Part shown: one piece after another, positions 1-64,000 of the stretch | How the letters are laid out: every line of letters begins with the position of its first letter | Position numbering within the stretch: the first letter of the stretch is position 1 | Notes under the pieces: model-generated | The model's input: only the letters and a program-made list of their open reading frames with translations | The model's database searches: none | What the model was told of the DNA's origin: nothing | Program-made: the position numbers and the translations under genes | From: Owenia fusiformis | Lineage: Eukaryota; Annelida; Polychaeta; Sabellida; Oweniidae | Assembly: GCA_903813345.2 (NCBI GenBank) | Contig: CAIIXF020000007.1 | Coordinates: 12,209,031 to 12,273,030 of the forward strand | Direction: 5' to 3' | DNA length: 64,000 bases

Positions 1-356
1 CCAGTGAAGCAAAATTGCTGTATTATTTCAACAGGCCATTTTAATGTATTTCACATGAAATATAAGCTAATAATTGCAAATATTTTACATCTTAAAGCTA
101 AACAATTTTATAAAAAAAATCAAGAACTTTATTGGGCCCTATCTGGAACTGGTGAATGTGGTCTTTGCACCATTGACCTTTGTGTTGTCATTTGGCAGAT
201 GTTTATCAGTGTAGATCCACAGTCCATAATTAAGTTTCATAAATAAAAATAATAAAATATCTCACTACACGCAACTTTTATCCTTCAAATTTTAAGTAAT
301 TGAATTTGTACTGGATATATCAAACTTGGTATTCCAAGTACCGATTTCTTAAATCA
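1..356 (-). other. ARF 3'UTR and flank
   Basis: Sequence downstream of the ARF stop codon at 357-359. On the minus strand an AATAAA polyadenylation signal is visible at 128-133, about 225 bp after the stop, which is a plausible 3' end. The plus-strand open frame covering 4-246 has no recognisable domain and is not considered a gene. Confidence 0.5.
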
Positions 357-6405
<6,049 letters not shown>

Positions 6406-6689
6406 CTGAAAAAAAAAATAATATGATAATGTATTGCAAAATGAATGAGAAGCAAACCAGATATACATTTAACTAGAAAAACAGCAACTCCACGGAGTAG
6501 CAAATCCCACCGAACAAAACATGTTTTGGTAAATAGCGGCCATATAAAATTTGAGCCAAATCCATCCACTAGTATTTGAATTATCAAAGATTGTGTTTTT
6601 ATGATATATGGTTTCCATTTTGAAATTCAGCTGTCATCTTTAGATTTCTTCTTTAGCAGAGCTCCGAGGTCCCAAGGCATCAGCATCAG

Positions 6690-8490
6690 GCCTCGAAACT
6701 CACATTTTTTGCCTGGTGCCAAAATAACTACCTGTCCAATTTTCAGGTAGTTATTTGCTTCTGTCAGGTAGTTGTATATAAAATGATGTTATAAAATTTC
6801 AAAAATAACATATACCCAGCATATAATGTTTATCTTGTGCCAATGTAGGCTAATAATGCACCGATGTGCACATTTATGAAAAATTTGACTCACTGCATTG
6901 AAATTTTCTCAAATTAATGCATAACTTCCAACATTCCAATATCCAAAAATTTGGAGAGTTTAAAAGCTATTGGAGGGTAGTGCACCTATAGCAGTTATAC
7001 ATCGTATTATGTTGGAAGAGACTGTGCCTATTGCAATTGTTTAAAAATTTTGAAAGGGAGTGCACCTACTACATTTCTTTCCAAACTTTTTAGGGGAGTG
7101 TTCCTTTATAACTGTTTCCATACTTTTATAGGGTAGTATTCCTAATACAATTGTTTCAAAACTTTTGGGAGGAGAATTTACCTATTAAAATTGTTCTAAA
7201 AAACTTTTGGAGGGGAGTGCGCATATAACCATTATACAGTATATTATGTTGGAGGGGACTGAAACTAGATTGCAATTGTTTACAGACTTTTTGGAGGGGG
7301 TGTACCTCAGTGTATGCCCTAAGGATTCCAGAGCTGCTGGTCAAAAAGGCATTACTGACCAGTTGCAATGTTATTTTCCTATACCTAGTGAAAAAATCAA
7401 CTGGTCAGTATCAAAAGTAACCAGATAATGACCAGCTGTCCGACTCTTAAGGCGTGCCCTGGTGTACCTACATGTATTTCATTCCAAGGGTTTCATTAGC
7501 AACAGGCGATTTTCATGTTGTTTTCACAAAATCTGCTGTTGTTTTTCAGGGGCATTTCAAATTTTCCATGTTTAATAAATGATTTCCATTGATTTTGCCT
7601 GTTGTTTTCATTATTTTCACTATTCTAGTGAAACCCCCCCTGACCAGGGGTTTCCCTAAGGTACAAATTGCCACTGGACACAAATGGAATGATTCAGATC
7701 CCTATATAACTCTTCCGACCTGGCAGATTTGAGCCAAATGTGTTCAGTAATCCCTAGATTATAGTAAGCATAGGACTTGATGGCTTGATGCTACTACTGA
7801 CTTCTAAATGCACATTTAATTGGGAAGATAGATCCAATAAAACATCATAGGGATTTCAAGTTTTTATAATTTGAAGTTTACATTCCATCTTTGAGATCGG
7901 TATTATTTATAATTAGCTGTAAAGCATTGTTTTAGTATGACAGCAATATACATGATTTGATTGGTTGTTGGCTGACTCTGGGCACACTTCATACTACTAC
8001 TACATACTAGGTTGTTTACATTTAAATGCTTTCTGATTGGTCAAACGTCAGAGCTGGGAGGTTTTGTTTATGAGTTGATTGACAGATTTGAATTTCATTT
8101 TCACTGATCAGATTTTCTCACGCTAAGACAAAGAAGAGGTACTTTCCCATAACCCCAGATGAACCCCCCTTGGCCAATCAATGATCTAGTTTACGTCAGA
8201 GAAGTGTGCATCTATGAATTCTGGGGTATTTTCCTTTCCTTAAAACAAGTGAAGGATAAAATTGATTTATACATGTACAGGGCCAGGGGTATTCTCATAT
8301 AAGTACTATGTAAAGTGCAAGTGTATCTGAGTAACCCTTTGCAAAATTGTTAAAAATTGCTTCAAATCATGCAATACTTGGCTCAATCTAAGAGTGTTGG
8401 TGGCCAAAATAACTACTGGGTAAAATAATAGGTAGCTTTTCTTTAAAATCAGGTAGTTATTAACTACCATAGCAACGCGAGTTTCGAGGC
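6690..8490. mobile_element. Inverted-repeat element inserted in tandem repeat
   Basis: Ends are inverted: GCCTCGAAACTC at 6690 and GAGTTTCGAGGC ending 8490, followed inward on both sides by (G)CCAAAATAACTAC and CAGGTAGTTATT. It splits the array of about 145-bp units (one unit at about 6545-6690, the rest from 8490). The interior holds 6965-7320 tandem units, a hairpin at about 7317-7455 (GAGCTGCTGGTCA / TGACCAGCTGTC) and a dispersed repeat at 7490-7640. No coding sequence was recognised and the target duplication is unclear. Confidence 0.6.
6965..7320. repeat. Degenerate tandem repeat, about 65-bp unit
   Basis: Five or six diverged units around 'GGAGGGGAGTGC.CCTAT', '.CAATTGTTT.AAA.CTTTT'. 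It lies inside the element at 6690-8490. Confidence 0.6.
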
Positions 8491-9170
8491 TTGAGCATAT
8501 ACAATTTAATCCAAATCCGTCAACTGGTACTTCAGTTATCAAGGATTACATGTTTAATGAAAAATTGTGGAGATTTCGATAAATAGCAGCCACCTTGAAA
8601 AATAGGCATCAGTATATAAAATTTGAAGTAAATCCGTCCAATGATATTTGAGTTATCAAAGATTACCTTTTTATGAAAAATGGCAGCCATTTTGAAATTC
8701 AGCTGTTGCCTTTGAAATTTCTTCTGAAGCAGATCTCCTATTTCCCTAAACATCAGGAGGATATAAAATTGGAACCAAACCCATCCACTGGTATTTGAGT
8801 TATCAATGATTATGTTTTTTTCCAGAAAAAATGGCGGACATTTTGAAATTCAGTGGCCATCTTGAAAATGTCTTCTTCAGCAAGGCTCCTTTGTACCTGG
8901 GCAACAGCATATAAAATATGAACCAAATCCATCCACTATTATTTGAGTAATCAAAGATTATATTTTTTCCGAAAAATGGCCGCCATTTTTAATTTAGTGG
9001 CCATATTGAAAATTCCTTCTCAAGCAGAGGTCCTACACCCATAAGGCATAAGCCTATAAAATTTGAATGAAATCCGTTAACCGGTATTTGAGTTATTGCC
9101 TAGACACACGAATGGATGGACGGACGAACTGCTTTTCTATATCCCCCTCGAACTTCGTTCGGTGGGATAA
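8490..9170. repeat. Diverged tandem units (about 145 bp) with terminal hairpin
   Basis: Four to five units, each with 'TATAAAATTTGAA..AAATCC', 'TCCA.T..TATTTGAGTTATC' and 'AAAATGGC.GCCATTTT'. The array ends at 9120-9170 with GGACGGACGAAC and a hairpin CCCCCTCGAACTTCGTTCGG. The first unit lies left of the insertion at 6690. A related array is at 46680-46960. Confidence 0.7.
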
Positions 9171-10319
9171 ATGTATTTTTCTATGCACTGGTGATCCGCA
9201 TGATAACGCTGGTTACCGAAACGGTTCATTTGGTAAATAAACTGTCAGAACTTGTTATCTGGCAAACATAATGGTGGACATGAAATATTTATAAGAAACT
9301 ATGGTTTGAGCTTTATCATACTCTAACAATGCAAGAAGTGCACGTTTTCATGCTCCTTCGATGTTCCTTGGTAAGGTAAGATGATTTGTGGAAACTTTGG
9401 ATTCTTGCAAATGTGTGACATTTGTAAGGCTACTCCTTGAAACCTTCAAAAATTAGCCTCACTTTACAGTCTTCATGCTAGCTTTAGGCACCCATGCACC
9501 TCCAATTCATAGTTATGAAAAATATGTTTATGTGTGATGTTCACTTTGACATGTCTCTTTAGTCAAGATATACATTTATATTCAAAAGAAACATATTTAA
9601 AACCATGTGTCTTTATCAAAAATGTGGCTGCCATTTTTTGTACTTTTGAGTAACTTAACTGTTACCTTTCAATCAGTTAAACAGTGAAATGGACTCTAAT
9701 CAATTAATTTGTATCAGCATTGTAAGACACAGTTAGAGACCAAAAGTAAGCTGATGATCGCATTATTCATGTTTTATTCATGCATGCGCGATTAATAATT
9801 GCAGCCAATCATATGACTTGTACCGATTACCGCTCAGAAATCAACTAGTGACCAAGTGACCCCTATAGTAAAAACCGGGTCCTCTCCATTATGGGACGGC
9901 ATTAATGAAAGCACAGAAATATCATTCATGTACATTATGAATATACTTTTCTTCCATATATTATTGCACAATGGTCTCCCAATTTCTTATTTTTGCCGTT
10001 CTACTGACGCAATGAAGCAGTGAAATGGACTCTAATGCATCAAAATCCACATTAACTATGGAAGAAACTTGTAATCGTAATTGAAAATAATTCCCAAAGT
10101 TGATGATTGACATTTTGAAACAAGAAAGATAAAGTAGGGAGCAAAAATAAATCTCAACCCTCAAAGTTGTCACAATGAGCTAAATTCTAAGTTTCGTGTC
10201 TCAAACTCTCCCAAGCGGTAGAAAAATAATTCCCATTGACTTTAAGTAGCACAATAAATGAATCCAAAGCTTCATACCTGCAAATGATGGATAAATCCCT
10301 ACCAAATCGAACAAATGTT

Positions 10320-10519
10320 TTCATGACAGATTTCAAAATGGCGGAACGGCATTTTGAAAGCTGACACGTGTCATGTTGCATTCTGGGAGCCAATCCACAT
10401 TGCCGCATAATCCGGCTCCAACATGTGAATTTCACTTCAAATGTTTAAGTTCTTATTTGTCATTATGGACACAAATTCCACTATATCTGGACTTACTAGG
10501 ACGGAGAAAATAGAGCAAG
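10320..10519 (+). promoter_or_regulatory. Candidate promoter and spliced 5' exon
   Basis: A region less AT-rich than its surroundings, with ATGGCGG (10338), the palindrome GACACGTGTC, GCATTCTGGGAGCCAATCC (a CCAAT box) and, downstream, a strong donor CAAG|GTAAGA at 10519/10520. The exon before the donor opens with an ATG at 10441 (MFKFLFVIMDTNSTISG...). Its phase-1 end does not continue openly into either KLHL exon tested, so it is more likely a leader exon or non-coding RNA start than KLHL coding sequence. Confidence 0.3.
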
Positions 10520-11097
10520 GTAAGAATTTATTACATGTGCGACAACATGTAATTTCCATAGCTTTTGTAATTCTTTATGGTGAGCACTGTATAAACAGAC
10601 ATTATTGCATTCAATCAATTGACTTAACAATGAAATTCATCAAAACCTGAGACAGTATTTGCTAAAGTAAAAGTGGAAGCAGGAAGGAAAATCCAACAGG
10701 AAGTTAAAATTTGAAAAATCACTTGACAAATGAATGAAATTTGGTTTTCATACTGTACTCAGTAACTTCGAGATAGGAAATTGTTACTCAGATCCATATA
10801 TTCTTCGAAATCCGAAACATTTCCGAATCAGTGATGCGGTGAGTGAATAAAACAATAGCCATCCTAAGTGACAGCGTAAGTCATAGACTAGAGATCTACT
10901 CAAATGAAAAAGTTAAAACGCCCTCAAAATTGATGCCGGAAATTCATATAATATTCAATTTTGATATAAAAGTAGAGAAATTACACGATCAAGACTGTGT
11001 TCGTTGTTACCTATAACAAAAACCGTCTTACCTCCTCGAAGATATAAGAACTGTGTGATCTAACTACAGAGAAAACTAGGTTTATTTGTTTACTTAC

Positions 11098-11224
11098 CAA
11101 AATTTCCAGTGCAAAATGGCGGACGTGGAAGAGATTTCGTTGCACGCGCCACGTCACTCACCTAGGCAATTGGGTCCCGATGTATTGCTCCAATTGGAAA
11201 TCCCCTTGTCACGTGATGTTTAAA
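11098..11224. promoter_or_regulatory. Divergent promoter between ARF and KLHL
   Basis: Between a minus-strand donor (GTAAGTA, plus-strand TACTTAC at 11091-11097) that would end an ARF 5'UTR exon and the plus-strand KLHL ATG at 11225. It contains ATGGCGG on the plus strand (11115), GACGTGG and CACGTCAC (CRE-like), the palindromic CCAAT pair CCAATTGG at about 11190 and an E-box TCACGTGA at about 11210. There is no TATA box. A 36-codon open frame from the ATG at 11115 ends just before 11225 and would be an upstream ORF for KLHL if transcribed. The shared-promoter role is inferred. Confidence 0.5.
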
Positions 11225-14200
11225 ATGGCGGAGCACATAAAAACAAATTCTGAGGTACTTTTAATTAAATATTGCAATTTGCGTTAGACATATGAATATT
11301 TTACGAAAAATGTGTGATTTACTTGTGCCCTTAATTCACTTGCATTCGAAAAATAAATTCTCATAATTTATTTCATTCTTTTCAAGCCTCTTTTCTCACT
11401 CTCAGGTCTCAGTCATATTTTCATAATTTAAATTTTTCAGACTTTGAATAATTTCAATTTTCATTATTGATTTATTGCTTATAGTGAACAGAATCATGAT
11501 AAAAAAATCATTGATCTTTTTGTGCAGTGTTAGTTACTAGATACTAGATACAGACAGAGACCCTATCTGTTGCAAGACTAACGCCTGCCGTAACCGTCAC
11601 CATGTTATTCAGTGTTTTTAAGTAGCGCAAGGATCCTGCCATGACTGTGGTAATGTTATCGTGAAAGCCTGGTATAACCGCGACAATGCTGTATTATATT
11701 GCAATGCCTGCCATGACCGTGACAATGTAATATAGTTCTGCAATGCTTGGCATGACCGTGACAATGTAATTTAGTACTGCAAGGCCTGGCATGACCGTGA
11801 CAAAGTAATATACAGTAGTACTGCAAGGCCTGGCATGACCGTGACAATGTTATATAGTTCTACAAGGCCACCATAAATAGATGCCATCTTGATTTTCTAT
11901 CACCATACCAATAATACACATCCCATAAGTTTTGTATATTCTACATTTTGTATACTGATGTATGGCCACTTTAAAATACTCTTATTTTTAACATGGGAAA
12001 TCCTCACTTCAGCAAATTCATTTGTTATTTATTTATGGTGAGCACTGTAAAATTCAAGGTGTTATAGCATGACGGTTACGTCAAGGCGATTTGCAAAATT
12101 TTGCAGTAACGATACCAAAAAATGGAGGATGGGAAAGACAGCATGTCCTCTTTCTCGCCTGTAGGCAAGATTCACAGATATGATTTACTTTTCAACTAGT
12201 TCCATTCGGTGACGTATATATGGATGGTTATAAAGACTGGGTCAAATCTGCCAGGTGGTTTACTAGAAGTGGAATATAAGCTGTAAACTTACCGACTGAG
12301 ATGTCCAAGTTCATATTTTTTAGTCCATTCTCGTGATTTCTCAGTATATGTGCCTCAGAGCCACTCAAACTATTAACAGTAAGTAAATTGTATAAACAAG
12401 CCATAAAATGACAAATCCAGAACATGAACGTGGTCATATTGTAAATAATAAGGTTTCAAGCGCAATGTCGCTAGACGACTACGTATGAATTCTATGGACG
12501 GTAACATATTGTATTAGATGTACATTAGATATTTAGCGGACAGTTACGTGCATGTACATCTTTCAAGTTAAGGTTGCTAGTTCTGATAGCCTCTTTCCAT
12601 GTAATTGGATGGGTAAGAAATGGAATATTGAATTGCTTATATTTGTTTTCAGGACTCGCAAGAGCCGCTCTTGTTTGAGCCTCTATACGGCAAGGAAAAA
12701 TTTGTGTCTTGCTTTATTTATGAAACCAATTTAAGTCAAAAAGATACTGATGAAGAGGCAAAAGAAGAATTAGCATCAAGTACTGATGAATATGACAAAA
12801 TTAATAACAATGAATCTGCATACATACATGTACATGTATTTAAACGAGCTTCGCGTAACCTGTAATCAATTTTTTTGCGTAGCCTCAAATTAAAAATACA
12901 ATTAAGTAGAACATATCAGGTGATTTCTAATGCTCAATTGGCTTTTTATGATTGTATGTAGGTTACATATATATACCCAGAGGTCGTTAGGCAATGTAGA
13001 CCATGCCCTAACGACAAAAATAAACAAAATACTAAATTTTGTGTTGTTTTGAATTTCAAACTCAACAGTTTTTCGCTTATTTCATGTTATCCCCAGGCAT
13101 CAATTTGCAAAGAATACGTTCAAATTATACATAACTAAATGCATCACCGAATGCGATGCCTACAAAAATCGTTCATCCTTTCATTGATACACAGTAGAAG
13201 AAAATAATGCACCAACCTTAGTTTTCTGTTCCATCGCGGCCATTTTATTGGATAAATCAGTGGTCGTAGTTGTCTTATCTCGTTTTCAGAGGTGTCGTAA
13301 CTGTCATGCTATAACACCGTGAAATTACCCCCATAAATGTGAGGTTATTTTGAGGTTTTTTTTATTATTTTTGACATTTTTTCTCAAAATAAAGAAAAAA
13401 ATGAGAAAAAATGTCAAAAATAATAAAAAACCTCAAAATAACCTCACATTTATGGGGGTATGTAAAATCAATGCCCCATATGGGAATTGAACCCTCATAA
13501 GTCGGGTTTGTGTAAAAAACCGGGTGTGTGGGTAGCCGGGTGACCAGGTACCTAACAATCCTAGCAGGGCTGGGAATTAGATTTTTTTCAATGAATGGCC
13601 CAAAACGTACCACTGAAAAATCCAAGCAACCAACCACCCAGCATACTCTTTGACATTTGTTTAATTTCTAGTAGAAATCTCCTCCTCCTCTTATTTTGTT
13701 TGATTTACGGCCATGATAATGGGTTATATCGAAATATGGACGTTATTTGACCAGTCCTGTAAGTTATGTAAATTGGTAACCCTGCTAGGAACATTAGGTA
13801 CCCGGTCACCTAGCTACCTGGTTACCCGGTCACCCGGTTTTTTACACAAACCCTCACAAGTCTACCATAAGAGCCATCCATAAGAGCTAGCACTACAGCT
13901 GAGACTGTAATAGCGAATTGGCATCGAGGGTCATTTTGAGAGCATAGTTTCACTGTAGATTCTCTCCCTTGGTAAAAAACAATCATGGGTTGTTCTGCAG
14001 CGATAATAGAGAATACATAATGATGAACAAATGTGGCAATTGTTGTTTATAAAGTTCTACTCAAGATAAATTTGTAATTATGGCAATTGTTTTTTCAACT
14101 GCATGGCTGTTCGCTGGCCATCCAATTTCTAAAACAATTTCACATGTCTAAACTACTCAATTAGAACGTTTAAATAAGGTGCATTAAATTTCATAGAAGA

Positions 14201-17200
14201 TTACCAGAAGTTGGTATGGCTCAGCGGGACATTGCTCTCCTGCTGCGCGGTCAACTGTGGTTTGAATTCCTCGTCATACTTTTTATTTTTTAACTGAAAA
14301 AACGTTATAAGTACGCCAAATATATAACAAAGCACAAATGAAGCATGAATAATCTTCTCAGTTGTTTGAAATGTAAAAATGATTTATGTCCAAATATTGC
14401 GTTTCATGAAGAGGTCAACCTTTAACCAATGCTGACCGAGTTGCCACCTTTATACATTTTTTGCTATAGCGAGATAAAGTTCAACAACAACAACAGATGT
14501 TTCTAAAATTGGCAGAACTGCTGATTTTAAATTTAGACAAAATCATGCGATATCTCACAAAGGACTCAGTTTGTTTCAATTTCAATTAGTGGAATATTCA
14601 AACAACGATTTTTAAAATTAAATAGGAAACCTTTTCTTAAAGTACACATGCCATGATGTTTATTAAAGTAATTTGGCTAGAAACTCAAATAAGTTTTTAG
14701 AAAAGGGGCCACCAAAATACATGTAGGACTATGATGAAAAAATATCTAAGTCAATAGAAGTATTAAAAAGTATGGTGGAGGAAGTAGCATAATGAATAGC
14801 CATATAAGCTTACTAAATGATGCCATTTTTCATTAATTTGTAAATATTTTACTTCTACTTCCAGAGAGCGCTGACCCAGAATAATAATGAAGATATCTGT
14901 TGTCTCACACACTTTGCTCACTTGGTTGGAGGCATGGATGCTTTACGCATGCAGGGTGAACTATGTGATGTCATACTTCTTGCCGGCAATGAAGAAATAT
15001 CTGCCCATAGGATTGTTCTAGCGTCATTCTCACCATATTTTAGTGCAATGTTTACCAGTGAGTTATCTGAAACCACTCAAAGTGTGATCAACATAAAAGA
15101 AATGGATCCTGAATCTCTGGCTACTGTAGTTGATTTTGCGTATACAGGCCAGTTAGAAATAACTGAGTCAACTGTACAACATCTGATGACTACAGCTGCA
15201 ATGTTACAGCTGTCTCAGGTTCTCGAAATGGGATGTACATTTTTGAAATCTCAGTTGGATCCAAGCAACTGTCTAGGGATCCGCAAGTTTGCTGAAATGC
15301 TTGGCTGCTCTGGACTTCAAACAATCGCTGATTGCTTTGCACAGGAACATTTTAAATCAGTGTCCCGTAGTGATGAATTCATGAAGCTGGATGTTGATGA
15401 TGTCATAGATCTGATATCGCGTGATTCGCTAAATGTGTCTAAAGAAGAAGAGGTATTTAATGCAGTAATGGATTGGGTTGAGTATGATTCACAGGAAAGA
15501 CTTGACTGCTTAGGAAATATATTGGAACATGTTAGACTACCTCTTGTTTCCTGGGAGTTTTTAAAGAACACTGTAGGGAGAGATAAGCTCTTCACCTCCA
15601 GAGAGGACTGTTCTCGATACTTTCAGGTAACAGTTCTATGGAACCCCAAGCAATTGCTTAAGAAATTATTAATTATTTAATTAAATGAGTAATTTTTTTG
15701 TGTTGGCTATGTTTTCATGAGCTTGTATACAATATAAAAGTCATGGAAATATGAAAGGCTGAAAATAAAGTGTCCAAAAATATACTTTTAGTGCAATTCC
15801 TATTGATTGGACCTTTCCTGTCAAGTTAATAGTACAATAACGTCATTTCAAAGGGCAATATAGTAAAATATTGGACCAAGGGCTGCAGAAATGACGTTAT
15901 TACTATTATTACCACCGTTAATGACCAGGGCTGAAATAGCAAATTTGAAATAGAAAATCTTACGCACTGAACGATATCACTTTTCCCGGGAAACATAGCC
16001 GGGCGGATAATGTCATTATTGCCCGACTAAAGTCATTAACGCCCGACACAATATTGCTCACATCAATATAGCAATTTAAATGCCTTCTCAACTAGTACTA
16101 AAACTCCTAGAACAGGCCCTGCAAGGTGGTAATAATATGAATTGTAAATTCTATGAAAACTGTTATTGCTAATACATACAATAATAATACATACCTTGAC
16201 TTTGTACATGTACAGGGTGTCCGGAAAGTAAAGATACAAATGCTCTCATTTCAAGAGATTTACCTGTTATGAGATGAAATTGCTACAGATTGTAGAATGA
16301 CATTATAAGAATATATCCTACAACTGTCATGACTTTCAGTTTCATAATGAAAAGGATCTTTTTTTTTTGCATCTTTTTTTTTTCTTGTATATTAAAAATG
16401 ATGTGATAAACTTATTTCACACATGTGTGATATTTTCATATTGAAAGGTTTTAACTACTGAATTTTCATATTGAAAGGTCAAGTACATGTACCTTGCAAT
16501 CTCAACCAAATATGATTTTAATTCTGTATTAATTTTATTTTATAATTGTTGTGTTCTAGGAGGCTCGACAGTTCCATGCCAGGCTGTATCATCCTGATCT
16601 TGTAAACTTCCAGTTTAACCCATCAACTCTTCGTTCTCAACCAAGGGCCTCATTTGGACAATCTCAGTACATTTATATTGTAGGTGAGAGTTACTCTATT
16701 ATCATTTGATCTGTAAAATGAAGCCCTCTGGTTGGCCAGTTCTTGTGCTGTACCAATCTGGATTTTTACAGGATTGATCATCTCCATAGCAATACATTAA
16801 TAATATTAAATGTTAATAAAAGTGGAAGTAATGGTTTTAGAGCAAGTCAGAATTTCTAGGGATTATCTCCTATGTAAAATGTATTGGCCTAAGATCACAC
16901 CATGAAAACATTATAGAATGATTTGAAATGGTATACAGGATATATTGTGCTCACAATATTCTGTATTGGCACTACTTCGTCTTGTCACAGAATTTCAATT
17001 CAGAATATCTTGAGCACAATATATTGAAGTGTATTGCACTTCAGATCATTCAATAACTTATAACTTATTTCAATAACTAGTGGTATTGCCAAATTATATT
17101 TGTCTGCCTTATACATGTACAGTGTACATGTAGTTAATTAAGCTTATGCACTGTTGCTTATGCATTGAGCGAGAAAGATTACAAACGTCAGAATGATGTC

Positions 17201-20200
17201 CAATTATCTATGGATAAATTAAGTTAACTTCATCATGGTTTGACCCCCTCCTCCCCTCATTAAACAAAATTTTTAAATGTTGCTTTGTCTTTCACTTTAA
17301 TTTTAAAAAGAATCAACACTATTCGCTAATGAAACATAAACAGTCTATTGTTACATATATTTCTATAGATGTCTGAATTAAATTTATTATTGAATAAATC
17401 TTGTTACAATCTTGTGTATAGACATGGTATTTTTTCATGGTATTCATTTCATTCATTTTATCTATAATGTGTGTAATGATTAATTTAGGTGGAGAAACAA
17501 GCCCTGGGCGGGTGACAACGAATGATGTAGAATGCTTCCACCCTCAATCAAACCAACTCACCTCCTTACCCAGCATGCCTTTCCCCTCCCGAGGAATAGG
17601 TCTAATCCACCTGGAGAACAAATTATTTTGTATAGGTGGAGCTGATGGTTATTCAGCCTTGAACTCTACAACATTGTTTGATATAGAGAGAAATGAATGG
17701 CGACAGGGCCCCTCATTGATAGAGAAGCGGAGTAGTGTTGCTTGCGCTTTGGTCATGGGGTGTATCTACGCATGTGGAGGATATGATGGAAACTCGTCTA
17801 TGACTTCTGTCGAAAAGTTTGATTCATCCAATAACAGCTGGGTCAAGGTTGCAGGTAAATAATAATATGTGTGGGATATAAGTGTGTGACAAAAAGGAAA
17901 TGTCCATATTTTATTTTTGCATGGGGAGAGCAAATAAGTGATCTGGCATACAATGTACATTACAAAAGATTGAATCTGAGACATACAGTGTTGGCGAAGT
18001 GACAAACGTAACTGTTCCATTCCAAGCATACAGTAATATATCAAAACATACAAGTACTTTATGTAAAATAAATGCAATTCTAAAAGCTATGTTTTTTTTG
18101 GAAAAGGTATGAGTACATTATACTCTTACAAGAAAGGTTCCATGGTTACAGAAACAGATTTTGGAATTTTTGTATTATGAATGTCTCCCTGATAGACTGA
18201 CTTGAAGAGTTTTCATGTAGACTTACACACAGAGGCCAAGTATTTTACTAAGAATATTCCAAAGTTAGACATTTCATCCACCCAATACATATTGCAAGTT
18301 AATATGGTTTCCTTTAGGTTTTAGGCAGATATAAAGATGGCAGCAGTGGCAGAATGTAACCTTATTGATTTCACTCCCACCCTTATCACGGTGTATAACC
18401 CAAACGCTCCTACATGCACGACAGAGCGTTTCATTACTGAAATTAAACAAAGAAACGCTCCGGAGTAGGAAAACTGTCTGGCGGGAATGATGAGCCGTCT
18501 GACAATTTCCCCAATAATGGGAATAAGAGGTATGAGTTACATATTTCGAGTATACCATTCGATGGGTGTGATATTTATGTTGTACGTGGCTGGCTGTTGA
18601 CGTTTGAAGCAATTAGGAAGAGCTGTACGAAGCAGTAAAGTTATCAAAATTCAAAAACGTATTTGTCATTCTACCGGTCAAAACCCCTTTTGTCGATACA
18701 TGTGATTAGTTGAGCCAAGATTAGAGCACCAACGTATATTTTAGTCAAATTCCAATGCTTCAACGCACCAAACATTATCGTAATAGTGATTTGATGACCG
18801 AAAATCCAGTCTTAAAAATGATGACATTCTCATATTCAAGAAACGCTCCGATCTGGTTAACACAGTGAATTGGAAACGCTCCGGTAGTCTAGATCAGTTA
18901 AGGAAATATATAGCTTGCTTTTCCTTTTCAGGAAGAGAAAGAAAAGATCTATTATACGCCTTGGCATCAATAGAAGAAAGATTAATTCACATATAACTTT
19001 TCGTTTTTTTCTATAGTTTTATGATTTAGCACATATGTAGGCATGACATCATCTAATGTATAGGCTTTAATCAGCTAGTTGCACGTTTAGCACCACCAGG
19101 TTCAGATGTTTCAATTTGCCTAACAAGTACAACACGTTTTTGAGAGATAGATTCGATTCGGAATTCTCTCTAATAATCTGAAAATGATATCAAAACAAAA
19201 TGGTAAGAGCGTTTCTAAAATTGTGGTCTAAATCGACGGAGCGTTTCGAGGAAAACAAGCGATTTCTCGAGAACAAGTAATGGATTTGGACTGGGATTTT
19301 AGGAAATGAGAATATACGAGTTTGTGATCTACTACTTAAACAGAAAGATTAACGTTTTTAAGAAATACTAGATTAATTCGTAATTTGTGGTCAAATCGTC
19401 ATCTTCAGATTCGTTCGATCTACACTACGGAGCTTTGATCAAGCAAATAACAGTTTACCACCAGAAGTTGAATAAATAAGATCTTTGCTCATGGTATTGT
19501 TCATCGAATGGTACATAATATTTCACCATGACATATGATATGTAAGAGAAACGAGAGAAACAATACTTACGGTCATAGTAGAATCTTCATTAGCCGCCAT
19601 TTTATTTCGCTCCGGAGCGTTTCCGCGTAAATGTAACGCTCCGTCGTGCATGTAGGAGCGTTTGGGTTATACACCGTGCTTATTGAAAATTATTTCAATC
19701 AACCTTAAGCTCATGATGAGAGTCTCAATGTATACTTTCAAAATCGAGCATCCCTGTCCCAGCTGGAATGAATTGAAATACTCTTGGATCATGGATGGTA
19801 TATATACAGAGTGTTTACATTTGTAATGTTCATTTCAGCTATGCCATCAAAACGCAGTATGGCTGCTGCGGTAGCAGTGAACAAGGATCTCTATGTTATA
19901 GGTGGATATGATGGCGGATCAGATCTGAAAACAGTTGTCAAATACATGGTCAAGGTGAGATATTTTTATTGCAATATGTGAAATGACTGAAGTCATACTC
20001 TTTAGCCTCTTGACTACCTGGAGTGACGAAATTTCTCAGAAAATCAGTCGCAAAATTTTTCATTAAAGTTGCTCTTATTTGAACAATTTCCATTCAATTT
20101 ACACAAAAATTGCTTTGGAATGTGTAAAAATGATCTTTGCCGTCTAATTTACTAATTTGAGCATTTAGAGTTATATATAGGTATGTAGTTAAGTGTCAAA

Positions 20201-22867
20201 AGGTGGCAAAAAAATGAAAAATTCTCTGGTTTCAACTGATTTTAGAGCCTGGGATTCAAGATGTAAATTACTGTTAATAATATTATAAGCATTAGGTTGG
20301 CAGAGAAGAATAAACATCTGGCTTATAAAGTTTGAGAATTTATGCTCACACTTAGGTGAAATATTGTTTCATTTATCCCACCTTAATAGCATCGTGAGAT
20401 ATCACAGCCTTCTCCCAGTTTCCTTCTAGAACATTCCTGTGCATAGCAGAGATGGTCTGAGTATCAGAATGCCTTAATAGTGGTTCTGCCTTGTATAAAG
20501 GAACAAACAAATCAGATAATTCATGTTCTTCCACATGCATTATTAACACATACATCTTCACATTGCATTAAAGTTAATCTTCTGACTTTCATTAATGTAT
20601 AGATTGACACATGGAGTGAGGTTGCTGAGATGTCAACTTGCAGATCAATGCTAGCAGCATGTGTGCTCAGTAGTGACATCTATGCTGTAGGGGGATGCAA
20701 CCACAGTCTCAGGTAAATGCTCAGTAGTGACATCTATGGTGTAGGGGGATGCAACCACAGTCTCAGGTAAATGCTCAGTAGTGACATCTATGCTGTAGGG
20801 GGATGCAACCACAGTCTCAGGTAAATGCTCAGTAGTGACATCTATGCTGTAGGCGGATGCAACCACAGTCTCAGGTAAATGCTCAGTAGTGACATCTATG
20901 CTGTAGGGGGATGCAACCACAGTCTCAGGTAAATGCTCAGTAGTGACATCTATGCTGTAGGGGGATGCAACCACAGTCTCAGGTAAATGCTAAAGTAACG
21001 ACATCTATGCTGTAGGGGGATGCAACCACAGTCTCAGGTAAGTGCTCAGTAGTGACATCTATGCTGTAGGGGGATGCAACCACAGTCTCAGGTAAATGCT
21101 CAGTAGTGACATCTATGCTGTAGGGGATGCAACCACAGTCTCAGGTAAATGCTCAGTAGTGACATCTATGCTGTAGGGGGATGCAACCACAGTCTCAGGT
21201 AAATGCTCAGTAGTGACATCTATGCTGTAGGGGGATGCAACCAAAGTCTCTGGTAAATGCTCAATAGTGACATCTATGCTGTAGGTTGATGCAACCACAG
21301 TCTTAGGTAAATGCTCAGTAGTGACATCTATGCTGTAGGGGGATGCAACCACAGTCTCAGGTAAATGCTCAGTAGTGACATCTATGCTGTAGGTTGATGC
21401 AACCACAGTATCAGGTAAATGCTCAGTAGTAACATCTATGCTGTAGGGGGATGCAACCACAGTCTCAGGTAAATGCTCGTGATAATTTTTGGTTTGCAAA
21501 CATTTTGCAATGCAAAATTCAATTTGCAGGCCCGTAAGACACTTTTCTCCAAGGGGGGTGCGGTTTTTACTAAAGAGAATATAAAATTGTCAATTTTTTT
21601 GCCGCGTAAACCAAATCACGTAAGTCAGAGGGGGGGGGGGTTCGGTCACTCCCCTAGAAGATTTTACAGTTTTGAGATGGGGGGGTGTCAAGGGGGATGC
21701 CAGATTTTAAGACACTATTTGGTGCTTCCTGGGCACTTTCAAAGTGTATGAGTCAATTAAAAAAATTGAGAAAATCACAACTTTTATCCAATTTTTTTTT
21801 GGGGGGGGGGTCAATGGGGGGGGGGCGCCAGAGGGGGAGGTGGTGTGGGGATGCAAGTGCAAGATGCAAGAGGCGAGCAAGTGTTAGTCCCCCAGAAACA
21901 CTAACTGTATCAAGGAGCTATTTGATGATGTCTGTGCACTTTAAAAGTGTCTGGGACAAAACACTAAAATAAATTTAGAACTTTTCCATTGTTTTGTGGG
22001 GGGTGTGAAGGGTGGCCAATACCCCTAGAAAATTTTACAATTTTAAGATGCTATTTGGTGCTTTCTGGGTACTTTCAAAGTGTATGAGTCAATGAAAAAA
22101 AATTACAAAAAATATTAAAAAAAAAAAATTTCAAAAATATATTTTTTTTGGGGGGGGGGGGGGGTGACAAAGGGGGGGGGGGGGGTGCGGTCGCACCCAT
22201 CGCACCCCCCCCCCCCCCCCATCTGACGGCCCTGATTTGTGATTCAAATATGAGATAAAGGGGAAATGATACTAATTTACCACAAGACATTATTGTCAGT
22301 TTCTTTTGAATAAATGTCTGTATTGATATGTATTTCTGTTAAATCATGGTGAGGCAGTTGCCTAGCCTGCTTTATGATTGGCTAAGAATGCATCCTGGAC
22401 ATTTTGATTCATTGTAAAAGTAGGCAACCTTTTTTAATAAACAAGGCACTTTGCAGGTCTTTGAAAAGTTGTACAATATTTTAAAATGCATATTTTCCGA
22501 AAATTTACAGTGCATGAACTTGTATAGACTTTTCTAATAAACATATAACCACATATAGACTAGTGTCAGAAATTAGAACTGACTGAAAAGTAGGAATTAG
22601 CTGTTTAGTGTTTTATATTCCTGTTCCAGTTTATCATGTGTAGAGACATACAGCATCATAACAAAACTATGGACTAAAATCTCAAATATGATTCAGCCTC
22701 GGAGTGGTGTAGGTTGTGCTGTGATTGGTGAAACAGTATATGCTGTAGGCGGACATGATGGAACAAAGTATCTCAAGTGCATTGAGAAATACGACAAGAA
22801 AAGTAATTGTTGGATTGAAGTGACACATTTAGATACTGCAAGGAGACGATTTGGATGTTGTTCTTGA
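11225..22867 (+). CDS. BTB-BACK-Kelch protein (KLHL family)
   Basis: Substrate adaptor of a CUL3 ubiquitin ligase, by family. Exons: 11225-11254 (tentative start), 14865-15626, 16560-16683, 17489-17854, 19839-19954, 20603-20712 and 22630-22867. From 14865 onward all are joined by GT-AG with consistent phases, giving 572 codons including the stop, or about 581 aa with the first exon. BTB: GELCDVILLAG ... AHRIVLASFSPYF. BACK: LDPSNCLGIRKFAEMLGC ... EEEVFNAVMDWVEYD ... VRLPLVSWEFL. Six kelch blades follow, with GG turns in IVGGETS, CIGGADGY, CGGYDGNSS, VIGGYDGGS, AVGGCNHS and AVGGHDGTK. The stop is in exon 7. It looks closest to KLHL20/KLHL28-type proteins from memory, but orthology is not settled. 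The first exon (MAEHIKTNSE) has a weak donor GTACTT; translation could instead start at the ATG in GGMDALRMQ (14934). Confidence 0.9.
11590..11870. repeat. Minisatellite, about 48-60-bp unit, about 6 copies
   Basis: Tandem units with core GCCTGGCATGACCGTGACAA followed by TGT(A/T)ATATAG and TACTGCAAG. Units diverge toward the left end (GCCTGCCGTAACCGTCACC). It lies in the first KLHL intron. An antisense open frame across it (11656-11847) only reflects the repeat. Confidence 0.85.
12055..13321. mobile_element. TIR element with CACGGTG-type ends, 5-bp TSD
   Basis: A 1267-bp element in KLHL intron 1. The right end read inward is CACGGTGTTATAGCATGACA; the left end is CAAGGTGTTATAGCATGACG, followed by GTTACG in both. 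It is flanked by AAATT at 12050-12054 and 13322-13326. Inside is a candidate coding exon (12653-12865). CAC ends and a 5-bp duplication are features of Transib/RAG-like transposition. No transposase is visible in the element. Confidence 0.8.
12653..12865 (+). CDS. Candidate coding fragment inside TIR element
   Basis: An open stretch after a good acceptor (TTTGTTTTCAG ending 12652), reading DSQEPLLFEPLYGKEKFVSC, then an acidic segment (QKDTDEEAKEELASSTDEYD) to a stop at 12863-12865. It is phase-0 compatible with the tentative KLHL first exon (11225-11254) and possible donors CAT|GTACAT or CAT|GTATTT lie near 12830. Because it lies within the transposon at 12055-13321, it is more likely element-derived than KLHL sequence. 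The LFEPLY block with an acidic tail recalls transposon-linked proteins of invertebrates, but only weakly. Confidence 0.3.
   Translation, partial: DSQEPLLFEPLYGKEKFVSCFIYETNLSQKDTDEEAKEELASSTDEYDKINNNESAYIHVHVFKRASRNL
13326..13460. repeat. Near-perfect 135-bp palindrome
   Basis: Arms of about 58-60 bp (left starts TACCCCCATAAATGTGAGG, right ends CCTCACATTTATGGGGGTA) differ mainly in one T-run length. The loop is about 16 bp of A-rich sequence. It directly abuts the right flanking duplication of the element at 12055-13321. Confidence 0.9.
13504..13853. mobile_element. 350-bp MITE, GGGTTTGTGTAAAAAACCGG ends, 9-bp TSD
   Basis: Inverted ends of about 65 bp starting GGGTTTGTGTAAAAAACCGG, with internal degenerate (ACC)CGGTT(A/C)CC steps and CCTAGCAGGG. 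The flanks TCATAAGTC (13495-13503) and TCACAAGTC (13854-13862) match at 8 of 9 positions, consistent with a Mutator-like 9-bp duplication. A right end of the same family is at about 47870-47935. Confidence 0.75.
13863..14864 (+). other. KLHL intron 1, distal part
   Basis: Apart from the tRNA-like sequence at 14209-14280 no structured feature was seen. The stretch ends with the polypyrimidine tract and acceptor of the BTB exon. Confidence 0.4.
14209..14280 (+). repeat. tRNA-derived sequence (SINE head or pseudo-tRNA)
   Basis: Contains an A-box TGGCTCAGCGGG (14217-14228) and a B-box-like GGTTTGAATTCC (14259-14270), about 30 nt apart as in tRNA internal promoters. The acceptor stem pairs poorly and the B-box lacks the canonical GGTTCGA, so it is not an intact tRNA gene. 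Confidence 0.4.
14865..15626 (+). CDS. KLHL exon: BTB and BACK domains
   Basis: A single 254-codon exon, phase 0 at both ends, with acceptor TTCCAG at 14859-14864 and donor GTAACA at 15627. It encodes the CUL3-binding BTB fold (about the first 120 codons) and most of BACK. The donor is followed by an in-frame extension that stops at 15678, so failure to splice gives a BTB-BACK-only protein. The long antisense open frame at 15317-15595 is a shadow of this exon. Confidence 0.95.
15627..16559 (+). other. KLHL intron: hairpin and mariner-like end
   Basis: Holds a short hairpin at 15828-15908 (arms AATAACGTCATTTC / GAAATGACGTTATT) and, from 16212, a single TACAGGGTGTCCGGAAAG end like those of the TA-flanked elements at 46332 and 55427. 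The opposite end was not found. Otherwise nothing was recognised. Confidence 0.45.
16560..17854 (+). CDS. KLHL exons: end of BACK and kelch blades 1-3
   Basis: Two exons, 16560-16683 and 17489-17854. The first (EARQFHARLYHPDLV...) ends BACK and opens blade 1 (YIYIVG|GETS, the split glycine codon confirming the junction). The second carries CIGGADGYSALNS and CGGYDGNSSMTS, each followed by a Tyr/Phe-x...W pattern typical of kelch. It ends phase 1 at GTTGCAG|GTAAAT. The intron between them (16684-17488) contains nothing recognised. Confidence 0.93.
18387..19678. mobile_element. CACGGTG-ended element, copy 1, 5-bp TSD
   Basis: A 1292-bp element in a KLHL intron. Both ends read CACGGTGTATAACCCAAACG inward and continue CTCCTACATGCACGAC, for inverted repeats of about 48 bp with few differences. 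It is flanked by CTTAT at 18382-18386 and 19679-19683, an exact 5-bp duplication. The interior repeats the motif AAACGCTCC many times in both orientations and has no convincing coding sequence. A second copy lies inverted at 53616-54794. CACGGTG plus a 5-bp duplication matches Transib/RAG-type ends (heptamer consensus CACNRTG). Confidence 0.9.
19839..20712 (+). CDS. KLHL exons: kelch blades 4-5, end at amplified donor
   Basis: Exons 19839-19954 (AMPSKRSMAAAVAVNKDLY, then VIGGYDGGSD) and 20603-20712 (IDTWSEVAEMSTCRSMLAAC, then AVGGCNHSL). The second ends CTCAG|GTAAAT in phase 2 and joins 22630 to complete a serine codon. The last 49 bases of this exon plus the donor are the first copy of the 54-bp tandem array that follows. 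Confidence 0.92.
19955..20602 (+). other. KLHL intron, no clear element
   Basis: No repeat was recognised. A minus-strand open frame at 20373-20561 (including SDLFVPLYKAEPLLRHSDTQ) has a protein-like composition and could be an eroded transposon or retrogene exon, but has no family I recognise. Confidence 0.3.
20664..21478 (+). repeat. 54-bp tandem array of KLHL exon end plus splice donor, 15 copies
   Basis: Fifteen direct copies. Copy 1 is the real end of the kelch exon (to 20712) plus its donor; copies 2-15 follow without spacers. Each unit ends CACAGTCTCAG|GTAAA, so every copy carries a potential 5' splice site (copy 7 has GTAAG; copy 11 CTCTG|GT; copy 12 CTTAG|GT). Copy 9 lacks one G. 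The units are otherwise 95-100% alike, implying recent expansion. Reading past the true donor gives AGG TAA, an immediate stop. The antisense strand is open across copies as an 18-residue repeat, which is incidental. Confidence 0.95.
21520..22240. repeat. G-run repeat block
   Basis: About three diverged units with 'AAGA(C/T)(A/G)CTATTTGGTGCTT', 'GGGCACTTTCAAAGTGTATG' and 'AGTCAAT.AAAAAAATT', separated by runs of 8-14 G (21630, 21795, 21815, 22150, 22180) and one C-run (about 22206). It ends TCTGACGGCCCTGA. It has strong G-quadruplex potential on the plus strand within the same KLHL intron as the donor array. Confidence 0.8.
22630..22867 (+). CDS. KLHL last coding exon: kelch blade 6 and stop
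   Basis: Acceptor CTGTTCCAG at 22621-22629. It encodes LSCVETYSIITKLW, then GCAVIGETVYAVGGHDGTK and a C-terminal RRRFGCCS, with TGA at 22865-22867. The frame and the split serine codon match the donor at 20712/20713. Confidence 0.93.
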
Positions 22868-24190
22868 TAGTAATGGATACTTCAATCTCAAATCACTATC
22901 ATTAAGCTAGTAAATAAGAGGAGGAAATACCCCAACATTCAAAGTTCTACAGATCTTTACAATGTATGTAGAGATGAACCTCTAGAGGTTTATCTTTAAA
23001 TGGAGATAGATTCTATGCATTCATCTATCATATCATCTATGCATTCTTAGGTTTTCCCCTCTTCTGGTAAAAATAATATATGTTGACTCATAGATAGCAT
23101 GTTTAACATGAATGAGCTGTTCGAAACCTCCAGTCGTATCAGATAACAAGAGGAGGAATAACCTACATATGTACATCATACCAAGACCCTATCTTCATGA
23201 AGAGATGAACTTTTATTTAATTGCTCTATGACTGACATACATTGTATGCTAGAATATATCATCATCTCTGATTAATATAAAACATTAATTAAATCATGTC
23301 ACCGACAGAAATAAAAGGAACATTCAAAATTTTGTGAACACCTGTAAATACAAAAAATCCATTATATGAGAGGTGATCAGGAATTCCTGATCACCCCTCG
23401 TATTACCAATTTTACTTTTGACGTGGACTTACGTCAATGTAACAAATACGAGGGACTAAATGTATGAACTACGGCTTTATTTAAAAATCCTTTCCAAACC
23501 GAAGGCATTTTTGAGGCAAGACTATATTGACTAGTGGCAAATTATAATCTGCAACTTGACTTATAAGTAGGTCTAAATCGAGAAAACAAAAAATCGTATC
23601 CAGGAAGTTCATCCATTTTGTTACATTGACTTTTTTGACAAAGTTACAAAGAAACTTGTTTAGAACAACGCCCCTCCCGGATATAATTATAGATGATATT
23701 TAATATATTTAAACGATGAAGTATCGCGGCTTGATACAGTGGCATTTTTGTTTTGCAGGATTTTGTTGTGATAAGCGACATCTATCTTCTTTTTAAACTA
23801 ACGCGAACGTGTAATATTGATCACAGGGACAACTATCCATTTCTATTGTTTTTCTAGGGATCTGAATACAACATCATACCTTTTATACAGTACAAGCTGG
23901 TAGTTACACTCAATCTGGCTAGTAAATACCAAAATGGAGAGAACAGAATAAAATGGATATCATACGATAAACACTAGGACTTATGTTGAGTTAATGATAG
24001 ATCAGTTTGATTTTTAATTGTATGAGCAGAATAATCTCGCATTGCCTGTTCTAAATCCTAATCATGTATTCCATGTAGCATCGATTGTAATTTACTGTCA
24101 CATTAAAACACAAACAAATAATTTATTTTTCTTCAATTTTTTTGAATTATGCTTTCTCTAATGTACAATTGTAACTTCTCGTAACTTCTA

Positions 24191-24891
24191 CACGCCCGGT
24201 GTCAGAGTAAATATAGTCTCCCTGAATATATGGTCCGTGGGACCATACACCCTAGGACACCAGGTCCTCCGGGGGGATCACGTGTATGTAAGACATGATA
24301 AGACATGCTACTTGAATTTATTCTTATAACTCATATAACTTTTCCCATTTTTCATTCTCCAGAGATATAATATTCAGTTTCTTACTAGGGTACTGAGTTT
24401 AGTTTTTTCAAATACACGAGTTCTTGTGAATTTGTTCCATCGTAAAGACATATAATTCCCCCCTCCATCCACTCCCCCCCCCCTCCATCCAATATTAATT
24501 TATTTCGATTATTTTTTGTATAACGCATGGGAACTAACTTTTAAAAGTGAGCAATGGCATTAGTGTTGTGATAATAACGTCCCTTATACCTATTTATTAC
24601 AGATCGTGGAGACCATTGTTGCCTGATTTAAAGCAAAAATATTGACTTGCACGTTGGTGATGATGCGCCTTTTTTAATAGATCTCATATCTTAGAAGCGT
24701 AAGCTTATCTGTTAAAAAAATACTAGAAGACCTAACATATTTTGCCATGCACTGCGCCTATTTATTTGGCAATTCAGTCGTAAATTTTCTCTTGAAAAAA
24801 GAAATCTTCCAAATGTGTTGAGTTTTCTTGCAGAAATCGCCTACTCCCCCCCCCCCCCCTTTCCATCCAATTTGTACTATCACCGGGCGTG
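24191..24891. mobile_element. Short-TIR element, CACGCCCGGTG ends, 5-bp TSD
   Basis: A 701-bp element with perfect 11-bp inverted ends CACGCCCGGTG, flanked by TTCTA at 24186-24190 and 24892-24896. The interior has a small hairpin ATGGTCC/GGACCAT near 24232 and C-runs. There is no coding sequence. Confidence 0.7.
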
Positions 24892-26011
24892 TTCTAGAGG
24901 TGGTCGAGAATACAATACAATAAGGTAATCGAGCTGATTAGCTTTGACTTCACAGGCATCTCTCGTATATGTTCGAATGATGAGTAAATCAATTAACCAC
25001 ATGTACATATTATGTGGGCATTAGCTGCTTTAGAACACGAACAGTTCAATAATTCATGATGGACCTAGTGAGCATATTTGTTTGCAACCATAGTGAATCG
25101 ATAAAATTATAATTTCCTTTTTAAATAGGGTCACTAATAACAGAAGATTTTATTAGAAATCACCATCCTTCGTTGTGATGGAAACATTGATCTGTACTTA
25201 AGTTCCGTGTTTTTTAAGGAAGGTCGAGCAGAATTAGTATCACGCGACCCATTGACCTGAATCATTGATATACATAAGAATTACTCTCTGCCCACCTTAA
25301 AGATTCACGCTAGTTTTGTATGTGATATTCCAATATTTCCAAGGTGATACGTAAACAGATCTATCTATAAACGTACTGGAGGTCTAATAATCGATTTTAA
25401 AAGAACATGCCACCTTTTTGCATCGATTACTTGTAATATGCATTTAATATTCAACAGAATGGGATGGAAGGTGAATATATAGGGTAAACTGGATTGGGTT
25501 TGAAAAGGGGAAACGATAATATTACCTTTCTTATATTCACAACAAAATCGACCACTGTATAAAGAAATGTGACCTTAGATTTTCAATGTATTAAAGCTCA
25601 TTATATTCCAAAACATGGGCTTCCGAAAGAGGGGGGGGGGTTGGGTGGGAAATCCTTTAATGTGGGAGATAGGTTTGTCAGAGAAGTAGGGGAATTGGAG
25701 AAGCAGGACTGAAAGAGGATATTTCAAAGAAAAAATCAAAGGGGTAGAAGATGAGGGCGATGTAATAACCCACACAAAGTAAACAAAAGGTTCTTACACC
25801 GATATTGTAATCCAAAAATAAAGGCCCCATTTAAAAACTTTATAATTCAAACCAATGATATTGCTGTCAACAAGAATGACATATTTGGAATTACAGATGT
25901 TATAAAATCTACAATTCATTTTCAATTCATTAATGCATAACCAGGCCTACGGATGTATTGATTAATATTTTTGCATTTGTACCCGACTCCCCTCCATAAG
26001 TTTGGCAACAT

Positions 26012-26873
26012 CACACCGGAAAAGCCTGACAACTGTAAAGTCAGATACCGTTGTCACAAATGGCGGACATAACCGTCGCTTTAACTCTTTAAATCACATA
26101 GTGGCTGGTAGTGTATTTGAAAGGTATTTTTGAACTTACTTCAAATTGACCAGTTACTCTTTTAAAAATCATCTACAAGTTATCAGAAGTTCAAATTTGA
26201 CTTTAGATATGAACTTTGACCTTCAATGACCTTCTCAAGGTAAAAAAGGTCTTTTTTCAACTTGCTTCAAGTTGACCAATCTTTTTTTCAAAATCGTTTA
26301 CAAATTCTCAACAGTTCAAATCTGACTATAGATTTGACCTTCAACGACATTCTCAAGGTCAAAGAGGTCTTTTTTTCATCTTGCTTCAAGTTGACCAATT
26401 TTTTTCAAAATCATCTACAAGTTCTCAGAAGTTCAAATCTGACTTTAGATTTGAGATTCTACCTTCAATGACCTTCTCAGGGTCAAAAATGGTATTTTCA
26501 CAACTTGTTGAAGCAACTTATTGACCAATTTATTTTTTCAAAATCATCTACAAGTTCTACGAAATTCAAATCTGACCAAGATTGAACTCATAATATTGTG
26601 AGCAACAAGGTGGTGACATTTTGTCATGTTAATGCCTTGTCAAATATTATCGTTGTCATCTCGATTTTACATTAAAGCCTTTATTTCGATGGTAGAACAT
26701 ATTTAACTATATGATGAATAGAAAAATACTTTGAGTGATTGTAGTACCAAAGGAATTTAATCTAGTCGCTCTATTAAATATACAGTTCATGAAAATCTAA
26801 TTGAAGCGACGGTGATGTCCGCCATTTGTGACAACTGTATCTGACTTTACCGTTGTCAGGCTATTCCGCTGTG
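26012..26873. mobile_element. CACACCGG/CACAGCGG-ended element, 5-bp TSD
   Basis: An 862-bp element with inverted repeats of about 73 bp (CACACCGGAAAAGCCTGACA left, CACAGCGGAATAGCCTGACA right; then AAGTCAGATAC and AAATGGCGGACAT). It is flanked by AACAT at 26007-26011 and 26874-26878. The centre (26100-26570) is four diverged units of about 120-130 bp that also occur inverted at 4970-5870. Related copies: 33028-33187 (short) and a left end at 50797-50880. Confidence 0.88.
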
Positions 26874-28261
26874 AACATGAAGTCTTCATTTGATAACATT
26901 ATGAAAGCCTGTTTTTTGATTTACTTTGATTTCTTCCTTTAATACAATAGTTTGAAAAATGACACATTTGATTTTTCCAATCACCAACCATAAGCATCTT
27001 GTTGGCCAAATTATGGAGGGGGTTGTACATTTAGTTAGGACTTCATCACTTGTTTCGATTCAATCAATAACATATTATGCACTTATATTTGTATTAAAAC
27101 ATTTATTTGTGTGTTATTTACAATGAAAAGTACACGGTACATATTCAGAAAATATATCAATATAAAATTATTATGCTGGTGATAATATCACAAATACTTA
27201 CTCATTTATATTAAGTAATTTACAGTTTTCTTGTTTATACTTGCAACAAGTAACATGTCTTTCGACCACAGGTGGTTTTCTACAAGCTTCTCAAGTATGG
27301 TTTTATTTACCCTTGTACATATGTCAAATAGATGTGCCGTATCTTTAAAATATATCGTATTGTCTTGAATGTATATCACAGAAAGCATGAAATAAAATGA
27401 AAATATAACTTGTGCAAGTACATGCACTCATTCATGTCATTACAATGATTAATTTGACAGCGTCAGTATAAAAGTAGGAATCACATCTACAGGCATATTG
27501 GATGATTGCGTTTATAATGAGTTTTCCAAAGTATGCATGCTGTGTACAGAGGAAGAATAAAACATCAATTCTGCACAAGTTGGTGGCAAAGCCTATTCAT
27601 GTATTGAATATGTAAACTATAAACTAGTCGATCATCCAGCAAGTTACATGATATTTTTAGGGATATCGTAATCTCCATGGATTTTTATAAGAATATCAGC
27701 ATACTTAAAAACATAGAATTAATGTAGAAATATATATTTTTTGATATTGGAAGTTTTTGACGCTGATTTTATCAAATCGTTGCCACCGAAGACCCAGAAA
27801 GGACGGAATTGCGAATGTTATAAAACGTCCTTCCTTTCGCCATTGCTGCTGACAATTCGAGAGATTGCGTCATGTGAACGTTTTAAAAATGAATCAAATA
27901 TACATTTATGGTGGTTCACCATGTTCTGATTGTATAACTGATCTTTTACAACAATCCAATTCCTGAGTATCTTCATCATGATAAACCATGCCATCTCATT
28001 TCTTCTCAGCCCTGAGATGTTTCAGGTGAAACAGAAAGATGCTATGAGTATCAGAATGGAGTATCTTGGATACATTATAAGTGAATGTTTGCGTTCATCA
28101 CTGATGGTTAGTGAATCAGACCCGAACAAATCTACTGTTTTAGTTCTATTCGTACAAATTCATATTCAAGATACTCTTATCACTCTCGCTATGGAGAATC
28201 TTGTCTCTATTCTGTACATATTTTTGTTATAAGTCGTGTCTTCTTAATATAAGGGTGTCGG

Positions 28262-29123
28262 TTAGCCATAATTGGTGACAGCATTAACTGCTGCAGCGAC
28301 AACCACAGTGAAATAGACAACGATAATGACTACAATGATGATTGTGCTGAATATGCCGACAAGACTCAACGCTAAGGAGATCTTTCCCTTCGTTCTTGCT
28401 CCCTCGAAATCGCCATCATCGGCTGTGGAGGACGACATTACTGAGAATACGATTGCAATGATACCTGGAAAGAAATAAAACGTTATACTAGTATACGATG
28501 GCTGCTAGAAAAGAAGAAAAGCAAAACGCCAGGATTTGGTACTGATGGTTCAATATTCAACCCCCAACTCAAGAGAATTTATTGTTTTTATCTTATCTAC
28601 TTTCTAACACTCTCTCTTTTCATGAATTTTGTCAACAGTCAAAATCGGCGTTTAAACCTGGTTTCTTTACAAGGTATTTGCTTATGTAAGTATTAAATAA
28701 CACGAAACAAATGTTAAACTGCCGGTCATTTTAATAAAATTCTTGATATTGTAATGGATCATACTTATTTTGTGAGCATACTTATTTTATGTTTAAAAGA
28801 AACACGCTAGTATTAGTGTTTTACTTACCAAAAATAATATTGCAGCATATAGTTGTGAAGATAGCTAAAGCTAAATAATTTGACGGTCTTGGTGCCGCTT
28901 GTTGTATAATAGTGGTGTGGGTTGGAGCTCCCGGTTGAACAACCACTGTCTGTGGACCAGCGGCGTACCCAGCCTGCTGATATTGTCCCGGTGGGGGAGG
29001 TTGTTGTCCAGCATAGCCAGGTTGTTGATATTGTCCCGGTGGGGGAGGTTGTTGTCCAGCATAGCCAGGTTGTTGACCTTGGTCATATGGTGGTGGCTGT
29101 TGTTGAGTCTCTTTTTCCGCCAT
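28262..29123 (-). CDS. CD225/dispanin family membrane protein
   Basis: Two exons, 28829-29123 and 28262-28464, joined in phase 1 through a split glycine (CCNIIFG|IIAIVFS), giving 165 aa. The N-terminus is cytosolic and Pro/Gln/Tyr-rich (MAEKETQQQPPPYDQGQQPG), with a 48-bp coding tandem duplication (GQQPPPPGQYQQPGYA-type) and a PPPY motif that could bind WW domains. The C-terminus is the CD225 domain: a first hydrophobic segment NYLALAIFTTICCNIIFGII with the paired cysteines typical of the family, a loop SSSTADDGDFEGARTKGKIS and a second membrane segment rich in I/V, ending AVTNYG. Known relatives are IFITM, PRRT and SynDIG proteins in membranes of the endocytic or secretory route; which subgroup this belongs to is not clear. 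An acceptor (29140-29142) lies 16 bp upstream of the ATG, so a 5' exon exists. Confidence 0.9.
28465..28828 (-). other. Dispanin intron
   Basis: A 364-bp intron with donor GTAAGTAA (minus strand) and acceptor CTTTCCAG. Nothing else was seen. Confidence 0.7.
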
Positions 29124-29606
29124 GTTGGATGTTTCCCCTCTGAAAGACACATACAAATACACGTTTTAATATGTTCTATTCTGAACAAATTCAGTAAACT
29201 GCTGATGAGCGGTGCTTGTCTTTTTATTTTCAAAAACGGCTTATTACATTATTTCTTCTTTAATTTCAAACTGTTCTGTTGTACAATTTCTGAATAAAGA
29301 GACATGTTCATTTAGTATTTTTCAAAAATAATTGATTCAGTCTAAATGTTTAAAAATCGCTTAAAAGTGTCTAATTTATTAAGCATATTTGTAATCAACT
29401 TTAATATTCAGATCCAGACACTATGAAGGATATTATGCCATTTTAAAAATAAATTTAGCCTAATACGAGTATTTATCCTGCGATTGCCATTTCAAATACA
29501 CTGACTTTAAGGAGCTACTTGTACCAACTACCTGTTTATCCTCCTTCTTTAGCTGAATTCGGTAATAAAAGAGGTGACGTATATTTTATTAAAATGTCTC
29601 CCAAAG

Positions 29607-30147
29607 AACTGCTACCCACCTAATTACACAGACGTATCGTCGGTGTATCATGGCGGAACTTCCTCCGGGACTAGGTTTCGGTAAGATTTTTTTATTTCCC
29701 GATTTACACCTACTTATAAGTCACGTTGTGGATAATAACTTGGCTCGAAGTTAAGGAAGATAGTCTAGTTTGAGAATGTGTCGATGGTTTTAGGTTTTAT
29801 ATGTTAACAAAGACAAAATTCACGTATTTAGTCCCTCGCTTTTCTTACACTGACGAACGACCAATATCAGTGTAATATTGGCAATATTAATGCAGATCGT
29901 CAGTGTAAGAAAAGCGAGGGACTAAATACGTGAATTGTGTCTTTGTTAACATATAAAACCTAAAACCATCGACACATTCTCAAACTTAGACTATCTCCCT
30001 TAACTTCGAGCCAAATTATTATCCACAACGTGACTTATAAGTAGGTGTAAATCGGGAAATAAAAAAATCTTACCGAAACCTAGCCCCGGAGGAAGTTCCG
30101 CCATGATACACCGACGATACGGTTGTGTAATTAGGTGGGTAGCAGTG
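29607..30147. mobile_element. 541-bp foldback element, (C/A)ACTGCTACCC ends, 5-bp TSD
   Basis: Almost the whole element is one inverted repeat: arms of about 250 bp around a centre near 29877. Ends read AACTGCTACCCACCTAATTA and CACTGCTACCCACCTAATTA inward. It is flanked by CAAAG at 29602-29606 and 30148-30152. The arms share the GGAACTTCCTCCGGG and ACACCTACTTATAAGTCACG blocks with the foldback at 2138-2631. Arm identity is high, so the copy is young. There is no coding sequence. Confidence 0.9.
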
Positions 30148-30600
30148 CAAAGGTAAGTTAGTGATGTTTTTGGCGTGAGACCAATAGAATCGCGCACAAT
30201 ATGTTATTAGCTTGAATTGTTCAGTAAACCCATCATCATTTTTGTGTCGATGTTTTACAATTTCTTGTCATTTCTTTCCCAGACAACTCATTATTGAATA
30301 TGTGACTTTGAAACCATATTTCATGCGACGTTCTTGACAACGATGTACCAAGTGATTCCCAGGGGATTCATTCAACGGTAATTATTTCATCTATAAAGAC
30401 TAAATCTAAGACTTCAACCTCTATAGACTTACATTGGCCATCTAAAACGTCAAAAGGATCTCCATATCTAAAAGAGTTAGAATATAAGTAGTTGAGGAAA
30501 ATTGATTTTCAAAACAAATTGCTACATGATTTGCTCTTAAAAGTTCAACCATATGACGAACTTATTGCACATATATTTCAACCCTTTTTAGCCTGGGTAC

Positions 30601-31023
30601 CGAACTCCTATGCAGTGTCTCGGTATAGACACTGCGGTGGGCAGATTATGGAATCCCCAAAATTTGGGGAAGATAGTCCCCCTTTTTGTCACAGATGTAC
30701 TTGTTTTTCACACAACGTATAAAATATATGTTCTTTTATGTTCACCAATAATTATTTTGTCAAAATATTCCAAAATCAATGAAATATAAGAGGAAATCCG
30801 CGCGGAAGGAATTCTGAGTAAAAGTTGTGTTGATAAAAGTTTACCGCACGTGTTGTTTATTAGTTAATACGCGCAATTCAACCAATGAAATTGTCTAAAT
30901 TTTACAATCACGCGACCTGAGCATGGGACTAGAACCAATCACGTCAGTTGTTTATTACGATGTTACCATGCTTACGGTGAGATACCTGCCCGCCGCAGTG
31001 ATATATCACTGCACGGGAGTTCG
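30601..31023. mobile_element. 423-bp MITE, CGAACTCC ends, 9-bp TSD
   Basis: Inverted ends CGAACTCC..TGCAGTG, each followed by a subterminal palindrome (GCAGTGTCTC...GACACTGC on the left, GCAGTGATATATCACTGC on the right) and GG(T/C)GGGCA. It is flanked by an exact CCTGGGTAC at 30592-30600 and 31024-31032. Ends of this kind with 9-bp duplications suggest a Mutator-like element. No transposase. Confidence 0.85.
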
Positions 31024-31032
31024 CCTGGGTAC

Positions 31033-32660
31033 AAAAAGAACTATTGAGGGATTTCAGAGATCTCGTGCTCGATTCCAAAATAGGTCTTGTGATATATTGA
31101 AATAAGCCCAATAAAGACAGACAATAAGATTTGATATATCCCAAACCCCAGATGGGTTGTATGTCAATGGTTGTATTTGGAAGATGTTTCACACACAACA
31201 ACAGCAATAAAAACAACAACAAACACACATACAATATCTCTATGCAGGAGATGTAAAATGTCATCCCCTGGGTATAGATATATTATGAGAATATCTATTG
31301 ACTATAGAATAGTATTTGAATAGAACTCATCTATGACATTGAAACAGGAGAATGTATTGTATTCTATTAATCTATCACCGCATGCAAGAAGTCGACATTG
31401 TTGTTGCAGTTGCCTGGATACAGGATTAGTAATCGGAAAGAGGAGGGAAAGCCCCAGAGTTTAAAGATGACAGACATAATTACCTCTCTTGCTTACCACC
31501 TTCGTTCGTTCGAATTTTCATCGGCAAGTTATCAAATACTACACTTCGATGGGGTGTTTTAATTGATATAGGCATATTTTGTACACCTTTGTTTATCTTG
31601 ATGTGAAATGAGAAGCTGTGATATTGGTTAACACGCCAGAAATGAACCTAATATTATTCGAAGCATACTTCGAAAATTTTGAAACCGCCATTGATGACGT
31701 CATTTGTTTGTCGACTTTTGACCAATCAGCGACGATGTCATCTCAATACAGATTTACATTATAAGCGTATGTCATCTTTGAACCCTGGTGTTTCTCCCCC
31801 TCTGGTAATCGGATAACCTTGTACGATTTGGCCATTTACGAACAATATTACAGTTCCTTTATAGTCTGTTTGTCAAATTAATTGCATATCCAATTAGACT
31901 ATTAAGGTATTAGATAATTAGATTTGAATTGCATACGCTATAATCACGAAATTACAATACTGAAAATAAACATTTCTCAATATTTCCAGTGCTAATTTCG
32001 CAATATCACACTCATCGGAGTTAAATGGATCTGATTGAAACAATTTAGACTTAAACAAAACCTGATCTGTCAGAAATACAGAGTGACCTTGCAAAATACA
32101 ATCTTCTAATTTTGGAATATGGGTCATCTTAAATTTTATTGTGTACATTGTTTAAATGTGCCAAAATGGCTTTGAGGTGAAAGAAATGGGTTTCCGTGGA
32201 GGAAAGCTCGTGAAAATCGTAAAAATGTATTTTGAAAACCTGAATGTATCCCTTAGGCTATAGGCGAAAATTCACTAAATCTTTAAGTCAAAGAGAGATA
32301 TTCCAGTAGCCGTTTCATCCATTTATCACTTCATCTTTGCAATAAGATCCAAGGAGATTCTACCGAGGGTTTTTCAGGCTCAACCTGTAAAAATAGTATT
32401 CCTTAAAATTCCACTAATACCCATATCCATACCTTCCCTGATAAAATGGTGTTGTCGAATGCTTAAACAAGGGTTGAACTGATTGATACCTGACGTGAAG
32501 TATTAAAATCTCACCAAATCTACAGGCGGGCATGCATCACAGAAGCAAAAAGCAATGATAGATGAAATGTCAAATCATTATTGGAGGCAAAAAACAACAA
32601 TGTCGTCTTGCTTGTTTAGTTTGATTGTGTTGGTTGTGATAACACAAGAAGTATGTATAC
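31033..32660. other. Probable dispanin intron or upstream DNA
   Basis: No gene, tandem repeat or element with clear ends was recognised in this stretch. Confidence 0.4.
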
Positions 32661-32731
32661 CCTTGTTGGCTGGCTGGGGGGTCGTTGTTATAGTCAGGTT
32701 GTCCCGGCATCTCATCGCCCTTGGTAGACAT
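32661..32731 (-). CDS. Candidate upstream coding exon of dispanin gene
   Basis: An ATG at 32731 opens MSTKGDEMPGQPDYNNDPPA and then SQQ before a donor GG|GTATAC at 32661/32660. Splicing to the acceptor at 29140 keeps the frame (GG+A, then GETSN, then MAEKET), which would add 29 residues with the same Pro/Gln/Tyr/Asn bias to the dispanin N-terminus. The donor is weaker than consensus and there are 3.5 kb between the exons. This is inferred from frame and composition only. Confidence 0.5.
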
Positions 32732-33027
32732 GCTACACAAAACAAATACACATATCTTAATCTAATACTACACACCAACGTATGTTACATATTGTAAATT
32801 ACATGGCTAGGCATGCATTATCAAATTCTCATCAATCAGAAAACAATACATTAATAATGTAATATCAGAATACAAAGCACGAATCATAATAAAAACCTTC
32901 ATGAAATAAAGTATGACCTTGTGTGAAAAAGTATATTTATTATCATCAATTATTAGCCAAGTAGTTGTACATATACATCACAGACGTTAAATACTCAAGC
33001 GTGTAACTCAGAGTCAAGTTCCCGTGT

Positions 33028-33187
33028 CACATCAGAACACCCTGGCAACTGTAAAGTCAGATACTGTTGTCTCAAATGGCGGCCAAGAGAAATGAGAACC
33101 AAGTGATTAAAAAATTGAAGCGACGGTTACGTCCGTCATTTGTGACAACGACATCTGACATTACCGTTGTCAGGGTATTCCAGTGTG
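33028..33187. mobile_element. Short copy of the 26012-26873 element
   Basis: Inverted ends CACATCAGAACACCC and CACACTGGAATACCC (read inward), then GACAAC...GTCAGAT and AAATGGCGG/TGACGGACG as in the larger copy. About 160 bp, internally deleted. The flanking duplication is not clear (only GTGT/TGT is shared). Confidence 0.75.
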
Positions 33188-36100
33188 TGTCCCTACTACC
33201 CTACAAGCAAATCTACGCGATTGTAAGAATGTAGGAGGGAAACCAGGTAATTAATGAGTTAATGCAAGCCTAGACAAAACAATGACAAGTAAAAAGACAA
33301 TGACACGGTCATAGGAAATAGGAATGTGGATGAAAATGAGGGCATGTAGTATATTAGACAAATACGTATTCCCATTCTGAGAAATTGAATGTCAAAGTTG
33401 TTCATAAATTGTGGTCTACTATCACCAAAACAGGTCTTTCCTCCAAACATTCTGTAAGTTATTAATTTATTTTGCTATTAAACTGTCATAGTAATTGGTT
33501 TCCAAACTGTCATATACATGAGCTACAGTTGTGATCACACCGTGCTAAGAAACCGTGAGAACCATAAAACCATGGGCTTCCAAGAGAAAGGCTATGATAG
33601 AATCATAAATCGTGCAAAAATTGTAGAGATCTGAAATGAAATGCTGTTATAGGGATGCCAAATGTAAAGGATGATTTACCACATAGGCCAAGAGAAAAGT
33701 TATGTAAGCTACATTGAGCTATTTAATTGGCCTATGTTTTGCCATCGAGGTATGGAATACTCCGATGGATCAATATATCTAATTAAAAGTTATATAGTAA
33801 TTATCTTGATCGATAAACGTTTGCCATATACATGGGGCATCATCTTCTATAGATTCTGAGATTTGCTCGTAAGGCAGGCGATGTATTGTCTGCCTTTTGC
33901 TTTAACCTCAGTTGTTGATGTCTCAATCCCAAGCTAGTCTAGCTACAAGCTCTTGTGACATCCCCACTACAACATCTCTGTGAGAAGGTGTTTAGTCAAG
34001 TAGAGGGGGAGGGGGTATCACAGAAGCTAATACCCAGACTTTCCCAAGTTTAAGATTGATCAAACAAAAGTAACCCATCAAATTATGATATAGGGGTTAC
34101 TAGTGACCAAACCAGCAAAACCTATAAAGAAATAATTTGTTTAGAGCAAACGATACGCAACATTTGCCAACCCCCGTAGTCGTGTCTAGATTGAAATTTT
34201 TTATCTATCTTATACTTTGGTAATTATTTTTAAAGAACAAAAAAATTATACTTTTTCCATCACATAACCAACCAGCTATTAAAATTGTACAACCCATTTT
34301 CGATTTCCAAGGTGGTTATAATAGAATTAACATTGATATAACCAGCATATTAAACCGTCTGTTATACAGGTACATTAATTATAAATGACATTTAAATTGT
34401 ATACCTGCTGGACACTATAGTAACCAAATAACATCCTCTGTCAAACCATAGCTCAACACCCGCATCCAAAATGTCCAATGTTAAATTTATATATACAGAT
34501 ATACTGATGGAGCTATTATATTGGTATCCTTCTCTTCAAGGTGGAATTGATGAGTAATTAAGATATAAAGATACACTTACGACTGAGTAAATATATTACA
34601 CCACCACTCATGATTACTGAAAAAGGGCATACTTACGGCTGAGTAAATATATATTTCCGCTAATTTTCATTTGTGTAGCTGTATCAATTATGATTTCGAT
34701 AATTCTAAATTAATATATCATACAAATGTAAATATTTACAACGAATTAAAGAGCATACTTACATTTAATGTTTATGTAAATGAAATCAGGTGAGCAAGTA
34801 ATGAATTCTGTAAATCCAAAATGAGATCACTTAATCCTCTTGCTTGCTTCCTTGTTTCACCTTGTTCACAATCAGAAGGTATGCAAATGGCGATGTAAAC
34901 TGTTCGTGCGTTGATTGATTTTGCTCGACTAAAAAGTAGCCGTTTCCTAGCTGCCAGTGGAATATTTACTTATCTCCATAGTGATCGATCAACTCATCGC
35001 GGAAACCTACTGACATGTATGTTTGATTACTGATTGGACATTTGCATTGCAATAGATGGCAACAGTTTATGAATAGTGTATGTTCTAATGAATGAATGAA
35101 ATAAAGAACATAAAAATATATTGTTTGTAAAGAATATACACCGTATATCTAATAAAAGCAGTTTTTTTGGTTGCAGAATCTCATTCCACCATATTTCATT
35201 CAGCCCGAGTCACAGATGAGTAAATTCTGTGGATATGGAAGCTATGTGGTGGACGGAGATTGGGGAGTGGTGGTTCTATTAAATATTCAGAAACTTTCAG
35301 AAAAACATTTACGATAACTTCAGCACCTATTCCCTTAATTGAATGTAATAACAATAATAAAGAAGATATTTTTCAAATCATAAAAATCTGAGCTCTAGGT
35401 AAAGGTATAAAGTAATAATATTTTTAAGTTATGCTATCAAAATAATGCTGATTTTTCAACAAAATGCAACATTTTGTTAACACTGTCTTTGACCCTCCTT
35501 CTGACAAGTGTTAGCACACATCTTTAAAGCATCCATCAATAAGGCCGATAAAAAGATGGCGTTTGTAGTATTAACCTGTGTTACAATAAAATACCAATGG
35601 ATGTGTAGATACATAAGGGTTATGTACTTGGAGGTTTTGGATACGGGTTTTATCCAGAGGGATATATGCATATCTACCTGAGGGACCGTGGGGACCGAAG
35701 GTAGATGTGCATATCTCACTCGGGATAAACCCCATATCCAAACTCTGCTTTATCCTCTACCCAGTGGAGTTTTCTATTTTCCTAATTTTTCAACATTTTG
35801 TTTTCTTATTTTATTATCAACATTTTTTGAAATCTCATACATTTGACACTATTGAAAATCATAATCTATGTAGACAATCATGAAATCAATTTGGGAGTAC
35901 CAAATGTCGAACAATAGCCTAAAAGATCTATTTAGTGACCCTGTTGTCGAAAACGACATTTAACGTAACCGAATTGCAAATCCTACTTTGTTTTCTGTTT
36001 TTCATTTCTGTCCTGGTCATTCATTCTTAGTCTACTTTCCGGTACAAATAAGTGTTTTCCAGTTTGGTTGGTAAGTAGTATACTTACATGAATGTATGTA

Positions 36101-36415
36101 ACACTAAAGAAGTAGGCAGAATCATGTAAACTGCTCATTTTTGTGAGATCTCTTTTTGCTTTCATTTGTTTACATTTTTCTCATCTTACTACAGTATTGA
36201 AGAGCTATCTTGACCTACATTCAATTATTCGGTCAATTTCGGCATGATTATAACTAATGATGATTGGTTTATGTTATATTTATTTAGTTTATACATTTAT
36301 CTAGTTAATTATATACCAAACATGTATTAATGTTACATTAGATAGCACAGATTTTGAGATTTTTGAGATAAACATAGGATATTCATCGCTCATCTGAGAA
36401 TCTTTGTAGATTACA
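33188..36415. other. Intergenic, with hairpin at 35633-35743
   Basis: Non-coding. Two similar segments near 34578 and 34635 (CTTACG(A/G)CTGAGTAAATATAT) each contain a minus-strand GTAAGT donor and may be duplicated leader-exon ends. A 110-bp hairpin at 35633-35743 has arms GGTTTTGGATAC / GTATCCAAAAC-like and GATATATGCATATCTACC / GGTAGATGTGCATATC. Confidence 0.4.
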
Positions 36416-36421
36416 TACATC

Positions 36422-38129
36422 CACGAGGGGAAAGAGTACCCGTGTATATACAACCTACCGCCGAGCAAGACACGCACATACCGCCGAGCAAATGTTTGAT
36501 AATGTCATCTCGTAGGAAAATGGACAATAAAGGTAATATAATGTCACTAACAATTCCTTTGGATGGTTAGAGTTGTTACTAAGATGTTCTAGCAGGCGCA
36601 ATTGGCCTAGAATTATAGTTGAAATATATTTTTATGTCCAAATTAAGAGATAAGGTAAACGTATAATGGTTTTCGATTTGTTTTTCTCATCCATACTCGC
36701 TTTAATTGATAATGAGCCATACATAAGACATACTTGGGTCGGTAAATGGATGTGCATATGCATAATATATTAAGTGTCAAAATATTAGGTCAAAATAGCA
36801 CTTTTGAACAGCAAAATCTTCACTTAAACTTTGTCCTAAAAGATCCGAGGTTATCGGACATCGGACCCGATGTGATCGACGAGTAATATTATAAAGATCC
36901 GAAAATATCTTGAGTAAAGGATCTCAGAATCCGAACATTACTTGAGTAAAATCTGTTGAGATCCGATTATATCGTCGAGTTTATGACGTGCTGATGAAAT
37001 AATAACATGTAATAAACATACAATCTGCATCATTCATGTGAATCATTTTGTTGTGAACAATAAATGAAACTGAAAAAAATATGGCTATCACCAGTCCCGG
37101 TCACCAGTTACCACTGCACAACGAAACATTGTATTTCAGGTCCTCGGTACAAATGCTTCCACTGTAGTTATAAATCACACGAGATGGATGACTTTGTGGT
37201 CCACTTCAGTCAGCTGCATCCATTACTGAGTATTAAAGTTAATGTGCCTGAGTTAAATGGCAAAAAATGGATTTACAATGTTTTTGACTATGGTATTGTA
37301 TTATCAAAGAAAGATCACGGTAATTTTCGTTTTGAGTATATGAAGCTTGTGAAGCTTGGGATTCTTCAAGTTGTGTTCTTTGAGTAGAATGGCGCTTGCA
37401 GTGCAGAATTAAATGTTTTTGGGTTGCACTCTTACCATAGACACATAGGAAATTATGGTGATTCAAGTGTAAGCATGAATTCAATGTTTTAAAGAACTTT
37501 GCCGGAAACAGACGTTGACGTATAGTGCTGCGGGAATTATATCATATTATAATATATCCCGGTGCCAGGAGTATATGATAAATAAAAAGGAATATTTGTG
37601 ATATCGTCATGATATTATATGCTCATTCGAAAGCTTGCTCACTACCTCATCGGGTTCTACTCACGGTATAGTCGGAATAGCTCGGTGGTAGCTTCGGGTC
37701 CTATATAATCGTACTCGTGACATAATCGGGTCTTTCATTTTCAACTTTCACCGGTGATTTCAATGATATACAACGTATGGCAGTGAAATAAATATGATAC
37801 ATTTACACCTATTGTATCTTTGAATCGAATGAAGTAAAGGCAGCCATGGTTGTTACTTATTCAAGATGTAAATCATCATTCAAATATTTAAAAGTTGAAT
37901 TTGGCGATTGGATAGTAAACATTGCGCTAAGTACTCATTATTTTGCAAACATGAGTGCCCGGAACAATAACTTTATCAGTTACACACAATTCTGTGTTTT
38001 ATCTGTTTCTCATATTGAGAAATTCAAGATATAAACAAAAGTTTATAACTCACCCCCTACATTTTCAGACATCTTCGGGTCTTTGCTCGGCGGTAGGTTG
38101 TATATACACGGGTACTCTTTCCCCTCGTG
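36422..38129. mobile_element. 1.7-kb TIR element with zinc-finger ORF, 6-bp TSD
   Basis: Perfect inverted repeats of about 47 bp starting CACGAGGGGAAAGAGTACCC at both ends, flanked by TACATC at 36416-36421 and 38130-38135. The interior contains repeated GATCCGA and TCGGGTC motifs and one short ORF (37064-37387). The 6-bp duplication does not fit the CAC/5-bp group here. The superfamily is not identified; IS3EU- or Dada-like elements also make 6-7 bp duplications. Confidence 0.88.
37064..37387 (+). CDS. Element-borne C2H2-like zinc-finger ORF
   Basis: A 107-codon open frame inside the element at 36422-38129. Residues 31-52 form C-x2-C-x12-H-x4-H (YKCFHCSYKS ... DDFVVHFSQLHP), a C2H2 zinc-finger pattern, preceded by H17, C18, H22 and C23. 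A strong acceptor (TTGTATTTCAG ending 37140) falls just before PRYKC, so the real exon may start at 37141 and the first 25 codons may be intronic. It may be a remnant of a transposon DNA-binding protein. Function is not known. Confidence 0.45.
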   Translation: MKLKKIWLSPVPVTSYHCTTKHCISGPRYKCFHCSYKSHEMDDFVVHFSQLHPLLSIKVNVPELNGKKWIYNVFDYGIVLSKKDHGNFRFEYMKLVKLGILQVVFFE

Positions 38130-38599
38130 TACATCTATAACTTGAGGGACTTAGAATATTCATTGATCAATTGATGAAAAATTATATCAGTGATGAACAC
38201 TTCTATATATAGATAGATGTATACAAGTATGATTGCATAAAGGACTTTGATAACAGCATCTCTGAAACTGAAACTTAGTATAAATTATCAATTTGTGTTG
38301 TATTATTTTGAGGCGAAAGAAGCCAGAATATATGTGGTCTGATTAATAACAGCATCCACATTACCACAATCAGGCCAGACGTTACAATATCACATCAGAA
38401 AAATAATTGAAATAAGATTCGAACATGACTGTATTCACGCCTTCTATAAACTGTAAACAAAGTCAATGCTTCGTCTGGGTTATATTCGAGATCAATAACC
38501 TAGTTAATACGTGTAATGTGTGACGTCATAACGATGGGTCGTAGTAATGGTGGACCATGATGAATATTCGAAACAATTTGGTGAGTTTTCATGTTCGAA

Positions 38600-38780
38600 T
38601 CGTAATATATACCTCAGAGCAGGGGTAATATCGTCGAATACACCCCTTGGGGCTAGGCACAAAATCTTTCGAAACCCTCACTCCCTTCGGTCGTTCGGGG
38701 TACAGAAAACGTTTGTGCCTAGCCCTGCAGGTTGTATTCGACGATATAACCCCTGCTTTTCGGTCTATATTTCTTAAATA
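38600..38780. repeat. Hairpin with extended arms
   Basis: Core 38618-38757: arms AGCAGGGGTAATATCGTCGA / TCGACGATATAACCCCTGCT, then GGGGCTAGGCACAAA / TTTGTGCCTAGCCC, around a centre with CCCTTCGGTCGTTCGGGG. Pairing continues weakly outward. Confidence 0.8.
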
Positions 38781-39939
38781 AAATAGAATTGAAATACCAC
38801 ATAAATAAACAATAAATATGAATTTGATATATCATTTAAAACTATTTTACCTTCAGTAAGAACCTCGTAATTACATAATGATTTTGTTGCACAGATCCAG
38901 ATCCATCTATTGTATCAACTATATGCTAAGAAATAGTTCGATAGAGTGCAGGATATAGCGAGCATTGTCATGGCAAAATTGGTTTCGTTCTCAAAGTGTT
39001 TATTTACTTTTTATTTCAGAGAAGAATATGTTAAAGCAATTACAATACAGTAACATGGAATACTGTTTTGATTACACTTCAGTTGAGAATTTAGAATTGT
39101 ATACCTTTGGCGTTTTAAGGGGGAAATCTAAAAAAAAAAATTACGCCGTCAAAACTCAAATTACTTGTAAAATAATACATTAAAATAAAACGTGTAAGGT
39201 AACAGCCAAGAACGTGAACAATTGATTTATGTTGATCTCACGTGGCGGTGGTAGTTTTCCGAATACTGTACCACTGCGTCAAAAATGTCAAAATCTCAGT
39301 GATTCGATTCAAAAATTATCATTCAAAAGCATTTAATTGAAGTTTTATATCAGTCAGCACTGAAGCTAACTCAAACGAATGCAAAGGGTACCCCGTATTT
39401 AACTTGTCTGTTCATTCATGGACTTACAAAAGATCGATGGTTTATTTGCACGTTCTCGGCGGTAGCATCGAAGAGTCGACAAAACGCAATCATATGTCGC
39501 ATCAATACTTCGATTATCTTTTATGTGCTAATTGATACAGGAGAGAACGCTGTCAGTACGAAATTACGGAATGCGTCTCCGGATATTGAGAGGCTGTGAT
39601 TTCATTGTAATCGGCATATGTTATATCAGGTGATAATTAGCTGTTTCACACCCTTTTGACATCATCATTTTAATACCCTGAAATCTAGGTTAGATAACAT
39701 TATTTTATTTTAATGAGTTCTATCTACTATTTTTCTTTTCTGATTTAAAAGAAGACACATTTAAAGTCATTATGTACCGAAATCCCAGTTTCGCAGAATA
39801 ATGTCATGTTTACTGTATGTTATATTATATGGGAGAAGATTGGTGTGGAATATTATCTTATATAGAAATGATGAATCTACATGTATTTCTGATTCTCACT
39901 TTAATAATTGCTTACATGATGTTTCGACACGCGCCTAGC
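38781..39939. other. Upstream flank of receptor cyclase gene
   Basis: No gene or element with clear ends was seen. This is the presumed upstream control region of the cyclase gene. Confidence 0.35.
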
Positions 39940-39972
39940 TATAAATAGCGGCGTCTTTTGCTATCCTTCAGT
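39940..39972 (+). promoter_or_regulatory. TATA box and initiator of receptor cyclase gene
   Basis: TATAAATAG at 39940-39948 and the initiator TTCAGTT at 39967-39973, with A+1 at 39970, exactly 30 bp from the first T of the TATA box. The coding ATG follows 178 bp later with a few upstream ATGs in the leader. Confidence 0.65.
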
Positions 39973-40147
39973 TATTGGTATTGGTTCTGTTCTACAACAG
40001 ATTCGATGATGTTTTCTATGAATGTATTGATATAAGTGCCATACATGTTCTTGAAACATACTCTGAAATGGCTAATGACAGTTACTCTATTTAAGAGGAA
40101 TACTAGCGCAAGGATTTGTATCTGAAACAATATTTTTACCATTCGAT

Positions 40148-43100
40148 ATGGTGTTTTTGAAGTGGCTGCTTGGGTGTAGTATCATAATACCCCTTACAGT
40201 CTGGTGTCGGGAATTCAGGATTCTCATTTTACTTCCACGGACTGATAACAATTGGAAATTTTCATTTGGAACAGAAATGTCCGGGGCTGCAGGTAAGAAA
40301 TCAACAAATAGATAGCATGTCAACCATATTATTGTTTTAAAAGTCTTTATTTCAGTTATGACAACATTTTAAACCAGTCGTAGCCAATATGCATTGAATT
40401 ATTTATTTTCTGAGTTTTGTAAATGGAATGATCCTTGACGTTATGGTCCAAGATTGTGATGATGGTTCTTGAAAGGAAGACATTGTTTCTTTTCACGTTT
40501 GAAACATGAATGGAATAGAGAAGGGGGCGTTGGGAGTTTCAATTCTGGATCTTAACTCTTTAATAACTTTTTATACTTCAAAGCCTCTCAATCAAACCAT
40601 AAAAAGGTAGCTGGTGTGTCTAGGGCTATCTCGTAGCCGTTTATTGTCATAAAAACACTATAGAACTCTACATGTTTGTTTCATAACATAGTTTTTTGTT
40701 GATAAACAACACAAACATATTTATATATACATACATCGAAAATGATATTATGTAAGATAAAGATAAAAATAAGACTTTACATAATATATAATAAATTACG
40801 TAACATATTTGATGCTTGAGAAAAAGATATGTATACGCTGTACATATATCGAAAATGAAATAATATAGGATAAATATTTAATATGGCATTACATAATTTA
40901 AAATTAATTCAGGTAAACAGTACGTAATATATGATTTGATGGTTAAGAAAAAGGATGCAAATGATGACACGATTGTCCTTAACAGGTGGTGCTATTGTGG
41001 GGATGGATGGCGGAAAATATAGTTTAATCCTTTTCGTATTTTCGAAATCTCTGTTTCACAATTTGAAAATTTAAACATATAAGTATGCATTCAAACATGT
41101 ATACGGTTTGCTAGCAATTTACTGAATGACCAGTATTTGATCAAGTTTGATATGATCCATTTATCCCAACATTTACATTCCCTATCGCTTTTACTTCCTT
41201 ATATCACGTAATAGGAATGTAAGAGACGGCAATACCTCTATGTAATTGCTAGTGTGAACGACGCAGGAGTATTAGTATTATTATTTAATTAATATCACTT
41301 TGTTTAATTATCTGCTATATAATATATTGTAAATTATAATTTTTGTTGTCCATAAATGTATTTCAGCTATTATAACTCTAATTAGCAGTATACTATGAGG
41401 TTATATAATGCTTGATTCTGTATATCGTGTTTATACTCAAGTGAGTATATGATATATTCACGAGTGACCGAAGGGAACGAGTGAATATATCATATACTCA
41501 CGAGAGTATAGCGATATACAATATCAACCATTATATGATCTTATTATCCCACCCTAATCTTTAATCAATAAGAGGTTAATCTAAATTCAGCAGTTGTATA
41601 TCGAGTCGAAGAGTTGTATACGCTGCCCAAGAGTTGTATACGCTATCCAGGAGTTGTATATCGTTCTCAAGACTAAGAGTTGTATACGATGAGTGTTGGT
41701 TTTATATTGCAGTTATACAATGCTATTATACAATCATATAAAGCACTTAGGGTGGGATAAAATACAATAGGTGACATATAAGATGACATACACTACAGTG
41801 TACACACAGCTCAAAAGCATCATATTTAATACAAAAGCGCTATACGTAATATAAATAACAGTTCTTATCATTTTTCTGTTGTCGCTACTTTCAGCATTGG
41901 AAGCGATAGACTTTGCCAACGCCAATATACTCACCGGCAACAATTTATTGACAGCGGACTTTGCCGACACCAGGTGCAACCAGATTCAAGGATTGGGTAA
42001 CGTATATACACGTCGCACGAAACTGGGGACAATGAGCGTAATATTATGGCGTCAAAATATCAAAACAAAACAATGAGCAAATAGACTTATAACGTCAAAA
42101 ACGACAAGCGAACTACATTTTACCAAGTTTAGTCAACCTAAAAATAAGATGCTTTATCCTTATTCAATCCTGGTAAAGTTCACAGAGCAACAAGATCTCG
42201 AGGACAATATTTCAAAAATGTTTTTGATTTTTGAAAAACGGCATAAATGCTCATGTTCCATTGAATTAAATGTGAAATTTTAGTAAAATTCTGATCAGTA
42301 TTTCAAAAGTTATCCCGATTTCAACGAATCGTGTAAGCGTAAAATGTTACGTCTTACAGCGTATTTGACGATGTCGGGGTACATTTAATTTTAAAAATAT
42401 GGTAGATCCCATCAAACTTTTCAAGGAAAAATAATTTCAGTGAAATACTAATAAAAAATACTTCAAAATGACATATAAAGCACATAGTTAGCTTTTTAAA
42501 TAAGGCAGAGATTAACGCTTAAAGCTGAGATTAGCCCGTATTTCCCGAACTGTCCCCAGGTCCGTGCACGTCATAACAACGAGTGAATGTTGATATCTTC
42601 ACGAGTGAGCGCAGTGAATGAGTGAAGATATTGATATCCATGAGTGGATATAAATGGTATTTTTGAAAAGCCATTGGTTTGTCCGGTTATGTGGAACAAA
42701 AATTTGAATTTGAATAAATATATAAGCGCAAATGCCAAAGGGAAGGGTGACTAAAAACCTTAAAGAAACCCAACAAGAAAAGCAAACTGTAAGTGTAAAT
42801 CTGTCATAAGAAAAGTAGACCCTTTATATTCCAAAACCATGATCTAACGTGAAAAGAAACAATGTCTAGATCTAACATCCCCCTCCCCCTCCAATCGAGA
42901 ACCAATATCACAATCCAGGACCAGAACACCAAGGGACATTTCATTCATACTGAAGTCATTATACAATACATGTTGAAGAGAAATTGTAAAAATTAATAGC
43001 CAATACTCATAACATCAAAAATAGTAGATACTAGTACTCAAAAGATTCGATCCCTATTTCTCAACCGTTAATGCCATTGAAATGAAAAAAAGTTTCAAAG

Positions 43101-43834
43101 CTAAAGATTGATAAAAAATTGAAAAAATCTTTAAATAAATTGAAAAAGTTAATAAGAATTTGCTATTCTACTCAAACATTGCTCATATACTTCTGATGAG
43201 ATATGTTTTATTTTATTAACCATGCTCTGCTATATAGCAGTCCTGCTACTATAATTCACAATTTATATTTTAGGCATCGCTGTGGACAAGTTAACATCAA
43301 TTAAATACAGTGCCATAGTTGGCCCGCCCTGTTCCGGTGTATGCAAGCACGTGGGTCGATTGGCAGCTTACAAGAATATCCCTATGTTTAATGGTGTGTG
43401 TCAAGGCATTGAGATGCTTAACAAAGACGTGTTTTCAGTAAGTTAATTTATATTAGATTATTACAACAATAATGTATTTTGTCATTAACTGAATTATTTA
43501 TTGTATTCATATAGTAGTTTGACTATAAAGATAAATGAATCTTCACAGATACTTGGAAATGACGAACTATAGTTCTTTCAGACTCTCACACGCTTTCTTG
43601 GCACATTTGATTTGGTTGGTGGTGCTGTTGCTTCATTTCTAAAGTCATATAATTGGAACCGTATCAGCATAATTTCCCAAAAGCACAAAGATTCAATATG
43701 GATACTTACACGAGATGCTGTAGCATTTTTAGCAGAGAAGAATAACATAACCGTCGCAACAGAAGAAACGCTGGATCTTATCCCCGGGCCAACACATCTG
43801 TCACAATTTAAAACAGCTGTGACTACAAGCAGAG
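40148..43834 (+). CDS. Cyclase exons 1-4: signal peptide and N-lobe of ectodomain
   Basis: Exon 1 gives the signal peptide and [20 protein letters not shown], the usual first strand of a periplasmic-binding-protein fold. Exons 2-3 give [12 protein letters not shown] and [20 protein letters not shown], with the GP.C...VGRLA pattern seen in ANF-receptor domains. Exon 4 gives [20 protein letters not shown], then W-N-R-I-S-I-I. Exon 4 ends AGCAGAG|GTGAGG, phase 1. Confidence 0.92.
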
Positions 43835-46800
43835 GTGAGGAGAAATAACTGGTATAATAAAAAGTTACAATTTGCATGTATTTGTGAAAAGAAAATTACT
43901 GAATATCAAGTATCAGGATTTGGTTGTTTAAGATCATAATTTGAAAAGATAACAGCCTTTATTATATCACTATCTAGCTAGCGACAGTATGATTGGTCAA
44001 AACCGGGTCACATGTCGTGGGATATCTGGCGATATTCAATGGCAATGCTAATCAGATAAGACAACCGTGAGATATCTAGCGATATCCCACGCTCCCGGGA
44101 ATTTTCAAAGAATTTGTTTTCGTTCAGTGTAAATAATTCAGTTCAGTGTAAGTCAAAATGGCAGACGAACCGAGTAGATTCGTAAAAATATCAATGTTAA
44201 CCTATGACTTAATAATATTAGGGATGTTTAGCTAGACAGTGATATAATAAAACAAATATTTCACTCTATTTTCGGTGAATACCTGTAGCACTTTCACAAG
44301 GTGATATTCCACTTGCCCATCGGGCTTCGTGGAATATCACTTGTGAAAGATGTACAGGTATTTTACTCACTTCGAGAGCCATGTTAAATTTTGACACTTA
44401 TGGCTCTCAAACGGAGAAGTGAACAGCTGATCAATAGTGACCTTTGAAATCGAATTAAGTCGATCAGCGGCTTACTTTTGGTCTCTAACTGTGTATTACA
44501 TCAGTATCATCGATCCATGTAAGTATTGGAGCGCTGGAGTACTTCTTTTTCGATCAAGACTTGTAAATTGTTCATCGAGTGAAAGTTTTTTAGACCTATT
44601 TCCAATATTGTGGGTTGATAGGTGCGAGATACGCAACGAACGAAATGAATTTTGAAAATTAGTTAGGTTCGGACAACCTCCGGAGTTTTACGAAAATGTC
44701 CGAGCAGAAACCGCCATATTGGAATTTGGCAGTAAAACGATTCACTCGACTAACAATTACAAGTCTTGATCGAAAAAGAAGTACTCCAGCGCTCCAATAC
44801 TTACACGGATTGATGATACTGATGTAAGACACAGTTAGAGACCAAAAGTAAGCCGCTGATCGACTTAATTCGATTTCAAAGGTCACAATCATTGAGCTGT
44901 CCAAATGCTCCGTGGGAAAGCTATTATATCAAAATCCAAATAGCTTTCGCAGGAAGTAACAGGTATTCACCTCAATAGAGTGAAATATTTGTTCAATATT
45001 AGCAATATTCCATTTTAACTTTGCACGATCACAAATCAATTATTCATAAAACTTTTCAGTCGCAGTTGTTTTCTAATACTGAATAATAAACAGAAAATTA
45101 CTGAAAAAAGCTAGGAATACCATTGCTTTCTTTGGAGTTATTTAGCAGTAACTAACTTGACAATTAAGATTACAATCCATTTGTACACCAGCGAATATTT
45201 CAAACTCAGGTGTTATGAAGCATTATCCCTTCTATATATGGGCTCCTTGTATATTACTGAGAAAAGAGCAGAAACCTGGCTAACTTTTGCATGAAATCTA
45301 CTGTTTTGATACTTACGTATGCATCAAAGAAGTATTGCCTGATCAAAACCCTTGAATAATAAGTTAATTTTATGTAAAATTAGTTCGTCATAGCTATTCT
45401 TATTTCAAGATGAAGGGTGCTCTATACACAAAAGGTTTTCCTATCATCGTGGCGTCATATGAATGTTGAAAAAGGCAATGTTTTTATGTTCGGTATAAAG
45501 TTGAATTAAAAGAAGTCTGAAAAACACTAAGTCCTGCGTGCTACAGTACATTAAAATGTCATTAAGAGGATTGGGTGGTACGTTAAGTCAACGATTTACT
45601 TTATATCATTTTAGTCATTTTAAGCCATATTTTCAGAGATTTTGTAAATTGAGATTAAGCTCACTGTCTTATGTTGAATTACACATTCATGAGTAATTAA
45701 TAATTTAGAAAGCTTGTCATCAATAGTTCCTTGTCACACTATATCCATGTCAATGCAGAAATGATCATTTTAATATGTTAAGCATTATATAACAGAAGCA
45801 ATCCAATCTCCGTTCCTGGAACACGCATCTGCTGGATGACATGCCAGGAAATATTATGTTTCACAAGTGAAAGGATGAGATAGAACTGTATATTATTATA
45901 CCGTGATTATTGTTCCGTACTGAACTTTTAACTTTACATAATATCTATCTACAACTACAGGGTGATCAGGCGAACTGTTCAATAAAAACATGGTGTGCAG
46001 TATAATTTTACATTGTTATATAATTGTTAATTTTGTATAAATATTGCATCATATGATAGTACTTTAATTTTCAGACATTGTTTTTTGTTGTAATGGAAAT
46101 AAATGATTTTTGATTTTTTTACACAATATTAACATAATGATTTAAGAATTTTGAATACAAAAGCAGATAATAGATATAAAACTGAAGGAGTAATGCAATG
46201 CTTAGTCACACCACTACATTAATTTTGTTATTAGATTGTCAAAACAGATCAAGAAATAGGGGCGATCCCTATATTCTTGTAAAAATGCTCTTTTTGTGAT
46301 TTTTCAAATATCCTTCTCATTTTCAGAACATATAGGGTGTTCAGGAAATAAAGATAATAATGTCATAACTTTTTTTATTTGTTCATGGATTGCATTGAAA
46401 GTTTGAGAGATTATAGGTTTAACATATTTTAACTTCCTGAACACCCTGTACACGATTATTTCACATACAATGCGTAGATATTATTATTGTTAAAGCTATA
46501 TCTTAAATAGATTTTGAGATAAGGTTACCAATGGTAACCTGTATTTAGGGTAGGCAGGTCAGTTAAATTATAACTGAATTGTCATTAGCTCACATGCTAT
46601 TGCAATCACTCACTTGTCCGTCTGTCTGTCCGTCTGTCCGTCAGTCTGTCAACAATTGGCCAATTTTAAAACCTCTGTTAATAGGATTCCCTTTTCAAGT
46701 TATTTTTTTTCAACATCAATAAAGAAAAAAACCTATGACTCCTGGTTCAAAAGCTCGCCTATTTTCAAAATGGCCGCCATTTTTGTCTCGTGAAATTCAC

Positions 46801-49800
46801 TTTTGGACCATTTGCTTTAAAACCTGTGTCGATAGGATTCCCGTTTTAAGTTATATTTGTTCAACATCAATACAGAAAACTCCCTTATGACTCCTGGTTC
46901 AAAAGCTCGCCTATTTTCAAAATGGTCGCCGTTTTCGTCTCGAAAACATTTTACCCTGTATCTTATTAACGATTAGTATCCAAGCCTAGTGCACCATGCC
47001 ACAGTGTTCGGGAGAGACTGGCCTAGCCTGCTATAACAATCTTACCATGGGTTGTCCACCGAATTTTTGAGATAAATAAACTTGGAGACACTAACCCCCT
47101 CTATCGTCCGATTTCTCAGAGAATTCTGGTAAAATCACCAAGGTCAAAATCACTCCGCCGCCAGCTTAACTGTCACGTTGCTCATAAGTAGCATATAAGT
47201 TCCTAGAAGACGTTGCACATTTTCGTTCTTTACACATCGAGGCAACGTAAACATGAGACATCTATTGATGGTATAAAAAGAACGTTGTTGTAACGTGTCT
47301 GTAAAGTTCGTTAGTGTGGAAAACATAACAATCAGGAACGTTTGATTTTTTACTACATTGGTCCATATGTGACGTAACTCAAACGTTAAAATTCAACGTT
47401 GTCAAAACAGGATTTTAATATCAAAATATTTGTTGGTGGAAAAAAACATGACAAAAACTTTGTGTTCTCACTAAGTCGGTTCATTTCCGACGTATTGTTA
47501 ACGTTAAAATTTAACGTTGTCGAAACGTTTTTTCGATTTGAAATAACCTCAAAACGTGACGTCAATAATGACGTTCATGGACCGTATTGATCTGACGTTA
47601 TTTAAATATTCAGCAAAACGTCGATGGATGGTTGAATTTCAACATTGTGGAAATGGCTTCAAAATATTTGTGAGTTAAGGAAACGTTACAAAGACGTCAA
47701 TATGTTCTCACTAAATCGGTTCATTACCGACGTTATTTTAATGATAAAAGTTAACGTTGTCAAAACGTTCTTACGATGTGAAATAACCTCAAAACGTGAC
47801 GTCGAAAATAACGTACATGTATTGTCCAGATCCAACGTTACAAATAAAAAAAATTTCTAACCCTGCTAGAACGTTAAGTACCCGGTCACCCGGTTACCCG
47901 GTTACCCGGTCACCCGGTTTTTTACACAAACCCTGTCGATAGGATTCCCGTTTTAAGTTACTTTTGTTCAACATCAATTCAGAAAACTATCCTATGACTC
48001 CTGGCTCAAAAGCTTGCCTATTTTCAAAATGGTCGCCATTTTTGTCTTGCGAAATTCACGTGTGGCCCATTTCCTAACTTTACAAATAATTTCAGGTGTG
48101 CTGCATTGTAAAAGATCATGTCACTGTAGAGAGTAGTTGTATGAAATAATTTTGTTACAAAAATTACATCCATTTCTTTTATCTTCTACCATTTTAGCCA
48201 TCATTAACTTTTGAGCAACACCATGTGAGCCCAGTACCCACGGTACTATTTTTTCATTTTGATTATTTTAAAGCATGCAGAAATCATACATTTTTTCATA
48301 AAACTATATGAATATATATCTAATAATTTAACTGACCAGCTTACCCTCAATACAGATTACCATGGCAATCTTATCTCAAAATTAATTCAAGATTTGGTCC
48401 ACAATGACCTGAAGATGCATTTGATCTGTTTAAGATAGGTACCGAAGAATGATTAAAATAACAAATTTCTAATATCCATTTTATATCTAATAATTTAACT
48501 AACCTGCTTACCCTCAATACAGATTGCCATGGCAATCTTATCTCAAGATTAATTCAAGATGTAGCTATAATATTTTACCATAATATGTGTGATAACATAA
48601 TCTCCATGTTCTGAAAAAATGATAGGATATATGAATAAAATCATAAAATGATAGCATTTTTATCAAAGTTTATGGATCGACCCTTAATTGTATTTCTTTT
48701 TCAGTTGTTGTCATATCTGTGCGCGGGGAAGTGTTTCGTGAGTTGATGCTGTATGCTTACGACATGGGCCTCATAAATGGAGACTACATATTCATATGTA
48801 TAAACTACTACACGCAGAAGCGAGTCTACGGGGATTTCTCATGGCAACAGGTCTGTATTATTATAGAAATGCATTTCTCGATTAATTTGAGAACTAGAAC
48901 TAAGGATACCAAACTTGTCTTTGCCCGTTAACAATGAGATAACAAAGCTAGATAAACTGCTTTGCCAAATAATTATATTTATAATAATGTATTTCCTTGT
49001 AATCAATATAACTCATTGTAAATTCGGTAATAAAAAACAGGCCAAGCCGAATAATTGATGGATCATGAGGTTTTGCCAACCAAAGACTTATATATTTCAT
49101 AATTCTTGTTTGCGTTGGTCTCAACTTGGAACGCCTGCTTGCATGTTTTTATTAATAAAGTGTTGTTCATTCGTTGGCATCAGTCGCAAATCGCAATGAT
49201 TATTCGTTTCGTTCAGTGCAGTTTGTCCTCGGTGCTACACAAAACGAAATACGTTTAAAGCACCCGGAATTGATACACTATGCCAAATAAATAGTTTCAA
49301 TATTGTAGGGCAACCATCGGGATGCTGATCTTCGGGAAGCTCTAACTGCCGTCTTCTGGTTTAATTACTTTGAACCCCCGACTTCTGAATACAAATCATT
49401 TCAAAGAAGGGTCATCAAAAGATCGAAGACTGAATTTAATTTCACATATGCACCCGATGAACAAGTAAGCATTATGTTTTATACACGAATTTAATAATAG
49501 GGAGTTTAAGTAAAAGCAATATAACACGATTTAAGGCAATTTTAGCAAAATATTTCTCATATATAAATAATACTATCTTACCTTGATACCAGAATTTGTT
49601 CAACCCATATTACTGAAGGCTATCGGAGATTTCTCATATTAAAGTAGGTACATTGAAATTGGGTTTACATTGCCCAGTTCCGGATTGTACACTGAAGTTT
49701 ATGACGTCAGCAAAGCATGAATTTAAACAGTTTCTTGCATTACGTTCCGAGCAATACAATCTTTCCTGTTAGGGCTAAACTCGGGGTAAATTCCATCTAC

Positions 49801-52800
49801 CTTTGAAAATAGTTGTTCTCGTGTTTCGCACATAGTAATTGAATGTCTTATTAATTAAATGTTTCTGAAGTTATAGTTAATAGAACCAAATTAGCTCTAA
49901 ATATTAATGACGCCATAACAGGACATTTGAGCCGACTGTCACCACCCTAGTTTTCACTTGCAAGAAAGAGGATAGCCTTTTCATTGGAACATCTCACAGG
50001 TTATAGCCTCGATCTGAATATCAGTCAGATGACCTTTGAATTTTTGAGTAGGAAATCCCAAACTGGGGCAATTGAGTTAACAGTGCAAATTCACATTCTG
50101 TTGATAACGCTGAACTGTGAAGCCCAAACACAAATAAAGTCAGTTAAAACGTTGTTTAAAGACTGAGAGCAGGTATAAAAGGCAGATGGAACAGCCCACA
50201 AAGCCAAATATGGCAGTTTAAAGGTCCAGTTCAAACAAAATGAGAAAATTTTCAAACTTTCTGCTATAACAAGATTGTTATGATGAGTTACAAGCTCTTT
50301 TTTGTTACAGTGGTTCATGAATCTATAATGACTATAAATTTCAAATCAAATTCTGAAAATGTTGTTTAGTTTTTGTAAAATAAGACAATTTCTTTTTGTA
50401 AATATGCTCATTAGCATAACTGACAGTTTAAATTTCAGCCAATGGGCATCTCTTATCCGTCTAGAAGTAAACAAACATAGCATAAGGCTGTATCTCACTT
50501 GTAGCAGACCATGTGTTTCTGTTTATGCTGGACATTTAAACTGACCACATTAGCACTGATTGGCTGAGCTGTGACAGCTTGATTAATAGCTTCACCCGGG
50601 TCCAAATCTCTGGGCCTTTAAGCAACATTGTGCTTGGGGATTCAGTATTTCTTATTCATATAAAGTTTGAACATTTCAATCGTTCCACATACTATCACTT
50701 TAAATACGCCCTATCCGTATGTTTCTAACGGATGAGTTTAGGTAATGGTAATTGCACTTTGTATAATTGTTTTTAAAAAAGATTAATGTAAACGCACACC
50801 GGAATAGCCTGACAATGGTAAGGTCAGATACCGTTGTCAAAAATGGCGGACATAACCGTCGCTTCAACTCATCAATCACTTGGTCCTCGTTCCACGGGAC
50901 TTTATCGTCGCTAATCCTGGGCATGTGTTAAGCTCGTGTGATGATGTATTATATTAAATTCCAATTTCTATCAAATGAGGTCGTGAATTGTCACAATATG
51001 GCTTCTTCGATATCGTTAATATGTAATTCTATTATGATAATGAAACTGAATTTCTGGCACAGACTTTGTATTCCGCAACGTGTAAGTCATATTCTCGAGT
51101 GAATATGTCAGATTACGCAGGTGAATATGAGGTATTCACTATATCATATTTCAATGCGGAATATGCCATACTCACTTGCGGAATATGTCAGATACCGCAG
51201 GTGAGTATGCCATATTCACTTGTATCACAAATACCACGCAACCATAAATGTATGCCATCTACCGCGTAACACACACACATAAATTACATTTGTTGGAATA
51301 AAAAATGTTTGAAGGGATATAAAGTAATAATTCCAAATGTGAGTGATGTATGATTGTAACCGTTACACATATTACTGATAATCAAACTATAATAATGTGA
51401 GACAATACAACTATCAGCGTAAAACCCTTTATTCTAAACACACTTTTCAAAAAACGAACTTGGTGTTGCTTCAACATCAACTTACTAATCTCAACAATTA
51501 ATGGGTTTATGGAATATAAAAAAATATTGTTTTGATAAGTGAGGTATCAATACCAGGGAGTGATCATTAAATCCGTAAAACGCTAGCGATTTTTGAACAT
51601 ATTCACTACGTTCATGATTACTAGTTGTGTTGGCAACAAAATCACTGGTCCCCACCTGGTTATAAAGATGTTACGTCTTTATAACAAAATGAATGGATTT
51701 CCGTCGGAGGACATTCTTATTTGCATCATTTACACCAAGAGGGGAGGTCGAGTTGTATCAAAATATTTTACTTGTATGTCAATAGTAACATCTGATTACT
51801 GAAAAGCGAATTAGTCACGAGTATACATCCAAGGGCTCCAATAATCGAGTGAGCATTCCTCACTTCAGCAACCAGGACGTTAATAGGCTATTACAAAACG
51901 CAACCAGTACGTTATGAAATTCACCAGATAACGTCCTGGTTGCCGAAGTGAGGAATCCTCACTCGATTAATAGAACTGCTGGAAATGTCTGGCATCTAGT
52001 TCTTCAGTAATCGGATGTTACTATTAATATACGGGTAAAATATTTGAAGACGATGGTGAAAACGATGGAAATTAAGAAATGCTTCTTTATACGTCTTTAT
52101 AACCAGGTGGGGACCAGTGAAAATGATACAAATTAAATGGCGTCGATATAAGCACACACGTGGCAATCTTTAGTACAATGATACAAATAGTACATTCCCT
52201 TTGCATTCGTTCGAGCTTCGTCTTCGGTGGTTTATAACTATAGACTCTGTGCGCAGGGTAACGATTACAATATATCAATTATCGTAAACAAATCCGTAGA
52301 CAGACATCTGATCCAAGGGTTTCACTCCAAAATACCTCTTAATACAAAATTTCCCTAAATATTGTTAAATTGACTAAAAAATATACTTTCGAGTGATTTG
52401 CTCCAGGCCTTGGCAATTGATTTAATATTGACCTAAAAGGGTACTTTCTGAGACAATTTTTGTATGTTTTTCCTCTCAGATTTGCCAGTTTCCATGGTTT
52501 ATGCCCAAAGCCAGAACTGACCGTGCTGCACACAAATAGCCAAATTATTTAGAGTGAACCCCCGGGCATCTGATTGCATGTTGTAATTCATAATATTTAC
52601 AACGAGATATCTGCGAAAATGGAAAATTGACCATTTATATTATTACAAGTCAAGGACGAGAAACTCTCTAATTAACTTCCCGTTAATCTATCTGTTCAGA
52701 TGAGCATAATAATTAAAATAGTGTTGGGAGGAACAACAGATATATTACACAACTGTCAAGATATTACATTTGAACCCTTTACTGAATAATGTATGTATGA

Positions 52801-55800
52801 TATATCCAATGGTGAAAATGATAAACAAACAAACAGGTGTAAGTATATACTTAGTATTGAAACTTACCTGTTAATAATTGTATAAATACATGTTATTATG
52901 TTTAAACCCGTCACGCATGTGGATCAGGAATTATATAATTAGAGATATTGAATCAGGGCGAAGTATAGCCATTCTATATTTTGCAACAGATGCACGTTTG
53001 ATAAAGAAAGAAATACTAAAGAAAAACATAGACATTTGCGACTTCAAATAGTATCCTTAATAATAATCCAATACGGTAGAGATATGCAGGTTAAAGTTGC
53101 CGTCAATCTAAGTTTATATCCAAAGAACATGTGTAAGTTTCTATAGATTTATCATATAAAATATAACATATTTACAAAACATGGGGAGACGGCTATCTAT
53201 CGATAAAAAGGTTGCGTGATTGTATACAAAAGAGCCGTTAATCTAAGTTTATCTTTGTAAAGGATGTTATCTATAAAATGTTCAATAGCTACCCTATCAA
53301 GCTGCAAACCTCTATGAAGCTGTATACCTCTATGCTGTCTCACTCAACAAGACATTGGCTGAAGGAGGTGATCCGGATGATGGAAGACTTGTGTCACAAA
53401 GGCTATGGGGCAAGTCCTTTCCTGGTAAGATATAACATTCACTAAATAAAAATGAATAATACACTGGTCCATGATCACTGATCCCATCATAATTCAAGTA
53501 TGAATACAAAGCAGAGACATATGATTATGTCTCTGATTTAAGTAAAGTTTAATCAATCAATTTTCTTAATTCCTTACCTTGTCAAATTTTACTACTCAGA
53601 GGCGCAAAGCCTAGTCACGGTGTCCAACCCAAACGCTCTTACGTGCACGACGGAGCGTTTCATTCACGCGGAAACGCTGCGAAGCGAAATAAAATGGCGG
53701 CTAATGAAGATCCCACTATTACCGTAAGTATTGTTTCACTCGTTTCTCTTACATATCAAACGTTATGGTGACATATTTTGTACCATTCGATGAACAATAC
53801 CCCGAGCAAAGATCTTATCTATTCACGTTCTGGTGGTAAACTGTTATTTGCTTGATCAAAGCTCCGTAGTGCAGATCGAACGAATCTGAAGTTGACGAAT
53901 TGACCACAAATTACGAATTAAACTAGTATTTATATGAAAACCTCAATCTTTCTGTCAAAGTAGTAGATCACAAACTCGTATATTCTTATTTGCCTAAATT
54001 CAAGTCCAAATCCATCACTTTTTCTCGAGAAATCACTCATTTTTCACTCAATCACACAATTTTAGAAACGCTCTTACCTTTTTGTTTTGATATTATTTTC
54101 AGATTAGAGAACAGTTCGGAATCGAATCTATCTCTCACGTGTTGCACTTGTTAGGCAAATTGAAACTTCTGAACCTGGTGGTGCTACACGTGCAACAAGC
54201 TAACTTAAGCCTACATTAAATGATGTTATGCCTACATGTGTGCTAAAACATAAAACTATTGAGAAAAAAACAAAAATTTATATGTGAATTAATCCATCTT
54301 CTTTTGATGCCAAGGGATACAATAGATATTTTCTCTCTCTTCCTGAAAATGAAAGTCCAGCTAATTCCTAAACACATCTAGACTAGTACCGCGGCGTTTC
54401 CAGTTCACTGTGTTAAGCTTTGGAATTTGACCAAACTATACTCTGATGCTCTAATCTTGACTCAACTAATCAAATGTCTCGACAAAATGGGTTTTGGCCG
54501 GTAGAATGACAAATATGTAATAGTATATGAATTTTGATAACTATACTGCTTCGTACAGCTCTTCCTAATCGCATCAAACGTCAACAGCCAGCCAAATACA
54601 ACATGAATATCACACCCATCAAATGGTATACTCGAAAAAAGGTAACATATACCTCTTATTCCCATTATTGGGAAAATTGTCAGATGGCTCATCATTCCCA
54701 CCGCCATTTTTCCTACTCCAGAGCGTTGCTTTGTTTAGTTTCAGTAATGAAACGCTCCGTCGTTCATATAAGAGCGTTTGGGTTGGACACCGTGCCTGTG
54801 CTTTATGCACTGAATAGGAGGATAATATAATATACAATGTTGAGCAAAATTACGTCCTTATTTTTTTTATTTTGTTATAACTTTTGAAAAATCGTATGGG
54901 TTTCGATAAATTTTTCTCAGAGGATGCACGAATCACTTTTTCGCTTTTTCGCAATTGTTGCTGAAATGCAGTAAATGCATCTACAGGTAGGACGACACTA
55001 GGGGTTTTGCACAATCTGTACTTTTGATGTATTTTTGGTTATCATGGTAATGCTAGATTAAAGTTGTATCTTATTGAAAATCAAAGAGACTAAATGAATC
55101 TTTTTCAAAGAAGCGATATAAAATGATTGGAAATGATAATAAAAACGGGATATCACGATAGACGCAACAGTAATATGAAGACAACTAATCATAAAAGTGT
55201 ATCATAAAACTACGTGTGTATTGGGAATGTGTCACTCAAAACGTATCAAATTATGTAGTTAACGTCACTGTAGTCGTTAATGTACGTTTGCATTCTAGGA
55301 ATAGCTGGTGACATTTCTCTGAATTCCAATGGCGACAGAAACCAAGGCTACACAGTCAAAAAAATGAGAGACGTCGAATCAACTGAAATAGAGGTTTATA
55401 TTTACATTCCCTTCCATAGGTGTATACAGGGTGTCAAAGAACAACGGCACCCCCTCTACAGCAAAAAGTCCTTAATGTTACATATCCTATCATACCTCAT
55501 TTGAAAGTTAATTTGATTCTGGAGTTACTCATCAAATTTAATTTAATAAAACTTTATATTAAAAAAGCTAAATAATTTCAAAGTTTGCTACTTCAGTACT
55601 TTGTTTGACACTCTGTTACTTGTTAAGGTCAAATCTTCAGAAAGTGGAATATGAAAGAATTAGTTAGATTTCAACTGCACTGAACACATGGGTTCAGTTC
55701 TGAAAAACAGGGTATAGGAATTGATGGACAAAGAGCCTCTTGAAAAAAGATACAGTAAGGATGTATTTCTGAAGAATGTGAGGAAAGTGCTAAGAGGTTT

Positions 55801-58800
55801 ATGTACTGCTATACCCTTATCTGAATTTTTATTGAAATCATATCTATATCCAGAAAAGCTGCAGTTCGAGCAGCGACTGGTGGTCATACCAACAACTAAG
55901 AATCCGCAGGTAACTCCAGAATTAAATTGTCTTTAAGATGAGATATGACACACCAGGACACATTAAGTACCTTTTGCTGTAGGGGGGGGATGCCGTTGTT
56001 TTTTGACACCCTGTATATACGTTCACATATTTTAAATGTTAGCTGTGTGTTGGAATTAATGCATCATCATCATTATACACCACATTTTACTGAATATTTT
56101 CACAAAAGATGTAAAATGCTATTCACTATTTTTTCATGAATAATCTCTATGTTTAAGGGCTGTCAAAACGTTAGATGTAACAGCCCCCTAAAGATATCCA
56201 AATGGGACGGAATCTTTAACCCAAGATAAGATAGTGGTATGATTATATTACTTTAAACGTTTCAGGTGGTTGGTCATTACTTCAGCACAAAGGGATTCTA
56301 CGAGCCAGATACAACTGTGTCGATAAACTGGCCCGGGGGTCGGGATGAACCTCCAAATGATGGCCCTGTCTGTGGATGGGAAAACGAATTCTGCCCGAGT
56401 AAGCATCCGCTATTGATTTTAATTATAATATTCTAATCTTATTTTTTCAAACAAAGATTACGGCCATCACATGAGATCATTTTATAATTTTTAGACAAAA
56501 CCCAGGACCTCATGACGGTGATGATTATAAGCGTTTTAGTTGTATTTCTCATTCTGGTCTTATTAGGAAGCGTTGGTGTGTTATTAATATATCGGTGAGT
56601 GTATATATTTAATAATAGGATAGTTTCTAAATAGCAGAAAAATCAATGAAATCTCGTGCTGCCATCTTTTGTTCAGCTTTTAACTTGGGCTAGAGCTCCA
56701 TTCACTTACATGCTAAAATCTTGGAAAAGTGGCTTCATTTCATGATTTATCAAAGTGTGTTTGTTGAATCTGTATAAAACTTGAATGATATACCACATGC
56801 TGACCCTGTTTATGTACATGTTGTGATTAAACTGCAAATGTTGATTGACATACAAATAATCCACGGTTTTAAAGAATTTTAGCATTGCATCTATGGACAT
56901 TTGGCCCAAGTTTTTTAAATTGTCATAGAAAATTATTCAAATTACATAACTGTGTAAATCAAAGCTATTTTAGGAGAAAGCATTTCACTGAATTCAAATA
57001 TACCATTTAAAAGAAGGTAATGTAAGTCATTAGAGGTCTACTATGCAAGTATCTTAAAATCTCACGAAAAACGAGATTTAGCAAGATTTCAAAAGCTATA
57101 TGGAAACTATACTATTGGTAATCTTTTTAATTTGTACTTCACCATGTATTGTTATGGTTTCAGTTTGAGCGAACGATTGTGAAAAGGTGTTGAACATTGT
57201 TACTTTGTGTTTCAGATCATAGTTTTTGATGTTCGGGATTTGTTAATTCTTAGAACTGGTCGTGCTCTGGGATGTTCTGTATTATGTTTTAGGGGCACTG
57301 CCACTTATCTACCTTGCATCTAACTCTTTTTATTTCTTCATGGATGTCATAAAACAATAACGAGATTATGCACGCCGTTTTAAAATCTAAACAATGCAAT
57401 GATAGTTTAACCTAATTTGGTGCACGTATTAGACTCGTTCGCAATTTTTTCATTTTCTCTTAGAAAGGAAGCTGAATAATGTTACAAATCGAATGTGCTA
57501 CACTTTCAGGAAAATGAAATGGAGTCGAGATATTGCTGAAATGAAATGGAAATGTAATTACGATGAGATAAAGTTACATTTGAAAGGTGCCGAAAGCTAC
57601 TTATCACGTGTAAGTAAGATAATAAGCATCATACTGATCAACTAAGATCATATATTTGTATAAATCTTCCAATCAAGTCATGGCTAACACAGTCTGAACA
57701 GGTAAACTCCAATTAATTAGAGTAGCAAATCCCAACGAACAATATATCGTTTCTCAATAATTAACGTATACAGCTCTTATTTAGGTCCATTTTGTTCAAA
57801 ACAAGATAATAAATATCCACGAAGAGTCTTGGTTTATTATGTTATAAAGCCTGCTGTTTGTGTTTTTTTCATGTAAACTATTTAGATTTTTAAACGATTT
57901 AGATATTGATAATTAGATTTAAATATTATAAAGCCATATTTGGAGAGATCTCAAAATTTAAGTAAATGAATGGTATCGATATGGAGAACACAAGTTTCTC
58001 TTAAACTAGTCATAAAAAAATCTAAAAATTTAACACATCGTCAATTTAATGGTCATCTTTTAAATGGTAACAATATAATTTGAAAAAAATATACTTTCAT
58101 CTATATTGTTTTAGAAAACACATCAAACACTTGTTTTGTTCTTGGTATCCTGTTTCCAGAGTGAAATGAAACATCTTTCCGAACCTCATTGGAAAAAAAC
58201 GACATAAACACAACATGTTTAGGTCTCTCAATATTGTAATTGTACAAAGGAAATTACAGAATGTTTTCAATGATTGGTTTAAGAGAAAAACATTGTTGAA
58301 TTTAGTTCTCCATATCGATACCACTCCTTTTTGTCCCTTGGTAGCTGTTTTGGATTTTGCATGGCACAAATGAAAAAGCAGAACGTCATCTTCAAGCTAC
58401 TCTATAAAATACATTTCCCTCGAGTTAAGGGGACTTTGGAGAGATATATGGGAGAACATACCCGTTTTCTTGATACCTATGTGGGTTTGGCCAAACTGTC
58501 GGAATATGTGTTAAACAGATATATCTTGTGTACATGCTATCAAAGTTCAGATACACACATTACTTTAATGTATATTTGAAAAATGTCAAAATTCCCGCCA
58601 TTCAAAAGAATTGTGCGCAGTTATTCACCATTATACATCTTCCCACCAAACCAAATAGTATTACGTAAAAATCCATTCATTAGCATTTGAGTTTGAGGAC
58701 GACAAACGACAGATGGGCGGATTTCGTTCATATGGACAATGCCTCGATCGTATATAAATTTGGTATATATTTTCATCATGTTGACAGACCGTAACAAGAA

Positions 58801-61800
58801 GACACACAACTAGAATGGACACTAATTTTACAAAATGCATAGGACAAATGAATTAATCACTTCTGTCAATATTTCCAGCTGAACCACGTTTAATTGGTTG
58901 TAAGGTAAATAATCGATTCTCTATGTAATGCATATTTTGCTTTGATTCTTGTTGGATATCGTATATCTTACTTATTTTCAGATGTCCCTTATGTCAAGTG
59001 AAACGTTTGGCAGAGAAGGCGGCGTAAGATTTACCGACACGGGTGTATTCCGAGTAAGAATAATCAGAGAAATATTTGACTCGAGGATCAAGCTATTTTC
59101 TTTCATATTTATAGTTAAGGAATAAAGACCGAGATTTTATGATTTATGGCGTGATATATGACCGAAAAATGTATTCTGTTCATTGTTAAAAGATTGAAAT
59201 CGCGTAGCGATTGAGGTCTTTGGCAATGGCCAGAATAAAATTTGAGGTCATATATTTGACATAAATCATAAAATCGAGGTCTTTGTTACAATTCTAATAT
59301 GATAAACACACAAGAAAAACAAATATTTGCATTTATGAATTTTAGTGGTCATACATACTCCAATATAAATCAATTGTTCTAGTTATTGTGACGTCACGTA
59401 TCGTTTTATAATCAAGAATATAACTTATAATATAACCGTATACCAAAGCAAATGCATATGTAAATTCTCCAAAATATGTCGATTTGATAATAATTCTTAA
59501 TTTATTTTTAAGTTATGTTATGTTAACATTTTTATCCACTATTGTGAGTGTTCGTGATTATTATATGAGGGTTATTAGTAAATGAGGTTTCAAAATAGTG
59601 TTTGAATTGATGTAACTAAAGCTATTTAGTTTAAATAGTTGTAGAAATGTCATAGGGTTTTGATCTAGACTACATTTGAATAACTATAATGTAATATTTA
59701 ACAAACCATAATATCGCGTGTCTCAAATTTATTTCTTCCTCTTCTTATACCATAGGGAATGACAGTTGCAATTAAGCGACTGCCAAGTGAAAATGTCATA
59801 CTGAACAAGAAATACATGTCAGAGATGAAACAGGTAATTATAATAACATACGCAGCAAAATGTACAAATATGTATGCGCAAGTGGCAACGAGAAAACAGC
59901 AAACATGATTACAGAACAGAGATTATAGATTAACAAAAATTTCATAATGATCACCAATATTACTGCCAAAAACTCATGTTTTCAATCGACATTTTGAATG
60001 CACGTTCACCGTGCCCACGTTAGTATTTATCATATATGAATCCATCATCATTTGACACGTTTTTATTACTATTTATCAAAATGAAATCATGAACCCATTA
60101 TAAATTAATATTATATTAATATAGTTTATATGAGTACTACATATACACGATACATAAAACAGGAAGAATGCTTACTTGTAACTTTAGAGTAGTTTTAATA
60201 AAGGTGATGAAATGCAGCATTGACAACACACTTAAATTCATATTTGAATGAGTTTGTCATAAAGATGGATTGTTCAGTACTTGAAGTTACGTTTGGAACC
60301 AAAACACTTCGAACGAGCCACATATCAGATTACAAATCAAAAAATATTTTCTTATCAGTCAAAATTTGTCGATAATTTTCATCATTCCAACAGCAAAATG
60401 ATTTTGTTTTGCAATATTTCGATCTATCATATGAATCTTTGTGTTGTTCTGATCATATGACGCGACGCACTTTCCCTCAAAAAATAACCTGTTAACGGTC
60501 AGCAAATTACGCCATCTATTCTTAAAATATTTGTACAAAAGAAGCTGATTTTTATGGATCATTTCCATTCTTTGTTTATCAATACGCATTGTCGGCTTTT
60601 TAAATGGTACATATTCTACCAACCCTCTTAGAAGCACCATACCTGTCAACTAGAATTAATTAAAATCGGAATATTTTTTATTTTAAAATCTGGAGAAATT
60701 GCGATAGTTTGAAAGAAAATCGGGAGGAATCAAAATATTATAAAGGAAATCGAGAGGAAGTACCTATACTATTTTAATTGCGATCGTATCGACTGTTTAG
60801 TCACACAGATCATACAGTTTTTGTAAAATCATCAAATACTGTTGTTTTTTCCAGCTGTATGATCTATCACATAAGAACATTGTAAAGATAATCGGGGCGT
60901 GCGTAGATGGAAAAGAAAAATGTATCCTCACGGAGTATTGCGCCAGGGGAAGTTTGCAGGTACTGGTTTGTAAATGTTTACTATACGTATGATAAACTGA
61001 ACCCATAAATGGCAACATAATTAATACAGTTGTACCATATACTGATACATGATGCGGCCTATGTTAACACCAAAAAATGCATAATATAATTAACATGCCA
61101 AAAGGATGATACCGATACATCTTGGTTATCTAAAATGAAAAATATCATTTTACTTTAATTTTGCCCTAAATTTGTGGAAATCGAGGTTTTTCTTTTCTCT
61201 GAGGGAGTTAGCTTTGAATCTCGTTGACGTCTCATTAGTTTACAATGAGGGGATTGCCAAGTATTTGGTGTGTACACAGTGTGTGGGTTAACTAACACTG
61301 GTCTCCTAATTATACTTTATGGTTAAAAACAGGATTTATTGGTATGGACGAAGTATCTACCGAACAGCTAAAGTTTGGAAATAATTCGTCACATCACTCA
61401 GTGATACATATTATATATATCGGACTAAATTATGATATTAGAATTACTCTTTAGGGATTTCCAATACGATATGTTTTGCGAAATATATTTGAAAATATTA
61501 CTTTCCGTATCACCATTCTATTGTTGTCTAATGTAGAATGTTTTTTTGTCCAGGATGTACTTTGGAATGATGATTTGAAACTAGACCTAACATTCAAATA
61601 CTCACTAATGTTGGATGTTCTAGAGGTAAAAACCCATTTTATTTTCCATGCTACTAGGGCTACTAGTATATTCAGCATTTTTTGCAATTTTAGCTTCACC
61701 TAAAGATGAAAGGGCGATATATAATAATTATTACATATTGCGCAAGATATTTTTAAGATTAATATTTCTTGTTCTAATATCAACAGACATTTTCCACAAA

Positions 61801-63879
61801 CGCTTTCACGTTTTGGTACATCAAATGAATTATGAAAGAAACCTACAACCTATGACATCAGCATTCTAGTTATTATATAATAACTGCTTTGAACTTCAAC
61901 AGTTGGTATGATGTATTGAAAAGTTCTATTCTTGTTTTTGTCGAGTATTATTCTCAATTGAGGTTTTAAAAGGCTAATAACACGAACATACTATCCTGTT
62001 CCAGGGACTCAGATATTTACAACACAGCTTTCTTAAGTGGCATGGGAATTTAAAAAGCTCCAACTGCCTTGTTGATACTAGATTTGTCGTCAAATTATCT
62101 GATCATGGTTTGGCTGATTGGCGCAACATACGAGACGAAAAGAATGAAGGTAAAAAGCAGATCAACAAAAGCACCCAAACTTGCTTTTGATTTACTTTTT
62201 ATTGAGACATGTCTCAGACACAAACAATTAATTACATATACATGGATGACCAAATTCTTTTGAACTTGATCTACTATTGAATTCGTTTAATTGTTCAACA
62301 GTACCGGACATTTCGATTGGTCAATTGCGCCATAAGATCTCCGTTGACATCTCTAGCTAGATAGTAAGACTATAGTAAAATGCTTTTTAGAGAAATGATG
62401 CCTTAAGATGCGATTAAGCAATTATTCATATACAAAAGTACTTTAAAGCTAACAAGCTCGCAATGTCCCTTCTCATAGACATTGACTTATTGTAGAAATA
62501 TATTTGTCTTGACGGGGAGAGATCATTACCGTGACATCGGTATTCTCTCGACTATGCATTTCATATTTAAAGAACTGAAACGTCTAACTTTGCATAAAAT
62601 ATTTTGCGCTTTGTGTGAAAATGGCGAATGCATTTTGGAAAATGTGTGAAAAAATGATAATCCAATTGATCTTGATATTTATTATCCTATGAACATGTTT
62701 GGGAGAATATACACAGGCCTTACATATTTGTTTTATGGACAAAATACTCGCAAAAACGTTACAACTGTCTGAAATCGATTGCCATAACTTCTGTTGCTTT
62801 TTGAATTCACAAAATATGTCAAATATAAGATATAACCTCATCGTGTAACAGGCCTTACAAAATATTCCAAACATATGAGAACAAATTTCCTTATATTAAT
62901 TTTATTCAGATCATTGTATATAGTATTTTTTCGGTTTAGACCTTCTCTATAAGAGTCCAGAAGAGCTTTTTGACGAAAGATCTGGTTTTATAAATAAGAA
63001 AGCATCTGATGTGTATAGCTTTGGAATACTAGCACAAGAGATTGTTAACAGAAGAGGAACATGGTATCTCAAAACCGAGATGGACGTTGAGGGTGAGTAA
63101 TGTGTTGCTCTCAATTATAGATTTAGAATGATCCTATCTAAATATTTGTATATTCATGGTTACATTATAAACATATTGTGTTCCAGATATTCTAAAATTA
63201 TTGAGGGACCCCATGATGTGTCACAAAATAAGACCAGATTTTGATGAAGATGTCTGCCCTCCTGCGCTAAAGGAAGTAATAGGAAACTGTTGGAGTCACA
63301 TAGTTGAGAAGAGACCATCAGTGGACGAAATCAGTACTTGTATAAGGAAAATAGCATGTAATGGGTATGACATTGAAAGAAAATCATGTTTAGTATTCCC
63401 AGCCACGTGATAACATAAATTCGTTGAGTTCCTTTCTTGTATATTTGAATATTATTAATTATAGTAAATTACGCTAAAATTAATTTTATCAACATGAGGG
63501 GAGGACCATGGCTGTGTAGTGGATACCCGATATGGTTAACTATTCATTGATTGTCTATTCTTTTTTATTTAACATCGTGTTTCGATTATATAGTTATTGC
63601 CGTAACAGGTATCCAAATAAATATATATTGCAGAGCATACCTTTCATTGAAACATACCTTTTGTACTGCTTTATTAGAGGTAATATGGCCATATTTTGTA
63701 AACATGGTCAGTTATAAGTATTATTGTTACAGTAAGAAAGATCTCAACATTATGGACAACTTACTCAACCGAATGGAACAATACGCCAACAATCTCGAAT
63801 CTCTGGTAGAGGAACGTACTGGGCAATACCTAGACGAAAAGAAACGAGTAGAGGACCTCCTATATCGGTTACTCCCCAG
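40148..63879 (+). CDS. Receptor guanylate cyclase (natriuretic-receptor type), partial at 3' end
   Basis: A single-pass receptor making cGMP from GTP on peptide binding. Nineteen exons: 40148-40292, 41895-41996, 43274-43437, 43582-43834, 48705-48850, 49309-49464, 53289-53424, 55299-55393, 56266-56398, 56495-56594, 57510-57609, 58982-59053, 59756-59833, 60855-60959, 61554-61625, 62005-62149, 62940-63092, 63187-63364 and 63733-63879. All phases agree, giving 826 codons and two bases, still open. Order: signal peptide ([20 protein letters not shown]), ANF-receptor ectodomain to about residue 443 with N-glycosylation sites (NNIT, NFTY, NKTL, NKTQ), one membrane helix, kinase-homology domain, then the signalling helix [20 protein letters not shown]. 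The catalytic domain is expected just past the window. The ligand is not predictable from sequence. Confidence 0.93.
40293..41894 (+). other. Cyclase intron 1
   Basis: Contains a hairpin at 41420-41520 (arms TGTATATCG..TATACTC / GAGTATAGCGATATACA, centre ACCGAAGGGAACGAG), tandem AGAGTTGTATACGCT-type units of about 22 bp at 41600-41690, and a flanking inverted pair TATCCCACCCTAA (41545) / TTAGGGTGGGATA (ending about 41760). Confidence 0.55.
41420..41520. repeat. 101-bp hairpin
   Basis: Nearly perfect arms of about 44 bp around the centre GACCGAAGGGAACGAG. It is one of several unrelated hairpins in the window with a similar purine-rich centre. Confidence 0.85.
41997..43273 (+). other. Cyclase intron 2
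   Basis: Contains a hairpin at about 42580-42640 (GATATCTTCACGAGTGAGCG / GAATGAGTGAAGATATTGATATC). Otherwise nothing was recognised. Confidence 0.5.
44262..44982. mobile_element. Foldback element, CACTCTATT ends, 8-bp TSD
   Basis: A 721-bp element with inverted ends CACTCTATT(TTC/GAG)GTGAATACCTGT, flanked by AAATATTT at 44254-44261 and 44983-44990 (8 bp, but self-palindromic, so the boundary is ambiguous). The long inner arms pair GTATTGGAGCGCTGGAGTAC with its inverse. The left end contains an extra hairpin at 44281-44359 (GATATTCCAC / GTGGAATATC). A fragment occurs at 9665-9800. The 8-bp duplication suggests hAT-like. Confidence 0.75.
46332..46450. mobile_element. Small TA-flanked mariner-like MITE
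   Basis: About 119 bp with ends (TA)TAGGGTGTTCAGGAA and its inverse TTCCTGAACACCCTG(TA). No coding capacity. The same end type (AGGGTGTC/TC) is seen at 16212 and 55427. Confidence 0.65.
46510..48560. repeat. Inverted-repeat complex with nested arrays
   Basis: Outer arms: 46510-46575 (GATAAGGTTACCAATGGTAA, GGTCAGTTAAATTAT) and its inverse at 48330-48396, with a second copy of the right arm at 48485-48555. Inside are a GTCCGTCTGTCT microsatellite (about 46615-46650), units of about 145 bp at 46680 and 46830 that resume at 47938, and between them an insertion bearing the AACGTT array and a CCGGTT(A/C)CC end. Confidence 0.65.
47335..47845. repeat. AACGTT-rich tandem repeat, about 241-bp period
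   Basis: About 2.5 copies. Two clear ones share GTTCTCACTAA(G/A)TCGGTTCATT (47463 and 47704) and AAATAACCTCAAAACGTGAC. The palindrome AACGTT recurs at least eight times from 47280 to 47840. The short open frames here only follow the repeat. Confidence 0.75.
48705..56398 (+). CDS. Cyclase exons 5-9: C-lobe of ectodomain
   Basis: Exon 5 ([32 protein letters not shown]), exon 6 ([20 protein letters not shown]), exon 7 ([20 protein letters not shown], the conserved Y-DAVYLYA helix of the family), exon 8 ([20 protein letters not shown]) and exon 9 ([29 protein letters not shown]). Exon 7 uses the acceptor CAATAG at 53283-53288. The final cysteine pair matches the juxtamembrane cysteines of natriuretic receptors. 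Confidence 0.9.
49465..53288 (+). other. Cyclase intron 6 (3.8 kb)
   Basis: Contains a truncated left end of the 26012 family at 50797-50880 (CACACCGGAATAGCC), palindromic GAATATG/CATATTC clusters around 51100-51230, and the element at 51643-52119. Elsewhere nothing was recognised. Open frames of 60-75 codons have no domain signature. Confidence 0.45.
51643..52119. mobile_element. Foldback element, CACTGGTCCCC ends, 5-bp TSD
   Basis: A 477-bp element with inverted ends CACTGGTCCCCACCTGGTTA at both sides, flanked by AAAAT at 51638-51642 and 52120-52124. The inner arms pair TAGTAACATC(T/C)GATTACTGAA and GAGTGAG.ATTCCTCACTTC around a centre near 51895. No coding capacity. Confidence 0.9.
53616..54794. 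mobile_element. CACGGTG-ended element, copy 2 (inverted)
   Basis: 1179 bp, the same family as 18387-19678 but in the opposite orientation and diverged. Ends read CACGGTGTCCAACCCAAACG (TCCAA where copy 1 has TATAA). The interior keeps AAACGCTC motifs and the block CAGCCAGCC. The flanks CTAGT and CCTGT do not match, so the duplication is eroded or the copy arose by rearrangement. Confidence 0.88.
55427..56013. mobile_element. TA-flanked mariner-like element
   Basis: A 587-bp element in a cyclase intron. Ends CAGGGTGTCAAAGAACAACG and the inverse of CAGGGTGTCAAAAAACAACG, then GGCA(C/T)CCCC and ACAGCAAAA, flanked by TA (55425-55426, 56014-56015). An internal open frame (55721-55936) has no transposase motif I can recognise. 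Confidence 0.85.
56495..56594 (+). CDS. Cyclase exon 10: transmembrane helix
   Basis: Encodes NKTQDLMTV, then a hydrophobic run of about 22 residues ([20 protein letters not shown]) and IYR|K, with basic residues on the cytosolic side after the splice. It separates the ectodomain from the kinase-homology region. Confidence 0.93.
56595..57509 (+). other. Cyclase intron 10
   Basis: No repeat or gene was recognised. Confidence 0.5.
57510..63364 (+). CDS. Cyclase exons 11-18: kinase-homology (pseudokinase) domain
   Basis: Exons 11-12 form the juxtamembrane part and glycine-loop region ([18 protein letters not shown]). Exon 13 has the VAIKR lysine. Exon 14 has [14 protein letters not shown] and [11 protein letters not shown]. 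Exon 16 has [12 protein letters not shown] in place of HRDxxxxN and KLSDHGL in place of DFG, so phosphotransfer is not expected. Exon 17 has [10 protein letters not shown] and [20 protein letters not shown]. Exon 18 has [20 protein letters not shown]. This is the standard arrangement in receptor cyclases. Confidence 0.92.
57610..58981 (+). other. Cyclase intron 11 with inverted repeat 57971-58323
   Basis: An inverted repeat of about 350 bp: TGGTATCGATATGGAGAAC at 57971 and its inverse ending 58323, with inner arms TTTCTCTTAAAC / GGTTTAAGAGAAA. No clear target duplication. Plus-strand open frame 58331-58579 is unrecognised. Confidence 0.6.
59115..59297. repeat. Hairpin in cyclase intron 12
   Basis: Arms AATAAAGACC.GAGATTTTATGA / ATCATAAAATCGAGGTCTTTG and TATATGACC / GGTCATATAT, centre GCGTAGCGATTGAGG. 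It belongs to the same structural class as the hairpins at 41420, 42580 and 44281. Confidence 0.75.
59834..62939 (+). other. Cyclase introns 13-16
   Basis: The introns at 59834-60854, 60960-61553, 61626-62004 and 62150-62939 contain no recognisable element. A 96-codon minus-strand open frame at 60359-60649, rich in N/K/M/R, has no family I recognise and is probably chance. Confidence 0.4.
63733..63879 (+). CDS. Cyclase exon 19: dimerisation/signalling helix
   Basis: Encodes [20 protein letters not shown], then [20 protein letters not shown] and DLLYRLLP, the conserved coiled coil just before the cyclase domain. It ends CCCAG|GTAGGC in phase 2, with no stop, showing that the gene continues beyond 64000. 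Confidence 0.94.
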
Positions 63880-64000
63880 GTAGGCGTACGTGTATAGATA
63901 CCTGTAATAGTAACAATATATGAAAAAATAAAGAATGACTATGATTGGGAGAAATATTTAATCCAATGCCAATGGTGTACCTAAAGTTCATCTTTTGTTA

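What the first reader, a model, noticed from the sequence alone, without database searches (positions are those of the whole stretch)
20664..21478. Fifteen tandem copies of a real splice donor and exon end in a KLHL gene
The unit is not random: it is the last 49 bp of the kelch-blade exon plus the first bases of the intron, so each 54-bp copy carries its own CTCAG|GTAAA donor. The unit length is a multiple of three, but reading past the first donor gives an immediate TAA. Use of any downstream donor would therefore truncate the protein, while use of the first gives the normal product. The array could titrate U1 snRNP, slow splicing, create a length-variable allele affecting KLHL output, or be neutral. 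The near-identity of copies points to recent expansion. It could also be an assembly artefact.
Basis: partly seen in the sequence, partly recalled or inferred. Interest (0 to 1): 0.75.

Follow-up and report, generated by a model that had tools for sequence, protein, structure and literature searches.

The report
Repeated exon ends in worm gene
The end of one coding block of a KLHL-type gene, with its splice signal, is repeated 15 times in a row in what looks like an annelid worm genome; the arrangement is of a known kind and probably harmless, because the first copy can be spliced and the rest discarded, but other genes of the same genome show it too, which makes it a natural test of how cells choose between identical splice sites.

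Summary
Fifteen units (13 of 54 bp, one of 55, one of 53) run from 20664 to 21473; each holds the last 49 nt of a kelch exon and the first 5 nt of its intron. Joining donor 1 to the exon at 22630 keeps one open kelch frame through four exons; any later donor reads an immediate TAA. Donor positions in copies 2-15 vary as much as the rest of the unit. This is a minisatellite over an exon-intron boundary, like amphioxus 'mirages' and the human CBS 31-bp VNTR (passages read). New here: it is not alone. Of 24 other donor-word arrays examined, 11 end a Pfam-supported exon, against 5 of 40 isolated copies of such a word. For UGDH and CTDNEP1, joining donor 1 to the next exon gives a gapless match to the solved protein. 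The genome carries an annelid-type marker. Most likely mechanism: microhomology-mediated tandem duplication, then expansion; splicing uses the exon-proximal copy and removes the rest. No RNA or population data were available, so copy-number variation and leaky splicing stay untested.

The parts
20603..20712 (+). Exon 4 of the KLHL gene (110 nt, part of a kelch repeat); its last 49 nt are the exonic part of repeat unit 1
   Evidence: open frame between AG at 20601-20602 and GT at 20713; Kelch_1 E 6.9e-7
20664..21473 (+). Tandem array of 15 units (13 x 54 bp, copy 7 = 55, copy 9 = 53), each exon end plus donor; a partial TGCTC follows to 21478
20713..20718 (+). Donor 1 (GTAAAT), the only donor that leaves the kelch frame open
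21038..21043 (+). Donor of copy 7, the only one with GTAAGT after CAG
20713..22629 (+). Intron if donor 1 is used (1,917 nt), holding copies 2-15
   Evidence: frame-preserving GT to AG join
22630..22867 (+). Exon 5 (kelch repeats, ends in TGA)
   Evidence: Kelch_1 E 8.4e-17
19839..19954 (+). Kelch exon 3
17489..17854 (+). Kelch exon 2
14865..15626 (+). BTB and BACK exon; its end phase (762 nt, 0) does not fit the start of the exon at 17489, so at least one exon or border between them is not identified
   Evidence: BACK E 1.2e-33, BTB E 2e-29

Best explanation
A minisatellite laid over an exon-intron boundary. A 54-bp segment holding the last 49 nt of the kelch exon and the first 5 nt of the intron was duplicated in tandem, probably through the short match TGCTC, which occurs in the exon (20664) and again right after the last unit in the intron (21474), and then expanded to 15 copies by unequal exchange or slippage (inferred). 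The gene stays usable because splicing joins the exon-proximal copy (donor 1) to the exon at 22630 and discards copies 2-15 with the intron; this is inferred from the reading frame and from homologues, not from RNA. Any use of donors 2-15 gives one and the same truncated protein, with the stop 50 nt (donor 2) or more upstream of the new junction. The array is one of a recurrent class in this genome, and on present evidence its extra copies are close to neutral.
For: Units and variants. TGCTC at both edges. Joining at donor 1 leaves one open frame of 275 residues over four kelch exons and joined exons 4-5 align to kelch proteins across the junction. Donor positions not more conserved than the rest. 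Same build at other genes: 11 of 24 donor-word arrays end a Pfam-supported exon. In UGDH and CTDNEP1 donor 1 joined to the next exon matches the solved proteins without a gap. Published mirages have regular mRNAs (passages).
Against: No RNA evidence for donor 1 in this animal. Copy 7 has the better consensus donor CAG|GTAAGT. From memory, built pre-mRNAs with duplicated identical 5' splice sites often use the intron-proximal one, which here would truncate the protein. The exon-end share of arrays exceeds that of isolated words, which pure chance placement of arrays would not predict, although the rate of arrays per word does not differ from a control word. No copy-number data.
Confidence: 0.72

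Rival explanations
1. A length-variable dose control: the extra donors bind U1 and compete with donor 1, so that a share of transcripts set by copy number is truncated and lost, tuning KLHL output.
For: All 15 units keep GT and 12 of 15 the full 9-mer; copies repeat the upstream exon context too, so the sites are near equal; every later donor meets a stop. From the name and title of a paper seen only in a reference list, the CBS VNTR is associated with reduced activity (Lievers 2001).
Against: No excess conservation of donor positions. At other genes the same build occurs with units not divisible by three and with stops yet the genes' joined exons read normally.
Confidence: 0.13
2. The extra donors are kept by selection as U1 sites that protect the nascent transcript or hold the exon end safe against loss of donor 1 (reserve donors).
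For: Exon-end arrays are more frequent among donor-word arrays than isolated words would suggest: 5 of 8 against 5 of 40, p 0.006.
Against: Donor positions are not conserved beyond the rest of the unit. Acceptor-side arrays without need of donors also occur (UGDH). A reserve donor would give a truncated KLHL protein.
Confidence: 0.07
3. A stage of intron birth: boundary repeats supply new splice signals and the intron itself is young.
For: The six best non-self kelch matches in the genome span the junction residue in one open frame, so they lack this intron. The globin paper proposes intron creation from mirages.
Against: The unit carries an in-frame stop after the donor, so the duplicated stretch already held a junction. 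Absence in paralogues does not date the intron.
Confidence: 0.05
4. An assembly artefact that repeats one exon end.
For: Near-identical copies; the globin paper notes a mirage that looked aberrantly assembled in a draft.
Against: Eight of 15 copies differ from the consensus; copies 12 and 14 share a two-base change; arrays with other units occur at unrelated genes.
Confidence: 0.03

Closest known systems
Amphioxus 'mirages' (Adh3, globin, troponin C, PGBD5 genes; PMC3087553 and PMC3902484, passages read; the original Adh paper not seen)
   Different: Reported in cephalochordates; here the genome carries an annelid-type marker. Length variation and mRNA were shown there and not here.
Human CBS 31-bp VNTR, c.1444_1467+7(16_21) (PMC2630376, passages)
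   Same: Unit is the end of an exon (24 nt) plus the start of the intron (7 nt), with 16-21 copies; here 49 + 5 nt and 15 copies.
   Different: One locus with known alleles and (title in its reference list) reduced activity; here no allele data.
Human CBS 844ins68 (PMC2630376, passages)
   Same: A duplicated intron-exon junction from which splicing strongly favours one copy and makes normal mRNA; like the acceptor-side arrays of UGDH and CTDNEP1 here.
   Different: A single duplication, at an exon start, not an array at an exon end.
Intron gain by tandem duplication of AGGT (PMC4974935, listing and start of abstract only)
   Same: Tandem duplication of a stretch with AG/GT.
   Different: Here the duplicated stretch already straddles a junction and carries an in-frame stop, so the copies lengthen an intron and do not make one.

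Membership tests
Mirage-type exon-intron boundary minisatellite | Tandem units that span an exon-intron boundary | tested here: met
   49 nt of exon 4 plus 5 nt of intron per unit
Mirage-type exon-intron boundary minisatellite | Many units carry AG/GT splice signals | tested here: met
   GT in 15 of 15, AG|GT in 14 of 15 (copy 11 has TG|GT)
Mirage-type exon-intron boundary minisatellite | Length differs between haplotypes or cells | not testable with these tools
   one assembly; the array is matched at one place among the scored matches
Mirage-type exon-intron boundary minisatellite | Repeats do not disturb the regular mRNA | not testable with these tools
   no RNA; only the frame-preserving join at donor 1
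Intron gain by tandem genomic duplication | Duplicated stretch was exonic, and a new intron lies between copies without loss of coding sequence | tested here: not met
   unit holds an in-frame stop right after the donor
KLHL family | BTB, BACK and several kelch motifs | tested here: met
   Pfam matches on five exons; that all five are one transcript is inferred, and the phase between 15626 and 17489 does not fit

The most novel reading that the evidence does not exclude
Arrays over exon boundaries are a pervasive and non-random feature of this annelid-type genome: a mutational process that prefers transcribed exon-intron junctions, or weak selection, has built many of them on both sides of exons, several in one gene, and the spliceosome of this animal reliably takes the exon-proximal one of many near-identical sites. 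The genome would then be a natural library of splice-site competition experiments.
Probability: 0.2. Interest if true: 0.8.

Novelty: new member of a known kind. Interest (0 to 1): 0.5.

Why it matters
Which of several identical 5' splice sites is used is a basic question of splicing, usually studied with built minigenes. Here the same exon end and donor stand in a row many times in conserved genes, so RNA-seq of this species could show directly whether nearness to the exon, nearness to the acceptor, or order of synthesis decides. It also matters for annotation, since repeat masking and gene callers can misplace exon ends in such genes. The KLHL array alone is an ordinary member of a known kind; the recurrence at other genes is the part worth following.

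Tried and rejected
Intron gain inside an exon: rejected, because the unit contains an in-frame stop. The six best non-self kelch matches span the junction residue in one open frame, so those relatives lack this intron, but that does not show a recent gain.

Recursive splicing or 54-nt nested introns (donor k to the AG before a later donor would restore the normal product): considered and thought unlikely, because no pyrimidine tract precedes CTCAG and other AGs lie close upstream (read); not tested.

Antisense open frames of 18-aa repeats (112 aa at 20651-20989 and 158 aa at 21113-21589, minus strand): not taken as a gene, because one open 54-bp unit simply repeats itself.

Excess of donor-word arrays by raw match counts (634 + 206 against 271 + 192): dropped as evidence, since long arrays count many times.

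Control-word arrays (reversed word TGAATGGA): 12 loci fetched; TRF finds no array at L030, so 11 arrays. Fifteen ORFs lay over an array edge by my rule; 10 of them, from 8 loci, were scanned, with Pfam matches at two loci: a symporter exon that ends about 25 nt before a wholly intronic array (L033) and a serpin ORF that an array runs into (L035). So arrays near or over exons are not confined to donor words.

Twenty isolated AGGTAAGT sites from the start of C1 (L038-L057) were read by eye only and not used in the count, because all lie in the first 1.15 Mb of one chromosome; 40 sites spread over C1-C4 replaced them. COX1 was not found in the assembly, so the mitochondrial genome could not name the species. 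I had also thought the KLHL end unusually short; the PDB matches run nearly to the end of KLHL12 chains, so I dropped this.
Full report
Observation. TRF finds 20664-21478, period 54, 15.1 copies, 95% matches. Split into units there are 15 from 20664 to 21473, followed by the partial TGCTC. Units 7 and 9 are 55 and 53 bp. Seven of 15 equal the consensus exactly; eight carry changes. GT is intact in 15 of 15, the 9-mer CAG|GTAAAT in 12 of 15. Mean pairwise identity is 95.8%. Copies 12 and 14 share a two-base change that copy 13 lacks, which fits a two-unit duplication or conversion (inference).

Gene. Exons on the plus strand match BTB and BACK (14865-15626) and Kelch (17489-17854, 19839-19954, 20603-20712, 22630-22867) (Pfam on slightly different borders; borders). 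The four kelch exons, joined with donor 1, give one open frame of 275 residues to a stop. The BTB/BACK exon ends in phase 0 and does not fit the start of the exon at 17489, so something between them is not identified; that all five belong to one transcript is inferred. After designed kelch proteins, the best PDB matches of the joined kelch part are KLHL12, IVNS1ABP and KLHL20; this does not settle which KLHL it is. Reading past donor 1 gives CTC AGG TAA, stop at 20714-20716, 50 nt before the exon end that donor 2 would make. All later donors would give the same truncated protein.

Origin. TGCTC starts unit 1 in the exon and recurs right after the last unit in the intron (20664 and 21474), as expected if the first duplication used this short match (inference).

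Selection on the extra donors. Copies 2-15 have 3 changes in the last 8 unit positions (112 cells) and 15 in the other 46 (644 cells), Fisher p 0.74. There is no sign that donors are kept, but 18 changes give little power.

Other arrays. I searched the assembly for three donor words in a row: CAGGTAAR at spacing 30-60, AGGTAAGT at 38-68 and CAGGTAAGT at 38-68. Each listing stops at about 100 places, so these are the first arrays in contig order and not all. Every distinct array listed was taken: 7, then 7 more, then 10 more, 24 in all (two stretches on C1 about 2 kb apart, 59186297 and 59188356, were taken as one and only the second was fetched). For each I translated the frames that end at the first donor word and scanned those of at least 25 (first 14 arrays) or 22 residues (last 10) with Pfam; L011 and L064 had no such frame. 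At E up to 0.001, 11 of 24 have a domain match that ends within 7 residues of the first donor: NIF phosphatase (L012), M24 peptidase (L017), Muted (L020), Cys-loop receptor (L023), UDP-glucose dehydrogenase (L024), MRPL52 (L025), Caprin (L059), Kringle (L060), Il2rg-like (L062), protein kinase (L065), PP2A B56 (L066). Kringle and kinase are below Pfam's own cut-off. Seven more look like exon ends by eye only (L014, L016, L019 with tetraspanin at E 0.016, L021, L058, L061, L067). L011 looks like an exon start on the other strand (by eye). L013 and L064 lie in introns shortly after what looks like an exon end; L013 has a weak synthetase match (E 3.2e-4) that ends well before the array and is not counted. 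L015, L022 and L063 show no exon.

Base rate. Of 40 single AGGTAAGTCATT sites on C1-C4 (the first 40 of 100 listed of 146, fetched), 5 reach the same Pfam threshold (L085, L090, L095, L100, L107; in L100 the best stretch lies far from the donor but is counted). Fisher tests: 5 of 8 arrays (L012, L019-L025) against 5 of 40, p 0.006; 10 of 18 with the arrays, p 0.001; 11 of 24, two-sided p 0.006; with L013 counted, 12 of 24, p 0.003. The arrays have C before AG|GT, which is more typical of real donors, so the first comparison is the fairest. Seven of the 40 sites seem, by their translations, to be copies of dispersed repeats; without them the p values are 0.013, 0.004 and 0.017. These are small numbers and the sites were not matched for gene density. 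Against special targeting stands the rate per word: on C1 and C2 (19.7% of the assembly) there are 7 donor-word arrays for about 3,757 sites and 10 arrays of the reversed control word for about 6,665, 0.19% and 0.15%. So arrays in this genome often cover true junctions; that junctions attract arrays is not shown.

What splicing must do. For 19 exon-end arrays including the KLHL one (7 of the frames chosen by eye), an in-frame stop lies before donor 2 in 11; in two more (L016, L059) donor 2 shifts the frame; in six the unit is a multiple of three and some extra copies could be read through. For UGDH, donor 1 joined to the last of the 91-bp repeats of the next exon start (4.4 copies) gives a 101-residue protein that matches solved UDP-glucose 6-dehydrogenase over 100 residues without a gap. 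For CTDNEP1 the joined exons match the solved protein over 82 residues without a gap. For the Muted-like gene a frame reading EKRQDREVERL lies downstream; that it continues the known protein is recalled. UGDH also has a 130-bp array before the donor-side exon (5.2 copies), and CTDNEP1 a 26-bp array of 2.8 copies at the next exon start. The simplest rule is that the copy nearest the body of the exon is used on either side (inference; no RNA).

Organism. G000 has 498,259,871 bases and three matches over cut-off to the annelid erythrocruorin linker family (the 14 control genomes, none matched, are as far as named prokaryotes and tell nothing about animals). The Owenia fusiformis paper gives 505.8 Mb and 12 chromosome-scale scaffolds (PMC9977687, passages), and the genomic places listed in my searches lie on C1-C12. 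This fits Owenia but does not prove it.

Literature. Amphioxus mirages are tandem duplications of exon-intron boundaries with length variation and regular mRNA (PMC3087553, passages; PMC3902484, passage). The CBS VNTR c.1444_1467+7(16_21) has the same build (PMC2630376, passages). A human survey notes that repeats at exon-intron boundaries may form new introns (PMC2812944, passages). The DOK7 paper shows that duplicated 5' splice sites compete under SRSF1 control (PMC5585400, passages). I saw no report of such arrays in annelids in the listings; an earthworm metallothionein paper reports intronic minisatellites and exon 4 duplications absent from the transcript (PMC12783039, passages). The library lacks most subscription papers, so this is weak evidence of novelty.

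Verdict. A real exon-boundary minisatellite of a known kind, most likely spliced at its first donor and near neutral; of wider interest because the same genome shows others at conserved genes.

Noticed in passing
L024 and L108 (G000 C2:33703200-33708900): The UDP-glucose dehydrogenase gene has three arrays around two exons: 130 bp x 5.2 at one exon start, 45 bp x 12.7 at its end, 91 bp x 4.4 at the start of the next exon.
   Followed up: partly
window 21516-21600: Right after the array a stretch with at least 39 close matches elsewhere in the genome, followed by G-rich low-complexity DNA; looks like a dispersed repeat inside the intron.
   Followed up: no
L014 (G000 C1:53780640-53784944): A 48-bp donor-word array of over 4 kb that begins at what looks like an exon end.
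   Followed up: partly
L022 (G000 C1:51116462-51116989, minus strand): A 58-bp array whose units hold a pyrimidine-rich stretch, TAG and AG|GTAAGT, acceptor-like and donor-like signals side by side; no exon seen.
   Followed up: no
L111 3423-3611 (G000 C1:2580022-2580210): A second array (46 bp x 4.1) at the end of an open frame downstream of the Muted-like exon, so this gene too may hold several boundary arrays.
   Followed up: no
L035 (G000 C2:29632300-29633030): A 24-bp array in one open frame (repeat PEWLNPFN) that runs into a serpin-like stretch; coding repeat or exon-start array.
   Followed up: no
window 26120-26583; L111 676-1106 and 2180-2474: Imperfect tandem repeats of about 103-125 bp rich in TGACCT-like words in both places, perhaps one family (by eye).
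   Followed up: no
window 20651-20989 and 21113-21589, minus strand: Open antisense frames of 18-aa repeats over the array; judged mechanical.
   Followed up: partly
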